Positions 1 through 64,000 of a DNA stretch of 64,000 nucleotides are shown here, one piece after another. A program made the position numbers and the translations under genes. Below the pieces are notes generated by a model, which did no database searches, was not told where the DNA came from, and saw only the letters and a list, made by a program, of their open reading frames with translations. Position 1 is the stretch's first letter. Each line of letters opens with the position of its first letter. Source of the stretch: Shewanella sp. OMA3-2 (GTDB lineage Bacteria > Pseudomonadota > Gammaproteobacteria > Enterobacterales > Shewanellaceae); assembly GCF_021513195.1 (NCBI RefSeq), contig NZ_CP090974.1, forward strand, positions 1,066,001 through 1,130,000, read 5' to 3'.

Positions 1-2
1 CC

Positions 3-572
3 TTCAAAGTGGTGAAAGAGCGTCGTCGAGATCATGGTAACAAGATAGCCACTACTTGGGCTCAAGGTACAGCTGTTATGGCTTTCTTAGGCGCAGGTGT
101 ATGGGGTTTCTTACATACCTTAGCCCCCGTAAATTACTATACACACGGTTCACAATTAACTGCCGCACATGGTCATTTAGCCTTCTTTGGCGCATATGCC
201 ATGGTAGTCATGTGCATGATTTCTTACTCTATGCCGGTGATGAATGGTCGTTTGCAGGGTAACAGTGCCAGGGCACAAAAAGTGGAACGCATCAGTTTTT
301 GGTTGATGTGTATCGGTATGCTTGGCATTACCTTTGCGCTGACCGCAGCAGGTATTTGGCAAGTGGCGTTGCAGCGGTTACCAGAAGCTGGTGAAGCGTT
401 AGGCTTTATGGCAACTCAAACAGAGTTAACCCCATTTTATGTGGTACGACTTGGATTTGCATTAATCTTCACCGCAGGTGTTATAACGTATTTTACCAGC
501 TTTGTGGTCGCTAATTATGATGGTAAAAAACAGCTTAGCGATAATGCTAATGTAGTTGAGAAAATGGCTTAA
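3..572 (+). CDS. norB: Nitric oxide reductase large subunit NorB, C-terminal part
   Basis: This is the 3' end of the catalytic subunit of the membrane-bound NO reductase, which reduces two NO to N2O. The 5' end lies outside the window. About 189 residues remain, with five or so hydrophobic helices. The motif HGHLAFFGAY, preceded by NYYTHG, matches the helix of cNorB that carries the His ligands of the low-spin and active-site haems. A stem-loop follows at 668-710 and norD begins 258 bp downstream, so norB probably ends its own transcript (usually norCB). The presence of NorD and NorQ suggests the cytochrome-c-dependent cNor type, but norC is not in view, so this is inference. Confidence 0.95.
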   Translation, partial: FKVVKERRRDHGNKIATTWAQGTAVMAFLGAGVWGFLHTLAPVNYYTHGSQLTAAHGHLAFFGAYAMVVMCMISYSMPVMNGRLQGNSARAQKVERISFWLMCIGMLGITFALTAAGIWQVALQRLPEAGEALGFMATQTELTPFYVVRLGFALIFTAGVITYFTSFVVANYDGKKQLSDNANVVEKMA

Positions 573-605
573 ACCAGAAGTAATAATGGGTTATTTAAAC
601 ACGCC

Positions 606-639
606 AATGGGGCGGTGATTGATTGATGTCTGCCCCATT
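606..639 (+). terminator. Weak stem-loop after norB
   Basis: An 8-bp perfect inverted repeat (AATGGGGC at 606-613, GCCCCATT at 632-639) with an 18-nt loop follows the norB stop by 34 bp. Only a short T stretch follows. It may be a processing or attenuation hairpin rather than a full terminator. Confidence 0.35.
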
Positions 640-667
640 TTAATGTTTAACAACAGCACCGATTGAG

Positions 668-710
668 CCAGCCAGGTAAGTTGCCACCCTTTTACTTGGC
701 TGGATTTTAT
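668..710 (+). terminator. Probable terminator of norB
   Basis: A 12-bp stem (668-679 pairs with 692-703, one G-T pair) with a 12-nt loop is followed by ATTTTATT. Together with the first hairpin at 606-639 it separates norB from norD. Confidence 0.6.
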
Positions 711-830
711 TGAACCCTTGTAGTGGGATTTGACCCCATAGCGCTATTTGTAACTCTAGTGCTATTTCAATCTTAGTGCTTTTTCATCTCAAGTCGCAAA
801 ACGAGTCACTCTTTAATTATCGAGGTAAAA

Positions 831-2819
831 ATGGAAGAAGTCGTCGGCAAAATATGGGACAAATGGTTAACGTCCCAAGTGACTACTGACCATGACGATA
901 CCAAGGTTCATTTCAGTGAATTACAATCACAGTTACTTATTTATTACCGCGCTATGGGCGGCGATGGCGCCAAAAGTGTTGAAATGGCTGAAAAGCGTGA
1001 ACTTAATATTCACCGCAGCACAATGCAAAAAATTGCCGGCAGTCATAAACAATTCTATGTAAGTTGGCAAGATGAACGTAGCCTTAGACTACCACCTTAT
1101 ATCGCCTTATTTACCGATAAAAATCTTAATCAGTCGCTATATTTTTGGCTCACGGCATTAGCTGCCCAGCTAGATAAACAGCGCCGCAGTGCTGAGCTAA
1201 ACAATCATAATGTAGGCCACCCTGATGCAAATAATAGCGGTCCTGTATTTAATCAAAATCAACATGATTGGTTTAATGACAATCAGCAGGCAACTTGCCA
1301 TTTAATAACTGAATACGCCGGCCTAAGGCGACTTTACAGCACCTTAGCGCACGAGGTACTGCGTCTGCGCAGTATCGAAATTGATGCATCCCTTAAAAAA
1401 AAACCAACTTCTTCATTAAACCATCATTTTTTTAAAGGTGATTTTTTCAGTAAAGATAATGGCTTAGATCAGGCAGAGAAAGCCATTGCCACCGTGCTTA
1501 AAATTCCTGGGGTTATTAATCAATATCCCCCTTGCAGTAAAGACGTGTTGCCTGTGCCTTTATGGCTTTATCCACCAGTAGATGTACAAGGGCAAGGGGC
1601 TAATTTTGACCCTATGGACGAGAAAAACAATCAGAAAAACAGCAAGCGAAAACCGGGCGAACTGCAAGAAATTGAGCAACGTAAGAAGGCGCAATATACC
1701 GACGACAACCGTAAAACCGATGGTCTTTTAGTGTTTCAAGCTGAAGCCTTGATGACCTGGACTGAACAGATCAATTTAGATCGCTGCCAAAGCGATGAAG
1801 ACGATGATGCCGATGTCACTGAAATAGCCAAAGACTTAGATATCATTAGTTTGTCTAGGCACAGAAAAGCCAATGCGGCTCGGATTCGATTCGACTTAGA
1901 TTTACCCGCAGCCGCCCAAGATGATTTACGTCTTGGCGACGGTATTCTGTTACCTGAGTGGGACTATAAACAGCAGCGCTTAGTAGACAATGCTTGTGTG
2001 CTGCAAACCATGATAAGTGATGATGTTGAGCCGATGGCGTTATCCTGTGAATACCAAAAGCTTAGCCAAGATATTCTGGCACTGTTTGCGCACATAGGCT
2101 TAACCCCAAATCGTCGAAAAGCTCAACCTAGCGGCGATGAAATCGATCTTGATGCCTGGATTGATAACTTTGCTTTACCGGTTAAAGACAGCAGTAAACA
2201 AGCCTTTTATATTGATACCCAGCGCCAAAACAGGGATGTGAATTGTCTTATTCTGGCAGACTTATCACTATCAACTGAAGCTTATGTTGATGATAAACAA
2301 AGGGTCATTGATGTTATTCGTGACAGCTTAATGGTGTTCAGTGAAGCATTGACGCGTTTGGGTGATGACTTTGCTTTATATGGTTTTTCATCGGTGCGCA
2401 GTCAACATGTTCGTTTTCATATTCTTAAAAATTTCGACATGCCCCATAGCGATCATGTGCGTGGCCGCATAGCCCGCATCGAACCCGGTTATTACACCCG
2501 TATGGGCGCCGCTATTCGCCAGTCGAGTCAGTTATTATTGCAGCGCGGCGGAGCGAACAAGGTGTTATTGATCATAACCGACGGTAAACCAAACGATTTA
2601 GACCAGTATGAAGGTCGTTACGGTATTGAAGATACTCGCCAAGCGATAGTTGAAGCCAAACTATTAGGTTTAGTCCCCTATTGCGTCACCATAGATAAAA
2701 AAGGCCATGATTATTTACCTTATCTATTTGGCAGCAATGGCTTTGCTATTGTGAGTAACGCCAGTGAGTTACCGCGAGTTTTACCTAAAATTTATCTGCA
2801 TCTTACTGCGGTGCATTAG
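831..2819 (+). CDS. norD: NorD, von Willebrand factor A domain protein for NO reductase activation
   Basis: NorD (662 aa) is a cytoplasmic accessory protein that works with the AAA+ ATPase NorQ to insert or activate the non-haem iron of NorB. The C-terminal third is a von Willebrand A domain. Its MIDAS residues are visible as DLSLS (Asp477), a Thr in YYTRMG, and TDGKPND. The N-terminal two thirds is the long, poorly conserved region typical of NorD and contains an acidic stretch (SDEDDDAD) at about residues 322-329. The start is an ATG preceded by GAGGTAAAA. norQ follows after 52 bp. The pairing vWA protein plus MoxR-type ATPase is the standard arrangement in nor clusters. Confidence 0.93.
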   Translation: MEEVVGKIWDKWLTSQVTTDHDDTKVHFSELQSQLLIYYRAMGGDGAKSVEMAEKRELNIHRSTMQKIAGSHKQFYVSWQDERSLRLPPYIALFTDKNLNQSLYFWLTALAAQLDKQRRSAELNNHNVGHPDANNSGPVFNQNQHDWFNDNQQATCHLITEYAGLRRLYSTLAHEVLRLRSIEIDASLKKKPTSSLNHHFFKGDFFSKDNGLDQAEKAIATVLKIPGVINQYPPCSKDVLPVPLWLYPPVDVQGQGANFDPMDEKNNQKNSKRKPGELQEIEQRKKAQYTDDNRKTDGLLVFQAEALMTWTEQINLDRCQSDEDDDADVTEIAKDLDIISLSRHRKANAARIRFDLDLPAAAQDDLRLGDGILLPEWDYKQQRLVDNACVLQTMISDDVEPMALSCEYQKLSQDILALFAHIGLTPNRRKAQPSGDEIDLDAWIDNFALPVKDSSKQAFYIDTQRQNRDVNCLILADLSLSTEAYVDDKQRVIDVIRDSLMVFSEALTRLGDDFALYGFSSVRSQHVRFHILKNFDMPHSDHVRGRIARIEPGYYTRMGAAIRQSSQLLLQRGGANKVLLIITDGKPNDLDQYEGRYGIEDTRQAIVEAKLLGLVPYCVTIDKKGHDYLPYLFGSNGFAIVSNASELPRVLPKIYLHLTAVH

Positions 2820-2871
2820 AGACTTCTTGTGAGTTTATATTTAATCATTTTTCGATATAAGAGAAACGGCA

Positions 2872-3681
2872 ATGACAACAGACACGCAAATCCATAAAAC
2901 TGAAACAGCTAACAATTGTTACTACCAAGTGCAAGACAACGAAGTCGATATTTTTAACTTTGCCATGGCACACAATTTACCGATCCTTATTAAGGGGCCA
3001 ACCGGCTGCGGTAAAACGCGTTTTGTAGAGTATATGGCACAAGAACTTGAGCGCGAGTTAGTGACCGTTTCTTGCCACGACGATTTAACTGCTGCCGATT
3101 TACTTGGCCGTCATTTAGTCAGTTCTGACGGCACGTTTTGGCAAGATGGCCCACTGACGCGTGCGGTGCGTCATGGCGGTATTTGTTACTTAGATGAAAT
3201 TATTGAGGCGCGCAAAGACACAACCGTTGTACTGCATTCGTTATCTGATCATCGCCGCGAGCTGCATCTTGAACGCACAGGTGAAGTGATCAAAGCCCAT
3301 AAAGACTTTATGTTGGTGGTGTCATATAACCCAGGTTATCAAAATATGATGAAAGGGCTTAAGCCCAGTACCCGCCAGCGTTTTGTGGCTATGTCTTTTG
3401 ATTATCCAAGCCCAGATAATGAGGCCGATATTCTGGTACATGAAGCGGGAATAAATCTTGAACTGGCTAAAACCTTAGTCAAGTTAGGCGCTGATATTCG
3501 CCGTTTAAGTGATATTGATTTAAAGGCCGCGGTATCAACCCGTTTATTAATCTATGCAGCAAAAATGATGTCCAGCGGCTGTCATGCCCAAGTGGCCTGT
3601 CTGCATTGTATTATCGAGCCGTTAACCGATGAAACTGAAACCATTAAAGCTTTGGTTAAACTTGTTAATGCTCATTTTTAA
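2872..3681 (+). CDS. norQ: NorQ, MoxR-type AAA+ ATPase
   Basis: NorQ (269 aa) is the chaperone ATPase partner of NorD in NO reductase maturation. Walker A is GPTGCGKT at residues 42-49. Walker B is CYLDEIIEA, sensor 1 lies in VVSYNPGYQ, and the arginine finger region is STRQRFVAM. Length and motif order match the CbbQ/NirQ/NorQ family. The start ATG has an upstream AAGAGAAACGG. norE starts 9 bp after the stop, so norD-norQ-norE-norF is very likely one operon. CbbQ-type ATPases of RuBisCO clusters look similar, but the context settles the call. Confidence 0.95.
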   Translation: MTTDTQIHKTETANNCYYQVQDNEVDIFNFAMAHNLPILIKGPTGCGKTRFVEYMAQELERELVTVSCHDDLTAADLLGRHLVSSDGTFWQDGPLTRAVRHGGICYLDEIIEARKDTTVVLHSLSDHRRELHLERTGEVIKAHKDFMLVVSYNPGYQNMMKGLKPSTRQRFVAMSFDYPSPDNEADILVHEAGINLELAKTLVKLGADIRRLSDIDLKAAVSTRLLIYAAKMMSSGCHAQVACLHCIIEPLTDETETIKALVKLVNAHF

Positions 3682-3690
3682 GCCGCTAGC

Positions 3691-4293
3691 ATGATTGACG
3701 CTACGGTTAGAGTGACACCCGATTGTGCTGCTGAGCCCGCGCCCAAAGCGCCGGGTTCATTAGCCGTATGGGTATTTATTTACGCTGAATTGACCGAGTT
3801 TGGGCTATTTTTCATTTTATTTTTAGTGGCTAAAGCTTATTTTCCTGCAGACTTTAGCCAAGGCCCACAAAAACTCAGCACGCTTGCTGGTATAACTAAT
3901 ACCTTGATATTACTTTCAAGCAGCTTATGCGTGGTTAAGGCTATGGCTGCGATTAAGCTTGGCCATATTAAAAGTACAATTAATTGGTTACTGCTCACTA
4001 TTATTGCTGGTGGACTGTATTGCACTGTTAAATACTGGGAGTTTGGTCGCAATGAGGCCTTGGGTATTAGCCCCAGAGATGACTACTTTATTGCCGCTTA
4101 TTATTACATTGGTTTTAATCATTTACTGCATGTGTTGATAGGCATGGCCACCATAGGTTTTGTGGCATTATTAACCGCTTTTGGCTTTTATGATGCTAAA
4201 AACCATGAGGGATTAGAAAGCGCAGCAACCTATTGGCATATGATTGATATGGTGTGGATTATCATCTTTCCGCTTTTATATGTACTGCATTAA
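3691..4293 (+). CDS. norE: NorE, cytochrome c oxidase subunit III-like protein (copy 1)
   Basis: This 200-aa membrane protein has about five helices and belongs to the cytochrome oxidase subunit III family, as NorE does. Typical signatures are GSLAVWVFIYAELTEFGLFF near the N-terminus, the HLLHVLIG helix, and the C-terminal ATYWHMIDMVWIIIFPLLY. NorE is not essential for NO reduction but supports full activity. The start lies 9 bp after norQ. A second, divergent NorE lies at 11728-12375 on the other strand; the two share the ExxExxxFxLFF and ATYWHMxDxVWI blocks but differ elsewhere. Confidence 0.9.
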   Translation: MIDATVRVTPDCAAEPAPKAPGSLAVWVFIYAELTEFGLFFILFLVAKAYFPADFSQGPQKLSTLAGITNTLILLSSSLCVVKAMAAIKLGHIKSTINWLLLTIIAGGLYCTVKYWEFGRNEALGISPRDDYFIAAYYYIGFNHLLHVLIGMATIGFVALLTAFGFYDAKNHEGLESAATYWHMIDMVWIIIFPLLYVLH

Positions 4294-4340
4294 TGTATGT
4301 ACTGCGCTAAAGCGGCAATGGCTAGAAAGAGCGAGTGGCT

Positions 4341-4748
4341 ATGACAACTAAATTATTAAAGTCACTTATGCAAAGGTTAAAGTCGCACATTAAGCTGCGA
4401 TTGACTCCAGCGCTTAGCACTAACATTAGCACTCGCACTCGACCTATTTGGGTGTGGGTCACTTTAGTGTTGTTAACGCTATTAAGTGCCGCGCTTGCCG
4501 AAGGGAGTTTGATAAAGGCCGCAGTTGGAAATAATATTCAACTCATTGAAGTTAATGAGTTAATCCACATAAATCACATCAGTCAATTAAGTTTACTGCT
4601 GGTATTGGGGATAGTGTTGGTCAAAGGCTTATTAGTGATTAACTATTTCATGGGGCTTAAACACACCCAAGGTTGGCCACAACGAATAATGAAAGGCTAC
4701 CTTGTGCTAGTTCTATTGTTGATTGGCGGCTGTTTTATTTTTTATTAA
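4341..4748 (+). CDS. norF: NorF-like small membrane protein (copy 1)
   Basis: A 135-aa protein of the prokaryotic cytochrome oxidase subunit IV (COX4_pro) type, which in nor clusters is NorF. It has a basic N-terminal tail of about 40 residues, then three hydrophobic helices. The hallmark is LVLGIVLVKGLLVINYFMGL, followed by GYLVLVLLLIGG. I chose the ATG at 4341 over an in-frame GTG two codons upstream because the GAAAGAGCGAG tract spaces better to it. The N-terminal tail is longer than in copy 2 (104 aa). It is the last gene of the plus-strand nor operon; the accessory island begins right after it. Confidence 0.8.
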   Translation: MTTKLLKSLMQRLKSHIKLRLTPALSTNISTRTRPIWVWVTLVLLTLLSAALAEGSLIKAAVGNNIQLIEVNELIHINHISQLSLLLVLGIVLVKGLLVINYFMGLKHTQGWPQRIMKGYLVLVLLLIGGCFIFY

Positions 4749-4877
4749 TTGCTCTCCCCCTAGCTTTATCTTTCATTATCAACTTGCTTAGACAGCCAAT
4801 ATCTACATGGGGGGTATATGTAACGTTTGAGCATTTAAAGCATTTTTTGTCCGATATAAGTAGGGGCATAAAATATT

Positions 4878-5171
4878 CTTGCTCCAAAGTGTGTTTCAAA
4901 TATGGCCTACGGCCACTATGAACATGAAGCTTCGCTCATAGCAAAGAATGTATCGTGAAGTTTATCTATGTGGGTTCAGCATGGCATTCACTCACCGACA
5001 CGCAACATTCTTTCGAAATAAAAAAGTCCCTGTAGCTCAACCGACCCATCCCTGGGTCGGATGGTCGGCTCGCAAACTACCATAATGAACCTTTCGAGTA
5101 TTTTCATAATCTGCTAGTTTTAAAGATTGAGTAGAATAAGATTATTTTTAACACTGACTTGGTTTTGCCCC
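4878..5171. repeat. Direct repeat A of the island (~290 bp)
   Basis: This segment is repeated at 5679-5958 with only scattered differences. Shared blocks include GGCCACTATG, GTATCGTGAAGTTTAT, the palindrome at 5041-5060, and a nearly identical last ~110 bp ending TTGGTTTTGCCCC. No ORF of note lies inside it. The core CCGACCCA/TGGGTCGG (5041-5048, 5053-5060) forms a hairpin. An alternative longer pairing of 5041-5051 with 5059-5068 is also possible. Confidence 0.85.
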
Positions 5172-5221
5172 ATTAAGGGCTAGGGATGCTAATTCGCCGA
5201 TTTCAACTTACTGAATATTTT

Positions 5222-5674
5222 TCAGTCTATTCGGGTAATAAAGGTTTGCTCGTCATTCACAAAAGCGACAAAGCCGCCGTGATAGATAAATACCCGACCA
5301 CGCCCCTCAACTAAGCAGGCAAGCTGTGGGTTCAAATCTTCTTCGTTACCCTGTCTTTGATATGTGCCGATTTCAGTGATTACGCCGCTGAGAGTAGGCA
5401 AATATCTATAAGTTCGCTTTGCTTGATCAACCAGGTTTAATTCGCTGGCGGTAGAGAAGCAAGAGGGTATCGTACCGGTTTCTTCGATAAACATAGTTTT
5501 CAGCTCTTCAAAAGCGGTGATCACTAGCCAGTCGATGCCGTTAACATGATGGATAAACATTGAGTTTCTCTGTAATTCTGATGCGGATATTTTAACATTA
5601 TCAGGTGCAGAACGTAGTAGAGATTTAGTCATTCTGTGCAATTTACGGTCATTCACTAGGCCACCTTGAAACAC
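5222..5674 (-). CDS. Unknown 150-aa protein flanked by direct repeats
   Basis: I do not recognise this protein. It is soluble by composition, with no signal peptide or membrane segment, and the C-terminal half contains VFIYHGGFVAFVNDEQTF. The GTG start at 5674 is preceded by AAAGGC. A later ATG at 5632 has no ribosome site. The gene sits exactly between two ~285-bp direct repeats: repeat B starts a few bases upstream of its start codon and repeat A ends 50 bp beyond its stop. This suggests a gene cassette, or a gene whose 5' end was cut by the repeat. It could be a truncated product. Confidence concerns only that it is a real reading frame. Confidence 0.55.
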   Translation of the reverse strand: MFQGGLVNDRKLHRMTKSLLRSAPDNVKISASELQRNSMFIHHVNGIDWLVITAFEELKTMFIEETGTIPSCFSTASELNLVDQAKRTYRYLPTLSGVITEIGTYQRQGNEEDLNPQLACLVEGRGRVFIYHGGFVAFVNDEQTFITRID

Positions 5675-5678
5675 GCCT

Positions 5679-5958
5679 TTGCCCCAAAGTTTGATTAGAT
5701 GTATGGCCTAGGGCCACTATGAGAATGGTGCTTCGTTTATAGCAAAGCATGTATCGTGAAGTTTATTTATGTAGGTTCAGCATGGCATTTACTCACCGAC
5801 ACGCGCAAGTACGTCCTTGTAGCTCAACCGACCCATCCCTGGGTCGGATGGTCGGCTCGCAAACTACCATAATGAACCTTTTCAGTATTTTCTTAATCTG
5901 CTGGTTTTAAAGATTGAGTAGAATAAGATTATTTTTAACACTGACTTGGTTTTGCCCC
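5679..5958. repeat. Direct repeat B of the island (~280 bp)
   Basis: Second copy of the element at 4878-5171, in the same orientation. It begins and ends with nearly the same words: TTTGCCCCAAAG occurs at 5679-5690 and again at about 5950-5961, as if the element were bounded by a short direct repeat or could join as a circle. The palindrome CCGACCCA/TGGGTCGG recurs at 5828-5847. Confidence 0.85.
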
Positions 5959-6388
5959 AAAGCTACTTAGAGCCAAAGCTCTATTTAACAATGCTTACCT
6001 TCGTTTTCCATACAAAATTAAATTGATATTGCTCTTTTACCGATGCCATTCTTACTGCCTAGATTGCATAATTTAATGAACTGGTTTTAAACACAGGTAT
6101 AATGAAATTTGGCTGAATTTAAATCAAACAACTCATTAAGTCAGCCTAAAGTCGTAACGTAGGTTTAATTAGAAAACTATAATTGATTGATAATATTGTA
6201 AATAAACATCATCGCTTATTTTTTAAACGACATTATCGTGCAACCTCGATTTATTTTGGTATGTTGAGAGTGTTTTATCACTTTACATCAAAGACATAGA
6301 GAATGTAGGATGATATAAATCAATAACTTGAACAGCCGACTTTATCGGGTGAGCCGTTCAATAAGCTTTGAATCTCAGGGAGATTAGC
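5959..6388. other. AT-rich intergenic stretch before the ATPase gene
   Basis: No open frame of note and no clear terminator. It presumably carries the promoter of the downstream ATPase gene. I see no convincing -35/-10 pair that stands out from the AT-rich background. Confidence 0.4.
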
Positions 6389-8305
6389 GTGCCTATTAAT
6401 GTATCGGGTCAAACAATACATAATGGATTCATATTGTCTGAACCATTTATTCATAACGGTAACATGGTAGTACTCACAGGTCGAAACGGATGTGGTAAGA
6501 CACGCCTTCTAGAAAGCATCAAAAATCAAATGTCAGTAGTTGATTTAGCAGGCGTTAGGATTACAAATCAAGAAATTATGCTTGTAGGTCAAGCCCAACT
6601 AACTCCTAATTTTGGTGGTGCATATAATGACGGCCAGTTTCAGACGAAAATAACGTCATCACTCCAAATGTTTGATCGAATTAAAAATCAATTCGACTCA
6701 CCTTTATCTCATGAAAATGCTAGAAATTATGGAAGGATGCAAGAAGATTCATTACCTTATGAATCACTTTTTAGATTATGTAGTTCAATTAGTCAATATT
6801 TAAATAAGCGACCAAGCGAATTAACACATGATGAAATTAAAGTGCATTTCGAAGACCATATTCATAGTGTTCTAGGTTCTCAAAATATATCGAGTATATG
6901 TAATCGATACATTCAACGAAAAAAACTTAATAAATATAATAAATATTGTGCCGAACAAGAGGGAGAGGATGTTTCATATCTTAGCGAAGAATCATTTTTA
7001 AACAGATTCGGCGATGAGCCATGGAAAATCATAAATAAAATTATCGAGTCAACTTTTGATAATAAGTTTAAATTCTCTGAACCCGATACTCTGTCACAAA
7101 GTTATTCGTATAACGCCACTCTAATACAACAAGGTAGCGGCCTTCCTGTCGCGGTCGATGCTTTATCATCAGGTGAAAAAACCTTACTTTGGTTGGCTCT
7201 AACATTATTTAACAGCCAATATTATGATCACACTGCCGTGCAAGCCCCTAAATTGCTACTGCTAGATGAGCCAGATGCATTTTTACACCCTCAGATGGTA
7301 GTTAAAATGTACAGAGTTCTAACTGAATTTTCTGAAAGTTTTAAATCACGAATATTTATTACTACACACTCCCCAACAACTGTCGCCTTGTCACCAGAAA
7401 ATAGTACATATATTGTTAGTGAAAACTCAATTTCTCCAGTTACTAAAGATGAGGGAGTTGCGGAGCTATTAGACGGTGTCACTCAAATATCAATTAATCC
7501 AGAGAACCGAAGGCAGGTTTTTGTCGAAAGCCAATATGATGCTGATGTATATCAATCTATCTATGCAAAACTATTACATAGTTCAAAATGCTTAGATCCT
7601 AAAATTTCACTTAACTTTGTAAGTTCAGGCCCTAAAATGCCAGAACAGCAGTTGAAGGATAAGGTTAAACAGATTTTAAAAATTCATGATGAAAATCTAC
7701 TGAATGAATTCATAAAATCAATAAACGGTGTTGGAAATTGTGTACAAGTCGTTGGTCAAGTAAAGGCATTAGAACAGGGGGATAATAAAACAGTAAGAGG
7801 AATAATAGACTGGGATTTGAAAAATAAACCTTCCAAGCACGTTTCGGTTTTAGCTCAAAATTTTTCGTACTCTATTGAAAATATTACCCTTGATCCTATA
7901 TGCATACTTCTATTGCTTCATACTAATAAACCTGATGTTTTTACTATGGCCCAAATTTGTGGTGTTGAAGTTCATTGGTCAGATTGGCTAAATAATGACA
8001 AACTACTACAAGAGTCTGTAAATCGTTTTATTTATAAGGTGCTGGGTGAAGACAACAATAAAGAGGAGGAGCTTTCTTATGTATCAGGGAAAACGTTACT
8101 TACTGATTCTCGATATTTGAAAATGAAAGGGCATCCATTGGAAAAGCTAATCAAAGAAAAATATGGCGCTCTGAATGAATTTTCAAAAACAGGAAAAGAA
8201 GGTGAGCTAAAGTATTCCATAGTAAGTAAATCAATGGTAAACCTCACAAATGGACGTTTTATCCCTAGTGTTTTTGAAAATGTACTTTCGTTGGTGCAGA
8301 AATAA
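6389..8305 (+). CDS. OLD-like ATPase with C-terminal TOPRIM-like region (putative defence protein)
   Basis: A 638-aa ABC/SMC-type ATPase. Walker A is GRNGCGKT at about residues 31-38, the signature is LSSGEKT near 260, Walker B is LLLLDEPDAFLHPQ near 290, and the switch His is in TTHSPTT near 325. The second half starts with VFVESQYDADVY (about 377) and later has GIIDWDLKN (about 470), resembling the acidic elements of a TOPRIM-like nuclease as in OLD/DUF4435 proteins. I chose the GTG at 6389 because AGGGAG lies 6 nt upstream; an in-frame TTG at 6368 has no ribosome site. The gene is clearly richer in A+T than its neighbours and stands alone. A role in phage defence is inference from the family. 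Confidence 0.7.
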   Translation: MPINVSGQTIHNGFILSEPFIHNGNMVVLTGRNGCGKTRLLESIKNQMSVVDLAGVRITNQEIMLVGQAQLTPNFGGAYNDGQFQTKITSSLQMFDRIKNQFDSPLSHENARNYGRMQEDSLPYESLFRLCSSISQYLNKRPSELTHDEIKVHFEDHIHSVLGSQNISSICNRYIQRKKLNKYNKYCAEQEGEDVSYLSEESFLNRFGDEPWKIINKIIESTFDNKFKFSEPDTLSQSYSYNATLIQQGSGLPVAVDALSSGEKTLLWLALTLFNSQYYDHTAVQAPKLLLLDEPDAFLHPQMVVKMYRVLTEFSESFKSRIFITTHSPTTVALSPENSTYIVSENSISPVTKDEGVAELLDGVTQISINPENRRQVFVESQYDADVYQSIYAKLLHSSKCLDPKISLNFVSSGPKMPEQQLKDKVKQILKIHDENLLNEFIKSINGVGNCVQVVGQVKALEQGDNKTVRGIIDWDLKNKPSKHVSVLAQNFSYSIENITLDPICILLLLHTNKPDVFTMAQICGVEVHWSDWLNNDKLLQESVNRFIYKVLGEDNNKEEELSYVSGKTLLTDSRYLKMKGHPLEKLIKEKYGALNEFSKTGKEGELKYSIVSKSMVNLTNGRFIPSVFENVLSLVQK

Positions 8306-8675
8306 CAGCGAACAAGAGACAATGACACAATAACTATGATTAAGCTTTAGCATTTGAGACTAAACATCATTTTCCTGATGATAAAAAACAACAGTTTAAT
8401 GTAACAATTAACTAATCCAATACTCGTACAACCCGCGTTTACTGGCGTCTTAGAATTAGGGGGAGGGTTCAAATCTCTACCCCTTGGCGACACAAAGTAA
8501 TTAATTCATGTTTTAATAGCGCTTTTATCACAATCATCTAACCACTTAATTTAGTGGTCAGGTTAAACATTTATGATATGTGGGGGCAAGGATATGTGGG
8601 TCAGTGTAAACTTTAATTGAACCCCATACATTTACTAATCCCACTACCCATTTTTAGACCTTTTGCCACTAACAA
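8306..8675. other. Gene-free stretch with a small palindrome
   Basis: No gene is evident. ACCACT/AGTGGT at 8541-8558 forms a small palindrome. A segment near 8500-8540 faintly resembles part of the tandem repeat unit that follows, so decayed repeat copies may reach back this far. Confidence 0.35.
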
Positions 8676-8859
8676 ACTTTTGTCCAGAAATGAGCTAATT
8701 TTTTTGTGTTTATCGTTTTCCACAGCTATCAATGAAGCTAAATCGAAGAGGCAAAAATTCAGGTGCAGATGAGCCAGCGAGTATCCAAAACAGGGATGTT
8801 TTGGTTAAGCCCACATGGATGTGCTTGCGGCGTCTCGCTGGATCATTTGCACTTGAAGT
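8676..8859. repeat. Structured tandem repeat, unit 1 (184 bp)
   Basis: This unit is repeated at 8874-9055 after a 14-bp spacer. Its second half can fold into three arms. An outer stem pairs CCAGCGAG (8774-8781) with CTCGCTGG (8834-8841). One inner hairpin pairs CCAAAAC (8785-8791) with GTTTTGG (8798-8804). A second inner hairpin centres on CACATGGATGTG (8812-8823). This looks like a palindromic mobile or regulatory element rather than a gene. Confidence 0.8.
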
Positions 8860-8873
8860 TACATTTTAAACCC

Positions 8874-9055
8874 ACTTTGTCCAGAAATGAGTTAACTTTT
8901 TATGTTTATTGTTTGCCACAGCTATCAATAAAGCTAAATCGAAGAGGCAAAGATTCAGGTGCAGATGAGTCGGCGAGTATCCAAAACAGGGATGTTTTGG
9001 TTAAGCCCACATGGATGTGCTTGCGGCGTCTCGCGGGATCATTTGCACTTGAAGT
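8874..9055. repeat. Structured tandem repeat, unit 2 (182 bp)
   Basis: Nearly identical to unit 1 (8676-8859). Both inner hairpins are intact. The outer stem has decayed: GCGAG/CTCGC is kept, but the outermost pairs are lost. Confidence 0.8.
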
Positions 9056-9120
9056 CAATATGAGGTCTATGAGTATTTAATTGTATTCGGTTACACTTTT
9101 ATAAAATGAAACCTTCCAAC

Positions 9121-9265
9121 CCGCTTTTGTCCAAATGTAAGGCTAGGTAAGCCAGTAGATAGAGTTTTAGCCTTGCTCAGTTTTTGCCCATAAATGAATT
9201 GATTCTTGTTGTTACATAGCTTTTGCCACAATCATCAACAAAGCTAACTCGAAGAGACAACCATC
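9121..9265. repeat. Degenerate third copy of the tandem repeat
   Basis: Words of the repeat unit recur in order: TTTTGTCCA near 9127, AAATGAATTGATT near 9192, then GCTTTTGCCACAATCATCAA and AAGCTAACTCGAAGAG, matching the first half of the unit. A short CACATCCATGTG palindrome at about 9287-9298 recalls the second arm. The rest, to 9452, holds no gene. Confidence 0.5.
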
Positions 9266-9452
9266 GGCACTAAAGGTCGCGCTGTCACATCCATGTGATC
9301 AAGACATTCCGTTTATTCTGAACATCTCAGCGGCAGGCAATAGTCCCGATGAAGTATTGGGCTGGCTACACTAACCAGAGTGATTGCCGTTCAGTCATTT
9401 TGTTGGGTCATAATTTAGTTGGGTTAAAGCAAATCTTTATAAAATATCCACC

Positions 9453-11198
9453 TTAAGATATCAGCCCTAATCGCTTGGCTTGGCGGTGTAGATTTCCCCT
9501 GTCTAGTTGTAATTGTCGTGCGGCTTTAGCCCAGACTTGGTTATTGTCCTCAAGACTTTGGCGTATGATTTGACGTTGAAAGTCTGCCACTTTGTCGTTA
9601 AACGACTGACCATCGTCTAAGAACAGTGAATACAGACTCTCGTTATTATTCAGTGCGTCATCACCCTGTGTGTTATTAGCTGTTGTTGTGGATGTTACAA
9701 CCGCGATGGCAGGTTCTGATTTAGGGCTTTCTTGATTGGTAAGCCCTTGCTTAAACTGCTCTGGCTTTAAAGGCTCTGGCTGCAAAGGCGATGATGTAGA
9801 AAATTGAGCCGCTGATGCAACTGATAAAGAGCTCCTTGGCTGGGTGGACACGTGTTTAAATTGTTCACCCGCAAAAGTTAAGTGATGAGGTTGAATGATG
9901 GTGACACTTTTACCTTCGGCACTGGCTTTAAGGGCGGCGCGCATCAACACATTTTGTAATTCACGCACGTTACCTGGCCATGAATAAGTTAACAATGTTT
10001 GCATGGCATCTTCACTTAGGCGCACGGTTTTAGCGCTACTTAAGCCTATTTTGTGTTTTAGGTTGGTGACAATGTTGCCGCACAGGGGCGGAATATCTCT
10101 TTGGCGTTCACGTAGTGGTGGCACATGCAGCGGATAAACACATAACCTGTGGTATAAATCTTCACGAAAACGCCCTTCACTCACCGCATGGAGTAAGTTA
10201 CGGTTACTGGCAGCAATAATACGCACATCCACATGGATATTGCGATCTAGCCCCAAACGCTGAATTTCACCATCTTGAATAACCCGCAGCAGTTTAGCCT
10301 GTAACTCTAAAGATAATTCACCTACCTCGTCTAAAAACAAGGTGCCCTGGTGGGCTAATTCAAATTTACCCATACGATCTTTAGTCGCACCGGTAAACGC
10401 CCCTTTTACATGGCCAAACAGCTCACTTTCAGCCAAAGTTTCTGGCAATGCAGCGCAGTTTAATTGCACTAAAGCTTGCTGTTTACGCTTAGATTGGGCG
10501 TGTAAAGTACGGGCGACCACTTCCTTGCCTACACCGGTTTCACCACTGATTAACACGGATAAATCGGAATTAGCCACAATGCGAATATCGTCTTTAAGCG
10601 ACAGCATGCAAGGGGTTTCACCAATAAAATCTGACTTCTTTAATGGCTTTTGTTTAAACGAGCTTTCAATATCATTGGCCCAATGGCTTTCTTGGCGCTC
10701 AAGTAGGGTAAGCAAGTTAACGTTACGTATAGTGGCAGCGGCAAGGGCGGCTAAAGTAGCAATGCTAATATCGCTTGTGGTATCAAATGCACCGACATTG
10801 AGCGAATCTAAGGTGAGTACCCCTACTAGGGTATCTTCAACATATAAGCTGCAGCCGATACAGGCGTGGACATCTAACACGCGTTTGGGATCGATGACTA
10901 GATAACCATCATAGGGATCGGCAAGCTCTGAGTCTGCATTAAAGCGAATAGGGTGGCGAGAGGCCATAATGGCTTCTAATCTTGGGTGCTCATGGGGGGC
11001 AAAGCCCATACCCAGCACTTCAGGTAATAGGCCATCAACCGCAACAGGTCTAAGTTCATTGCCTTGGTATTCTAATAAGGCAACCGCATCACAGGGCATG
11101 ACTTGATTAACTGCTGTCATAAAGCGTTGATAAAGCGCTTTTTTAGGCAAGCTTTGGCTAAGATCCACTGCAATATCCAGTAAGGTTTGCGCTAACAT
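9453..11198 (-). CDS. norR: NorR, NO-sensing sigma-54 activator
   Basis: A 581-aa bacterial enhancer-binding protein that senses NO through a mononuclear non-haem iron and activates sigma-54 promoters. The N-terminal GAF domain keeps the iron-site residues known from E. coli NorR: Arg73 (HPRLEAI), Asp94/Tyr96/Asp97 (DPYDG) and Asp131 (LTLDSL). The AAA+ domain has Walker A GETGVGKE (219-226), the sigma-54 contact loop GAFTGA (266-271) and Walker B FLDE. A C-terminal Fis-type helix-turn-helix ends the protein. A Ser/Gln/Pro-rich linker of about 90 residues before the HTH is longer than usual. It lies downstream of norE2-norF2 on the same strand, with a 183-bp gap. Confidence 0.95.
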   Translation of the reverse strand: MLAQTLLDIAVDLSQSLPKKALYQRFMTAVNQVMPCDAVALLEYQGNELRPVAVDGLLPEVLGMGFAPHEHPRLEAIMASRHPIRFNADSELADPYDGYLVIDPKRVLDVHACIGCSLYVEDTLVGVLTLDSLNVGAFDTTSDISIATLAALAAATIRNVNLLTLLERQESHWANDIESSFKQKPLKKSDFIGETPCMLSLKDDIRIVANSDLSVLISGETGVGKEVVARTLHAQSKRKQQALVQLNCAALPETLAESELFGHVKGAFTGATKDRMGKFELAHQGTLFLDEVGELSLELQAKLLRVIQDGEIQRLGLDRNIHVDVRIIAASNRNLLHAVSEGRFREDLYHRLCVYPLHVPPLRERQRDIPPLCGNIVTNLKHKIGLSSAKTVRLSEDAMQTLLTYSWPGNVRELQNVLMRAALKASAEGKSVTIIQPHHLTFAGEQFKHVSTQPRSSLSVASAAQFSTSSPLQPEPLKPEQFKQGLTNQESPKSEPAIAVVTSTTTANNTQGDDALNNNESLYSLFLDDGQSFNDKVADFQRQIIRQSLEDNNQVWAKAARQLQLDRGNLHRQAKRLGLIS

Positions 11199-11217
11199 GA
11201 CAGGCTCCGTGGGGTAA

Positions 11218-11265
11218 TTGACAACAAAATAACTAGGTCGTGAGTTTATGTTGTCAATATATCAA
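11218..11265 (-). promoter_or_regulatory. Dyad upstream of norR, possible operator
   Basis: TTGACAAC (11218-11225) and GTTGTCAA (11250-11257) form an 8-bp perfect inverted repeat 20-60 bp upstream of the norR start. A further half-site ATCAAC follows. The position suits an operator for autoregulation, but the match to known NorR sites (GT-N7-AC) is only partial. Confidence 0.35.
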
Positions 11266-11381
11266 CGTTTAAGCTTCTGCCCTGTAACAAACTGATAGAG
11301 TTGTGACCAACCACACAGTTTTATCGGGGGGACTTAATGGCTCCTGTATTGCTTCTGCTAAGAATTAGTAGCGTGCCATAT

Positions 11382-11696
11382 TTAAAGGTAGAGAATTAAG
11401 GTAAGCAGTAGCGGGATAAGAATAGGATAACTTAATGCTAACCAACGCCAGTGCTTAGGTGCGTGGCGCATTTCCATAAATGTATCTACAATTTGCACGC
11501 CTTTAACTATGGTCATTAACACTATGATTAAAATACCAATAAGCCGCACGCTGGGTCGTATGCTTTCTAAAGACAATGCATTTGAAGACAGTAAAGCTGC
11601 GGGGTAATAACTAATAAACGTAGTAAAGCAGGTTAGCCCGACCAAGGTAATGGCGGCAAGATGTATGGGTTTAGTATTACTGATATATGCATTCAT
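11382..11696 (-). CDS. norF: NorF-like small membrane protein (copy 2)
   Basis: A 104-aa COX4_pro-type protein with three helices. The signature VLMTIVKGVQIVDTFMEMRHAP parallels the VKGLLVINYFMGLKH of copy 1, and the C-terminus is a long hydrophobic helix. The ATG at 11696 has AGGAA about 8 nt upstream; longer frames starting at 11738 overlap norE2 and lack a ribosome site. It lies 31 bp downstream of the second norE, so the two are co-transcribed. It is strongly diverged from the copy at 4341-4748, so this is not a recent duplication. Confidence 0.8.
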   Translation of the reverse strand: MNAYISNTKPIHLAAITLVGLTCFTTFISYYPAALLSSNALSLESIRPSVRLIGILIIVLMTIVKGVQIVDTFMEMRHAPKHWRWLALSYPILIPLLLTLILYL

Positions 11697-11727
11697 AGGG
11701 GTATTCCTGTCATGTGTAAGCAGAGTT

Positions 11728-12375
11728 TTAATGAGCAATATAAATTAAGAAAAAAACTAAAATCCACACTAGATCAACCATGTGCCAGTAGGTCGCTGCG
11801 GCTTCAAAACCTTGATTTTCATTGGTGCTATAAAAGTGTTTACGGCTTTGTTTATACAAATAAAATAAAATGCCACAACCTAATACTACGTGCATAAAGT
11901 GGAATGCGGTGATCAGATAATATAAGGTAAAAAAATCATTAGTAGACAGACTAAACCCAGCATTTATCAGTAAAGAGTACTCGTAGCTTTTAGCCATCAG
12001 ATAGATAAAAGCAAAACATAAGCTGGCAATAAGTTGTTTGCCTACTTTAGGGTTATCGCCACATTTTGCTGCGTCGAGTGCTAGCGCGACAAAATAGCTG
12101 CTTATCAATAAACTTATCGTACAAGCAAGCCCTATGCTGATATGTATAATCCCTTGCCCATCGGCAAACATTTGTGGCTCTAAGCGCTTCATTACCGCAA
12201 AACCGATAAAAAAAAGCGCAAATACCGTTAATTCCATCATGATGACAAACCACATTGCAATGTCACCAGGTAGCCTAGCCTCGGGATCTGTAGTGTTTGA
12301 TACCTGACACGGTTGTTGATATGACTGATGTGCAGATAAACGAGCGGGCTCATCGATAATGGTAAATGGCAGCAT
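11728..12375 (-). CDS. norE: NorE, cytochrome c oxidase subunit III-like protein (copy 2)
   Basis: A 215-aa membrane protein of the subunit III family. Blocks shared with copy 1 include GDIAMWFVIMMELTVFALFFIGF, the HFMHVVLGCGIL helix and the C-terminal ATYWHMVDLVWILVFFLIY. It has a longer N-terminal tail (about 35 residues) than copy 1. It is first in the minus-strand unit norE-norF-norR and lies 27 bp or so downstream of the transcription start predicted from a sigma-54 promoter, so it is probably induced by NO through NorR. Confidence 0.9.
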   Translation of the reverse strand: MLPFTIIDEPARLSAHQSYQQPCQVSNTTDPEARLPGDIAMWFVIMMELTVFALFFIGFAVMKRLEPQMFADGQGIIHISIGLACTISLLISSYFVALALDAAKCGDNPKVGKQLIASLCFAFIYLMAKSYEYSLLINAGFSLSTNDFFTLYYLITAFHFMHVVLGCGILFYLYKQSRKHFYSTNENQGFEAAATYWHMVDLVWILVFFLIYIAH

Positions 12376-12412
12376 ATATCACCTTAACGGGTAAACTATT
12401 TTAATAGTACAA

Positions 12413-12429
12413 AGCAACAATTGTGCCTA
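12413..12429 (-). promoter_or_regulatory. Sigma-54 promoter of the norE2-norF2(-norR) unit
   Basis: Read on the minus strand, the sequence is AGGCACAATTGTTGCT. It has the invariant GG-N10-GC of -24/-12 promoters and matches the consensus TGGCAC-N5-TTGC at all but one position. It sits 38 bp upstream of the norE2 start codon. NorR is a sigma-54 activator encoded in the same unit, which makes the call coherent. Confidence 0.75.
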
Positions 12430-12497
12430 TGTTTGATAGGTTAGTGTAAAACTGCTATTTATATGAAAAGTAATGATATTTTATATTTTTTGTTGAG

Positions 12498-12538
12498 GTT
12501 GAAAATACTAGCAGAATTAAGGTGTGTTAATTAGACAC
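12498..12538 (-). promoter_or_regulatory. Candidate NorR-binding sites
   Basis: Two GT-N7-AC dyads lie 70-125 bp upstream of the sigma-54 promoter: 12498-12508, and 12526-12536. The second is embedded in GTGT-N7-ACAC at 12524-12538. Known NorR enhancers have this core, usually in three copies. I found two, and the pattern is short enough to occur by chance. Confidence 0.35.
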
Positions 12539-12766
12539 GGATTAGACTGACAAACGGATGAATTCCGACAATTCATTTGTATGAAACTCAGCATAACTGT
12601 GGTGTAAATCAACTTTTTATCAGTGTTACTTACTGTGACCTGGGTTTTATTTTATAAGCATTGAAGGGCTACAAAATGAACAAGGATAGCGCAATGATAA
12701 AATTGATGGTCAACTACTTATACGCAAAGGCTAAACACTGCCTGAAGAAGGGCACTGATTGGCTGA

Positions 12767-12874
12767 ATTGACACTACCAAAGGGCTAACCAATAAATTAA
12801 TTGCCAGAGAGCTCGATATTACAGATGATACTGTTCAAGTTCCTGTGAAGCATTTGTTACACAATAATGATTAG
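12767..12874 (+). pseudogene. Relic of a NarL/NarP-type response regulator (HTH fragment)
   Basis: This short frame translates to GLTNKLIARELDITDD, then TVQVPVKHLLHN and a stop. It closely resembles the DNA-binding helices of NarL/NarP (family pattern GLxNKxIARxLDITxxTVKVHVKHxL). The receiver domain is absent and the frame ends within the last recognition-helix region, so only the HTH remains. Upstream at 12676-12771 is a 31-codon frame starting MNKDSAMIKL that I cannot assign. A nitrate/nitrite regulator relic beside nor genes suggests a lost denitrification regulator. Confidence 0.6.
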
Positions 12875-13154
12875 ATGTGCAATAGTATTGGTTTGGATGT
12901 TTACTATCAGGTTTGCTATCTTTTGTATCCTACTGTTTATAGTATAAAAAATAAAATATGGATAAGATGATTTATTAAGGTTTTCTTAATGAATCAGCGA
13001 TATAATTTTCGCTGTATGTTTTTTGTAGTCATAAAAAGTCGACTAAAATAAACATTATCTTTTAAAGCAATAGCATACCTGGCAACATCTTAATTTAAGC
13101 GTAATACAACCCACCCATTACTCTTGAATTAATGGGTATACTTTTGAGGAAAAA

Positions 13155-13568
13155 ATGAACAACAGACCTGAAATAACGATTTCATCATTAGATGCAGATA
13201 GGCTGTATAACTTAATTGAGTCATTACCGACAAAAAATTTGGTAGGCGTAGCTGAGCTTGAGGTGGAACTTGCCCGAGCGAACATTGTTGAACCAACAGA
13301 GATCCCGCCGACAATTGTGACGATGAATTCAACCGTTAAATTTTCTGTTGAGTCATCCAAAGAAGAGTTCATGCTGACCTTGGTATACCCGAAAAACCTT
13401 GATGCTGCGGGTGATAAAATATCTATACTCGCGCCAGTAGGCAGCGCCTTACTTGGCTTGTCGCAGGGTGATGAAATTGAATGGCCTAAGCCAGGTGGAG
13501 GATTTATCAAAATTAGAATAGAAGAGATTTTCTATCAACCAGAAAGAGCCGGTGAATATCATCGTTAA
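13155..13568 (+). CDS. rnk: Rnk, regulator of nucleoside diphosphate kinase (GreA/GreB-like)
   Basis: A 137-aa protein of the Rnk family. The N-terminus has the short helical region (SSLDADRLYNLIESL) and the C-terminal two thirds is the FKBP-like GreA/GreB C-terminal fold, recognisable in VYPKNLDAAGDKISILAPVGSALLGLSQGDEIEW. Rnk binds RNA polymerase in the secondary channel and lacks the long Gre coiled coil. GAGGAAAAA precedes the ATG. The gene stands alone. Length equals the E. coli protein. Confidence 0.92.
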   Translation: MNNRPEITISSLDADRLYNLIESLPTKNLVGVAELEVELARANIVEPTEIPPTIVTMNSTVKFSVESSKEEFMLTLVYPKNLDAAGDKISILAPVGSALLGLSQGDEIEWPKPGGGFIKIRIEEIFYQPERAGEYHR

Positions 13569-14168
13569 TATCTGATGAGTTAAATCGTTTTATGACAATG
13601 TAACTTTAATTGATGCAGGCTGGCTATCAAGAGTCGTTCGACTTAAGCCAGTCTACATACTTGTATCATTCACTTCATATCACTTCATACTGTTCTTCTT
13701 TATAACGGCAGCACTGATGCCTTAACCTTTTATAACAAAGTGCTTTGTGGTGTAAAAATGAGCACTATCTTAGTTCGGCCACCTAATCTTGTTCTCACGT
13801 TTTAACACTATCTTGTTGGCCTCGATTTGTTTGATTTCTATCCCCGGAGGACTGCTAACTATGGTGTTTGATAGGTATTGAAGCTGGGCTTCAACTGGCC
13901 GAAACCTTACTGCAGAATATCGATGATAAGTAGCCTGCGGTAATATCATCACGGTGCTGCTATAAACGTTAAACAAGGAATGCACATTATTCATGTAAGC
14001 TGAGCACAATTTATGACATTTTAATATTATTGCTGATTTAAAAATTTATTTATATTAAGACGTTACTTAAAACAAGATGGTGAATAAAAAACAGTCGCAG
14101 TTCTAAGATAACTTAGTATACTTAAACTCCCATGACATTGAGTATCAACCTACATTGGACGTTTAATT
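13569..14168. other. 600-bp intergenic region
   Basis: It holds a hairpin at about 13619-13653 (CTGGCT/AGCCAG enclosing AGTCG-TT-CGACT), possibly a weak terminator of rnk, and several copies of the word CACTTCATA near 13668-13690. A 79-codon minus-strand frame (13770-14009) lacks a ribosome site and is not called. Confidence 0.4.
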
Positions 14169-15629
14169 ATGACTAAATTTAGAACACTAGTAATAAGCTT
14201 TGCTGCATTTATTGCTATATTTTCCATGAGTATTCCTGCTCAAACAAACCAAAAGTTAGATACCGTTGCAGAAAATGCTTATCTGTACGGGTTACAACAA
14301 GCCATTTTTTATGGTCAACGTTGGATTTACACTCAGAATAACGTTAAAGCAAACGAAATCTATTCGGGTGTTAACCGTATTTTTTGGGTCCGTAAACAAA
14401 TCACCCCTGATTTCCCTGTGGTAACGCCTAACGCCACAACGCTATATGGTTCAGGATTTCTTGATTTACAAAATGGTCCTATCGTAGTGGAAGTACCTGA
14501 AATTTCTGATCGCTATTTTAGCGTTCAAGTGATGGATCAATATGGTATTTTTAGGATGATTGTGGGTTCACCGTTTAATGGTACTCAGGCAAGAAAATAT
14601 ATCCTGGTGCCACCAGGATACGAAGGAAACTTACCCGCAGACTTTCCAACAACTGACATTATTCAGTGGGAGTCAAAAACCGCTTATATCGTTGTTCGTA
14701 TGGCTGTTGAAACAGGATCTGATAAAGAGATTAAAACCATCAATCATTATCAAGACCAAGTGACGACTACACCAGTGAGTGAGTGGGTCGCTAATGGTAA
14801 TAAAGGCGTATCACAAGCCACAAGCACTATTAAACCTGGAAAATATGTAATCCCTAAAGATCTACCTAGCTACGCAATTAGCCAAGTAGACAAACAGACC
14901 GCCAAACAATATTTCACTTTACTGAGTGTTATTTTGAATGATCCAACCATGACGTTATTGCCAGATTCTGCACTTGAAGCGGATATGTTGGCACAACTTA
15001 AAGTGGTTAATATTGGTAAAGGGTTAACATTTGATTGGGCTAAATTGTCAAAAGAACAACAATCTGCCCTTGAAGTCGGCTTTAAAAATGGCTTCAAAAG
15101 TGTGCGCACCACATTAAAAAACAACCTGATTAACATGAACGGTTGGGGGTCTGTACGTAATGCTGGTGGGTTTGAAACTCGTTGGATGGACCGTGCAGTT
15201 ATTGCTGACGCAGCTTGGGCCGCGCCGGATAAAAATATTTCTCATGCTGGTGCTTTCTTGTTTACTGACGCTGACGGTAATCCGTTGAATGGTAAAAATA
15301 AATATACCATGACATTTGATATGGCAGATTTACCTCCAGTGACACAATTTTGGTCAATTCCTTTATATGATGCAAATGGTTACTTTGTGGCTAACGAAAT
15401 CAATCGTTATACCGTAAACAGCTTCATGCTTGCTGCAGGCGATTTAGTTGTTAAAGATGGTAAGTTAGTTGTTTATATTCAAAAAGATAAACCAACCGAC
15501 GCTGACCAGTTAAAAAACTGGTTGCCAGCACCTGCTGAAGGAATGCGTTTTACCGCTCGTTTTTATGGGCCATTAGTACCGCTAACAGACGGAACTTATA
15601 ACATGCCTAAAGCGGTTAAAACTCAGTAA
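14169..15629 (+). CDS. Secreted DUF1254/DUF1214 protein (first of three)
   Basis: A 486-aa exported protein with a signal peptide (about residues 1-24, cleavage after SIPA). DUF1254 is recognisable in AENAYLYGLQQAIFYGQRW, the TPNATTLYGSGFLDLQNGPIVVEVPEI block and YILVPPGY. The C-terminal DUF1214 has the FETRWMDRAVIADAAWAAPDKN, NKYTMTFDMADLPPVTQFWSI and LKNWLPAP-type motifs. The biochemical role of this family is not established. It is more distant from the two paralogues downstream than they are from each other. Confidence 0.85.
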   Translation: MTKFRTLVISFAAFIAIFSMSIPAQTNQKLDTVAENAYLYGLQQAIFYGQRWIYTQNNVKANEIYSGVNRIFWVRKQITPDFPVVTPNATTLYGSGFLDLQNGPIVVEVPEISDRYFSVQVMDQYGIFRMIVGSPFNGTQARKYILVPPGYEGNLPADFPTTDIIQWESKTAYIVVRMAVETGSDKEIKTINHYQDQVTTTPVSEWVANGNKGVSQATSTIKPGKYVIPKDLPSYAISQVDKQTAKQYFTLLSVILNDPTMTLLPDSALEADMLAQLKVVNIGKGLTFDWAKLSKEQQSALEVGFKNGFKSVRTTLKNNLINMNGWGSVRNAGGFETRWMDRAVIADAAWAAPDKNISHAGAFLFTDADGNPLNGKNKYTMTFDMADLPPVTQFWSIPLYDANGYFVANEINRYTVNSFMLAAGDLVVKDGKLVVYIQKDKPTDADQLKNWLPAPAEGMRFTARFYGPLVPLTDGTYNMPKAVKTQ

Positions 15630-15784
15630 TGTCATTAGCCTCAAGGTTGATCATATTCATTATCATCACTTGAGGTATCCATGCACATTAACCTGCACTT
15701 ATATTAGAGCTAAATCAGAACTAAATCAGAGCTGGGTTCGAGTCAGGTCAATGTGCATTTCAGTCAAAAATCGATAGGAATAGT

Positions 15785-17296
15785 ATGAAAATATTAAATT
15801 CACTCTCCATTCACATCGCTGTTGCCAGTTTACTTTTAGTGGGCAGTTCATCTGTGCAAGCAGAAGTGTCTAAAAAAACACTTGAGTCTATCTCAATCGC
15901 TGACACTGTCGAAACACCGATAGGCACACTTGAGTTTTTTGATGGTGTTCCATCAGATGCCACCATTAATAAAGTGTATGACAACCTTGACCGCTCACGT
16001 GCCATGGGTGTTTATCTAGACAATATGGGTGCCGTATCAATTAATGCGGTACTTGATGGGCTGGCTGACGCAGGGGCGAATACATCAAATAAGGTTGCTT
16101 TATTTGAACAATTAATGGACTCAAAGACACTGGTTATTACGGCTAATACATCGACACTTTATGCCTATGCTGGTACCGATTTAGCTAATGATGGCCCAAC
16201 GGTTATTGAAGTGCCTGCAGGCATGTTGGGTTTTCTGGATGATAGCTGGCAACGGTTTGTCGGTGATATTGGCGTGACTGGACCTGATAAAGGCAAAGGC
16301 GGTAAGTACTTGGTGTTACCGCCAGGTTATAAAGGACCGGTGCCCGATGGATATTTCCTCCTTAAGCCTAAAACGAATCGAAACTTTTTATTTTTACGGG
16401 GATCAATCAAAAATGGTTTAGCAAAAGCGGCTAATAATATTAAATCTGGATTGAAAATATACCCACTTAAAAATGCTACCAAACCCGCCAAAACTGAGTT
16501 TGTTAATGTATCTGGCAAAGAGTTTAATACTTTATTTCCAAATGACTTAGGCTATTTTGAAATATTGAACGACATTATTCAGCGTGAACCTGTTGATGCT
16601 ATCGGGCCTGAGGTCCGCGGTGCAATAGCAAGTATCGGTATCGTTAAAGGGCAAGCCTTTAAACCCGATGCACGGATGAATAAATTGTTGCTAGAGGCAG
16701 GTACATTAGGTAATGCGACATCTCGTGCTATCACGGTACAACCTCGAATCGATGGCGTGGCTATTTACCCAGACTCAAACAGCGGCTGGACAATGGCCTA
16801 TGCAAATAAGAACACTTCATTTGAAGCTAATGGCACCATGAACTTAGATGCTAGAACACTGTTTTATTTCAATGCGGGTGGTGTAACGCCTGCAATGGCG
16901 GTGACTAAATCGGGTGCGGGTTCTGACTATGCTCTAGCGTTTTTAGATGCTCAAAAACAAGCGTTTGATGGTGCTAAAACCTATAAGCTGCACTTGCCTG
17001 CCAATGTGCCGGTGAATAACTTTTGGGCCGTAACTATGTACGATACTCAAACTCGTTCACAGTTACAGACAAGCCAACCTTTTCCTACAGTGGGTAGTTT
17101 GACCGATGGGATCAAAATGAACAGTGATGGTTCTTACGAATTATTCTTCGGCCCTAAAGCCCCTAAAGGGCAAGAAGGTAATTGGTTAGCAACAGTACCA
17201 GGTAAAAGCTGGTTTTTAATTTTGCGTATGTACGGTCCATTAGACCCATGGATTAATAAAACATGGCGGCCGAGTGAAATTGAATTAGTTAAGTAA
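15785..17296 (+). CDS. Secreted DUF1254/DUF1214 protein (second of three)
   Basis: A 503-aa exported protein. A signal peptide ends near QAEVS (about residue 26). DUF1254 motifs are TANTSTLYAYAGTDLANDGPTVIEVP and YLVLPPGYKGPVPDG. DUF1214 motifs are KTYKLHLPANVPVNNFWAVTMYDTQTRS and a C-terminal GNWLATVPGKSWFLILRMYGP block. It is almost collinear with the next gene, including identical length, the NTSFEANG motif and the last 20 or so residues, so the two arose by tandem duplication. GATAGGAATAGT precedes the ATG. Confidence 0.85.
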   Translation: MKILNSLSIHIAVASLLLVGSSSVQAEVSKKTLESISIADTVETPIGTLEFFDGVPSDATINKVYDNLDRSRAMGVYLDNMGAVSINAVLDGLADAGANTSNKVALFEQLMDSKTLVITANTSTLYAYAGTDLANDGPTVIEVPAGMLGFLDDSWQRFVGDIGVTGPDKGKGGKYLVLPPGYKGPVPDGYFLLKPKTNRNFLFLRGSIKNGLAKAANNIKSGLKIYPLKNATKPAKTEFVNVSGKEFNTLFPNDLGYFEILNDIIQREPVDAIGPEVRGAIASIGIVKGQAFKPDARMNKLLLEAGTLGNATSRAITVQPRIDGVAIYPDSNSGWTMAYANKNTSFEANGTMNLDARTLFYFNAGGVTPAMAVTKSGAGSDYALAFLDAQKQAFDGAKTYKLHLPANVPVNNFWAVTMYDTQTRSQLQTSQPFPTVGSLTDGIKMNSDGSYELFFGPKAPKGQEGNWLATVPGKSWFLILRMYGPLDPWINKTWRPSEIELVK

Positions 17297-17311
17297 TCTA
17301 GATTACAACAT

Positions 17312-17350
17312 ACACCGACACTGCATTAAGCCTTGTCGGTGTTTTTTTAT
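17312..17350 (+). terminator. Terminator between the DUF1254 paralogues
   Basis: ACACCGACA (17312-17320) pairs with TGTCGGTGT (17334-17342), followed by seven T. It implies that the two paralogues are transcribed separately. Confidence 0.85.
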
Positions 17351-17438
17351 GATTAACGTTGATTGACTGTGTAGAAATACAATGAAGACACAATAAATTA
17401 AAACCTAAGTGAGTATCAGAAATAGAGGGAATTAATCG

Positions 17439-18950
17439 ATGAGAAAAATTAACCAAGCGGCCTGGATATTGGCTTCGATTGGAGTTGCATTGACTGGAGC
17501 GCAAACGGCTCAAGCAAATGTATCAGAACAACAACTTCAGCAAATTTCAATGCCAAATAAGGTTGAAACATCAATAGGAACACTTGAGTTTTTTGATGGT
17601 GTTCCCAACAAAGCAACGATTGATACTGTGTATGACAACCTTGATAGGATGCGTGCGGTACAAGTCTTTTTGGACCATCAAGGTGCAGGTTCACTTAATG
17701 CTATGCGTAAAGGCAATGCCAGTATTGGCGCCGATAGCTCAAATAATATTACGATTACAGAACAATTACTTAAGTCTGAATCATTATATCTCACCGGCAA
17801 CACGTCGACTTTATATGCACTGGCTTATATAGATTTAAAAACGGAAGGCCCACTAGTTGTAGAACTTCCTCCTGGGATGCTGGGTTTTGTGGATGATGCT
17901 TGGTTCAGATATGTTACTGATCTTGGTGTAATCGGTCAGAATAAAGGTAAAGGGGGCAAATATTTATGGTTGCCGCCAGGTTATAAAGGCGAAGTGCCTG
18001 AAGGTTACTTCGTTATTAAATCTAAAACTTACAATAACTTAATGTTTCTGAGAGGATCAATTGATAATGGTTTAGAGCCTGCGGTTAATAACATTAAGTC
18101 AAGCCTTAAAGTATATCCATTATCAAAAGTAGCTAACCCTCCTGCCACGCAATTTACCAATATCTCGGGCAAGCGTTATAGCACTCTTTTAGTTAATGAT
18201 TTGAGCTTTTATGAAGATCTTAATACGCTTGTTCAAGTCGAACCAATAGATGCTATCAGTGCAGAGTCTAGAGGTTTGTTAGCCTCGATTGGGATTGTGA
18301 AAGGTCAAGCGTTCACACCTGATGACAGAATGAAAAAACTACTTAATGAGGCAGCAGTTATCGGTGCAGCAACTGCAAGAGCTATTACCTATGAACCGCG
18401 TATAGATGGCGTATTTATTTACCCTGATACACAAAGTGCTTGGACAACAGGTTACGCGAATAAAAATACCTCATTTGAAACTGATGGCGCTATGGGGTTG
18501 GATGCAAGAGTACTATTTTATTATAACGCTACCGGTGTTACGCCAGCCATGGCAATAGCGCGAGCGGGTCAGGGGTCTGATTATGCATTGGCGTATGTTG
18601 ATGCGAATAAACAAGCATTTGATGGTGCTAAAACCTATAAATTGCATCTGCCACCGAATGTGCCAGTCAATAATTTTTGGGCCGCCACTTTATATGATAC
18701 TCAAACACGATCGCTATTGCAGACGGGGCAAACATTCCCAACAGTAAGTAGTCAGGACAAGGCAATCGAAATGAATACCGATGGCTCGTTTGATATCTAT
18801 TTTTCACCTCAACCTCCTAAAGGTAAAGAAGGTAACTGGGTACAAACTGTTCCAGGTAAAAGCTGGTTTACGATTTTACGTATGTACGGTCCACTTGAAC
18901 CTTGGTTGAATAAAACATGGCGACCAAGTGAAATCGAATTAGTTAAGTAA
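17439..18950 (+). CDS. Secreted DUF1254/DUF1214 protein (third of three)
   Basis: A 503-aa paralogue of the preceding gene with the same length and domain order. The signal peptide ends around QTAQANVS. Shared blocks include ETSIGTLEFFDGVP, STLYALAYIDLKTEGPLVVELPPGMLGFVDD, KTYKLHLPPNVPVNNFWAATLYDTQTRS and the C-terminal NKTWRPSEIELVK, identical to the second copy. By eye well over half of the positions agree. Start ATG follows AGAGGGAATTAATCG. Confidence 0.85.
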   Translation: MRKINQAAWILASIGVALTGAQTAQANVSEQQLQQISMPNKVETSIGTLEFFDGVPNKATIDTVYDNLDRMRAVQVFLDHQGAGSLNAMRKGNASIGADSSNNITITEQLLKSESLYLTGNTSTLYALAYIDLKTEGPLVVELPPGMLGFVDDAWFRYVTDLGVIGQNKGKGGKYLWLPPGYKGEVPEGYFVIKSKTYNNLMFLRGSIDNGLEPAVNNIKSSLKVYPLSKVANPPATQFTNISGKRYSTLLVNDLSFYEDLNTLVQVEPIDAISAESRGLLASIGIVKGQAFTPDDRMKKLLNEAAVIGAATARAITYEPRIDGVFIYPDTQSAWTTGYANKNTSFETDGAMGLDARVLFYYNATGVTPAMAIARAGQGSDYALAYVDANKQAFDGAKTYKLHLPPNVPVNNFWAATLYDTQTRSLLQTGQTFPTVSSQDKAIEMNTDGSFDIYFSPQPPKGKEGNWVQTVPGKSWFTILRMYGPLEPWLNKTWRPSEIELVK

Positions 18951-18960
18951 TCTGGATTAA

Positions 18961-19003
18961 AAATATCGCAGGCACAGGATTAAACTGTGCCTGCGATATT
19001 TTA
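18961..19003. terminator. Strong terminator hairpin after the DUF1254 cluster
   Basis: A 17-bp near-perfect stem (AAATATCGCAGGCACAG with CTGTGCCTGCGATATTT) around a 6-nt loop, ending in TTTT. It is usable in both directions. Confidence 0.85.
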
Positions 19004-19369
19004 CCGTTTTATCAACTCTGCTCATTCAAGTATCGAATCACTACTATATTCAGATTTTTTGATTAATATTTGGTATAAAATCAAATCTTTCAGTTATTTA
19101 ATTATAGCTGTCGAGTGTGTTTAACTCCGCCAGCGGAATAGGTTTGATACACTGATGTTAAATTCCATTATCAATTTATCTTTTCTAGTAATGTGCTTAT
19201 CGTTCAATTATCCAAGTCATAAAAAACAGATTGAGATTTATTCATGTGATTGAGATTATGTTCCTGATAATATGACCTTTGTCTTTTTTATTGCGCGCAT
19301 TAAACAACTTTTGATAATGCGCCGACACTTGTGCTACCGCAAAGGGTGCGCTGTCACCAAAGGTATGGA
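19004..19369. other. Leader of the hybrid sensor kinase
   Basis: No gene. A perfect 8-bp inverted repeat GCGCATTA (19295-19302) / TAATGCGC (19315-19322) lies 50 bp upstream of the kinase start and could be an operator or an RNA hairpin. Confidence 0.35.
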
Positions 19370-22300
19370 ATGAAACCAACAGAGCCTGATTTACAGCTAA
19401 AATCTCCTATTCAACGTAATTATAATCGCGCGGTTTTTTACACTTATATTGGTGTGATTGTCATGTCACTTATTTCTGCGGCCATTTTTTATGAACGCCA
19501 AAAAGAAGTGCAAATTGAACAGCGTGAAGATCAAGTTGCGCGGCATGTATTGCAAATCGATTTATTATTAGAGTCCAGTATTCGTGCGGTAAAAAGTTTA
19601 CGTGATGTGGCGGTTGATCATCTGCGCCTAGGCGAGCAAGTGCGTAAAGATCGTCTACCCCAATATGAAAAATTCAATGCTGACGGACAATTTTTTAGTT
19701 TAGAACCTAATTATGTCAAAAGTGGTGAACCCTTTACCAATATGGGGCGCATCACAGGTATGGGGTCACTTGATGGGCGCAATGAGCAGTTTTATCAAGA
19801 ATTAGAAATGTTGTTTGAGCTATCCCTATCGTTTCCCGTTGCCAAAGAAGCCGCACCAAAAGCTTCATCTATTTACTACGTCTCTAAGCGAAAAATGATG
19901 TCGTACTTTCCTTGGAGCAGCTCTGATCAACGTTTCAGAGAAGAGCAACTTAATAAGCAGCAATTCCAATTGGCCACACCAGAGCTAAATCCGCAGCGAA
20001 ATGCTTTTTGGAGTCCGGCTTATGTTGATGGTGTCGAGCAAGGCCTACTCACCACCTTAGGCTTACCGGTTTATCTTGAAGATGAGTTTATCGGCACGAT
20101 TAACCTCGACATGACCTTAGCATCACTGGCTAAACAAATACGTACCTATTTCAAAATGCCTGGTACGGTAATTTTATTGGATCAACAAAATAACATTTTA
20201 TCCCACAGTGATTTTGACTCCAATGAAATGAATCGCGTTTATCATATCAGTCAACGTATTCCAGCAGAGTTACATTCATTATCAGAATCTGAATTGTTTG
20301 ATGCCCATGAAGGCATATTACGTAATAATCATTATATTCATTCGGTTGCATTACATAATGCCCCATGGCGATTATTGTACATCCAAGAAGAAGGTGCGCT
20401 TTTTCAAGATTCATGGGAAAAATTGCAACTGACTTTTATCTTGGTTGTGCTAGCACTGTCTGTGTTAGTGACCATTGTGCATTGGCAAACCCGTCGGGCG
20501 TTTGTTAGCCCTGCATCAAAACTACTGACTCATTTAGAGGCGTGTTCCCAATCACCGTTACCGCCACCAGAGGTCATCAGCCCAGGATGGGAGCCGTGGT
20601 TTTTACTGGTCAGTCGTATTTTTGAAGAAAACAAACAATACACCCGCCATCTTGCTGAGCAAAATAAACGTCTTGATAACCTAGTTGCCAGTCGTACTCA
20701 GCGTTTACGTGACACCACTGAGCGCCGTGAACGGGAATTTGCCTTATTAAGATCACTGATTGACTCATTGCCTGAAGCGATTGTCTTTAAAGATAAAGAA
20801 GGTAAGTATTTAGGTTGTAATAAGTCAGCAGAACGTATGCTAGGTGTCAATGAAAGTGACATTATTGGCTTAACCACATGTGACTTTACTAGCCCAGAAC
20901 AAGGTAAGCGCATTCTAGCCGAAGATAAACAAATTTTAGACGACAAAAAACCGCTGCAATATAAAGAGCGCACTGAAATAGCTGGAAAACCGGTATTATT
21001 AAATGCCTTTAAACTGCCATTTTATAACCGCCGTAATGAATTACTGGGGCTGATTTCGATCTGGCGAGACATTACCCGCGAGTATGAATCTGCTGAACAA
21101 TTACGTTTGTCAGAACAGCGTTATCACATGGCGATGGATGCGGTTGAAGATGGTTTATGGGATTGGTATATCGATTCAGAGCAAATTATCTGTAACCCTG
21201 CATTCTATTCAATGTTGGGTTATGAACCCAATGAGTTCCCTGCTTTATTATCATCCATTGACGGTTTAACCCACCCGGATGACCGTGACCGAGTTCAGGA
21301 GTATCGTAGCCAATATTTACTTGACCCTACCGATGCCTATGAAATTGAATTTAGGATGAAAGGCAAGCTGGGTGAATACCATTGGTTGTTATCTCGTGGT
21401 CGTGCGGTAGAGTTTTTAGAATCTGGCCAAACTAAACGTATGCTTGGTACTCATAAAGACATTACCCGCCAAAAAAGTAATGAAGTGGCCTTGCTGGAAG
21501 CTAAGCAAGATGCTGAATTAGCGAACATGTATAAAAGTGAGTTTTTGGCCAACATGAGTCATGAAATTCGCACTCCAATGAATGCGATTATCGGTATGTT
21601 ACAGCTAGCGCAACGTACTAGTTTGACGACCCAACAAGAGGATTATCTCAGTAAAGCGGGCTTCTCTGCCCAATCTTTATTGCGGATTATCAATGATATT
21701 CTCGATTTTTCTAAAATCGAAGCCGGTAAGTTAGAACTAGAGCGGGTAGCGTTTCCGTTAGACAAGGTATTGGATCATGTGCTGGATATGAATGCCATTA
21801 AAGCACAAGAAAAGGGTGTTGAATTATTACTCTATGCACCTGTTACTGCTGGGCTTATTCTAAATGGAGACCCACTGCGTTTAGGGCAAATATTAGTTAA
21901 CTTATTGTCAAATGCCGTTAAGTTTACCCAAAATGGCGAAATTGAGCTGGGCTGTGAAGATGTAGGCGAGCGTGATCACCGTATTACCTTAAAGTTCTGG
22001 GTGAGAGACACTGGCATCGGCATTAACAAAGAGCAGCAGTCAAAACTGTTTGATGCATTTGCCCAGGCCGATGGTTCAACTACCCGAAAATACGGTGGTA
22101 CTGGATTAGGCTTATCTATCAGTAAACACCTTGTGTCTATGATGGGCGGAACTATGCAGGTATCGTCAGAAGTGGATCAAGGCAGTACTTTCAGCTTTAC
22201 CATTAGTTTTGAAATTGCTGAAGAAAATATTGTTGAGCCTTTAATCGTACCTGAGCAGTTGAATAACTTAACCACATTAGTGGTCGATGATAACCCCAGT

Positions 22301-23077
22301 GCCTTGCAAATTTATTCAGCCTTAATGAAGGACTTCAGCTTTGGGGTTCGCACCGCATCGAGTGGCCAGCAAGCATTAGATTGTTTGGCTAGGCAGCCTG
22401 TTGATCTGATTTTATTAGATTGGATGATGCCTGAAATGGGCGGGTTAGAAGTATTGACCAAAGTGGATGAGATGGTGGCCGATGGGCGCTTGGCAAAACG
22501 TCCGGTGATTATATTAATGACAGCATACAGTGCAGAACCTTTAGCAAAGGATGTTGCCGATAGAAATGTACATGCCATTTTACAAAAGCCCTTTAAGGCA
22601 TCAGTTTTGTTTGATGAGATCATTGGTGCCTTTGCCAAAGAGCCAAAACTCAATGTACAGTCTGTTCCCAAAGAAGATATTCAAGAACAACAGTCAGGGT
22701 TGATTTTGTTAGTTGAAGATAATTTTATTAATCAGCAGGTTGCATCGGAATTATTAAAAAGTGCAGGTTATGAAGTGGTGATGGCCGACAATGGCCAAAT
22801 AGCCCTCGACTTAATTGACACCCGCGCATTTGACGCAGTATTGATGGATATTCAAATGCCAGTGATGGATGGGTTAACCGCGTCAAAAGCGCTACGTAAA
22901 CGTTATAGTCCAGAACAATTACCGATTATTGCGATGACAGCCCATGCCATGTCTGGCGATCGTGAAAAAAGCTTAGCGGCAGGCATGAATGCCCATATTA
23001 CCAAACCGATAGTATTGAATGAGTTATTCGATACCTTATCCCATTGGATTGAATATAAGAATAATAACAAGGTGTGA
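19370..23077 (+). CDS. Hybrid sensor histidine kinase with two PAS and two receiver domains
   Basis: A 1235-aa inner-membrane hybrid kinase. Domain order: TM1 (about 20-40), a large periplasmic Cache-like sensor (to about 350), TM2 (about 355-375), a short cytoplasmic coiled segment, PAS 1 (about 460-570), PAS/PAC 2 (about 580-700), HisKA with the phospho-acceptor His731 in MSHEIRTPMN, HATPase_c (NLLSNAVKFT, DTGIGI, GGTGLGLSI), receiver 1 (Asp1017 in LLDWMMPEMGG) and receiver 2 (Asp1160 in MDIQMPVMDG). No Hpt domain is fused, so phosphotransfer must use a separate protein. I chose the ATG at 19370 (AAAGG upstream). The metalloprotease 64 bp downstream may be co-transcribed. The ligand is unknown. 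Confidence 0.92.
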   Translation: MKPTEPDLQLKSPIQRNYNRAVFYTYIGVIVMSLISAAIFYERQKEVQIEQREDQVARHVLQIDLLLESSIRAVKSLRDVAVDHLRLGEQVRKDRLPQYEKFNADGQFFSLEPNYVKSGEPFTNMGRITGMGSLDGRNEQFYQELEMLFELSLSFPVAKEAAPKASSIYYVSKRKMMSYFPWSSSDQRFREEQLNKQQFQLATPELNPQRNAFWSPAYVDGVEQGLLTTLGLPVYLEDEFIGTINLDMTLASLAKQIRTYFKMPGTVILLDQQNNILSHSDFDSNEMNRVYHISQRIPAELHSLSESELFDAHEGILRNNHYIHSVALHNAPWRLLYIQEEGALFQDSWEKLQLTFILVVLALSVLVTIVHWQTRRAFVSPASKLLTHLEACSQSPLPPPEVISPGWEPWFLLVSRIFEENKQYTRHLAEQNKRLDNLVASRTQRLRDTTERREREFALLRSLIDSLPEAIVFKDKEGKYLGCNKSAERMLGVNESDIIGLTTCDFTSPEQGKRILAEDKQILDDKKPLQYKERTEIAGKPVLLNAFKLPFYNRRNELLGLISIWRDITREYESAEQLRLSEQRYHMAMDAVEDGLWDWYIDSEQIICNPAFYSMLGYEPNEFPALLSSIDGLTHPDDRDRVQEYRSQYLLDPTDAYEIEFRMKGKLGEYHWLLSRGRAVEFLESGQTKRMLGTHKDITRQKSNEVALLEAKQDAELANMYKSEFLANMSHEIRTPMNAIIGMLQLAQRTSLTTQQEDYLSKAGFSAQSLLRIINDILDFSKIEAGKLELERVAFPLDKVLDHVLDMNAIKAQEKGVELLLYAPVTAGLILNGDPLRLGQILVNLLSNAVKFTQNGEIELGCEDVGERDHRITLKFWVRDTGIGINKEQQSKLFDAFAQADGSTTRKYGGTGLGLSISKHLVSMMGGTMQVSSEVDQGSTFSFTISFEIAEENIVEPLIVPEQLNNLTTLVVDDNPSALQIYSALMKDFSFGVRTASSGQQALDCLARQPVDLILLDWMMPEMGGLEVLTKVDEMVADGRLAKRPVIILMTAYSAEPLAKDVADRNVHAILQKPFKASVLFDEIIGAFAKEPKLNVQSVPKEDIQEQQSGLILLVEDNFINQQVASELLKSAGYEVVMADNGQIALDLIDTRAFDAVLMDIQMPVMDGLTASKALRKRYSPEQLPIIAMTAHAMSGDREKSLAAGMNAHITKPIVLNELFDTLSHWIEYKNNNKV

Positions 23078-23140
23078 TCTGGCGGGGTTGAATTGCAGCG
23101 GGTCGCACTATTTTTTAGGGATTTTTACAAGGAATTTGAC

Positions 23141-25540
23141 ATGAATCGACGCCACCTCTCATTGGCGATAATGCTTGCCATAAGCCCTGCATTATCACTC
23201 ACTACGCTATCTAGCCCAGTATTGGCTGCGACGGCCGACACCGTCATTAAGACTAGCCAAGTGGCTGAAGGCTTTGTTAATTTTTATTACGATGACACCG
23301 ACGGTCAACTGTACTTACAAGCCAACAAGTTAAATCAACCTTTGTTACTATTAACCAGTTTGCCTCAAGGTGTTGGTTCAAATGATATTGGTTTAGATAG
23401 AGGTCAGCTTGGGCGAACTCGTATGGTGCAGTTTGAGCAGCAGGGGCCCTACATAGTATTGAAACAATTGAATACCAACTATAGAGCCAGCAGTGATAAT
23501 GTCGCCGAACAGCAGTCAGTCAAACAGGCTTTTGCTGAATCTATTTTGTGGCGAGGTAAATTACTGCCTGGGAAAAAAGCGTTAGTGTCGATTAATGATT
23601 TAGTGATTAACGACTTGCATGGTGTGTCAGACGTATTAGCCGCCACAGATCAAGGTGCTTATACCCTTGATAGTCAGTTGTCGGTGATCATGCCCGATAA
23701 TATTAAGTCCTTTGCACAAAATGCCGATGTCGATGTTAACCTGACCTTTAAAGCGCAACAAGCTGGCCAGCAAGTTGCCGAGGTCACCCCCGATGGTAAG
23801 TTTATGTCGGTGCGGATGCGTTATTCATTTATTCAGTTGCCCGATGCGGGTTATCAAGCCCGTGCCTATCATCCAATGAGTGGTTATTTATCTGATGAAT
23901 ATCTAGATTACTCCGCTAAGGTTGATGAACCAATAGTGCAGCGTTATTTATTGCGTCATCGTCTTGAAAAAATCATTCCGGGTGACGCCCCCTGTGAAGT
24001 GGTTAAACCCATTACTTATTACCTTGACCCAGGTGTGCCTGAACCGATAAGAACCGCATTGCTCGATGGTGCGCGCTGGTGGGAAGAAGCCTTTAATGAG
24101 GCAGGGTTTATTAATGGCTTTAAAGTGGCCATGCTGCCAGAGGGCGCTGATCCGCAAGATGTGCGTTATAACATGATCCAATGGGTGCATCGCGCCACAC
24201 GTGGTTGGTCATATGGCGCTGCTGTGACCGATCCACGTACCGGTGAAATTATTAAAGGCCATGTTACTCTTGGTAGTTTAAGGGTTAAACAAGATCACCT
24301 TATTGCCAGAGGCTTAACCGCAGACTGGCCTGACAGACAAGCCGCCGCCGATGCTGCTATGGCGCTTTCTTTGGCACGAATTCGTCAATTATCAGCCCAT
24401 GAAATTGGTCACACTTTAGGCTTTGATCATAACTTTGCCGCATCCTCTAACGATAATGCGTCTGTGATGGATTACCCCCATCCGTATGTGCGCTTAGAGA
24501 ACAATGCCATTGCGATTGATAATCCGTATGCTGAAGGCATAGGCGAGTGGGATAAATACACCGTTGCCTTTGGCTATGGTGCTGCGGCTAATCAAGACAA
24601 ACTGCTTAATCAAGCACTCACTAAAGGCTATCGTTATATTGGCGAAGCAGATTCGCGTGGAAATGGCGCCAGTCATATTTATGCCAGCCTGTGGGATAAC
24701 GGCAATGATGCTATTGCTGAACTGTCTCGCTTAGAAACCGTACGTCGTCATGCAATTACGCAATTCAATGGTGAAGCGTTACTCAAAGATGAGCCTAAAG
24801 GTGAGTTGGCAGACGTTTTTGTCCCTATGTATTTACTCACTCGTTATCAGATAGAAGCCGCTGCAAAATGGATTGGTGGAACCGACTATAACTACCAGCA
24901 ATTAGGCTCAGGATTACGCTGGTTTTTTGCCGCGCCAGCAAAGCAACATGCTGCTCTGGATGCGTTAGTGGAAGGGCTATCACCGCAAAGTTTAGCGATA
25001 CCTGATAATGTACTGCACGCTTTAGTGCCTAAAGCTGGAAACTATCGTAAAACCCGTGAAAGCTTTAATGGCAATATGGGGGTTGTGAGCGATCCTTTGG
25101 GGATGGCCGAAGTGATGAGCCGCCATATTGTGACTCAGTTATTGTCACCAGAGCGGCTAAATCGTGTTAATCAGGCTTATATGGAAGATGCTGAGCAATT
25201 ATCTGTCGTCACTTTGCTAGATAAACTAATTGGGGCAACCGTATACCAAGACTTATCCCGTGGGACTGAGTTAGGTATTAATATGCGAGTTAATACCGTT
25301 GTGATTGAAGGTATGCTGGCGGCATATCATCATCAAGATACTGCCAGTGAAGTAAAAGCCCAATTATTGGCTAAATTAAACTATACCGTGAAACAATTAA
25401 AACGCCGTAGTACCCGTGCAAGTGAATATCAAGCGGCACATTACGATTGGTTATTTCAAGGCATTGAGAAAAGTCTGCAAACACCGGAATATAAACTCAT
25501 TGCTAAGCCACTGACTATGCCACCAGGTTCGCCTATTTAA
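23141..25540 (+). CDS. Secreted zinc metalloprotease (metzincin type, DUF5117/DUF4953-like)
   Basis: A 799-aa exported protease. The signal peptide is about 28 residues (MNRRHLSLAIMLAISPALS, cleaved near VLAAT). The zinc site is HEIGHTLGFDHN with ligands His420, His424 and His430 and catalytic Glu421; a Met-turn follows in SVMDYPHPY, as in metzincins. The N-terminal region resembles the DUF5117 domain that precedes such catalytic domains. AAGGAA lies upstream of the ATG at 23141; the frame is open further upstream but without a usable start. It follows the hybrid kinase closely and ends at a strong terminator. Confidence 0.88.
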   Translation: MNRRHLSLAIMLAISPALSLTTLSSPVLAATADTVIKTSQVAEGFVNFYYDDTDGQLYLQANKLNQPLLLLTSLPQGVGSNDIGLDRGQLGRTRMVQFEQQGPYIVLKQLNTNYRASSDNVAEQQSVKQAFAESILWRGKLLPGKKALVSINDLVINDLHGVSDVLAATDQGAYTLDSQLSVIMPDNIKSFAQNADVDVNLTFKAQQAGQQVAEVTPDGKFMSVRMRYSFIQLPDAGYQARAYHPMSGYLSDEYLDYSAKVDEPIVQRYLLRHRLEKIIPGDAPCEVVKPITYYLDPGVPEPIRTALLDGARWWEEAFNEAGFINGFKVAMLPEGADPQDVRYNMIQWVHRATRGWSYGAAVTDPRTGEIIKGHVTLGSLRVKQDHLIARGLTADWPDRQAAADAAMALSLARIRQLSAHEIGHTLGFDHNFAASSNDNASVMDYPHPYVRLENNAIAIDNPYAEGIGEWDKYTVAFGYGAAANQDKLLNQALTKGYRYIGEADSRGNGASHIYASLWDNGNDAIAELSRLETVRRHAITQFNGEALLKDEPKGELADVFVPMYLLTRYQIEAAAKWIGGTDYNYQQLGSGLRWFFAAPAKQHAALDALVEGLSPQSLAIPDNVLHALVPKAGNYRKTRESFNGNMGVVSDPLGMAEVMSRHIVTQLLSPERLNRVNQAYMEDAEQLSVVTLLDKLIGATVYQDLSRGTELGINMRVNTVVIEGMLAAYHHQDTASEVKAQLLAKLNYTVKQLKRRSTRASEYQAAHYDWLFQGIEKSLQTPEYKLIAKPLTMPPGSPI

Positions 25541-25570
25541 TTTTCAGTTCCAGTTGCTAAATACCATGTA

Positions 25571-25606
25571 AACGCCCTCAAGCGAGCTTGAGGGCGTTTT
25601 TATTTG
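25571..25606 (+). terminator. Terminator of the metalloprotease gene
   Basis: AACGCCCTCAAGC pairs with GCTTGAGGGCGTT around a 1-3 nt loop, followed by a run of T. It also separates the two convergent genes here. Confidence 0.9.
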
Positions 25607-25616
25607 AGTTCATCTA

Positions 25617-25916
25617 TTAACCTGCGTTGAGGTTAATCAGTTTTTTGGGGTTTTTAGGGTAGAACAAGTCAGGTTTTTTATCTAAATGAGAAAACTGGCG
25701 AGTATTTTTATAAGGTAACTTCATAAAGCCACTAATACCATGACCTTGAATTTTATCAGCATTAGCAATAATTCTATCAAGGCAGGCCCTGAATGCGGCT
25801 TGTTTGCGCGGATTCAGTAGTCTTAAATAGCTGTGAATTTTTAAATGGGTCGGCAGCGCTTCAAAAATAATACAGCCAGTGTGATGGATTTGGTTAAGCC
25901 AGCCTAACTCGGTCAT
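25617..25916 (-). CDS. Conserved small protein of unknown function, overlapping the kinase gene
   Basis: A 99-aa soluble protein rich in Lys and aromatic residues (MTELGWLNQIHHTGC at the start, DKKPDLFYPKNPKKLINLNAG at the end). I do not recognise the family. The ATG at 25916 overlaps the last 23 bp of the upstream kinase gene in another frame, which implies translational coupling. The frame is open further upstream (to 26021), but that part lies within the kinase coding sequence and has no ribosome site. Its position suggests a substrate or partner of the kinase. Confidence 0.6.
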   Translation of the reverse strand: MTELGWLNQIHHTGCIIFEALPTHLKIHSYLRLLNPRKQAAFRACLDRIIANADKIQGHGISGFMKLPYKNTRQFSHLDKKPDLFYPKNPKKLINLNAG

Positions 25917-27438
25917 TATTTCGGCCTGGGAGTTCGAGGTTTTCTTCAGGGTCTTTACCGTCTTCAAAATAGGAATGCAGGCGTGATTTATCTTCCAACA
26001 ACGGCACATCTCCAACTTCAAAAGGTAATTGCATTTCCCCTGTTACTTCAAAGGGCATATTAGGGTTACTGCGTTCAATATGCAAAGTGTCTTTTGCGTT
26101 AAAGAAGCAGGCTTTAAACACCCCAATACGCTTAATTCCACGTGCCATAGTGACCATGTTATTCACCGCAAGCATTAGTGCGCTTTTATGGCTAGGGTCA
26201 TAGGTTGCTAAGTTTGAGTCAATGTACACCCCAGTTGGCTGCCAATGTATTACCAATCCGCCGACGATAGAATATTGAGCTAAACGTCCGACAGCCGCAA
26301 TAAAGCCTTTTTCTGTATCTGCCATTCCGACCATAAAGTTTCGATAATACTTATCGACCTGCACATCATCAATATTGGCAATGGGGTCATGACTATTATG
26401 CTCTTTTAAAAATGATTTACGCGAGCTATAACTAACGGTTTCAATCACCCTTAAACGCGGTTGAAGCCATACCGGAATTTCAGATTTAGTCGGCAGATAG
26501 GGAATGTCGGGTAAGTGCATCCTATGGTTATGACGCATACTTTTTAAAAAATAATCGCCAGCACGGGCTCTTAATTCAGGGTTTTCGCTTAACATGCCAT
26601 CTAAAGTTTTAGCTAATTCAATCGGCAGACCAATACTTGTGGCGGGAATAACCTTAGTACCAAAACGACTGCTTTGCCCTGACGCGAGTGCATATAATGT
26701 GCCTGCTACACCTTGTTCATCAAATCGTGCTGAAGAAAGTGCACCACTGAGTTGGTCTTCACCAATAAAATAGACATCGCCCATGCGGGCATTTGTTTGG
26801 TGCTGATCACTAGACATTAACGACATTACATTATCATCAACAGGACGGTTAAACTCATCGCGCTGTGCAAAAACAGCTGAGCCCCAATCGATTAGCGACA
26901 GGTTGTCATTTTCGATGTCATAGACTAGATTCGACGGTTTAATATCTCCGTGTACAAAGGGTTTACCTTTACGCAGATAATACAAAATATTGGCAAGTTG
27001 TCGCGCGATACTGACTATCATTGATGCTGGCAATGCGCCCATACGCAGGCAAATTTTATCTAAGTCTTCTCCTTTAGCGCGCTCCATCACTAAAATACCT
27101 TGCTTGCCGACACGTTCAAACTTGATTGCAGCGGGCACATTAGGGTGTTTTACTAAACTAAGCATGTAGGCTTCTTCTTCAAGCCTGTCTTGAATGTTTT
27201 GCGGTAACGTCAGGCGGGAAAATTTAAACACATGTGAATCACCGACACTATTTATGCCAGCAAATACAAAGCCGTAAGCACCTTTACCAATAAATTCTAT
27301 TGTCGAGTAACCAAGCTTGATCAGCTGCTGCTTACATAATCTGACCCAAGCTTTATGCTTGCGGGCATCATTTGCCTTAAGCAAATAAATAGACTGTTCT
27401 TCATTAATATAAAAGTGTTGTAGTTGTGGCGTTTGCAA
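25894..27438 (-). CDS. Eukaryotic-like Ser/Thr protein kinase with novel C-terminal domain
   Basis: A 514-aa cytoplasmic protein. The kinase core is complete: glycine loop GKGAYGFVFAG (51-61), Lys72 in HVFKFSR, catalytic loop HGDIKPSN (Asp165, Asn170), and DWG (Asp184) in place of DFG. There is no membrane segment or PASTA domain. Residues from about 300 to 514 form a second region that I cannot assign (WLQPRLRVIETVSYSSRK; MARGIKRIGVFKACFFNAKDTLHIE), which may be a substrate or regulatory domain. It overlaps a 99-aa gene downstream and is divergent from the Cys-rich gene at 27612. Confidence 0.85.
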   Translation of the reverse strand: MQTPQLQHFYINEEQSIYLLKANDARKHKAWVRLCKQQLIKLGYSTIEFIGKGAYGFVFAGINSVGDSHVFKFSRLTLPQNIQDRLEEEAYMLSLVKHPNVPAAIKFERVGKQGILVMERAKGEDLDKICLRMGALPASMIVSIARQLANILYYLRKGKPFVHGDIKPSNLVYDIENDNLSLIDWGSAVFAQRDEFNRPVDDNVMSLMSSDQHQTNARMGDVYFIGEDQLSGALSSARFDEQGVAGTLYALASGQSSRFGTKVIPATSIGLPIELAKTLDGMLSENPELRARAGDYFLKSMRHNHRMHLPDIPYLPTKSEIPVWLQPRLRVIETVSYSSRKSFLKEHNSHDPIANIDDVQVDKYYRNFMVGMADTEKGFIAAVGRLAQYSIVGGLVIHWQPTGVYIDSNLATYDPSHKSALMLAVNNMVTMARGIKRIGVFKACFFNAKDTLHIERSNPNMPFEVTGEMQLPFEVGDVPLLEDKSRLHSYFEDGKDPEENLELPGRNNDRVRLA

Positions 27439-27611
27439 ATGATATCCCCTTCAAACTGCTTAGGTTATTTAAGCCTTATCTCAGCCCGACTTCAAGCGCT
27501 TCCTAACTAATTTTATCGGTTAAGTAAACCTTGACCTGTATCAAGTTACTTTTACCCTTGAGTCGATAAGATTAAGGTGAATTTAGCAATCGTTTTGATC
27601 GGGAATGAGTT

Positions 27612-27968
27612 ATGCCAAAGATAATAAAAGCGGATTTAATTCAACTTTTTGACTTTCCTAGAATGCGTATTCTGCAATCTATGGAAGTTGCACATTGTCC
27701 TCATGCGGTTTTTTTTAATGCTGCGGACGAACAATGTATTACCTGTCATCAAGGGGAAGAGTGTGTCTGGATAAATCATAATGATGAGATGGTTGCGATG
27801 GAGCAAAAATCTGTCAATGATTTAACACAGCAATTACTGGTAGCAGTTGATTTTGTCGACTCAAGTTTGTCGCCACATCATTTATCCCGTCGTAACTGTC
27901 AGTGTGAGAACTGCGTGTGGTTAGCTAAAGTTCAATTGGTTCTACAGGGAGATTCATTAAGTAAATAG
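27612..27968 (+). CDS. Small Cys-rich protein of unknown function
   Basis: A 118-aa protein. Two Cys clusters are visible: CITCHQGEEC near the middle and CQCENC near the C-terminus, plus a Cys-His in VAHCPHAV. This arrangement suggests a metal (zinc or iron-sulphur) site. CITCH has the CxxCH form of a c-type haem site, but there is no signal peptide, so haem attachment is unlikely. It is divergent from the Ser/Thr kinase and followed by tpm after 75 bp. I do not recognise a named family. Confidence 0.65.
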   Translation: MPKIIKADLIQLFDFPRMRILQSMEVAHCPHAVFFNAADEQCITCHQGEECVWINHNDEMVAMEQKSVNDLTQQLLVAVDFVDSSLSPHHLSRRNCQCENCVWLAKVQLVLQGDSLSK

Positions 27969-28043
27969 TGGCAGGATTAAAGTTGCTTCTGTTGATTCAA
28001 GCTTATAAAGTGGGCGGTAATTGAACTCGCTGGAGAGACTAAG

Positions 28044-28703
28044 ATGGACCCCCAATTTTGGCATGAAAAATGGCAGATGCAACAGATAGGTTTTCACCAA
28101 CCACAAGTTAATTCGTTATTAATTCGTTTTTGGTCTGAACTGAAGTTAGTGCCCAAGAGTAAAATTTTTGTGCCGCTGTGTGGTAAGTCTTTAGACATGT
28201 GTTATTTAGCTGAGTTTGGTCATCAAGTGCTGGGCTGTGAGTTAAGCCAAACGGCAATTGAACAGTTTTTTAATGATAATCAATTACCCTTTCAAGTTGC
28301 ACAACATGCGCAACATCAGTTTTATGCAGCCGACCAAGTCGAGCTAATACAAGGTGATATTTTTGCTCTAGCCCCTAGTGCAACGGCTGATATTGGTGGT
28401 TTTTATGATAGAGCAGCATTAATTGCCTGGCCAGAAGAGATGCGTCAACAATATGTACAAACGCTTGCTAAGCTTATTCCCGCCGATATATCAGGGTTGT
28501 TAATTACCTTAGATTATCCCCAAGACACGCTTAAAGGCCCACCATTTGCTGTAAGTCCTGACTGGATAGAACAATATTTATCGCCGTATTTTGAGGTGAC
28601 CTTGCTTACCTGTGACGATGTACTGGCTGATAACCCAAGGTTTGTGAATAAGCAGGTGCCTTGGTTAAACGAAGCGGCATATAAGTTAACTCGCAAAAAG
28701 TAA
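28044..28703 (+). CDS. tpm: Thiopurine S-methyltransferase
   Basis: A 219-aa SAM-dependent methyltransferase of the TPMT family. The start MDPQFWHEKWQMQQIGFHQ, the SAM-binding VPLCGKSLDMCYLAEFGHQVLGCELS and the GGFYDRAALIAWP block are diagnostic. Bacterial Tpm proteins methylate thiopurines and also selenite and tellurite derivatives. Length equals the E. coli and Pseudomonas proteins. AGAGACTAAG precedes the ATG. Confidence 0.93.
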   Translation: MDPQFWHEKWQMQQIGFHQPQVNSLLIRFWSELKLVPKSKIFVPLCGKSLDMCYLAEFGHQVLGCELSQTAIEQFFNDNQLPFQVAQHAQHQFYAADQVELIQGDIFALAPSATADIGGFYDRAALIAWPEEMRQQYVQTLAKLIPADISGLLITLDYPQDTLKGPPFAVSPDWIEQYLSPYFEVTLLTCDDVLADNPRFVNKQVPWLNEAAYKLTRKK

Positions 28704-28732
28704 TTATAAAGCTTAAAAGTAGCCCAATAAAA

Positions 28733-28756
28733 AAGGCGACCGGATGGTCGCCTTAA
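28733..28756 (-). terminator. Terminator of the porin gene
   Basis: AAGGCGACC pairs with GGTCGCCTT around a 4-nt loop. On the minus strand it is followed by TTTTTTATT, so it serves the porin gene; it lies between convergent genes. Confidence 0.85.
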
Positions 28757-28774
28757 TGTTAGCGTCTAATCAGA

Positions 28775-29806
28775 TTAGAAGTCGTAACGTACGCCTACAG
28801 ATAAAACGTTATCATCTTTTAGATCTGTTTTAACGTTGTTGTCAGTATAGTCACCTTCATACATTGCATAATGAGCAAATAATAAAGTCGACTTTGCGAC
28901 GCGGTAATCAGCACCCACAGTGATGTTTTGTACATTAATATCATCAGCACCCGCTTGACCGAGTGCTTGGTAGTACTTACCCAAACCAGCATCATCTTGA
29001 CCGTATTCTACTTTCAAGTTAACACCATTTAAGTTGTAAGCTGCGTTAATGAAGTAAGTGTTACCGTCAATACTAGTGTCTGCTACGCTTTCAGAATTTT
29101 GGAATAAGCCGCCCACTTTGAAATCACCAAACTTAACTTGACCAACAGCACGGTAAGCATCAATGCCACCGATAGCTTTGTTATAAGCACCAACAACATA
29201 GTAATTTTGCTTGGTTAACCCTTTATCACCAATCGTGGCGCTTAATGCATACTGAGAATCATCAGAAGCTTGGTTATCTTCCATTAAGTAGGTTGCGTTA
29301 AGCGTGATCAGGTCTGCAATAACTGGAGAGTAGTACCATATGCCATCAGCGCTACGAATTTGTCCGCTGATTAAGCGGTCGATATCGGCATTAGAATTAC
29401 CAAAAAGATCAACATTACCTTCAGCTTGTTTAAATACTGTGTCGTTACGACCGACTAACACAGAGCCCGCTGAGGTTTTGATACCTAAAAATGTGTTACG
29501 GGCCTTAAATGTGTCACCTGAACCAGAAGTGTTTTCAACTTGAAATTCCATTTGATATAAAATTTCTACAGCATTAGAAATTTTTTCACTGCCTTTTACA
29601 CCAACAAGCGAAAAGTTATTTTCTAAGTAAGTGCCACTTTTCCCAACCGTTACACCGTTAGTGCCACTTTGTAGGGTTGCACCTGTATCTGAATTAGTAA
29701 GCGATAAATCTAAACGACCGTAAAAATCAGGGCCATCAGCAAGGGCTGCAAATGAGGTAATAGCTAAGACAGACGCAACAGATGCAGATAGTAAGGTTTT
29801 TTTCAT
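28775..29806 (-). CDS. Gram-negative general porin
   Basis: A 343-aa outer-membrane beta-barrel of the OmpC/PhoE-like porin family. It has a signal peptide (MKKTLLSASVASVLAITSF, cleaved after ALA), then DGPDFYGRLDLSL as first strand. Alternating-residue strands and acidic loops follow. The C-terminus is VGVRYDF, with the terminal Phe needed for barrel assembly. GAGTATGAAAA precedes the ATG. The gene is monocistronic, with a long upstream region. Confidence 0.92.
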   Translation of the reverse strand: MKKTLLSASVASVLAITSFAALADGPDFYGRLDLSLTNSDTGATLQSGTNGVTVGKSGTYLENNFSLVGVKGSEKISNAVEILYQMEFQVENTSGSGDTFKARNTFLGIKTSAGSVLVGRNDTVFKQAEGNVDLFGNSNADIDRLISGQIRSADGIWYYSPVIADLITLNATYLMEDNQASDDSQYALSATIGDKGLTKQNYYVVGAYNKAIGGIDAYRAVGQVKFGDFKVGGLFQNSESVADTSIDGNTYFINAAYNLNGVNLKVEYGQDDAGLGKYYQALGQAGADDINVQNITVGADYRVAKSTLLFAHYAMYEGDYTDNNVKTDLKDDNVLSVGVRYDF

Positions 29807-30463
29807 TTTTCATACTCCCAGAACTTAATGTTCTATGATTCCATTTTAAGAATGGTTTTTAATGGTGACTAATGCCAGAAAGTGGCTATGTAACAATCTG
29901 GTTTGAGATTTTACAGTTTTACTAAGCTTAGTGTGTGTTAGAGATCAAACTTTTAAACCTTAGGCTGTTTTTTATATATAAATCGGACTGGAGCATATTT
30001 GGCGACTGTTTTTATACTGTATTCAGTATTTTCATATGTCACTGTGCTTAAAAAGTTATCAGTACACCTTTATAAGCGCTTAAGTTGCCTCAGTCTCAAT
30101 CAATAATTGAAAATTCAATGAGTAACAAAGTAGTTTAGCAGTTGTTAAACTAAGAGGTATATTTTAAACAGGATAAAAATGAGTTTGGTTTGTTATCTAG
30201 CGATTCATTACCGACATTAATAATCTATCTAAACGTAAACTTATTACACCGTAAATATGGGCTAAGATTTTCATTATCTCAGTCAGTATTATGTAACGTT
30301 TAGGGACAATGTTCATTTGTTGACTTTAAACACTGGGTGATGTGACGGCAGCGGATAGTTAAGCTTGTGCAAATAGCGATTAAATAAAGCTAGGTCATTT
30401 AGCTTTGATGACGACTACGTTAAAATGGACAACTAATTAGGTTAGTCAGAATAAAGGCATGTG
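29807..30463. other. 650-bp intergenic region between divergent genes
   Basis: AT-rich and without a plausible gene. It must contain the porin promoter (minus strand) and the tcdA promoter (plus strand). I see no strong palindrome or terminator. A regulatory RNA is possible but not supported. Confidence 0.35.
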
Positions 30464-31282
30464 ATGTTGTCAGAAGCATATATGAATCGGTTTGCGGGTA
30501 TAGGGCGTTTATATGGTCAAGCAGCGTTAAATGCTTTTGCGCAAACTCATGTGGTAGTTGTCGGCATTGGTGGTGTGGGTACTTGGGTAGCGGAAGCCCT
30601 TGCAAGAAGCGGTGTCGGTCAAATTAGCTTAATTGACTTAGATGATATATGCGTGACAAATATTAATCGACAAATTCATGCCTTAGCGCAAACCGTGGGG
30701 CAATCAAAAGTCGAAGTCATGGCAAAACGTATTCGAGACATTAATCCAGAATGTCAGGTTAATGAAATTGAAGATTTTATTACCTTAGATAATCTCAGTG
30801 AATATTTCCCCCGAGAAAATGATTCTTCTAATGGTCATAAAATTGATTATGTTGTTGATTGTATTGATGCGGTAAAGCAAAAGGCGGGGTTAATTGCCCA
30901 TTGTAAACGTAATAAAATTTCGATTGTGACTATCGGTGGTGCAGGTGGACAGACCGATCCTAGTCAAATTCAAGTGACAGATTTAGCCAAAACAGTGCAA
31001 GATCCATTATTAGCTAAAGTACGAGGTATTTTACGCAAAGAATATGGGTTTAGTAAAAACACTGAGCGACGTTTTGCTATTGATGCGGTATTTTCTACTC
31101 AGCACTTAGTTTATCCCCAGGCTGATGGCAGTGTATGTGCGACTAAAGCGACTGCTGAGGGCAGTATGAGAATGGATTGTGCTTCTGGTTTTGGTGCCGT
31201 GACCATGGTGACAGGAACGTTCGGTTTTATGGCTGCCAGCCGTGTGTTAGCTAAAATATCCGCCAAGGCTTGTGCGAAATAA
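30464..31282 (+). CDS. tcdA: tRNA threonylcarbamoyladenosine dehydratase TcdA
   Basis: A 272-aa E1-like enzyme that cyclises the t6A37 modification of tRNA to ct6A using ATP. The nucleotide fold is VVVVGIGGVGTWVAEALARSGVG, followed by LIDLDDICVTNINRQIHAL, the standard MoeB/ThiF/TcdA signature. The opening MNRFAGIGRLYG and the KTVQDPLLAKVRGILRKEYGF block identify TcdA specifically. The ATG at 30464 has AAGG 6 nt upstream; the GTG just before it is too close. Confidence 0.93.
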   Translation: MLSEAYMNRFAGIGRLYGQAALNAFAQTHVVVVGIGGVGTWVAEALARSGVGQISLIDLDDICVTNINRQIHALAQTVGQSKVEVMAKRIRDINPECQVNEIEDFITLDNLSEYFPRENDSSNGHKIDYVVDCIDAVKQKAGLIAHCKRNKISIVTIGGAGGQTDPSQIQVTDLAKTVQDPLLAKVRGILRKEYGFSKNTERRFAIDAVFSTQHLVYPQADGSVCATKATAEGSMRMDCASGFGAVTMVTGTFGFMAASRVLAKISAKACAK

Positions 31283-31379
31283 TCGCCCTTAAATCGTTAA
31301 GTCATGAGATGTTAGATTTCTATATTCAATAGCTTGTACACTAAAATGTTACTGGTTGCTTGTATGCATCACGGTTCAT

Positions 31380-33001
31380 TTACTCCACAATTAAAGTATT
31401 GTCGGCATATTTTTGCACACTTTCATAAGGGAAGCTGACGGTAAACATCGGCCCGCCTAATGGCGAAATTGATTCATATCGGATGTTACCGTTAAGTAAA
31501 GTCGCGGCATTAAATGCTGCGGCTAAACCCAAACCTATTCCACCTCTATTTCTGGCCGTGGTAAAGAAAGGTTCGAACATGCGTTCTGCTATCTCTTCAG
31601 GAATACTCAAACCATTATTTTGAATTTCAATATTCACTTTGTCATATTCGATTACCACATTTATCATTATTCTGCTGTGTTCAATGCCTTTAAAGGCATG
31701 GGTGTAAGCATTAGAAATAATATTACTAATAATTTGGTTGAGTAAGTTAATGTTACTAATGATTTCTAATTTTTCATCTATATTTATATTAATATCAACA
31801 TGTTGTGGTGAAAACATAATTTGAGTCGAATCGATAATATCTTCCAGTTGTTGCTTTAAATTAAACTGCGTGTTTTTTTCGTAACGTGACTCTGCAGCAA
31901 CAGTTTTGAATTTTTGGATTAACGTGCTTGCTCGAGTAATATTATTGACTATTAGCTGACAACTTTGTTGATACTCTTCGAGAATACGGTTTATCTCTTC
32001 TAAGGTGGCGTGTTCGCTATGGATTAGCTTAATTAAATCTTCTACATGAGAAAGCTGCGAGCTTGCCGCGGTTAAGCAAATACCAATAGGAGTATTTATT
32101 TCATGCGCTAACCCGAAACTAATCCCCCTAATGCCGCCATTTTCTCCTGTTCGACAAGAACCTGTTGCGCGCGTTTTAAAATCAGTAATGACTGTTCTAG
32201 TTCTTTGGTTTGCTCTTTTACCTGACGAGCTAGCTCATCTTTATAACTGCGCTCAAGCTTAAGTAATCGTTCACGGTCTTCTAGCGCACTTTGCAGCGCA
32301 GTTTTCGATTCCTGTACATCAGAAAATGATGCCCGTACTTGCTGCTGCATAGTGTTAATCGCTTTTGCCACCATAGCAAATTCGTCGTGTTTATTTTTAT
32401 GATCAAAAACCAAAGGGTTAAAAGGTTTATCAAGGCTTATTTGGTTACAGTATTGGCTGAGCTTAAGTAGGTGTTGGGTAATGTTCAACCAAACTAGAAA
32501 TAAAATAAACCCAGCCACTAAGAAGGTTTTTATCGCATTTGACAGTAATATAAGAATGGCTTTGTCATAAAGTCTATCGTAAATAATGTTCAAGTCTGCT
32601 TGGACAAGTAAAGTACCTACCTTTATTGCGCTTGAGTTGGTGTAAATGAGATCAAATTGTTTTTCAATGGTCGATTTTTGATGATATTTACCTGCCTGCC
32701 ACTCTTGGCCGCTATCATCCTTGATTGAGATATAAGTAATATCGGGTAATTGGCTTAAACCGTCTAGCTGAGTACTAATTAAGCGCTCATCAATTACCCA
32801 AATACTTGCCGCTAGCACTTCCAAGTTAACCTTTTCGATACTAGAAAAGGCTCTATCAATACGATTTACATCACTGTTGTAATCATTAAATAACTGATAA
32901 ATAGTCGTAAGCAGGGTGATAAGCGAACTAAAAAGTACAATCGACAACATAAGCTTTCGACCGATAGGGCTAGTGAATAATTGTCTGGAGAATTTCAGCA
33001 T
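31380..33001 (-). pseudogene. Sensor histidine kinase broken by one frameshift
   Basis: Two frames together encode one kinase of about 540 residues. The first (33001 to 32108) has TM1, a periplasmic sensor of about 130 residues, TM2, a HAMP region and a coiled coil ending EKMAALGGLVSG, then a stop. The second frame continues at once with LAHEINTPIGICLTAASS, carrying the phospho-acceptor His, and runs through HATPase_c motifs NIISNAYTHAF and GGIGLGLAAAF to 31380. One T is missing near 32114, directly before the H-box, so 1622 bp instead of a multiple of three. It may be a true pseudogene or a sequence error. No response regulator adjoins it. Confidence 0.85.
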
Positions 33002-33209
33002 AGTATTTATTTAATTAATCTAAGTGCTTATATAATAAGTTAGTTCAAAGTTTATATTATAGCCATATTTAATTAACCGCTTGATGACTGAATTTTTAAT
33101 GGTTAAAGCTTCTTCTACTATATTGATGTTTATTAATTTATCGTATCAATATGGCATTAATTTTGCTTTGGTATAATTAGATGTTCAAATTTTTGACACT
33201 GAGGCTGTG

Positions 33210-33821
33210 ATGAAAAAAATGATGATTAAAACTATTAGCTTGAGTAATGCAAAACGTACCTTTATGAGTACTATGTTGTGGTTGGTCGTTTCATGTGTGG
33301 GATTATTATTTGCCCCGAAAGCGCTATTGTCTCAGTTAGCACTTGCTGAAATTGTGGCGCAGTATAATTATCTTATTGGTTTAGGTTTGATCGTGGGTTC
33401 GGCATATTTTCTCAGCCAATTAGTAAGCTTTGTTGCTGATGAGTCTATTCAACATTTGCGTCAAAAACGTACGGTTGAAACCGTTGAAGCTAAAGTTAAA
33501 TTACTTGACCCAGCTGAAAGGGCATTGCTCAGAGAGTTTTTTTTGCAAGGTGCAACTATCTTAGCCTTGCCAAAAAATGAGTTAGCAGTAAAAAGCTTAT
33601 TGCATACTAATATACTGGAAGAGCTGGGTAATGAACGTCATTATGCGATTCAAGGACCTACGGCAGAATATAAAATATCAATGTCTGCGCGGATTTATTT
33701 AAATCGCGATGTATTACGTTTACCAGCAGGAGAGCCGACTCAAGAAGAGCTAACCTATTTATTAAAAGCCAGACCTCACTTTATTAGCGGTTTAGTTCAG
33801 CCTCGTAAACATGCAGCTTAA
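33210..33821 (+). CDS. SieB-like (superinfection exclusion B family) membrane protein
   Basis: A 203-aa protein with two N-terminal membrane helices (about residues 20-38 and 50-70) and a cytoplasmic C-terminal domain. The block LDPAERALLREFFLQGATILALPKNELAVKSLLHTNILEELG resembles the SieB family named after phage superinfection exclusion proteins. Many chromosomal members occur in bacteria without a known role. The ATG at 33210 is preceded by GAGG at good spacing. No phage genes lie nearby. Function in phage exclusion is only inference from the family name. Confidence 0.65.
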   Translation: MKKMMIKTISLSNAKRTFMSTMLWLVVSCVGLLFAPKALLSQLALAEIVAQYNYLIGLGLIVGSAYFLSQLVSFVADESIQHLRQKRTVETVEAKVKLLDPAERALLREFFLQGATILALPKNELAVKSLLHTNILEELGNERHYAIQGPTAEYKISMSARIYLNRDVLRLPAGEPTQEELTYLLKARPHFISGLVQPRKHAA

Positions 33822-33881
33822 TAGCATTTTCTGTTTAAGTTACAGAGTGTCACAAACCTTGCGGTATAGAAACTTGTAGAA

Positions 33882-33906
33882 TAAAAAAGGGGGCTAAGTT
33901 AGCCCC
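33882..33906 (-). terminator. Terminator of the DUF3149 gene
   Basis: GGGGCTAA/TTAGCCCC stem at 33890-33906. On the minus strand it is followed by CCTTTTTTATT. It also lies between convergent genes. Confidence 0.8.
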
Positions 33907-33969
33907 TGAAATGGTTCAATATATAATTAACACAAATGACTAGGAACAAGAGGTATTACAACAATAATG

Positions 33970-34107
33970 TTACCCATCATTGCCTGGAGCCGACTTCACA
34001 ATAAACATCCACATTAAGTAAGAAACAATCCCCAAAGTACTAAAAATGACAAGCATAGACATTAATCCAATTGGGTTTCCAAACATTAAATCTAACCAAA
34101 ATGCCAT
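33970..34107 (-). CDS. DUF3149 small membrane protein
   Basis: A 45-aa peptide starting MAFWLDLMFGNPIGLMSML, with one transmembrane helix and a short tail ending APGNDG. The LFGNPIGLMS motif and size match DUF3149. AAAGGATAGCTATC precedes the ATG. An upstream in-frame extension to 34182 has no ribosome site and was not used. Function unknown. Confidence 0.75.
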   Translation of the reverse strand: MAFWLDLMFGNPIGLMSMLVIFSTLGIVSYLMWMFIVKSAPGNDG

Positions 34108-34559
34108 GATAGCTATCCTTTTAGGTGTGAAGTCATCGTTATCATAATGCTGAAATAAGCTTATGAAGCTGATCTTGATCAATGGTTCACCCTATTATTA
34201 GGTATATTTATGTGTAAATGTGATCTTTGTAACGTGTAATGTATTCTAGTTTGCATGCCGTAGAATCTAGTCTTACAGCAAGTTTTTTTAATTAGCGGTG
34301 TTTTTTACAATTTATTTTGAAGATACGTTGAGAATTTAGGCGATTGTCAGTAAAGTCTCTCCAAAGGGCTTGCCATTGTCACAAGCATGAGTATAATTCT
34401 GTTCACTTAATTGGTACTGATTAAGTTAAGTTTTTATAGCATTTTGTAGTTTTAGTTAAAAATGTATAAATATAATAAAATGTGAGTTGTTAAGTTTTGC
34501 AAAGATATTTGGTCTTTTTTAGATTTCTTTGCAAAGCTAAATATAGCTTAAAGAGCAAT
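34108..34559. other. Upstream region of the tRNA gene
   Basis: Very AT-rich, no gene. The word TTTGCAAAG occurs twice (near 34497 and 34529) just upstream of the tRNA and may belong to its promoter region. Confidence 0.3.
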
Positions 34560-34644
34560 GCCCGAGTGGTGAAATCGGTAGACACGTCGGATTCAAAATC
34601 CGATTTCGAAAGAAGTGACGGTTCAAGTCCGTCCTCGGGTACCA
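34560..34644 (+). tRNA. tRNA-Leu (anticodon CAA)
   Basis: An 85-nt tRNA with encoded CCA. The acceptor stem is GCCCGAG with CTCGGGT (terminal G-T pair). The D-arm is GTGGTGAAATCGGTAGACAC, typical of tRNA-Leu. The anticodon stem-loop GTCGGATTCAAAATCCGAT has CAA at 34594-34596. A long variable arm follows (TTTCGAAAGAAGTGA), then the T-arm CGGTTCAAGTCCG. It reads UUG codons. Confidence 0.97.
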
Positions 34645-34650
34645 TAATTT

Positions 34651-34685
34651 AAAACCCTGTTTCTTAACGAAACAGGGTTTTTTTA
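34651..34685 (+). terminator. Terminator of tRNA-Leu
   Basis: AAACCCTGTTTC pairs with GAAACAGGGTTT around TTAAC, followed by a T run. It lies a few bases after the tRNA. Confidence 0.95.
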
Positions 34686-35403
34686 TATTCAATTTTTAGC
34701 CATAACATGACAAATATTCCTTTCTCTCATTTTCCTCCGTTGTTGTCGGTTCTAAGTCGTTAATTTAATTTTCTAGCAATCGATAATTGTAAAAATATGT
34801 CTAATTAACCCCCAAGTGTTTAATGACAGATGTAGTCATTTCTTAACAGCCTAGTTATCGGCGAGAACGGGTCATAATGGACTGTTTACATAAATGATGT
34901 TTCAGGTGACTGGGTTACTCTTTTGAAAGGCTTGATGATGCTCAAAGTGAGAGTAGATCTCATCAAACGAGTCATTTGCTAAGGTTAGGGTTAAACCATA
35001 TTTAATTCACTTAGCAAGTGATGACTTGTCTTTTTAAGCGGAAACTACATTACAGCAGGATATGCGTGTAGGTATTTAATTGACGTTTTTATTGTAATTT
35101 ATTTTATGATTTAACGAAGGTCGGTAAGTCAATTTCATTCTAAAAAGTTAACAGGTAACATAAATATTGCACTAAAATTTTTATCAGTGGATTATATCAA
35201 ATGAGAAACTAACCATTAACAATCATTCACTTAACCTAAAATTCATTTTAGATCATATAAATCAGTTGGTTATACTTGCGTGGTTTTCCTGGATGATTTT
35301 CAGTTATAACATTCTATCTAAACAGTATTGAGCAATGTAAGGTGGCATATTAGTTTCAGCACATTTATATATATTAGAAATTCAAAACGTTAAGGAATCA
35401 TCT
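34686..35403. other. 720-bp gene-free region after the tRNA
   Basis: AT-rich. I see no gene, no integrase and no repeat of the tRNA 3' end that would mark an inserted element. It probably contains the promoter of the 233-aa gene. Confidence 0.35.
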
Positions 35404-36105
35404 ATGCAAACACAATTTAATGTTCAAGTAGGCTCGTTTGGTAAAATAACTAAAATCCCTAACGCTTGGTCCAATGAGGATTATCATCAATTAATGGCGA
35501 TAATGGGTTTAGATGATGGCTTAGAGGGAATGGATGCGGCTGAATTAAGAGAAATGTGCATGATGTCTCTGAGTGATTTAGAGGCGAATGAAGCGGCAAA
35601 AGTTGTGTTAACTCACTTATTTGATAATGAATTAACTGAAGGAAAAATTGATCAATTAAGTCACGATATGGTCGGTGACAGAATGTGGGAAGAGTATTCA
35701 GATTGTTTGTTACATGAGCGTTTCTTCAGTGCCTATGCACTATTAAGAGAAGCGTTTAATGGTATCTTTGCTCAGCCTACAGGTGTGGAGTTCACCGTTA
35801 ATGTTGTCGCTAACGATATCGATGATTTACATATTTTTGATGAATCATTATCAGCCTCTATGGTTCGTCTTTTATCTTCAGCTCTGACTCCAGATGCTTT
35901 GTTGCATAGATTATATGAGGATCAAATATCAGGTTATCAATTTCCTGAAGCCGCAGGCATTGTGTGGCAATTGCAACAAACTGCAGCAGAAGGATTGAGC
36001 CGTCAATTTAAAATGGTTAGTTCAAGTTTTTGGTTTAGCAAGTTAGCTGAAATTGAACAGTTTGATGCGACCTCTCATGCAGATGTTTCAGATGAAGATG
36101 AATAA
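35404..36105 (+). CDS. Unknown acidic 233-aa protein
   Basis: A soluble, strongly acidic protein (EELTEGKIDQLSHD, many Asp and Glu, C-terminal DVSDEDE) with no signal peptide or membrane segment. I do not recognise it. The central region MVGDRMWEEYSDCLLHERFFSAYALLREAF is the most distinctive stretch. AAGGAATCATCT precedes the ATG. It is monocistronic, between tRNA-Leu and a shared terminator. Confidence 0.75.
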   Translation: MQTQFNVQVGSFGKITKIPNAWSNEDYHQLMAIMGLDDGLEGMDAAELREMCMMSLSDLEANEAAKVVLTHLFDNELTEGKIDQLSHDMVGDRMWEEYSDCLLHERFFSAYALLREAFNGIFAQPTGVEFTVNVVANDIDDLHIFDESLSASMVRLLSSALTPDALLHRLYEDQISGYQFPEAAGIVWQLQQTAAEGLSRQFKMVSSSFWFSKLAEIEQFDATSHADVSDEDE

Positions 36106-36126
36106 ATTGAGTTAAGCTTAATGAAT

Positions 36127-36162
36127 AAAAAAAACCAGTTGCCGTAGCAACTGGTTTTTTTA
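36127..36162. terminator. Bidirectional terminator
   Basis: AAAACCAGTTGC (36131-36142) pairs with GCAACTGGTTTT around CGTA, with A and T runs on both sides. It serves the 233-aa gene and the convergent protease gene. Confidence 0.92.
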
Positions 36163-36179
36163 CGCGTTAACTTTATTTA

Positions 36180-39100
36180 TTAGTGCTTACGACGACGGAA
36201 CGCCGCTAAAGGTAGTAATAACGTTGTTAACCAACCTAAAGAACCCGCATCATCATCTCTTGGCATAGATTTAACAGATGCTTCGCCCATATTACTGCTT
36301 AGAACACCGTCACTTGCTACTACGCTAAATGAGTATGTAGCTACTTCTGTAGGTACAAATGTAACATTCTTCTTAGTTGCATCAAATTGAACGGCTGGAC
36401 CACTAGTTTGTGTCCAAGTGTACGTTAATGTATCTTGATCTACGTCAACTGCATTTGACTTCACAGTAAGTGTAGTATTTACGAGGCCATTGACTGCTGA
36501 AGGGTTAACAGTTGGCGCATCATTAACATTGCTCACCGTTAGTGAAACAGTCGTTGGTGTAATTACATTTCCTGCAGCATCCTCAGCGGTATAAGAGAGA
36601 GTATCTTTACCAAAGAAGTTAGCTTTTGGAGTGTATGTTAATTCACCTGCTTCAGAAATCATCGCTGTACCATTGGTTGGTTGCTTAGAAATCATTGCTT
36701 TGGTTAGCGCTCCAGATGGCATGACATCAATTAGATTCTGAGCTTTGGCAGTCATACCATCACCAGATACTTGTACGCGAGCCACTTTTTGATCCGCTTT
36801 AGTATCATTTAGAAGCACATTCATTGATGCTGTACTATCTTCAACAACGTCAAGCATATCTGCTTGACCAAGATTAAACTCAGTCGCTTTCACTTTATAC
36901 GCTAACTCAACATTACCAGCAGATGCTGCAGAAATTTCTACATAATCATTTGCTGCTACAGTTCCACCAGTACCATTGAAGTGATAAGTCGCCCCAATTG
37001 AACCGCCAATATTTTCAGCGCCGATTGTTAAAGCAGCTGGAATTGTTGGAACTTTGAAGTAATTAAATGTCACTTCTTCAGTGTCACCGGCTTTAAACCA
37101 TACACTGAAGCTATATTGATTGCCTGAAGTGTCACCGTATATCTGCGCATCATTCCATTCAACAACAATATACTTGGTTGCACCAGCTGTAAGCACGTCG
37201 ATTGATACTGTACCACCGCCAGTATCACCTACAGTGCCATCACTCAAGTCAAAGTCTGTCCAGAAAGGAGCAACGATGTTGTTAGGATTACCTGAGTCAG
37301 GTAATGCTTTATTCGCATAAGTACCTGCTGTAGTGCTACTACGGGAATAACAATACCATTATCTGACATTGTTATCTGAGTGTAAGTTTGACCATTGTAT
37401 TTATAAGCTGGTACGTCAAAGACAAAATTAACTTCATCACAACCATCAGCACAAGGAGGCGTGCTTCCAAATCCTAAGTTAGCGATATTTGGATAAGAGC
37501 CGCTTCCCTTAGTCGCAACCATCTTAGGCTGCTTCATGGTACCTACCCAAGTAATAACACCAGTATCTGCATTGACGCTCATACCATTCTGAGTCGCATC
37601 TGTCATGTTAACCATAACATCGTCTTTGTTTGTCAGTTTGGTGCCTTTAGGGGCTGTCGCGATAACGGTAACATTTGTGGTGTTTTTAAACATAGTGTTA
37701 TTAACAACCGCTTTTACTTCAAACTCATCAGCAGTCGTAATATCAGTATCGGTAGTAAAGGTATTGATTAAAGAAGAATCACTTGTTTCTTTCGCGAGCA
37801 CAGCTAAAGGTAAATGTGCATCTTGTTTGCCATCATTACTTGTAAGCATGATGTTGCCAAATATCCAATCACCGTAAGTGCTGTAAGAAGAGTCAACGGT
37901 AACAGTAAAGGTCGCCGAAGCACCTGCAGCAAGCTCTAATGATGTTGGTGAAATCATGATGCCAGCAGAATCAGCTTTAGCGGCTAAAGTCCATGATGTA
38001 GCTTCTGCACTTTTATTGTTTACCGTGCGTGTGAAAGTACATATACCCACACATGAGTCAGCAGCAATAGAAGGTTTATCGAACGTTAACACCGCTTTGG
38101 CTGCTGCGTCTAAGTCCATACGACCAGCACCCATAGCAAATGGCGATGCAGGAGTGACAGCGTCATCATCTAAAATGTCAGCCATTTTTGCAGTAGAGGT
38201 TAGCGCTGTTTTAATGTCGATAGCAGACCAGTCAGGGTGTAATTGCGCCATTAAGGCCGCAGCACCAGCAACGTGAGGGCTCGCCATACTTGTACCTGTA
38301 ATCGCATTGAACGGCTTACCGCCTTCATCCGGAGAGAATGCAGATAAAATACTTGTACCAGGAGCGGCTAAATCTGGTTTGAGGATATTTTCATTACCGT
38401 TAGGTCCGCGAGAGCTTGACTGGTTGATCAGATCTGCAAGGCCTTGAGATACAATGCGCTTAACTTCAGCAGAAACTGTACCAGTAGTAGCTGTGTCACC
38501 TAATGAGTCAACAAGGGCAACACCGTCAGCTTTTGAAATCATAACTGATGGGAAAGTAACGCCAGGCATAGACATAGTTGTTGGTGCGCCAGGTACACTG
38601 TTATATACCACAAGTGCTTTAGCACCAGCATCCATAGCATTTTTAGCTTTTAAGCTAAAGTTACAAACGCCACGAGATATAAGTGCGATACCATCTTTGA
38701 AAGAGTCAGCGGCAAAAGGTGCACAACCGGTGAAGTTTTCAGCATTGATATTTTTTGCGGCAATAATCGGGGCAGTAACATCCATTTCAAAAACAGTATC
38801 AGAACCAGGAATGGCTAATAACTCTTCGCCGCCCACAGTGAATGCATTAGCAAAGAAACGACCTGTAGTGCTGTTTGCTACTGTGATACCAGATTCGATA
38901 CAAGCAGGGCAACCAATAGTTTTAGCGCCATTACCGTCGTTACCAGCAGCACTTACAACAACAATACCAGCCGCTTCTGCAGCTTCGAACATTGTTTTGT
39001 ATGGGCTACTTGCAGGGTCGGCACCAGCGCCACCACCCCATGAGTTGTTAATAACATCAGCGCCATCGTTGATAGCGTGTTCTAATGCTTCCATCAGCAT

Positions 39101-40039
39101 AATATTAGAGCCGCTACCACCACTACAATCTGCTTTGCTATAAAGTGCTTTATAAGCCATTAAATAAGCTGCTGGCGCAACACCAGAAAGCGTGACATCA
39201 ATACCTTCATATGTCACATCAACTTTATTACCTACCGCAGTACCTGCAACGTGGGTACCGTGACCACCAAAACCAAGTGGGCTCATATATTCGTCGGCAC
39301 AAACTGGGAAAGTTGGAGCAGACCAGCGAGCAACAATGAGTTTGTTGTTACAAAAACTGGTATCTACAGTCGAGCAGTAATCATCATTTGGAAGTGCGCC
39401 AGTTGGTGCGTCAAAACCGTCATCAGCAAACATAGGGTTTTCTGGGCGAATACCACCATCAATAATAGCAACTTTAACGCCTTTACCAGCGTTTTCCATG
39501 CCGTTAACTGCATTCCACATTGCTTGGCTATTGATGATTTCATGAGAAGCATCCATTTGTGCTTCATACATTGTTTCAGGATAAACGGCCTTCACTCCAG
39601 GGATTGCCATTAACGCTTCAATCGTTAAACCTTGGCCAACAATAGATACGCCGTTAAATAATGTTTTGAATTTACGTTCAACTTTGGCATTGCCTGTAAC
39701 TTTAGTTAACGCACTGGCAAATTTACTTTGTTCGGTGGCTAGAAATGAGGCGTAGTCTTTAACTGGAGCCGATTGAATATCAATCTTACCATTTTTAGAT
39801 TTGATTGCTGTGGCGGATAAGTTGTTGATCCCACCTTGATAAAGAGCCACAGCAGGAGACGACAGCTCAATAATAAAACGTTGAGGAGCTGTGATACCAT
39901 TTGCTTTGACAGTAGATTTTTTATAATTGTCAGTTGATTGTAATTCTGGAGAATACTGTAAACCAGTGTAATCAGTGTTTGCATAAGTAACACTTGAAAT
40001 TAATGCCGCTGAAATAGCGAGTGATAGTTTAGTCTTCAC
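36180..40039 (-). pseudogene. Secreted S8 subtilase with GlyGly-CTERM, interrupted by one frameshift
   Basis: One protease gene in two frames (40039 to 37244, and 37247 to 36180). Order: signal peptide, I9 propeptide, subtilase with Asp194 (AIIDGGI), His260 (GGHGTHVAG), Asn of NNSWGGG and Ser584 (GTSMASPHVAG), with a PA domain inserted before the Ser. Then come Fn3-like and Ig/cadherin-like domains. The C-terminus GSLGWLTTLLLPLAAFRRRKH is a GlyGly-CTERM signal for rhombosortase. Near 37333 the reading must shift by one base: IVIP is followed in the other frame by SSTTAGTYANKALPDSG. Span 3860 bp, one short of a multiple of three (about 1286 aa). It may be a real mutation or a base-calling error. 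Confidence 0.88.
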
Positions 40040-40275
40040 AACGTCTTCCTTGTTTTCAAGTCACGCTCAAAACATTCTTAAGAATTGTGGATCAATTCTG
40101 AGATAAGTTATGGGTGTAATTGTAATATTTTTATAATGATTATGTTGCGCATCGTGGCGCAACGTAGACATTTTTATCACAACCAGATAACAAATGTAAT
40201 GAGGTAATGGAAAAAACTCTTGTTTTTTATTAAACGGAATTCGATGCTGTTTATATTTACTTATAACTAATTGTT

Positions 40276-40737
40276 CTAAGGCTTAACCGCTCTAACAATG
40301 GGATTCTGTAAACTAATCAAGGTTTCGGTAGATTGAATTTCGTCAATTGATTGTATGCGATTAATCAATACATGCTGTAATCCATCGATAGATTGGCACA
40401 TTACCTTTACAAAAATGGAGTAATTACCCGTAGTGTAATATGCCTCAACAACTTCATCCAATGCATTTAATTTTGCTATGGCGGCAGGGTAATCACCGGC
40501 GCTTTTCAAATTAATACCAATAAAACAGCAAACATCATAACCTAATGCTTTAGGGTTTACGGTGATTTGTGCCCCTGTAATGATGCCCGCTTGTTTCATT
40601 TTTTCAACGCGAACATGGATGGTACCAGCACTAACTGAAAATCGTTTTGCAAGTTCGGCAAACGGCGTGCGCGCATCTTCCATCAAGGCTGATAGAATTT
40701 GATTGTCAAGTTGGTCGCGCTGAAATGAACTATCCAC
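40276..40737 (-). CDS. asnC: AsnC, Lrp-family regulator of asparagine metabolism
   Basis: A 153-aa transcription factor with N-terminal HTH (FAELAKRFSVSAGTIHVRVEKMKQAGIITG) and C-terminal RAM ligand domain (GYDVCCFIGINLKSAGDYPAAIAKL, EAYYTTGNYSIFVKVMC). Long stretches match E. coli AsnC, including HVLINRIQSIDEIQSTETLI. I chose the GTG at 40737 because AGGTG lies 7 nt upstream and the length then equals E. coli AsnC (152 aa). An ATG at 40770 lacks a good ribosome site. No asparagine gene adjoins it here. Confidence 0.92.
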   Translation of the reverse strand: MDSSFQRDQLDNQILSALMEDARTPFAELAKRFSVSAGTIHVRVEKMKQAGIITGAQITVNPKALGYDVCCFIGINLKSAGDYPAAIAKLNALDEVVEAYYTTGNYSIFVKVMCQSIDGLQHVLINRIQSIDEIQSTETLISLQNPIVRAVKP

Positions 40738-40806
40738 AGTAAAACACCTATTCCTTATTTGAATTGGCATTAATTTACGTCTTTTGTTATGTAATTACTA
40801 TCAAAA

Positions 40807-41484
40807 TTACTGTTCAGTCATTGGCTCTATAAAACTCGGTAATGCACTAAAGTGCATTGGAATTGCTGAGTATGGATGTTTTATAGATAATTCTGTGGCG
40901 TGTAGTAATAAACGGGGCGCTAAACGCTTTGCTAAGGGGTCGGCGTAGAAACCATCACCCAGAATAGGATGGCCTAACGCCATCATATGTACGCGGAGTT
41001 GGTGCGAACGGCCAGTAATAGGGGTGAGTTTAACTAAGGTTGAACGCTTAGCGTAGCTGATAATATCGATAAGGGTTTCAGAGGGTTTACCTACTAGATG
41101 ATCGACCTTTTGCTTGGGTCTATTAGGCCAGTCACAAATTAATGGCAGCGATACTCGGTTCACCGACTGCTGCATATGGCCAGCTACGCGGGCAAAATAC
41201 ACTTTGTGGGTTTCCCGCTCTCTAAACTGACGTTTTAATTCTCGCTCAGCATTTTTGCGTAAGGCTAGTAGAATAATGCCTGACGTCGCCATATCCAAGC
41301 GGTGAACGATTTGTGCATTAGGGTGATCACGTAATACACGAGAATAAACACTGTCATGGTATTTCGCTTCTCTGCCTGGAACCGATAGCAATCCAGACGG
41401 TTTATTGATCACAATAATATCTTTATCTTGATGGATTATATCCAACCAAGGTTCGGTTGCTGGTTGGTAGATAAAGTCAGCCAT
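40807..41484 (-). CDS. rluA: RluA, dual-specificity pseudouridine synthase
   Basis: A 225-aa enzyme that makes pseudouridine in 23S rRNA (746) and tRNA (32). The catalytic motif HRLDMATSG contains the active Asp. Other blocks are INKPSGLLSVPGR, LPLICDWPNRPKQKVDH, PITGRSHQLRVHMMALGHPILGD and APRLLLHA. These and the length match E. coli RluA rather than RluC/RluD, since there is no S4 domain. Confidence 0.93.
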   Translation of the reverse strand: MADFIYQPATEPWLDIIHQDKDIIVINKPSGLLSVPGREAKYHDSVYSRVLRDHPNAQIVHRLDMATSGIILLALRKNAERELKRQFRERETHKVYFARVAGHMQQSVNRVSLPLICDWPNRPKQKVDHLVGKPSETLIDIISYAKRSTLVKLTPITGRSHQLRVHMMALGHPILGDGFYADPLAKRLAPRLLLHATELSIKHPYSAIPMHFSALPSFIEPMTEQ

Positions 41485-41570
41485 GGTTTGTCTCTATAAC
41501 AGGAGATAGAAAAGGACGGCAAAGATACTGATCCACCTTATAAGATGCAAGTGAATCGTAAAAAGCTAAT

Positions 41571-41861
41571 TTAAGAGAAGGCCTCACCATTGACCAGCAT
41601 AATGGTGAATGTCCACACCACAAATGCTAATGGAATATGCACCAGCGCATAAAAACATTGATCTAATCGACTCATGCCTTTTGCTAGCCATATTAAATAG
41701 CCGTGAAATAAAATAACGAATGGAAACAGTACCATTAGCGGGTAAAGTGCAAATGGACTCGCATCGGCAAAAAGACTGTGACTCAGTAACGCCCAAAACA
41801 CCATAAAAGTGGTGGTAAGAGGGGGCGTAGCTGTCCGATATTGTTCTGGATAAGGGAACAT
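41571..41861 (-). CDS. Small membrane protein of unknown function
   Basis: A 96-aa protein with three predicted helices (around FMVFWALLSHSLF, ALYPLMVLFPFVILFHGYLIWLA and ALVHIPLAFVVWTFTIMLV). I do not recognise the family. Its start lies 21 bp after the stop of the upstream membrane gene, so both are likely co-transcribed. Confidence 0.65.
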   Translation of the reverse strand: MFPYPEQYRTATPPLTTTFMVFWALLSHSLFADASPFALYPLMVLFPFVILFHGYLIWLAKGMSRLDQCFYALVHIPLAFVVWTFTIMLVNGEAFS

Positions 41862-41882
41862 CCTGTGTCCTTTGGTGAGAGA

Positions 41883-42305
41883 CTAACCTTTAATCTCTTT
41901 TTTACCATGGATAACCTTACGATGCACCACTGAATAATGACGTAGTCCAGCTGGACCATGGGACACTATCACTGAAAGTAGGACTAAAAGGGTGATAATT
42001 TCCACCTGCCAATCAGTAAATGGGAGTAATAAAAATAACAATCCAACCTTGGCAAGTGTTAGCAGCCCTTTTAATTGAATGAGCCATTGCCAATCACGAA
42101 TAATTTCCCATGTCATCAGCAACAAGCCTGTTGTCATTGTGATAAGCCAGTAAGGCAACCATAAACTTTGATCCACATGTAGCAGTATCCCGCCACCGGC
42201 ACCGACAACACCAATAATATGTAACGCTCTAAGTCCTGTTTTGGCTAACCGCTGAAACCAGAAGCGTGTTTCAGAAAGCGGCTGGTGTTTTGTATGTTTG
42301 CTCAT
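41883..42305 (-). CDS. Membrane protein of unknown function
   Basis: A 140-aa protein with about four hydrophobic segments (ALHIIGVVGAGGGILLHV; YWLITMTTGLLLMTWEII; LLTLAKVGLLFLLLP; IITLLVLLSVIVSHGPAGLRHYSVVH). Two His residues near helix ends could bind a haem or metal, but this is not shown. Not recognised. It is divergent from fccA, with a 238-bp shared upstream region. Confidence 0.65.
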   Translation of the reverse strand: MSKHTKHQPLSETRFWFQRLAKTGLRALHIIGVVGAGGGILLHVDQSLWLPYWLITMTTGLLLMTWEIIRDWQWLIQLKGLLTLAKVGLLFLLLPFTDWQVEIITLLVLLSVIVSHGPAGLRHYSVVHRKVIHGKKEIKG

Positions 42306-42543
42306 AAAGCTTCTTATCTTTGGTTTATTCTAAACATATTAACAACCCGACAATTAATTAGCAGTACATCAATTTCGTTTTTGGGAGGCTAGTCAACATC
42401 TGATTTTGGTAAATAATGCGTAAGTACACAGATAAGATCACAATTTAAAAGTGGTTATTAGTATGTGAGCTGGCTAGCAGTCTACCCCTTTAGAGGGTGA
42501 TATGCTCAGTTGTAAGATTAATGCCGCAAGGCTGGGGGATACA

Positions 42544-44325
42544 ATGTTAACACGTACACAAAAATTACTACTAGCATTACTGATTTCAGGTGCACTAAGT
42601 TCAGTCGCATATGCCGCACCAGAAAACTTAGCTGATTTTCATGGTGAAATGGGCAATTGTGATACTTGCCATGTGAGTAAAAAAGGACCAGTTGACGACA
42701 ACTTAACCTATGAAAATGCCCAATGTTCAAGTTGTCACGGAACCTTAAAGGAAGTGGCTGAAACTGAAAGAAAAGGTATTGTTTCACCACATCAATCTCA
42801 TTTAATTGGTGAGATCAGTTGTACCAGTTGTCACTCAGGACATGAAAAATCAGTTACTTATTGTGATTCTTGCCATAGCTTTGAATATCAAATGCCATTT
42901 TCTGGCAAATGGGAACGTGAGTTTGTGCCTGTGAATGCAGACAAAGCCGCACAGGATCAAGCTATTGCTAAAGGCGCGAAAGAAACGACTGATGTTATTG
43001 TTATCGGTTCTGGTGGAGCCGGTTTAGCGGCGGCTGTTTCTGCACGTAATAATGGTGCTAAAGTCATTTTGTTAGAAAAAGAACCTGTGCCAGGCGGTAA
43101 TACAAAACTCGCGGCAGGTGGTATGAATGCTGCAGAAACCAAAGCTCAAACAGCATTAAAAATCGAAGATAAAAAACAAATTATGATCGATGACACCATG
43201 ACGGGAGGCGGTAATTTAAATGATCCTGAATTGGTAAAAGTACTGGCAAATAATTCATCTGATTCCGTTGACTGGTTAACTGCATTGGGTGCGGATTTAA
43301 CCGATGTTGGTCGCATGGGCGGTGCAAGTGTTAACCGCAGCCATCGCCCTACCGGTGGTGCAGGTGTTGGCGCACATGTTGCTCAAGTACTTTGGGATGC
43401 AGCAATAAGCCGTGATACTGATGTCAGACTTAATAGCCGTGTTGTACGCATTATTGAAGATGCTTCTGGAAAAGTCACCGGTGTGTTAGTTAAAGGGACG
43501 TATACTGGTTATTACGTGATAAATTCAGACTCGGTAGTGATCGCAACGGGTGGCTTTGCTAAAAATAATGAGCGAGTGGCTAAATATGACCCTAGCTTAA
43601 AAGGTTTTAAAGCCACTAACCATGCTGGCGCAACGGGTGATGGACTCGATGTTGCTGAGTTAGCCGGCGCGGCAACCAAAGATCTGCAATATGTGCAAGC
43701 ACATCCAACTTACTCACCAGTAGGTGGTGTGATGGTGACTGAAGCTGTTCGTGGTAATGGTGCTATTTTAGTTAACCGTGATGGTAAACGTTTCGTAAAT
43801 GAGCTAACTACTCGCGATAAAGCATCGGCAGCTATTTTAAATCAAAAAGGCGAAAGTGCTTACTTAGTATTTGATGACTCAGTGCGTAAAAGTTTGAGTA
43901 AAATTGAGGGTTATATTCACTTACACATAGTGAATGAAGGCAAGGATTTGAGCGAGCTTGCTAAAAAGCTCAGCATGCCTAGTGCAGAGTTAACCAAAAC
44001 ATTAGCTGATTACAATGGAATAGTTAAAGCGGGCAAAGATACTCAATTTGAGCGTCAAGATTTACCTCGAGAGTTAGCATCTGCTCCTTATTATGCTATC
44101 GAAGTTGCACCTGCTGTTCACCATACTATGGGTGGAGTTGTTATTGATACTCAAACCGAAGTAAAAGGAATCAGTGGGAAGAATATTCCAGGGATGTTTG
44201 CCGCAGGTGAAATTACAGGTGGCGTGCATGGCACCAACAGACTCGGCGGCAACGCAATTTCTGATATAGTCACTTTTGGTCGTATTGCCGGAGAGCAAGC
44301 CGCTAAATACGCTAAAGAGCATTAA
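42544..44325 (+). CDS. fccA: Periplasmic tetrahaem flavocytochrome c fumarate reductase
   Basis: A 593-aa soluble fumarate reductase of the Shewanella FccA (flavocytochrome c3) type, the terminal enzyme of fumarate respiration. A signal peptide ends near VAYAAPE. Four haem c sites follow: CDTCH (39-43), CSSCH (61-65), CTSCH (93-97) and CDSCH (107-111). The flavoprotein part has the FAD motif [51 protein letters not shown], the active-site [11 protein letters not shown] region and [12 protein letters not shown] chose the ATG at 42544 so that the signal peptide starts the protein. It is monocistronic, with a terminator after it. Confidence 0.95.
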
Positions 44326-44370
44326 CATAAGCTGTTATTCACTTTCATAATTAATCATTTTAACTCTCAG

Positions 44371-44397
44371 CGAGCCCTTAATCGGGCTCGTTTTTTA
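44371..44397 (+). terminator. Terminator of fccA
   Basis: CGAGCCC (44371-44377) pairs with GGGCTCG (44384-44390), followed by six T. Confidence 0.92.
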
Positions 44398-44603
44398 TTG
44401 TTATGCCCGTAAAAAATTGAAAGTATTTGTTCATATTTTCATTTTTAAGGATGTCTTATTAACGACAACAATGTTTCATTCACATACACTGGATGCAAAA
44501 TTGAGTTTGCTGACAAGTTGGCTGGTAGACGTGAGTTGTTTTTAACTAACAACGAAGCTTGAAATATGCCAGTATTGATAAGCTTTTAGCGGTAGGACAT
44601 ATT

Positions 44604-45593
44604 ATGAGAATTGGTTTTTTTAGTGCTAAAACATATGATATTGATCATTTCAATTGCACCAATAAAAATTTTGGGGTCCAAATTGAATATTTTGATTATC
44701 GACTCTGCATGCAAAACGTCAAACTGGCAGAGGGCTTTCAAGTTGTGTGCGCGTTTGTTAATGATTCATTATGTGAAGAAGTGTTAGTTGAATTAGCCAA
44801 AGGCGGCACAAAAGTGATTGCAATGCGCTGTGCAGGTTTTAACAATGTTGATTTGGTTGCTGCAAAGCGTTTGGGTATACAAGTGGTCAATGTACCTGCC
44901 TATTCGCCAGAATCCGTTGCTGAGCACAGTGTTGCCTTAATGCTAACCCTTAATCGTAAAATTCATAAAGCATATCAACGTACTCGTGATGCTAACTTTG
45001 CCCTAACAGGGTTAGTTGGTTTTAACATGTTTGGCAAAACCGTTGGCGTTATTGGTACCGGTAAAATTGGCCTAGCGACCATTAAAATCCTCCAAGGCTT
45101 TGGCTGTAAAGTGTTGGCATACGATCCTTATCCTAACCCAGCAGTTATTGAATTAGGGGTTGAGTATGTCAGTCTAGATGAGATTTACCCTGTATGCGAT
45201 ATCATAAGCCTACATTGCCCGTTAACTGCGGATAACCATCATTTATTGTGCCAGAGTAGTTTTCATAAAATGAAACAAGGGGTGATGGTGATTAATACTA
45301 GCCGTGGCGGTCTACTTAATGCCATAGACGCAATGGAAGCGTTAAAAGATGGTCAGTTAGGTGCATTAGGGCTAGATGTTTACGAAAATGAGAAAGGGTT
45401 ATTTTTTGAAGACAAGTCCGGAGAGATTATTCAAGACGATGTTTTTCGGCGTTTATCTGCGTGTCATAATGTTATTTTCACCGGACACCAAGCCTTTTTA
45501 ACCGAGGAAGCCTTAAACGCGATAGCGTTAACCACACTGAATAATGTTAAAGCGCTTTTAGCCGGTGAGAAATCTGGTAACGAGCTATGTTAA
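44604..45593 (+). CDS. ldhA: D-lactate dehydrogenase (fermentative)
   Basis: A 329-aa NAD-dependent D-2-hydroxyacid dehydrogenase, the same length as E. coli LdhA. The NAD site is GVIGTGKIGLATIKI. Catalytic residues are the Arg in INTSRGGLLNAIDAMEAL, the Glu in DVYENEKGLFF and the His in FTGHQAFLTEEAL. LFFEDKSGEIIQDDVFRRL is typical of LdhA itself. The ATG at 44604 follows TAGGACATATT. It lies just beyond fccA, both serving anaerobic growth. Confidence 0.93.
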   Translation: MRIGFFSAKTYDIDHFNCTNKNFGVQIEYFDYRLCMQNVKLAEGFQVVCAFVNDSLCEEVLVELAKGGTKVIAMRCAGFNNVDLVAAKRLGIQVVNVPAYSPESVAEHSVALMLTLNRKIHKAYQRTRDANFALTGLVGFNMFGKTVGVIGTGKIGLATIKILQGFGCKVLAYDPYPNPAVIELGVEYVSLDEIYPVCDIISLHCPLTADNHHLLCQSSFHKMKQGVMVINTSRGGLLNAIDAMEALKDGQLGALGLDVYENEKGLFFEDKSGEIIQDDVFRRLSACHNVIFTGHQAFLTEEALNAIALTTLNNVKALLAGEKSGNELC

Positions 45594-45613
45594 CTGAGGC
45601 TTATTATTGATAG

Positions 45614-45640
45614 ATTGGAGCCTTATGGCTCCAATTTTTT
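45614..45640 (+). terminator. Terminator of ldhA
   Basis: ATTGGAGCC pairs with GGCTCCAAT around TTAT, followed by a T run. It ends just 12 bp before the next start codon. Confidence 0.88.
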
Positions 45641-45652
45641 GTAAGAGATACT

Positions 45653-46390
45653 ATGATTATTTCAACCCAAGTACATGATATTGCTACGCCTACAGGCACA
45701 ATGCGCACCACGGTATTTCGCCCTGAACAACCAGGGCAGTTTGCTAGCGTGATTTTTTATTCTGAAATCTTTCAGTTAACAGCGCCGATAGCGCGTGCGG
45801 CAGCCATTATTGCTGGGCATGGTTTTGTAGTATTAGTGCCTGAAGTATTTCATGAGCTGAACCCTATAGGTACTGTATTGGCCTATGATGATGCAGGCAA
45901 AGATAAAGGTAACCAAGATAAGTTCGCCAAACCGCTTGAACAGCATGACAGTGATACTCAAGCTCTGATTGATTTTGCCCGCTCACAAACCTATTGCAGC
46001 GACAAAGTCGGCGCTATGGGGGTATGCATAGGAGGTCATTTAGCTTTTCGTGCCGCATTGAATCCTGATATCAAGGGAGCATTTTGTTTATATGCAACCG
46101 ACATTCATTCTAATACCCTACCGTGTAAGCCTAATAATGATTCACTAACCCGTGCCGGTGATATTAAAGGTGAATTAGTGATGGTATTTGGCAAGCAAGA
46201 TCCCCACGTTTCAAGTGAAGGACGCAAAGCGATTTATCAGCAATTGGAACGCGTAAACGCTAATTTTAGTTGGCTAGAAGTGAATGCTCAGCATGCCTTT
46301 ATGCGTGATGAAGGCGATCGTTACGACCCAGCATTAGCTCTTCAAATGTACTTGCAAGCGGTGGCTTTTTTTCAAAGAACGTTGAACTAA
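45653..46390 (+). CDS. Dienelactone hydrolase family protein
   Basis: A 245-aa alpha/beta hydrolase of the dienelactone hydrolase family. The nucleophile is Cys125 in GAMGVCIGGHLAF. The acid and base appear as Asp in FGKQDPHVS and His in NAQHAFMRD, giving the Cys-Asp-His triad of the family. No aromatic catabolism genes lie near, so the natural substrate is unknown. There is no signal peptide. Confidence 0.9.
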   Translation: MIISTQVHDIATPTGTMRTTVFRPEQPGQFASVIFYSEIFQLTAPIARAAAIIAGHGFVVLVPEVFHELNPIGTVLAYDDAGKDKGNQDKFAKPLEQHDSDTQALIDFARSQTYCSDKVGAMGVCIGGHLAFRAALNPDIKGAFCLYATDIHSNTLPCKPNNDSLTRAGDIKGELVMVFGKQDPHVSSEGRKAIYQQLERVNANFSWLEVNAQHAFMRDEGDRYDPALALQMYLQAVAFFQRTLN

Positions 46391-46442
46391 GTGGACCGTT
46401 TTAGCTATGTTATGAGCGGCAACTAGCATAGTGACAAATAAC

Positions 46443-46467
46443 AAAAAGGCGCATTTGCGCCTTTTTG
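46443..46467. terminator. Bidirectional terminator
   Basis: AAAAAGGCGCA pairs with TGCGCCTTTTT around a short loop, between two convergent genes. Confidence 0.9.
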
Positions 46468-46488
46468 TTTTATTACAGTTATTGGCTG

Positions 46489-47028
46489 TTATAACCGTTT
46501 AGGGATAACCCGCTTAGCAGTAACTTTTTTCTTACTAGGTGCATCGTTAGCTAGCTTAATAACGCCTTTTTGAAGCATCAAGCTGTTTGGATAGGTCATT
46601 ACATCACCTGAGTCGCGTTTAAGCAGAATATGAAATAAGGATATTTCAACGATCACCCCAGACATATCTTCATCTTTTTCAACAATTTTGATTCGATCGC
46701 CAATGCGATACGGGAATACAAAAAAGATCAATACACCCGCGGTGATATTACTCAAAATTGACCACTGAGCAAACAAGGCAACACCTAATACCGCAAATGC
46801 TGAGGAAACAAATAAAGACACTTCTTGGTAGCCTAAACCCAATGAAATGGCAATAACTGACAAGGTGACAAAAAACATAAAATATGAAATTAGCCTAGTC
46901 ACCAAACGGCTACGGACTTCGCTTACCTGTTTTTTAATGGCTTGAATCTTAATCAACTTTTTTAGCTGATTCTGGGCAATGATAAACACCGCTAAATACA
47001 GCAACACCATCATAGTTTGGTTCAACAT
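46489..47028 (-). CDS. Small MscS-family mechanosensitive channel protein
   Basis: A 179-aa inner-membrane protein with three helices and a short beta domain. The pore helix and beta-domain signature is AVLGVALFAQWSILSNITAGVLIFFVFPYRIGDRIKI, followed by YPNSLMLQKGVIKL. It lacks most of the large C-terminal vestibule of E. coli MscS (286 aa), and ends in a basic tail (KKKVTAKRVIPKRL). I chose the ATG at 47028 (AGGACG upstream) over a non-ATG start at 47055. Confidence 0.85.
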   Translation of the reverse strand: MLNQTMMVLLYLAVFIIAQNQLKKLIKIQAIKKQVSEVRSRLVTRLISYFMFFVTLSVIAISLGLGYQEVSLFVSSAFAVLGVALFAQWSILSNITAGVLIFFVFPYRIGDRIKIVEKDEDMSGVIVEISLFHILLKRDSGDVMTYPNSLMLQKGVIKLANDAPSKKKVTAKRVIPKRL

Positions 47029-47151
47029 AAAACGTCCTAAAGAATACAATCTCAATATGCAGTTATGATCAGTTATAATACGGCTTTTTAAGCCACTTGG
47101 CTTGTTGATTAATCTAAAGTTAATTTATTTTAAATTTAAATATGGAATGAT

Positions 47152-47895
47152 ATGTCTGATTATAAAGTGCTACATACAAGTGCCGATGAGTTTGGTGACA
47201 TATTTGTGCTTGATGATGGCCACTTTAGGGTCTTATCATTTGGTGATAATGATGAACAAAGTAAAATGGATAAAACAGAGCCTTTTGTTCCACAGCATAC
47301 CTATGTGCAAGCAATGTTATGCGCGTTAATGGCAAAGCAGCCTAAAAGTGTGGTGATATTGGGGCTAGGCGGTGGCGCACTAGTGCATGCTTTACGTCAT
47401 TATGATGCAGCGATTAAAATCACCGCCGTAGAATTAAGGGAACAGGTTATTCATGCCGCTAAACGATTCTTTCAATTACCAATAGGCAAAAAACTGACTG
47501 TAGTGCATCAAAATGCGAATTGTTTTCTGCAAGCTGGCGACTTTAAAAAATGTGACGTGTTGTTTGTCGATATTTACAGCGAAAAGGGAGTTGACCCCAA
47601 ACTCTTATCTGCTGAGTTTACCGAGCATTGTTATTTAGGACTCAAAGCTGACGGAATATTGGTACTTAACTGCTGGAAAGAGCACCGTAACAATACTTCA
47701 TTACTCAGCCACTTACAGGATCACTTTAGTCATATTCATGCGTGCTTAACCGGCGGCGGAAACTGGGTGGTTTTTGCCACTAACCAAAGCCAGGGGCTGG
47801 TAGCAATGAGTAATAAATCCAATCAACACACCTTATCCCAAGCGTTAGATATTAATGTATCTAGGGTGCTAACCCGTTTTGAGCCTTGGAAGTAA
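47152..47895 (+). CDS. Spermidine synthase-like methyltransferase-fold protein
   Basis: A 247-aa protein of the SpeE/PMT-like fold. The SAM-type binding loop is VVILGLGGGALVHALRHY, then ITAVELREQVIHAAKRFF. The acidic stretch CDVLFVDIYSEKG stands where spermidine synthases have DxxxxDSTDP-like residues, but the polyamine-site signature is not intact, so true spermidine synthase activity is doubtful. GGAATGAT precedes the ATG. Confidence 0.8.
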   Translation: MSDYKVLHTSADEFGDIFVLDDGHFRVLSFGDNDEQSKMDKTEPFVPQHTYVQAMLCALMAKQPKSVVILGLGGGALVHALRHYDAAIKITAVELREQVIHAAKRFFQLPIGKKLTVVHQNANCFLQAGDFKKCDVLFVDIYSEKGVDPKLLSAEFTEHCYLGLKADGILVLNCWKEHRNNTSLLSHLQDHFSHIHACLTGGGNWVVFATNQSQGLVAMSNKSNQHTLSQALDINVSRVLTRFEPWK

Positions 47896-48118
47896 TATTT
47901 ATTGTTGAGCATTATGTTGCTCAATATAAAAAATCGATAACCGCTAATGGTTCAATTGCAAAACCGATTAGGATGATAGATTTTATCCGTTATACATAAT
48001 TAACCTGCCAGCGTATTCTAACTCCATCGAAACAGGGCGCGGTTTTAAAGCAAGCTTAAATTAAAACTAAGTCCATATTAAAAACCTTACTAAGTTATTT
48101 AATACAATGGAGTTAATC

Positions 48119-48688
48119 ATGACACAATCAATTATCAACAGCACTATCAAGCCATTCAAAGCCACTGCATTTCACAACGGCGCATTCGTTGAAGTGACAG
48201 AGCAAGACATACTAGGCAAATGGGCAGTTGTGTTCTTTTACCCTGCAGATTTCACTTTCGTTTGCCCTACTGAATTAGGTGACATGGCTGACCATTATGA
48301 AAAGCTTCAAGCTATGGGCGTAGAGGTTTATTCAGTATCAACTGATACTCACTTTACTCACAAAGCATGGCATTCAAGTTCAGACACCATTGGCAAAATC
48401 ACTTACCCAATGATAGGTGACCCAACAGGTACTATCACTCGTAACTTCGGTGTGATGATTGAAGAAGATGGGTTAGCACTTCGCGGTACTTTTGTGATTA
48501 ACCCAGAAGGTGAAGTGAAAGTTGCTGAAATTCACGACCTAGGTATCGGTCGTAGTGCATCAGAATTAGTGCGTAAAATTCAAGCTGCTCAATATGTCGC
48601 TAGTCACGATGGTGAAGTATGTCCAGCTAAATGGCAGCCAGGAGAAGAAACCTTAGCACCATCAATCGACCTAGTCGGTAAGATCTAA
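48119..48688 (+). CDS. ahpC: Alkyl hydroperoxide reductase subunit C (peroxiredoxin)
   Basis: A 189-aa typical 2-Cys peroxiredoxin. The peroxidatic Cys49 lies in [14 protein letters not shown] and the resolving Cys168 in [11 protein letters not shown]. It reduces H2O2 and organic peroxides with electrons from AhpF. The ATG at 48119 has GGAG 6 nt upstream; an in-frame ATG at 48107 is too close to that site. ahpF follows 163 bp downstream on the same strand. Confidence 0.96.
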
Positions 48689-48851
48689 GGCTAACTTCTA
48701 ACGCGAAATTATAACACGTTAGACAGTATACCCAGCCAGTTAATGTCCCCCGTATTAACTGGCAACCTCCTACTCTAACTAACTTTTATTCGCATATTTT
48801 ATAGTTCCCAATTCTATTTTCCATAGACAAACATTATCCCTAGGAGTTGTT

Positions 48852-50423
48852 ATGTTAGATACCAATGTAAAAAATCAACTGAAAACGTACCTTCAGAATC
48901 TTAAACACCCAGTTGAACTCGTGGTATCAACTGATGACTCAAAGAAATCTGCTGAGCTTAAAAGCTTAGCGCAAGATATTGTCGACAGCTCTGCACTGGT
49001 TAGTAGCACTGAAGCTACTGGACTACGCAGCCCAAGCATGACAGTGATTAACCCTGAATTAGCCACCAGCATTACCTTTGCAGGCTTGCCAATGGGTCAT
49101 GAATTTACTTCATTGGTATTGGCGTTATTACATAGCGGCGGTCACCCAATTAAGTTAGACGCTGATATTATTGAGCAAATTCGTACTTTGCCTGGTCAGT
49201 ATCATTTTGAGACTTATGTGTCATTAAGCTGCCAAACGTGTCCTGAAGTGATTCAGGCATTAAATATGATGGCGGCCATTAACCCTAATATCACCAATGT
49301 GATGATTGATGGTGCGTTATTTCAGCAAGAAGTTGAGCAGCGCAATATTATGTCGGTGCCATCAGTTTACTTAAATGGTGAGTCATTCTCAGTGGGCGCT
49401 ATAAGCGTAGTAGAAGTATTAAACAAGTTAGATAAAAATGCCGGTAGTCGTAAAGCTGAGCAATTAAACCAAAAGTCAGCATTTGATGTGTTGGTTGTTG
49501 GCGGTGGCCCTGCTGGTGCTTCAGCAGCAATATATGCAGCCCGTAAAGGCTTAACTACTGGGATTGTTGCTGAAAAATTTGGCGGCCAAGTTGCGGAAAC
49601 TGTGGGCATTGAAAACTTTATTTCGGTGTCTAAAACAGAGGGCCCCAAATTGGTTGCAAACCTTGAAAATCACGTTAAAGACTATGATGTTGATGTGATG
49701 GAAAACCAAAAGGTCGTTAAAATAGCATCAAACGGTTTATTTGATGTTGAGCTCGCAAATGGTGCCACACTACAAAGCAAAACCGTGTTGTTAGCTACAG
49801 GTGCAAGATGGCGTGAAATGAACGTACCAGGTGAGAAAGAATACCGTGGTAAAGGCGTGGCTTATTGTCCACATTGTGACGGCCCATTATTTAAAGGCAA
49901 ACGTGTTGCTGTTATTGGTGGAGGTAACTCGGGTATCGAAGCAGCCATTGACTTAGCTAACATTGTTGAGCATGTCACAGTTCTTGAGTTTGACAGTATT
50001 TTACGTGCGGATGAAGTACTGCAGCGTAAAGCAAAATCAATGGGTAATATTACTATTATTACTCAAGCACAAACCACCAAGGTGAATGGTGATGGTAATC
50101 GTGTTACAGGGCTAACCTATACCGATCGCCAAACAGGTGGCAGCCATGAGGTGACTTTAGCCGGTATTTTTGTACAGATTGGCTTAGTGCCTAATACTGA
50201 GTGGTTGAAAGGTGTTATTGATTTAACCCCACGCGGTGAAATTATCGTTGATGCACGTGGTCAGACATCGATACCAGGCATATTTGCGGCAGGCGATGTG
50301 ACCAATACTCCCTATAAGCAAATTATTATAGCCATGGGCAGTGGTGCCACGGCTTCGTTAGGTGCGTTTGATTACTTAATTCGTCATTCAGACACCGACA
50401 CAAACGTAGTAAAAGTCGCTTAA
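48852..50423 (+). CDS. ahpF: Alkyl hydroperoxide reductase subunit F
   Basis: A 523-aa NADH-dependent flavoprotein that reduces AhpC. The N-terminal double-thioredoxin-fold domain carries CQTC (in [11 protein letters not shown]). The thioredoxin-reductase-like part has the FAD site [21 protein letters not shown], the redox CPHC in [14 protein letters not shown], the NADH site [14 protein letters not shown] and the C-terminal FAD motif [16 protein letters not shown]. Length and order match E. coli AhpF. TAGGAGTTGTT precedes the ATG. Confidence 0.96.
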
Positions 50424-50445
50424 TATTATTCAGTTTAATCGATTG

Positions 50446-50471
50446 AAGCCAGCATCGTGCTGGCTTTTTTG
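50446..50471 (+). terminator. Terminator of ahpF
   Basis: AAGCCAGCA pairs with TGCTGGCTT around a 3-nt loop, followed by six T. Confidence 0.92.
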
Positions 50472-50896
50472 TGTGTTAAATGACATGCGATAAACTGTGC
50501 TAATTTCAATATAACTTCTGAATGTTTTCTGAACCATCTTGTTGGTGAAATTATACGAAATGAAGTATGACAAGCAAACGGCGAATGGTCGTGTTTAGCC
50601 TGTATTCGGGTGATGAGATAATAATAAAGATTTCAATTATTTGATTTAGATTATACTTGTATGGTCGATAACAAGAGATGATTATAAAAACTAGCACTAA
50701 AGATTGCTTTTTTATGGATTTTTTATACCGACAAGGTGTCCGTTGGCTATGATTAATGAAATCCAGCTTTTATAGATTAAATAGAAATAAAAATGATCGA
50801 AATAGCCTCTCATGGACCGAGATAAGTTCAATTTTCTAGCACAGTGCAATCTATATAAAGATTCACTATATGTTATGTATCGCTTGGGGGCGAAGT
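50472..50896. other. Upstream region of the chemoreceptor gene
   Basis: No gene and no clear repeat. It presumably holds the promoter of the chemoreceptor. I could not pick out a convincing sigma-28 motif by eye. Confidence 0.3.
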
Positions 50897-52516
50897 ATGA
50901 ATTGGTTTAATAACATGTCCATTTTTAAAAAAGTGGGATTAATATTCGTATTGTCTGTGGTCATATTTACCGTCAACTTAGCAATTAGTATAGTGGCAAT
51001 AAATAAAAATCAAGACACGATGAATTTTATGCAGAGTAAGGTTAGCGAGCGTGTAGAACTTGCTAATCAAAACGTTATCTTTGTGCAGCGATTAGATGAG
51101 CTATACACACAGTCGGTTTCTTTTGCTGACGAAGATTTACTGACCAATGCATCTAAAGTCTTTAAGTCATTAGATTCAAATTTAAATAAACTTAGTGCGA
51201 TAGACGAAAATCAGTTTCAGTCGCTATCATCATTATCCCACTCACTTGAACAATATAATAATATGACATCTAAACTGGCTCGCGGCATGCTTGATGGCAG
51301 CATAGACATGAGCCAAGTGGGTCAAATTAGTCATAAGAAGTCAGAAATATTTGAAACGCTGACACGTGGTATTAATCAATATAAAATTGATAAAGTAGAC
51401 GAGTTCTCATCAACACTTGCAGAAGCCAGTAATCGTTCAGAGCAAAGCTTATATCTTACGTTAAGTATTGGTATTGCTTTGTTAATTATCATGGGTATTG
51501 CGACCATATCTATTGCACGTTCAATCAGCAGCTCTGCCAGTAATGTTGCAAATTCGCTAGGTGAATTAGCTGATGGTAAAGGTAATTTACGTCATCAATT
51601 ACAAGTGACGGGGAGTGATGAACTGGGCCAAGTATCGAGTAATTTCAATCGATTTTTACGTCTGCTTGCTGATTCAATCGAAGGTGTGGTTAGTGTAACC
51701 AGCCCATTATTGGACAGCGCGAAAGCGCTAAAAGACAGAATGTCTTTGGCAACTAAAGCGACCCAGCAACAAAGTCAAGATGCGCGCAATGTGCAAGTTT
51801 CGATGGAGGAGATGCGTCATTCGGTTAATAATATTTCACTCAGCGCCCAACAAGCTGCAGAAGCCGCACAAGAGGCTGAACGTGAAGCAACCGCTGGTTT
51901 AGTGGTGGTGGAGCGAACGATTAATATTTCCCAAGACTTGAATAAAGGTATTGAGCTCGCTTCTAATTCTATTAATGAATTAGCTAAAGATACTGAAAGT
52001 GTGGGCTCTATTTTAAACGTGATCACCTCGATAGCGGAGCAAACTAACTTATTAGCGCTAAATGCGGCGATTGAAGCGGCGCGTGCTGGTGAACAAGGTA
52101 GAGGCTTTGCTGTTGTGGCTGATGAAGTGCGTGCATTAGCGTCTAAAACGGCCGATGCAACTAAAGAAATTCGTGAAGTGTTAGACCGATTAAAAGGTGC
52201 CGCTGTGTCGTCGGTTTCGACTATGAATGCTGCAATTACTAAATCATCAGACAATGAACGTTACGCTAAAGATACCGGTGATGTGCTTAAGTCTATTCAA
52301 TCAAAAATTGTCAGTATTAATAGCATGAATACCCACATAGCATCAGCGACGGAGCAGCAATCGGTTGTGGCTGAAGAAGTGGGCGGTAATGTAGTTGAAA
52401 TGAATGCATCATTTGAGAACACCTTAAATATTTTAAGTGAAGTGCATAATATTTCTCAAGGATTAGATGATTTTGCAGTACAACTTAAAAATACGACGTC
52501 ACAGTTTAAATTATAA
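50897..52516 (+). CDS. Methyl-accepting chemotaxis protein
   Basis: A 539-aa chemoreceptor. TM1 (about 14-34), a periplasmic four-helix-like sensor (about 35-190) and TM2 (about 191-212) are followed by HAMP ([27 protein letters not shown]). A long signalling coiled coil has the CheA/CheW tip [40 protein letters not shown]. No pentapeptide for CheR docking is seen at the C-terminus. The ATG at 50897 follows GGGGGCGAAGT. Ligand unknown. Confidence 0.94.
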
Positions 52517-52560
52517 ATATTAACTTTTATTAAATGATAGGTGAGTTGATATAGTGTAAA

Positions 52561-52588
52561 AAATGGCGCTCAAATGAGCGCCATTTTT
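52561..52588. terminator. Bidirectional terminator
   Basis: AAATGGCGCTC pairs with GAGCGCCATTT around a short AAAT loop, with flanking A and T runs. It separates the convergent chemoreceptor and S46 peptidase genes. Confidence 0.92.
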
Positions 52589-52610
52589 GTTTATTGCTAT
52601 TAGAGGGGGT

Positions 52611-55600
52611 CTACTCTTTGGTTTTATTTTGTTGTACTTCAGATTGTTGCGCTTTATCTAACTGAGCTTTATTGAGTTGCGCTTTATCTAGCTGTGCTTT
52701 ATCTAGCTGCGCTTTATCTAGCTGCGCTTTATCTAGCTGAGCTTTATCGAGCTGCGCTTTATCTAGCAGTGCTTTATCTAGCAGTGCTTTATCTAGCTGT
52801 GCTTTATCGAGCTGTGCTTTATCGAGTTGTGCTTCAGCTTGTTGCACTTCAGTTTGTTGCACTTCAGTTTGTTTCACTTCAGTTTGTTGCACTTCAGTTT
52901 GTTGCACTTCAGCTTGTTTCACTTCAGTTTGTTGCACTTCAGTTTGTTGCACTTCAGTTTGTTGCACTTCAGTTTGTTGCACTTCAGTTTGTTGCACTTC
53001 AGTTTGTTGCACTTCAGTTTGTTGCACTTCAGTTTGTTGCACTTCAGTTTGTTGCACTTCAGTTTGTTGCACTTCAGTTTGTTGCACTTCAGTTTGTTGC
53101 ACTTCAGTTTGTTGCACTTCAGCTTGTTTCACTTCAGTTTGTTCAACTTCAGCTTGTTTGGTTTCTTCCAGTAGGGCTTCTTCTCGTTGAGCTTCTTCTC
53201 GTTGAGCTTCTTCGAGTTGAGCTTTATCGAGTTGAGATTTACCGAGTTGAGACTCTTCTAATTGGGCTTCATCTAGTTGAGTTTCATCTAGTTGAGCTTC
53301 ATCTAGTTGAGCTTTATCGAGTTGAGATTCATCTAGTTGAGTTTCATCTAGTTGAGCTTCATCTAGTTGAGTTTCATCTAGTTGAGTTTCATCTAGTTGA
53401 GTTTCATCGAGTTGAGTTTTATCGAGTTGAGTTTCATCTAGTTGAATGAAAGGTTGGGACTCAGAGTTACGCACTAGCGTTAATTCTTTAATTAAATTAT
53501 CCGCATGATCAACTTGATCCATCATCCACAATATATAGCGAATATCGACATGAACAGCGCGGGTGATCGTTGGGTTAAAGAACCAGTCTTTGGTAATTGC
53601 TTCGTATGTAGAGTCAAAGTTTAATCCTACAAGTTCACCTCTACCATTGAATATCGGTGAGCCTGAGTTACCTCCTGTGGTATCGACGCTGGATAAAAAG
53701 TTAACTGGAACCGAGTTAAAATCACTTTTAGGCTCAATACAGGAAATAAGTCTACACAACCAAGAGCGTGGATCGTTATACACTGACTGAACAGTATGTT
53801 TGCCATAGTCGTTAGTCGCGATAGCAGCTAATAGTTTGGCTGGAGCATTGTACGGTTCTACTCCAATATGTTTAGCGGTAATACCTTGTAAGCGGGTGAA
53901 TGGCTGCTTGTATAAAGCATCATTAGATTGATAACCATCAACCATGCCATATGTTATCCGTAAAGTACGATTTGCATCAGGGTAAACAGGCCAGTTATTG
54001 GCTTTATAGTAGGCAATAATAGCGGCCATATATTCTGGACGAGCTTTAGATAATTTACCTTCAATGACCTTATTTTCTTGTTCCAGTGCCATATTGGTGT
54101 CATGCAACTCAACCGCTAAGCGGATAAATGGGTCACTGCTGGTTTGAAACTCTTCAACTGTTTTATTCATCCAAGCCAAGCGGGTAGCTTGATCAGTTAG
54201 CTCTGTTAACGCATATATGCCATGAACTTTAGCAACAAATCCTTGATGATCAGAACTATTGTTTAATGCGTTATCAAATACTTCAACTTTTAAGGGTTGC
54301 GCCATATAGGCATTTAAGTCCTGTAACCATAAGGTTTTATCCACTTCAATATCAAAGCTGCTATCGATACGTTTCATGTCTGCACGGAACATTTTCATGT
54401 CACGTTTTTGGTAACCAGATTCACGCATAGCATCCGGTTTTTGTTTTTCTTGGGCTAAACGGTACAAACTTTTAGCGGCAAGCAGTAAGGCACTTGATTG
54501 CGCGTTTTCAAAATAATAGTTAATTTGAGCATATTTTTGTTGTTCAGCAAGTAAGACTTCAAGGTCAGCAATTAACAGCGGATTAGCAGATTCATCCTTT
54601 TTTAACCATGCTAAAAAGCCGTCTTCTCTACTTTGTTTGATGCCGACAATATCTGTCGCTTTAAAGCCGTCTAATAAACCATTAAGCTTTTTCATCCGAT
54701 TTGACATCGAAGCCATAGTGCCCGCATATTTAATCGCGATGTTTTTATCTATATTTCCCATTTGGGTGATAGTGTCAATTTGCAACAGATAGCGCGTGGC
54801 ATGGGTTGGATATAACCAATCACTGGCAAACTTAAGTTCACTCGTCAGGTTGTAACGACTGGTCGAGCCTGGATAACCTGCGGCAAATACGCCGTCACCT
54901 GCTTTAACGCCATCAGCATTTACTTTTAAATAGCTTTTAGGGGTAAAAGGAACATTGTCAGCCGAGTAAACGGCTGGTTTACCATTTTTGCCTACATAAG
55001 CGCGTAAAAAGGTAAAGTCAGCAGAATGACGAGGGTATTCGTAATTATCAATATCTCCACCATAACCGCCAATGCTTTCGGGTGGTGCGTAGACTAAGCG
55101 AACGTCGCGAATAATAAGCTGTTTGATGAGGTAATATTCTAGACCGTTGTGATAACTATTTACTGAACAACGGTAGTTATCATCGGCTTCACATATTTTA
55201 ATTAAGCTTTTGCTGTTAGTTTGAATTTGCTCATAACGTATTAATGGCTCATCACTTAAATCAGCTGTAATCAGCTGGGTAACATCTGTGACATTTTCAG
55301 TAATGTATAAACGCTCATTAGGACCAGCAGAAGGCTCGTCGGCCATTGTTTTAGCTAAAAAGCCATCAGTGAGGTAATTATGTTCTTTTTTACTGTTATA
55401 TTGAATGCCGCGATAGGCGCAATGATGATTTGTGACAACTAGGCCTTGGGGAGACACGAAACTGGCGGTACAATAGCCCAAACTGACGACCGCATTCATT
55501 GGATATTGGCCTAGGTCTGCAAGTTGCGTTGCGGGAATGCCAATACCACGTTCTATTAGTTTATCGGCGATAGAGGGCATCTGATAGGGTTGCCATTGCC

Positions 55601-55661
55601 CTTCATCGGCATAGGTGAAACCCGATGACAACACTAAAGCGGCTATCAATATAATACGCAT
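52611..55661 (-). CDS. S46 dipeptidyl-peptidase (DPP11-like) with long pentapeptide-repeat tail
   Basis: A 1016-aa exported serine exopeptidase. Signal peptide cleavage falls near TYADEGQ. The S46 triad is His80 (VTNHHCAYRG), Asp215 (YPRHSADF) and Ser666 (TGGNSGSP). The residue 18 after the nucleophile, which sets P1 specificity in this family, is Ser684 (NFDSTYE). Gly there means DPP7 and Arg or Ser means DPP11, so cleavage after Asp/Glu is predicted. S46 enzymes normally end near residue 720. Here residues 740-1009 are about 54 five-residue repeats (QLDET, QQTEV, QLDKA types), absent from family members I know. It is monocistronic, with a terminator downstream. Confidence 0.9.
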   Translation of the reverse strand: MRIILIAALVLSSGFTYADEGQWQPYQMPSIADKLIERGIGIPATQLADLGQYPMNAVVSLGYCTASFVSPQGLVVTNHHCAYRGIQYNSKKEHNYLTDGFLAKTMADEPSAGPNERLYITENVTDVTQLITADLSDEPLIRYEQIQTNSKSLIKICEADDNYRCSVNSYHNGLEYYLIKQLIIRDVRLVYAPPESIGGYGGDIDNYEYPRHSADFTFLRAYVGKNGKPAVYSADNVPFTPKSYLKVNADGVKAGDGVFAAGYPGSTSRYNLTSELKFASDWLYPTHATRYLLQIDTITQMGNIDKNIAIKYAGTMASMSNRMKKLNGLLDGFKATDIVGIKQSREDGFLAWLKKDESANPLLIADLEVLLAEQQKYAQINYYFENAQSSALLLAAKSLYRLAQEKQKPDAMRESGYQKRDMKMFRADMKRIDSSFDIEVDKTLWLQDLNAYMAQPLKVEVFDNALNNSSDHQGFVAKVHGIYALTELTDQATRLAWMNKTVEEFQTSSDPFIRLAVELHDTNMALEQENKVIEGKLSKARPEYMAAIIAYYKANNWPVYPDANRTLRITYGMVDGYQSNDALYKQPFTRLQGITAKHIGVEPYNAPAKLLAAIATNDYGKHTVQSVYNDPRSWLCRLISCIEPKSDFNSVPVNFLSSVDTTGGNSGSPIFNGRGELVGLNFDSTYEAITKDWFFNPTITRAVHVDIRYILWMMDQVDHADNLIKELTLVRNSESQPFIQLDETQLDKTQLDETQLDETQLDETQLDEAQLDETQLDESQLDKAQLDEAQLDETQLDEAQLEESQLGKSQLDKAQLEEAQREEAQREEALLEETKQAEVEQTEVKQAEVQQTEVQQTEVQQTEVQQTEVQQTEVQQTEVQQTEVQQTEVQQTEVQQTEVQQTEVQQTEVQQTEVKQAEVQQTEVQQTEVKQTEVQQTEVQQAEAQLDKAQLDKAQLDKALLDKALLDKAQLDKAQLDKAQLDKAQLDKAQLDKAQLNKAQLDKAQQSEVQQNKTKE
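52632..53446 (-). repeat. 15-bp tandem repeat array inside the S46 peptidase gene
   Basis: About 54 units of 15 bp, in frame with the peptidase. There are three blocks: LDET/LDEA-type units (about 53146-53446), an almost homogeneous run of QQTEV units (about 52830-53145), and LDKA-type units (about 52640-52829). The middle block is the most uniform at DNA level, which suggests recent expansion by slippage. Confidence 0.95.
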
Positions 55662-55785
55662 GTTTTTTCCTTATGCAGTTTATTTTCCGTATGTTTGCAA
55701 TCGCCGCTGGGTTAATATCGCTCAGCTAAATTCGACCACGGTGTTATACCATATTTTTTAAAGTCGTTGGAATCTTGGAGTGTTA

Positions 55786-57195
55786 ATGTCACAACCATCA
55801 ACCGCATTTAGAGCCAGAAACAGGCAGAAAGATGCCGAAGTAAATGCCTTAAAGTTACCTCCTCATTCAATAGAGGCCGAACAGTCAGTGTTGGGTGGAT
55901 TGATGCTCGATGCTGAAGCATGGGATCGCGTAGCCGAAGCGGTTGTAGCGGAAGATTTTTATTCTCGATCACATAGAATGATTTTCAATGCGATGCAGCG
56001 TTTGATGGAGCGCGCGCAACCTATTGATTTGATCACGGTATCTGAGCAACTTGAAATAGAAGATCAACTCGATGATGCTGGTGGATTTTCTTACTTAGGT
56101 GAAATTGCTAAAAATACCCCGAGTGCCGGCAATATTTTATCGTATGCGCAAATTGTACGTGAACGTGCAGTCGTTAGAGACATGATCAGTGTTGCCCATG
56201 AAATAGCCGACGCGGGTTATAATCCTGAAGGCAGAAATTCAAGTGATTTATTAGACTTAGCTGAAAGCAAAGTCTTTAAAATTGCTGAGTCTCGGGCGAA
56301 TTCAAGTGAAGGCCCTGAAGGGATAAAATCCATTCTTGAAAAAACCGTCGATAAAATTGAGCAACTTTATAATAACCCTCATAACGGTGTCACCGGTGTT
56401 TCCAGTGGTTTTGCTGATCTTGACAAAATGACCGCAGGTTTTCAGTCTGGTGATCTAGTGATTGTTGCTGCACGTCCTTCTATGGGTAAAACTACGTTCG
56501 CGATGAATCTATGTGAGCAGGCTGCTATGAACGAAGATAAACCTGTGCTTATTTTTAGTCTAGAGATGCCCTCAGAACAAATTATGATGCGTATGCTGGC
56601 CTCGTTAGGCCGCGTCGATCAAACTAAAATTCGTACCGGTCAGTTAGATGACGAAGATTGGGCGCGTGTTTCATCAACCATGGGCATTATGCTTGAACAA
56701 GGCAAAATGTATATTGATGATAGCTCAGGGTTAACCCCAACGGATGTGCGCAGTCGTGCAAGACGAATTGCACGTGAGTACGGCGGTTTATCGATGATCA
56801 TGATCGATTACTTGCAGCTCATGCAGGTGCCAGCGCTAAAAGATAACCGTACCTTAGAGATTTCTGAAATATCTCGTTCATTAAAAGCCTTAGCCAAAGA
56901 GCTTGAGATCCCAGTGGTTGCACTGTCTCAGCTTAACCGCTCTTTGGAACAACGTGCTGATAAACGCCCGATTAACTCTGACTTACGTGAATCTGGTGCA
57001 ATTGAGCAGGATGCTGATCTTATTATGTTTATCTATCGTGATGAAGTTTATAATGACGATACCGAAGATAAGGGCACAGCTGAAATTATTATTGGTAAGC
57101 AACGTAACGGCCCTATTGGGCGTGTTAGGTTAACTTTCCAGGGGCACTTTTCTCGATTTGATAATTACTCAGGGCCACAATTCGAAGAAGATTAA
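55786..57195 (+). CDS. dnaB: Replicative DNA helicase DnaB
   Basis: A 469-aa hexameric helicase. The N-terminal DnaB domain starts PPHSIEAEQSVLGGLMLD. The RecA-like core has Walker A ARPSMGKTTFAMN, FSLEMPSEQIMMRML, Walker B MIMIDYLQLM and the arginine-finger segment DLRESGAIEQDADLIMFIYRDE. There is no intein. The ATG at 55786 has GGAG 5 nt upstream. alr follows after 84 bp, the common dnaB-alr order of gammaproteobacteria. Confidence 0.97.
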   Translation: MSQPSTAFRARNRQKDAEVNALKLPPHSIEAEQSVLGGLMLDAEAWDRVAEAVVAEDFYSRSHRMIFNAMQRLMERAQPIDLITVSEQLEIEDQLDDAGGFSYLGEIAKNTPSAGNILSYAQIVRERAVVRDMISVAHEIADAGYNPEGRNSSDLLDLAESKVFKIAESRANSSEGPEGIKSILEKTVDKIEQLYNNPHNGVTGVSSGFADLDKMTAGFQSGDLVIVAARPSMGKTTFAMNLCEQAAMNEDKPVLIFSLEMPSEQIMMRMLASLGRVDQTKIRTGQLDDEDWARVSSTMGIMLEQGKMYIDDSSGLTPTDVRSRARRIAREYGGLSMIMIDYLQLMQVPALKDNRTLEISEISRSLKALAKELEIPVVALSQLNRSLEQRADKRPINSDLRESGAIEQDADLIMFIYRDEVYNDDTEDKGTAEIIIGKQRNGPIGRVRLTFQGHFSRFDNYSGPQFEED

Positions 57196-57279
57196 TCTTA
57201 TCGATTACCTGTTTAATTTAACAACACAATTAACGATGGCTTAGCTTTGCGGCCATCATTTGTTTTATAAGGCCATTTT

Positions 57280-58371
57280 TTGAAACCTTTTCCTCGCGCT
57301 GAAATTAGTCGTCACGCCTTAAAACATAATCTTGCCCGATTACGTGAGATAGCTCCCCACAGCCAAATTATGGCGGTAGTAAAAGCCAATGGTTATGGTC
57401 ATGGGTTACTCAATGTTGCCCAATGTGTCAGTAATTATGACGGTGGAGCCGATGGATTTGGATTGGCAAGGTTAGAAGAAGCGCTTGAGCTGCGTAATGG
57501 CGGAGTACAAGGGCGTTTATTATTACTTGAAGGCTTTTTTAGGGCGTCAGATCTGCCATTAATTGTTGAAAATGATATTGAAACCGCCGTTCATCATGAA
57601 TCACAGCTGCAAATGTTAGAACAAACTGCTTTATCTAAGCCAGTAAAAGTATGGCTTAAAGTTGATTCTGGCATGCATAGGTTAGGCTTTAGTTTGACGC
57701 AATTTCCTGCAATTTATCAACGCTTAATGGCCTGTGAATCGGTAGCTAAACCGATTAATCTAATGACTCACTTTGCCTGTGCCGATGAGCCCGATAATCC
57801 ACTGACATTAAAGCAAATGAGAGACTTTGAAAACCTCATAGCCGGCCTTGATGGTGAGCGTACCTTAGCTAACTCGGCCGCCACGATATTTTGGCCGCAA
57901 AGTCAGGCTGACTGGGTGCGTCCTGGTATTGCGCTTTATGGTGTATCACCGGTAATGGGTGATAAAGGCACAAACCACCAATTAATCCCTGCTATGGAAT
58001 TAGTCTCTAACTTAATTGCTGTGCGGGAACATAAAGCGGGCGACTGTGTTGGTTATGGCGCATATTGGCAAGCTAAAGAAGACACGTTATTAGGTGTGGT
58101 TGCCATAGGGTACGGAGATGGTTATCCCCGCAATGCACCAGAGGGAACTCCTGTATTGCTTAATGGGCGTAGAGTACCCATAGTCGGTAGAGTGTCAATG
58201 GATATGCTTACCGTCGATTTGGGCTTAGATGCAACTGACTGTGTCGGTGATAGCGTGCAGTTATGGGGTAAAGAGCTGGCAGTTGAAGAAGTTGCTGAGC
58301 ACATAGGCACAATCGCTTATGAACTGGTGACTAAATTGACTCCAAGAGTGATGGTTAAATTATTACCTTAA
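57280..58371 (+). CDS. alr: Alanine racemase
   Basis: A 363-aa PLP enzyme that makes D-alanine for peptidoglycan. The PLP lysine is Lys35 ([10 protein letters not shown]) and the catalytic Tyr is Tyr259 (VGYGAYW). [14 protein letters not shown] and GYGDGYPR are further family marks. The start is a TTG at 57280 with AAGG upstream; no ATG lies near the conserved N-terminus, so a rare start codon is used. It follows dnaB closely. Confidence 0.95.
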
Positions 58372-58487
58372 GCTGAATCAGTCGCTTAATAGTTAGATTT
58401 CAAACTGTAGCTGGCCAGTCATTACATCATGCCTGGCCTAAAAAAATGGAGTGAATGTTCAAGAGTGGTGACCTCACAATATGGGTA

Positions 58488-58952
58488 TTACTCTTCAAAA
58501 CATATTTCAATAAAAGCCATCCCATATTCGTGTGAAAATGGCATCATAATTTTTTTGCCTTTAGCTTGATGTGAAATTGTGTGGTTCTTTCCTGATACCA
58601 CAGCAGGGGTTGCCATATCAAAATCATAACCTTTACTGCTGAGCAAGTTCTTCGCTCCGCCAGTAACCATATTGGTAATTTCACCTACTAAATCAGTAAT
58701 GTCAGCGTTAATACTAGTTGGTTTTTCACCTAGCATTTTATTCATAATCTCTAGAATTAGCGATTCTTCGAAGGTAATAGACAATGATCCTTTAGTTTTA
58801 GGCCCAACCATGCCAATTAAGCCTGAGACATCTCCTTTAGCTAGGTCATGATTCTTCAATTGTGGCTTGCCAGGCTTAAGATCCATGGTTGCCATTGTTG
58901 ATATCACATTCACTAACGACACAAGAAAAGGGTTAATAAATTCAACGTTCAT
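58488..58952 (-). CDS. CheX-like chemotaxis phosphatase
   Basis: A 154-aa protein of the CheX/CheC/FliY family. The signature is DLVGEITNMVTGGAKNLL, in which the Glu and Asn of the family's ExxN motif fall in GEITN. CheX dephosphorylates CheY-P. SHEYGMAFIEICFEE closes the fold. AAGGAG lies upstream of the ATG. It stands alone, between alr and dusA, away from any che cluster in view. Confidence 0.88.
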   Translation of the reverse strand: MNVEFINPFLVSLVNVISTMATMDLKPGKPQLKNHDLAKGDVSGLIGMVGPKTKGSLSITFEESLILEIMNKMLGEKPTSINADITDLVGEITNMVTGGAKNLLSSKGYDFDMATPAVVSGKNHTISHQAKGKKIMMPFSHEYGMAFIEICFEE

Positions 58953-59219
58953 ATTGAACTTGCTCCTTATTGAGACATGCTGTTAAGGGGGAAAGTCATT
59001 ACACTATAAATTACTCTAGCATTAACCCACAGTCTAGAACACCCTTGATGATTTGGGTATCTGAACCTAATATATACATGATATAATCAGTTCATATCGC
59101 CAGCTTATGCAGGTTTGTCTCTATCTTAGTTATACCTTAGTTATATCTTCTTTAATGATGTAGTGGTTATCGCTATAGATTAACTAGGGTGTCCGCTTCA
59201 GCTACAAATATTGGTTTTT

Positions 59220-60218
59220 ATGACTGCTAATGTAAAAATAGATCGCACCTTTAGCATAGCGCCTATGCTGGACTGGACTGATCGTCACTATCGTTATTTT
59301 GCTCGTTTAATGTCTGCTAATACTTTGTTATATACAGAGATGGTGACTACTGGTGCCATTATATACGGTAAAGGCGACTATTTAGCTTACAACGAAGAGG
59401 AACATCCTCTGGCGTTACAATTGGGTGGCTCAAACCCAAAAGACTTAGCTCATTGTGCCAAGCTTGCTGCTGAGCGCGGTTATGATGAGGTGAATATCAA
59501 TGTCGGTTGCCCTTCTGATCGAGTCCAAAATGGTCGTTTTGGTGCCTGTTTAATGGGTGAACCTGAATTAGTCGCTGAATGTGTTGATGCTATGAAGCAG
59601 GCGGCTGATATTCCCGTTACGGTAAAAACCCGCATTGGTATTGATGATCAAGACAGTTATGAGTTTTTAACGCGATTTGTGGAAACGGTTAGCGCTAAAG
59701 GCTGTACCGATTTTACTATTCATGCGCGTAAAGCTTGGTTACAAGGATTAAGCCCAAAAGAGAATCGTGAGATCCCACCACTTGATTACGATCGTGTTTA
59801 TCAATTGAAGTGTGATTTTCCTGCTCTTAATATCAGCATTAATGGTGGCATTACTAGTTTAGACCAAGCCAAAATACATCTTCAGCATGTTGACGGTGTC
59901 ATGGTTGGCCGTGAGGCATATCAAAACCCGTATATCTTAGCTCAAGTGGAGCAACAGCTTTTTCACAGTAATGCAGCACAATTAAGTCGCGAAGAAGTGG
60001 TCGAGTTAATGTTGCCGTATATTGAACGTCATATTCAGCAAGGTGGACGACTAAATCACATAACTCGTCACATGATTGGCTTATTTCAAGGCTTGCCTGG
60101 CTCAAGAAGCTGGCGCCGCTATTTAAGTGAAAATGCACACTTAGCGGGTGCAGGAATTGAGGTAGTGAGAGGCGCGATAGCCTTGATGGATGAAAATGCA
60201 CCAGAACCAATAGCCTAA
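59220..60218 (+). CDS. dusA: tRNA-dihydrouridine synthase A
   Basis: A 332-aa FMN enzyme that reduces U20/U20a in tRNA. The N-terminal [19 protein letters not shown] and [12 protein letters not shown] are DusA-specific. The catalytic Cys lies in [54 protein letters not shown] and [12 protein letters not shown] follow. I chose the ATG at 59220, three codons after a TTG with no better ribosome site. Confidence 0.95.
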
Positions 60219-60232
60219 CTAATCCCTAAATT

Positions 60233-60258
60233 AAGCGCTCATAAGAGCGCTTTTTTTT
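60233..60258 (+). terminator. Terminator of dusA
   Basis: AAGCGCTC pairs with GAGCGCTT around ATAA, followed by a T run. Confidence 0.93.
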
Positions 60259-60505
60259 GTGCGTAAATTCAGCTCGGAAGATGATTTTATAAGCATTATG
60301 TCAATTATATATTTGGTATTTCTTGAACTATTTATTTGTTGTGTTAATTCAGATTTAACTGAATTAGTAAAATTGACCAATCATGTGGTTAATTTTACTA
60401 ATTGTTCGTTTTTCATGCTTGAACATGATTTTTAATATACTAAATTCTAACTGAAAAATAATTTTAATTTAAATTATTCAACTACTTACATTGGTATGAA
60501 AAAGT

Positions 60506-60521
60506 TGGCATGTTGTTTGTA
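60506..60521 (+). promoter_or_regulatory. Candidate sigma-54 promoter of the PspC operon
   Basis: TGGCATGTTGTTTGTA resembles TGGCAC-N5-TTGCA. The -24 GG is intact, while the -12 GC is GT. It lies 65 bp upstream of the first gene. psp genes are classically sigma-54 dependent, which raises its plausibility. The -12 mismatch is a weakness. The remainder of 60259-60585 is AT-rich and gene-free. Confidence 0.4.
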
Positions 60522-60585
60522 ATGCTATATCTGTCAGCAGGGAGAAATAGATTTCACTGCACATTAAACAGAAAAGGAAGACATT

Positions 60586-60915
60586 ATGTTTATTTCAAAC
60601 TCAAAGTTTACCAGCAATTCAAAAAGTCGTTTAAGCCGTATTGCTGGAGTGGCAGTCGTCGCATTAACTATGTCACTAGGTAGCTTTACAGCCCAAGCCA
60701 ATGACCTAATAGTTCAAGATACCTTTAGAATGCTAGAACAGAATATTTCTACAGCCAGCCAGGATTTGATTTTGTCAGCTAAGCAAGAATTGCTGCTGTC
60801 ATTAAAAACTCAAATTGCTGAACAAATATTTGATAGTGGTATTAATGCAGACAATAACGTTATAGCCACTGATGTAACGGAACGCTCAGTCAATACAGCT
60901 GCGAGTCAAAAGTAA
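60586..60915 (+). CDS. Small exported protein of unknown function
   Basis: A 109-aa protein with a signal peptide (hydrophobic IAGVAVVALTMSLGSFTAQA, cleaved before NDLIVQ at about residue 38). The mature 70 residues are mostly helical (FRMLEQNISTASQDLILSAKQELLLSLKTQIAEQIF). Not recognised. AAAAGGAAGACATT precedes the ATG. It is followed after 2 bp by a 40-aa membrane peptide gene and then by a PspC gene, so the three form an operon. Confidence 0.75.
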   Translation: MFISNSKFTSNSKSRLSRIAGVAVVALTMSLGSFTAQANDLIVQDTFRMLEQNISTASQDLILSAKQELLLSLKTQIAEQIFDSGINADNNVIATDVTERSVNTAASQK

Positions 60916-60917
60916 TC

Positions 60918-61040
60918 ATGTTTGCTGAACAACTAGGCTTGGTTATGCCTTTACTGGCCATAGTGTTACTGCCCTTTGTGAGCTTTATTTGTTGTGCAGT
61001 TATCGCTAATTTGCTGACCAAGTTACAAAATCAAGCTTAA
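60918..61040 (+). CDS. Unannotated 40-aa membrane peptide
   Basis: A short frame starting MFAEQLGLVMPLLAIVLLPF, with one long hydrophobic segment (residues 7-33, including a CC pair) and a polar C-terminus (NLLTKLQNQA). It begins 2 bp after the stop of the exported-protein gene, consistent with translational coupling, and 59 bp upstream of the PspC gene. It occupies the place that PspB has in psp operons but shows no PspB similarity. Not recognised. Confidence 0.6.
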   Translation: MFAEQLGLVMPLLAIVLLPFVSFICCAVIANLLTKLQNQA

Positions 61041-61099
61041 TTTAAGCGGATGCTAATTGAAGCTGTTTAGCTCGTATCGTGAAGATGTTAAGGAGTATT

Positions 61100-61300
61100 A
61101 TGGATAGAATAATTGCAAAGCTAACCGATCAACCAAAGATCATTTGTGGTGTATGCCATTATCTTGCAAAACAATTTGGTTGGTCTGTCATGTGGACAAG
61201 AGTGGTAAGTGTATTGGTATTGTTCGCTAACCCAATAGCGTGTTTATTAGCCTATATTGTTTTAGCTATTATGGTGGATAAAAAATCAACTCACTCTTAA
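61100..61300 (+). CDS. PspC-domain membrane protein
   Basis: A 66-aa protein made almost only of the PspC domain: LTDQPKIICGVCHYLAKQFGWSVMWTRVVSVLVLF followed by a second helix, LLAYIVLAIMV. PspC senses envelope stress in the phage-shock response with PspB. Here it lacks the cytoplasmic extension of E. coli PspC (119 aa). I chose the ATG at 61100 (AAGGAG upstream). No pspA or pspF is in the window. Confidence 0.85.
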   Translation: MDRIIAKLTDQPKIICGVCHYLAKQFGWSVMWTRVVSVLVLFANPIACLLAYIVLAIMVDKKSTHS

Positions 61301-61303
61301 AGG

Positions 61304-61385
61304 CTCTCTAATTCAGTTCTAAAACGTACTCAATAAGTAACGCAATGCCAGATTGTGAAGATTATATAACCACTGAATTAGAGAG
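61304..61385. repeat. 13-bp inverted repeat after the PspC gene
   Basis: CTCTCTAATTCAG (61304-61316) and CTGAATTAGAGAG (61373-61385) are perfect inverse copies, 56 bp apart, starting directly after the PspC stop. There is no T run, so it is not an ordinary terminator. Further on, two imperfect copies of GATGATTGCTATATCAA lie at about 61457-61497. Confidence 0.7.
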
Positions 61386-61505
61386 TGCATCTACAAAATG
61401 ACACTCTCAAACCAGCAAAATATTAAGGTTTTACTGCTATCATTGGTACACATATATGATGATTGCTATATCAAGACTCTGATCATTGCTATACCAAAAT
61501 TATGA

Positions 61506-62240
61506 TTATTTATTCAAGAAAGCTTGGAACATTTGCTTCGCTTCATCACTTTTTAAGCGTTGTCCGAAATGGGTTAGTTCAAGCTGCATCTGTTGTTTCA
61601 CTTGCTGCTGGTTGTGACGTAACAACTGTCGTGATATTTGCAACGATTCGGGTGGCTGACTTGCCAACTTTTTAGCTTTAGTAAGTGCAAAATCAATCAC
61701 ATCAGTTTCAATAACTTGATTGATAATATTTAATTCAGCTGCGGTTTTGGCATTAAATGCATCGCCAAGTAAAATAAGCTCAGCAGCTTTTTGCTGACCA
61801 ACTATTAACGGTAATAATAGGCTAGATGCAGCTTCTGGAACTAATGCTAAACTTACAAAAGGCATTTGAAATTTTGCGCTATTGTCGGCATAGACTAAAT
61901 CACAATGCAGTAATAGGGTTGTGCCAATACCAACTGCAGCGCCTGATACAGCGGCTACTAGCGGTTTTTTTAACTCCAGTAAGCACATTAAAAATTTTAC
62001 GGTAGGGTGATCATTATTAAGGTCGCCACTTTGTAAAAAATCAGCAATATCGTTGCCAGCGGTAAAGCAATTTCCTTCACCGTGTAACATAAAGGCACGA
62101 ATCTCATTGTTGCTATCGCCCTCGATAAGGTATTCTGTGAGTTGTTGATACATCGCAAGATTAAATGCATTACGTTTTTCTGGGCGATTGAAGCTGATGA
62201 TACGTACACCTTGTTCATCACGTACTTTTATAAGACTCAT
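61506..62240 (-). CDS. Enoyl-CoA hydratase/isomerase family protein
   Basis: A 244-aa crotonase-fold protein. The family start is VRIISFNRPEKRNAFNLAMYQQL. The oxyanion-hole segments are GEGNCFTAGNDIADFL and AAVSGAAVGIGTTLLLHCDLVYA. PFVSLALVPEAASSLLLPLIVG has the Glu typical of PaaG/ECI-like isomerases rather than the two Glu of a classical hydratase, so isomerase activity is possible. ATG preceded by AAGGAAACAACGA. Confidence 0.9.
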   Translation of the reverse strand: MSLIKVRDEQGVRIISFNRPEKRNAFNLAMYQQLTEYLIEGDSNNEIRAFMLHGEGNCFTAGNDIADFLQSGDLNNDHPTVKFLMCLLELKKPLVAAVSGAAVGIGTTLLLHCDLVYADNSAKFQMPFVSLALVPEAASSLLLPLIVGQQKAAELILLGDAFNAKTAAELNIINQVIETDVIDFALTKAKKLASQPPESLQISRQLLRHNQQQVKQQMQLELTHFGQRLKSDEAKQMFQAFLNK

Positions 62241-62275
62241 TCGTTGTTTCCTTTTTGAACACGAGCAGGGATTAC

Positions 62276-62764
62276 ATGGAGTTTAAGACATTGAAACCAA
62301 TATTCAAACATCTGTTTAATTTTTTAGCGCTATCGTTATTATCATTTACTGCAGTAGCTAATGTCGTATTAGTTGATGGGCACGTACGCGCAATGCCTGC
62401 ATCTGTGCCTAATACTGCCGCATATTTAACATTAGAAAATAATGGTGATAAAACCGTCAATTTAATTGCGATAAAAACACCTATTGCTAAAGAGGCACAG
62501 CTGCACACTATTATTGAAGAAAATGGCATGGTTAAAATGCGTCAAATCGAACACTTGCCTATTGCTTCTCATGGGACGCTCAGTTTAAAACCGTCTGGTG
62601 ATCACATTATGATATTAGGCTTAAATAAGCCACTAGCAGAAAACGATAAAGTAGTATTAACATTGATATTTGATAATAAGCAGCGGTTACAGGTGGAATT
62701 GCCTGTGTTAAAACAGGCTGATTCTGAACATCAAGATCATAGCGAACATCATCACCATCATTAA
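62276..62764 (+). CDS. PCu(A)C-type periplasmic copper chaperone
   Basis: A 162-aa exported protein. A signal peptide ends at TAVANVV. The copper-binding residues of the PCu(A)C family are in place: His in AQLHTII, Met in NGMVKM, and HIM in SGDHIMILGL. A C-terminal tail of alternating His and acidic residues (SEHQDHSEHHHHH) probably adds metal binding. These chaperones deliver Cu(I) to the CuA site of cytochrome oxidases. The ATG at 62276 follows CAGGGATTAC. The DUF2333 gene starts 12 bp after the stop. Confidence 0.92.
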   Translation: MEFKTLKPIFKHLFNFLALSLLSFTAVANVVLVDGHVRAMPASVPNTAAYLTLENNGDKTVNLIAIKTPIAKEAQLHTIIEENGMVKMRQIEHLPIASHGTLSLKPSGDHIMILGLNKPLAENDKVVLTLIFDNKQRLQVELPVLKQADSEHQDHSEHHHHH

Positions 62765-62776
62765 GGAGTAATATTG

Positions 62777-63748
62777 ATGCTATTTACAAGGAATAAAGTT
62801 TTTGCCGTCGGTGCTTTAGTCGGTTTAATAGGCTATTTTGTTAGCGTTTGGTGGAGTATAGAGCCAGACCCTATTGAACCCGTTGCTATGCAAACTGATC
62901 AGGGAAAGCTTATTACGGGGTATGCGACGACAAACTCGTTGATTGCCACAATGGAAACCTTACTTGATAAGCCTGGTGGTTGGTTAGCTAACGATATGAT
63001 GCCACCGTCGATATTTATGGATAATATGCCGGCGTTTGAGTTTGGTGCGCTGGAACAGTCACGCGACTTAGCATTGGTTATGCGTAAAGAGTTTAGTCGC
63101 TCACAATCTCAGTCTACCGCAGACACGGATTTATCATCTGCACATTCCAAATTAAATATTGAACACACCAGTTGGTTGGTGCCCAGTGCTGAGAGCGAAT
63201 ACCGCGATGCGATTAAATTACTTAAGCTATACCAAGCTAGAATAAGTGATACTGGTAATACTAATGCGCAGTTTTATGCTCGTGCAGATAACCTCAATGA
63301 ATGGCTCAAAGAAGTACAAAAGCGATTAGGCAGTATTTCTCAGCGCTTATCAGCGAGTGTCGGCCAAGATAGATTGAATACCGATTTAGCCGGTGATTCA
63401 GCCGCGCGTCAATCAACACCTTCAGCAATGAGTGCAGAAATTAAAACCAACTGGTGGAAAATTGATGATGTGTTTTATGAAAGCCGTGGGTCAGCATGGG
63501 CATTATTAAACTTTATGCGCGCTATTGAAGTTGATTTTGCCGATGTATTAGAAAAGAAAAATGCCGAAGTCAGCTTACGTCAAATAATTCGTGAGTTGGA
63601 AGCTACTCAGCTAACCGTGTGGAGCCCGATGGTGTTAAATGGTAATGGCTTTGGTTTGGTCGCTAACCACTCATTAGTGATGGCCAACTATATATCGCGT
63701 GCCAATGCAGCGGTAATTGATTTAACTAATTTACTTTCTCAGGGATAA
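62777..63748 (+). CDS. DUF2333 family membrane-anchored protein
   Basis: A 323-aa protein with one N-terminal membrane helix (VFAVGALVGLIGYFVSVWW) and a large, mostly helical periplasmic domain. The segments LLDKPGGWLANDMMPPSIFMDNMPAFEFGAL and WWKIDDVFYESRGSAWALLNFMRAIEVDF are characteristic of DUF2333. Function unknown. It lies 12 bp after the copper chaperone and 2 bp before the next gene, so all three are one operon. Confidence 0.88.
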   Translation: MLFTRNKVFAVGALVGLIGYFVSVWWSIEPDPIEPVAMQTDQGKLITGYATTNSLIATMETLLDKPGGWLANDMMPPSIFMDNMPAFEFGALEQSRDLALVMRKEFSRSQSQSTADTDLSSAHSKLNIEHTSWLVPSAESEYRDAIKLLKLYQARISDTGNTNAQFYARADNLNEWLKEVQKRLGSISQRLSASVGQDRLNTDLAGDSAARQSTPSAMSAEIKTNWWKIDDVFYESRGSAWALLNFMRAIEVDFADVLEKKNAEVSLRQIIRELEATQLTVWSPMVLNGNGFGLVANHSLVMANYISRANAAVIDLTNLLSQG

Positions 63749-63750
63749 CA

Positions 63751-64000
63751 ATGAACAAGACTATTTTAGCGACAGCCATTTTCGGTTTATTAAGTGTTTC
63801 TTCTGCACAAGCAGCAACAGTTGTCGGCTTTAAAGTCGGTGGCGATTTATGGCAAACTGACGCAACAGGGACGTTTAATGCCGACAGTAATGTAGGCAAT
63901 GCAACAGGCCTGGCTCAAACCTATGATTATGATTCTGATACTCAGGGTAGTGTATGGTTAGCGATTGAGCATCCGATCCCGATTGTTCCTAACCTTAAAA
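63751..64000 (+). CDS. TIGR04219-type outer-membrane beta-barrel protein, N-terminal part
   Basis: The first 83 codons of a gene that runs out of the window. A signal peptide (MNKTILATAIFGLLSVSSA, cleaved after QAA) is followed by TVVGFKVGGDLWQTDATG and AIEHPIPIVPNLK. These match the start of TIGR04219-type barrel proteins found in Shewanella and Vibrio. AGGGATAACA precedes the ATG. It starts 2 bp after the DUF2333 stop. Confidence 0.85.
   Translation, partial: MNKTILATAIFGLLSVSSAQAATVVGFKVGGDLWQTDATGTFNADSNVGNATGLAQTYDYDSDTQGSVWLAIEHPIPIVPNLK

Follow-up and report, generated by a model that had tools for sequence, protein, structure and literature searches.

A long acidic repeat tail on an S46 dipeptidyl-peptidase gene of Shewanella and its putative origin beyond an old stop codon

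Dipeptidyl-peptidases of the S46 family are split into classes by a single residue at the S1 position. According to the accessible portion of a review (PMC8048996), this residue is Gly in DPP7 (Gly666), Arg in DPP11 (Arg673) and Ser in the Shewanella-type DPP11, which prefers Glu; the same text describes overall S46 similarity as misleading and takes the S1 residue as decisive for the classes. Long additions to the C terminus of a protein are described in other systems. De novo C-terminal extensions via stop-codon loss occur in Saccharomyces and Drosophila, as outlined in the consulted part of PMC4494051. There, as would be the case in Shewanella, noncoding 3′ sequence turned coding past the old stop. 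However, those extensions are short, whereas in Shewanella tandem expansion appears to have produced extensions of hundreds of residues, and to have done so twice on a single bacterial enzyme. A second precedent is AlgP of Pseudomonas aeruginosa, with a KPAA tandem-repeat tail that the excerpted text of PMC9239181 gives as predicted to be disordered and as a mutational hot spot in isolates. AlgP and the protein studied here are alike in being bacterial proteins with long low-complexity tandem repeats at the C terminus. AlgP, however, is a strongly basic protein with a putative DNA-binding role, whereas the Shewanella tail is acidic and belongs to an exported peptidase. At the level of titles and abstracts, a literature search found no report of such a tail.

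The window, that is the whole stretch of 64,000 nucleotides analysed here, comes from Shewanella sp. OMA3-2. At 52611-55661, on the minus strand, it contains an S46 dipeptidyl-peptidase gene, an open reading frame of 1016 aa with a signal-peptide-like start. The signal peptide and catalytic domain cover residues 1-732 (53466..55661, minus strand), as delimited by the PF10459 match, by solved homologues and by orthologues, and this core shares 87% identity with its closest orthologues that lack a tail. PF10459 matches residues 18-728 over profile positions 1-697 of 698 (E 4e-262; 872 bits, for a cut-off of 22). By this whole-profile match the protein is an S46 peptidase, with a catalytic domain as complete as the initial annotation had stated. 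The core also aligns with solved S46 enzymes in a search of the PDB (7dkb, E 2e-173). We take the catalytic triad to be His, Asp and Ser as for DAP BII, and place it at H80, D215 and S666. These three residues are unchanged in 20 of 20 aligned rows, and H80 and S666 are aligned with Ala in chains 3woo and 3woi of DAP BII.

Ser684 lies within the motif FDSTY. The FDS triplet is found in all 119 genus orthologues, and Ser684 is aligned with the Gly of DAP BII (FDG, 3woj) and, in chain 4y06, with an Arg (FDR). L002, the genome's second S46 gene, has FDG there, with Gly at S1. Because Ser684 occupies the S1 position, the window enzyme fits the DPP11 type under the rule of the review, and a preference for Glu would be predicted from that residue; by overall similarity the protein is not closer to DPP11 than to DPP7-type enzymes, being nearer to DAP BII (E 1e-173) than to the PDB chains named Asp/Glu-specific (E 3e-87 at best). 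The NCBIfam Dpp7 model also matches, with a score under its cut-off. Compared with the Shewanella-type DPP11 (S46.002), the complete S46 domain and the Ser at the S1 position are alike, but the window protein carries a 284-residue repeat tail where no more than three residues stand in 105 of the 119 genus orthologues. The tail is therefore unusual within the family, as had been claimed from the sequence of the window.

The tail comprises residues 733-1016 (52614..53465, minus strand), has a net charge of -46 and contains neither Cys nor Trp. Past Asn732, the heptapeptide SESQPFI leads into 55 five-residue units followed by KE, so that 275 of the 284 residues lie within units. Tandem Repeats Finder reported three adjoining 15-bp arrays (52651-52834, 52832-53158 and 53163-53445), and counting in codon register gave 55 in-frame 15-bp units (53444-52620, copy number as assembled), 30 of them distinct at the DNA level. 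From both approaches we delimited, all on the minus strand, a first block of QLDE[TA]-type units (units 1-19, 53160..53444), a second block of QQTEV-type units (units 20-41, 52830..53159) and a third block of QLDKA-type units (units 42-53, 52650..52829). The codon-register count places the last two units, QQSEV and QQNKT, and the KE ahead of the stop at 52614..52649. A single 15-mer, CAACAAACTGAAGTG, accounts for 16 of the 55 units, and 13 identical copies follow one another in the second block. The initial annotation had placed about 54 in-frame 15-bp repeats at 52632..53446, in three blocks with an almost uniform central QQTEV block and with Leu at a fixed place. Number, blocks and uniformity agree with our counts. 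The extent needed correction for the tail proper, which runs from 53465, past Asn732, through 52614. Leu keeps its place only in blocks 1 and 3 (29 of 55 units) and is replaced by Gln in the central block.

We surveyed 1.66 Mb of the genome, about 41% of its 4.09 Mb, by taking 80 stretches of 20 kb in addition to the window. Elsewhere in these 1.66 Mb, no array with a period of at most 30 bp and a length of at least 150 bp was detected, and the nearest other array, a further coding one located in a small protein that looks secreted (L232, see below), has a 39-bp unit. A comparable pentapeptide tail recurs at L003, in a second genome assembled as one contig (G035), and on the JGI proteins P0001 and P0002, so the array of the window is no isolated assembly oddity. 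It is real and beyond chance. On the plus strand, at 52694-53449, the opposite strand of the array forms a Leu/Val-rich open frame of 251 aa, which bears no sign of a gene and is expected because the repeat unit is devoid of stops.

The distribution of tails was then established in 129 Shewanella genomes. An orthologue was found in 119 of them and all 119 were collected as loci; among the ten other genomes, nine hold other S46 matches only and one, a half-complete genome, holds none. Tail length was measured beyond one fixed alignment point, and orthologues with at least 50 aa were called tailed. Twelve are tailed (91-433 aa; at one of these loci, L025, the tail runs off the contig), a further two carry 11 aa and 105 lie between -1 and 3 aa. 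The possibility that homologues all stop near residue 735 is therefore not borne out, 12 of 119 extending further. Tails were assigned to S. frigidimarina, S. inventionis, S. basaltis, S. metallivivens, S. ulleungensis and strain SG41-4, and the tailless sisters of the window species are S. subflava, S. aestuarii and S. holmiensis. The second S46 gene served as a control: none of its 127 orthologues (71-100% identity to L002, the S1 residue being inspected in L002 only) has an open frame above 781 aa. In the order as a whole, PF10459 matches were obtained in 104 of 394 genomes, 30 of the 104 being from Shewanella. Among the matches listed from the 394 genomes, no full-length S46 frame beyond Shewanella exceeds 808 aa. 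Two longer frames of this survey, of 966 and 940 aa, were set aside as weak partial matches and not S46 enzymes.

Trees of the catalytic core were built with 120 rows, and with 34 rows for bootstraps. The pair made of the window and L003 (100/100) adjoins the tailless L004-L006. The other ten tailed rows fall in a 12-row clade (100/100) beside the tailless L009-L010; ten of its 12 members keep at least 91 residues, and the remaining two have 11 extra residues. A single clade of tailed rows is rejected (AU p=4e-24, and p 2e-54 after adding the two 11-aa rows), and the fewest-changes count on the 120-row tree is 3. It is thus well supported that tails arose separately twice, in two clades. Among the tailed loci, pentapeptide-type units are found in the window pair only, the rest being mostly Ala/Thr/Val/Glu/Pro-rich with other repeats or scarcely any.

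The border between core and tail gives a clue to how the tail of the window began. The codons past Asn732 read CCT TAA TCC in L004, L005 and L006, TCT GAG TCC in the window (L001) and CCC GAG TTT in L003. The GAG codon of Glu734 (53460..53462, minus strand) therefore stands at the place of the TAA stop of three sister species. Beyond the present stop, on its 3′ side, lies a symmetric terminator-like hairpin (52559..52588), which has a counterpart 20-24 nt past the stop in L005, L006, L007 and L008. The terminator motif AATGGCGCTC is common to the window, L003 and L005-L008, and is absent past the L004 stop. The distance from the Asn732 codon to AATGGCGCTC is 27 nt in L005, 26 in L006, 33 in L007 and 34 in L008, against 880 in the window and 1358 in L003. 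Hence a sister stop at the homologous codon, a sense codon here and a homologous downstream landmark were all found. The simplest reading is that the old stop codon was lost and that expansion in the spacer followed, as these alignments suggest. Because a change from TAA to GAG takes two base changes, and the DNA just past the junction is only loosely alignable with that of the sisters, a small insertion before the stop may have occurred instead.

Part of the array would be older than the window species. Because QLGKSQLDKAQLEEAQREEA is common to L003 and the window, and QL-type units give way to KQAEV-type ones in each, both block types were probably present in the array before the two lineages split. 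L003 has no QQTEV units, and has two QLDKA units without a QLDKA block. As to the source of the tail, none was found elsewhere in the genome itself, the best other match having an E value of 0.015. Fusion with a pentapeptide-repeat gene was considered and rejected: no donor was found in the genome, and the two strong matches of the tail search are themselves S46 proteins. This protein search, with scoring limited to the 7996 candidates sharing most words, found 21 proteins.

A search with the core returned 6968 proteins, and comparisons were drawn from the best 120 of the 6968, 24 of them long. The compared database proteins are cluster representatives, which is why differing ones are listed, and their repeat lengths can be wrong if they stem from short reads. 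With this reservation, seven proteins (P0030-P0036) share identical 730-aa cores and carry tails of 210, 218, 219, 230, 234, 238 and 254 aa. Further pairs with identical cores are P0055/P0056 (tails of 214 and 219 aa) and P0079/P0080 (86 and 91 aa), and P0001 and P0002, with two core differences, have tails of 383 and 403 aa. The C-terminal end is KEPN or KELN in 14 of the 15 proteins compared, P0055 being different. Between most species, the tails do not align. Two expectations of the initial annotation are answered here. Length does vary between near-identical proteins (P0030-P0036, P0001/P0002), and expansion of the slippage type is supported as a kind of growth, slippage itself being the presumed engine.

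Composition was compared over the 36 tails of at least 50 aa, from 12 loci and 24 database proteins, some representing one protein twice and most coming from one clade. Cys and Trp are absent from their 9136 residues, among which are 2 Tyr, 12 Phe and 15 His. Net charge is negative in all 36, from -8 to -94. Asp and Glu together make up at most 10% in the other frames of the tail DNA (12 of 12 tails) versus 12-33% in the coding frame. For nine chosen tail pairs, dN/dS ranged from 0.43 to 0.87, as obtained from repeat alignments from which up to 167 out-of-frame bases were excluded; the cores gave 0.02-0.07. Between neighbouring units inside the array, the values were 0.40 in the window and 0.74 in L003. 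Overall, the data suggest that the tails may be under weak selection for chemistry and frame and under little selection for sequence. Since the window/L003 pair gives the value of 0.87, selection on the tail of the window may be almost nil. In a charge-hydropathy plot, disorder was indicated for only 6 of the 12 tails, L042 and those rich in Val and Ala falling on the ordered side, so that disorder is no common trait of the tails by this measure.

According to the main rival explanation, the tail is neutral junk: once a stop was lost, slippage ran away at a C terminus that permits it, no benefit resulted, and tails may be shed or remodelled freely. Tails that are unalignable between most species, dN/dS up to 0.87, the two orthologues within the tailed clade with just 11 extra residues and the different end of P0055 are all in line with such a history. 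It accounts less well for a like chemistry across two separate origins and in 36 of 36 tails, for the KEPN/KELN-type end retained in 14 of 15 proteins, for the at least 91 residues kept by ten of 12 second-clade members and for the second S46 gene, with 0 of 127 orthologues above 781 aa. We leave neutrality a real but minor share of the probability.

Our preferred explanation, to which we assign a probability of about 0.55, is that the tail results from stop loss and expansion of a 15-bp unit on an exported DPP11-type S46 enzyme, and now forms a soluble acidic spacer under weak selection. The stop codon would have been lost in the ancestor of the window species and its nearest relative, and the short spacer ahead of the terminator would have turned coding. 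The 15-bp unit would then have multiplied through slippage or unequal recombination. The resulting acidic low-complexity extension would undergo very fast turnover of length and sequence, with retention of frame and chemistry (net negative, without Cys or Trp, with almost no aromatics). On a periplasmic enzyme, it may act as a polyelectrolyte spacer that is soluble and extended, in part helical or disordered; its exit at the very end of the S46 domain would make it tolerable, and selection on it would be weak. The array, its position, the orthologue pattern, the two origins, the length polymorphism and the composition are well supported; we infer stop loss as the first event, slippage as the engine, weak purifying selection, the spacer function and the periplasmic location of the putative translated tail. 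The locus would exemplify, in nature, the growth of a long protein segment within the spacer past a bacterial stop codon. It offers tailless sisters, a second independent origin in the same gene, a tailless paralogue that can serve as control, and tails that vary in length while the enzyme stays unchanged. Because of these built-in comparisons, whether new low-complexity tails do anything can be tested directly in Shewanella.

A bolder reading, to which we attach a low probability, makes the 3′ end of the DPP11-type gene a hot spot where long acidic tails would be born repeatedly and kept hypervariable by selection. Strains sharing an identical enzyme would then differ in how long their Glu-rich polyelectrolyte is, as a contingency-like tuning of how the Glu-specific enzyme encounters peptides in the periplasm. 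A Glu-rich tail might also regulate or feed the Glu-specific enzyme, either as a pseudo-substrate close to the active site or as a local store of acidic dipeptides released after an endopeptidase nick, its length tuning activity from strain to strain. Of the two paralogues, the Ser-type one alone indeed carries tails (12 of 119 versus 0 of 127 above 781 aa), and these are net acidic in 36 of 36 cases and differ in length on identical cores. However, dipeptidyl-peptidases work from the N terminus, as stated in the available part of PMC8048996, and the tail has no free one. Moreover, a five-residue unit does not set Glu at every second place, and the whole-enzyme AlphaFold model, of mean pLDDT 45.9, is unusable on this point. 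We regard such a role as quite improbable.

The fold of the tail was considered next. Two Pfam families match it over their curated cut-offs, PF13599 (E 4e-19, 68.9 versus 38) and PF00805 (E 5e-14, 51.9 versus 20.2), and by profile match the tail would count as a pentapeptide repeat protein (PRP). NCBIfam pentapeptide models stay under cut-off, the HetL model (E 5e-25) reaching 88 of the 260 bits required, and designed and natural PRPs match the tail in the PDB search. Automatic naming files such S46 proteins as pentapeptide-repeat proteins, P0001 and P0002 being named YjbI in the database. These matches, together with Leu-centred runs of 16 and 12 units, would agree with a beta-helix serving as a rigid tower or as a protein-binding surface. 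Pentapeptide repeat proteins should have at least eight contiguous repeats of their consensus. In its 2019 form, as given in the accessible text of PMC8145042, the full five-position consensus fits 0 of 55 window units, and 27 of 55 when position i-1, mostly Gln, is ignored. The centre residue is Leu in 29 units, Gln in 24 and Arg in 2, central Leu or Phe being missing in 26 of 55, and a small residue precedes Leu by two positions in 29 of 55. In the relatives, units with the full consensus number 12 of 85 (L003), 9 of 75 (P0001) and 14 of 79 (P0002), and Pro occupies the centre in 11 of 85, 11 of 75 and 14 of 79, respectively. In addition, a fish protein named involucrin ranks third in the tail search, showing that the words of the tail draw low-complexity matches.

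Fold prediction, a check that the initial annotation had proposed, was run with AlphaFold. For the tail alone, as a single sequence and without a PRP control, the model has two long helices and no strand (mean pLDDT 65.6, pTM 0.28), with pLDDT 86-92 in the QLDKA block and below 50 in the middle. The model of the whole protein, unusable for placing the tail, shows no tail strands either. An amphipathic helix was rejected, the hydrophobic moment at 100 degrees being near zero (0.02-0.18) in the three blocks. The tail thus resembles pentapeptide repeat proteins (PF00805/PF13599) in its five-residue period, in the small residue two before Leu of blocks 1 and 3 and in its profile matches, but differs from them by Gln centres in 24 of 55 units, by the lack of any full-consensus unit and of predicted strands. 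With Gln or Arg at the centre of 26 of 55 units, Pro centres in three relatives and helices predicted at low to moderate confidence, the five-residue solenoid suggested by the initial annotation is not supported, and we consider a beta-helix very unlikely.

The other role put forward at that stage, anchoring of the enzyme to the cell surface or envelope, would suit an exported enzyme with a long charged extension. However, the C-terminal ends of tails inspected by eye have no hydrophobic segment, the tail sequence is not conserved, and an acidic polymer would be unlikely to bind an acidic envelope directly. An anchor is, in our opinion, extremely unlikely.

Some further repeats were noted in the course of this work. 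In the window itself, a 196-bp unit is present in 1.9 copies (93% match) at 8679-9055, flanked by an ATPase-like ORF and a regulator resembling a sigma54 activator, both named by eye, and looks like a noncoding duplication. At L218:1-3691 (G000:C1:950001-953691), repeats of 354 and 303 bp with 96-99% match are arranged as in a large repeat-domain protein. At L237:3366-5528 (G000:C1:1953366-1955528), a unit that looks tRNA-gene-like by eye is tandemly repeated with periods of 82-196 bp. Finally, L232:8046-8717 (G000:C1:1708046-1708717, minus strand) contains a 223-aa ORF with a signal-peptide-like start, small and secreted-looking, made up in part of about 14 copies of the 13-residue unit KLPGVKVLET[HQ]VA with a 39-bp period and 97% match.
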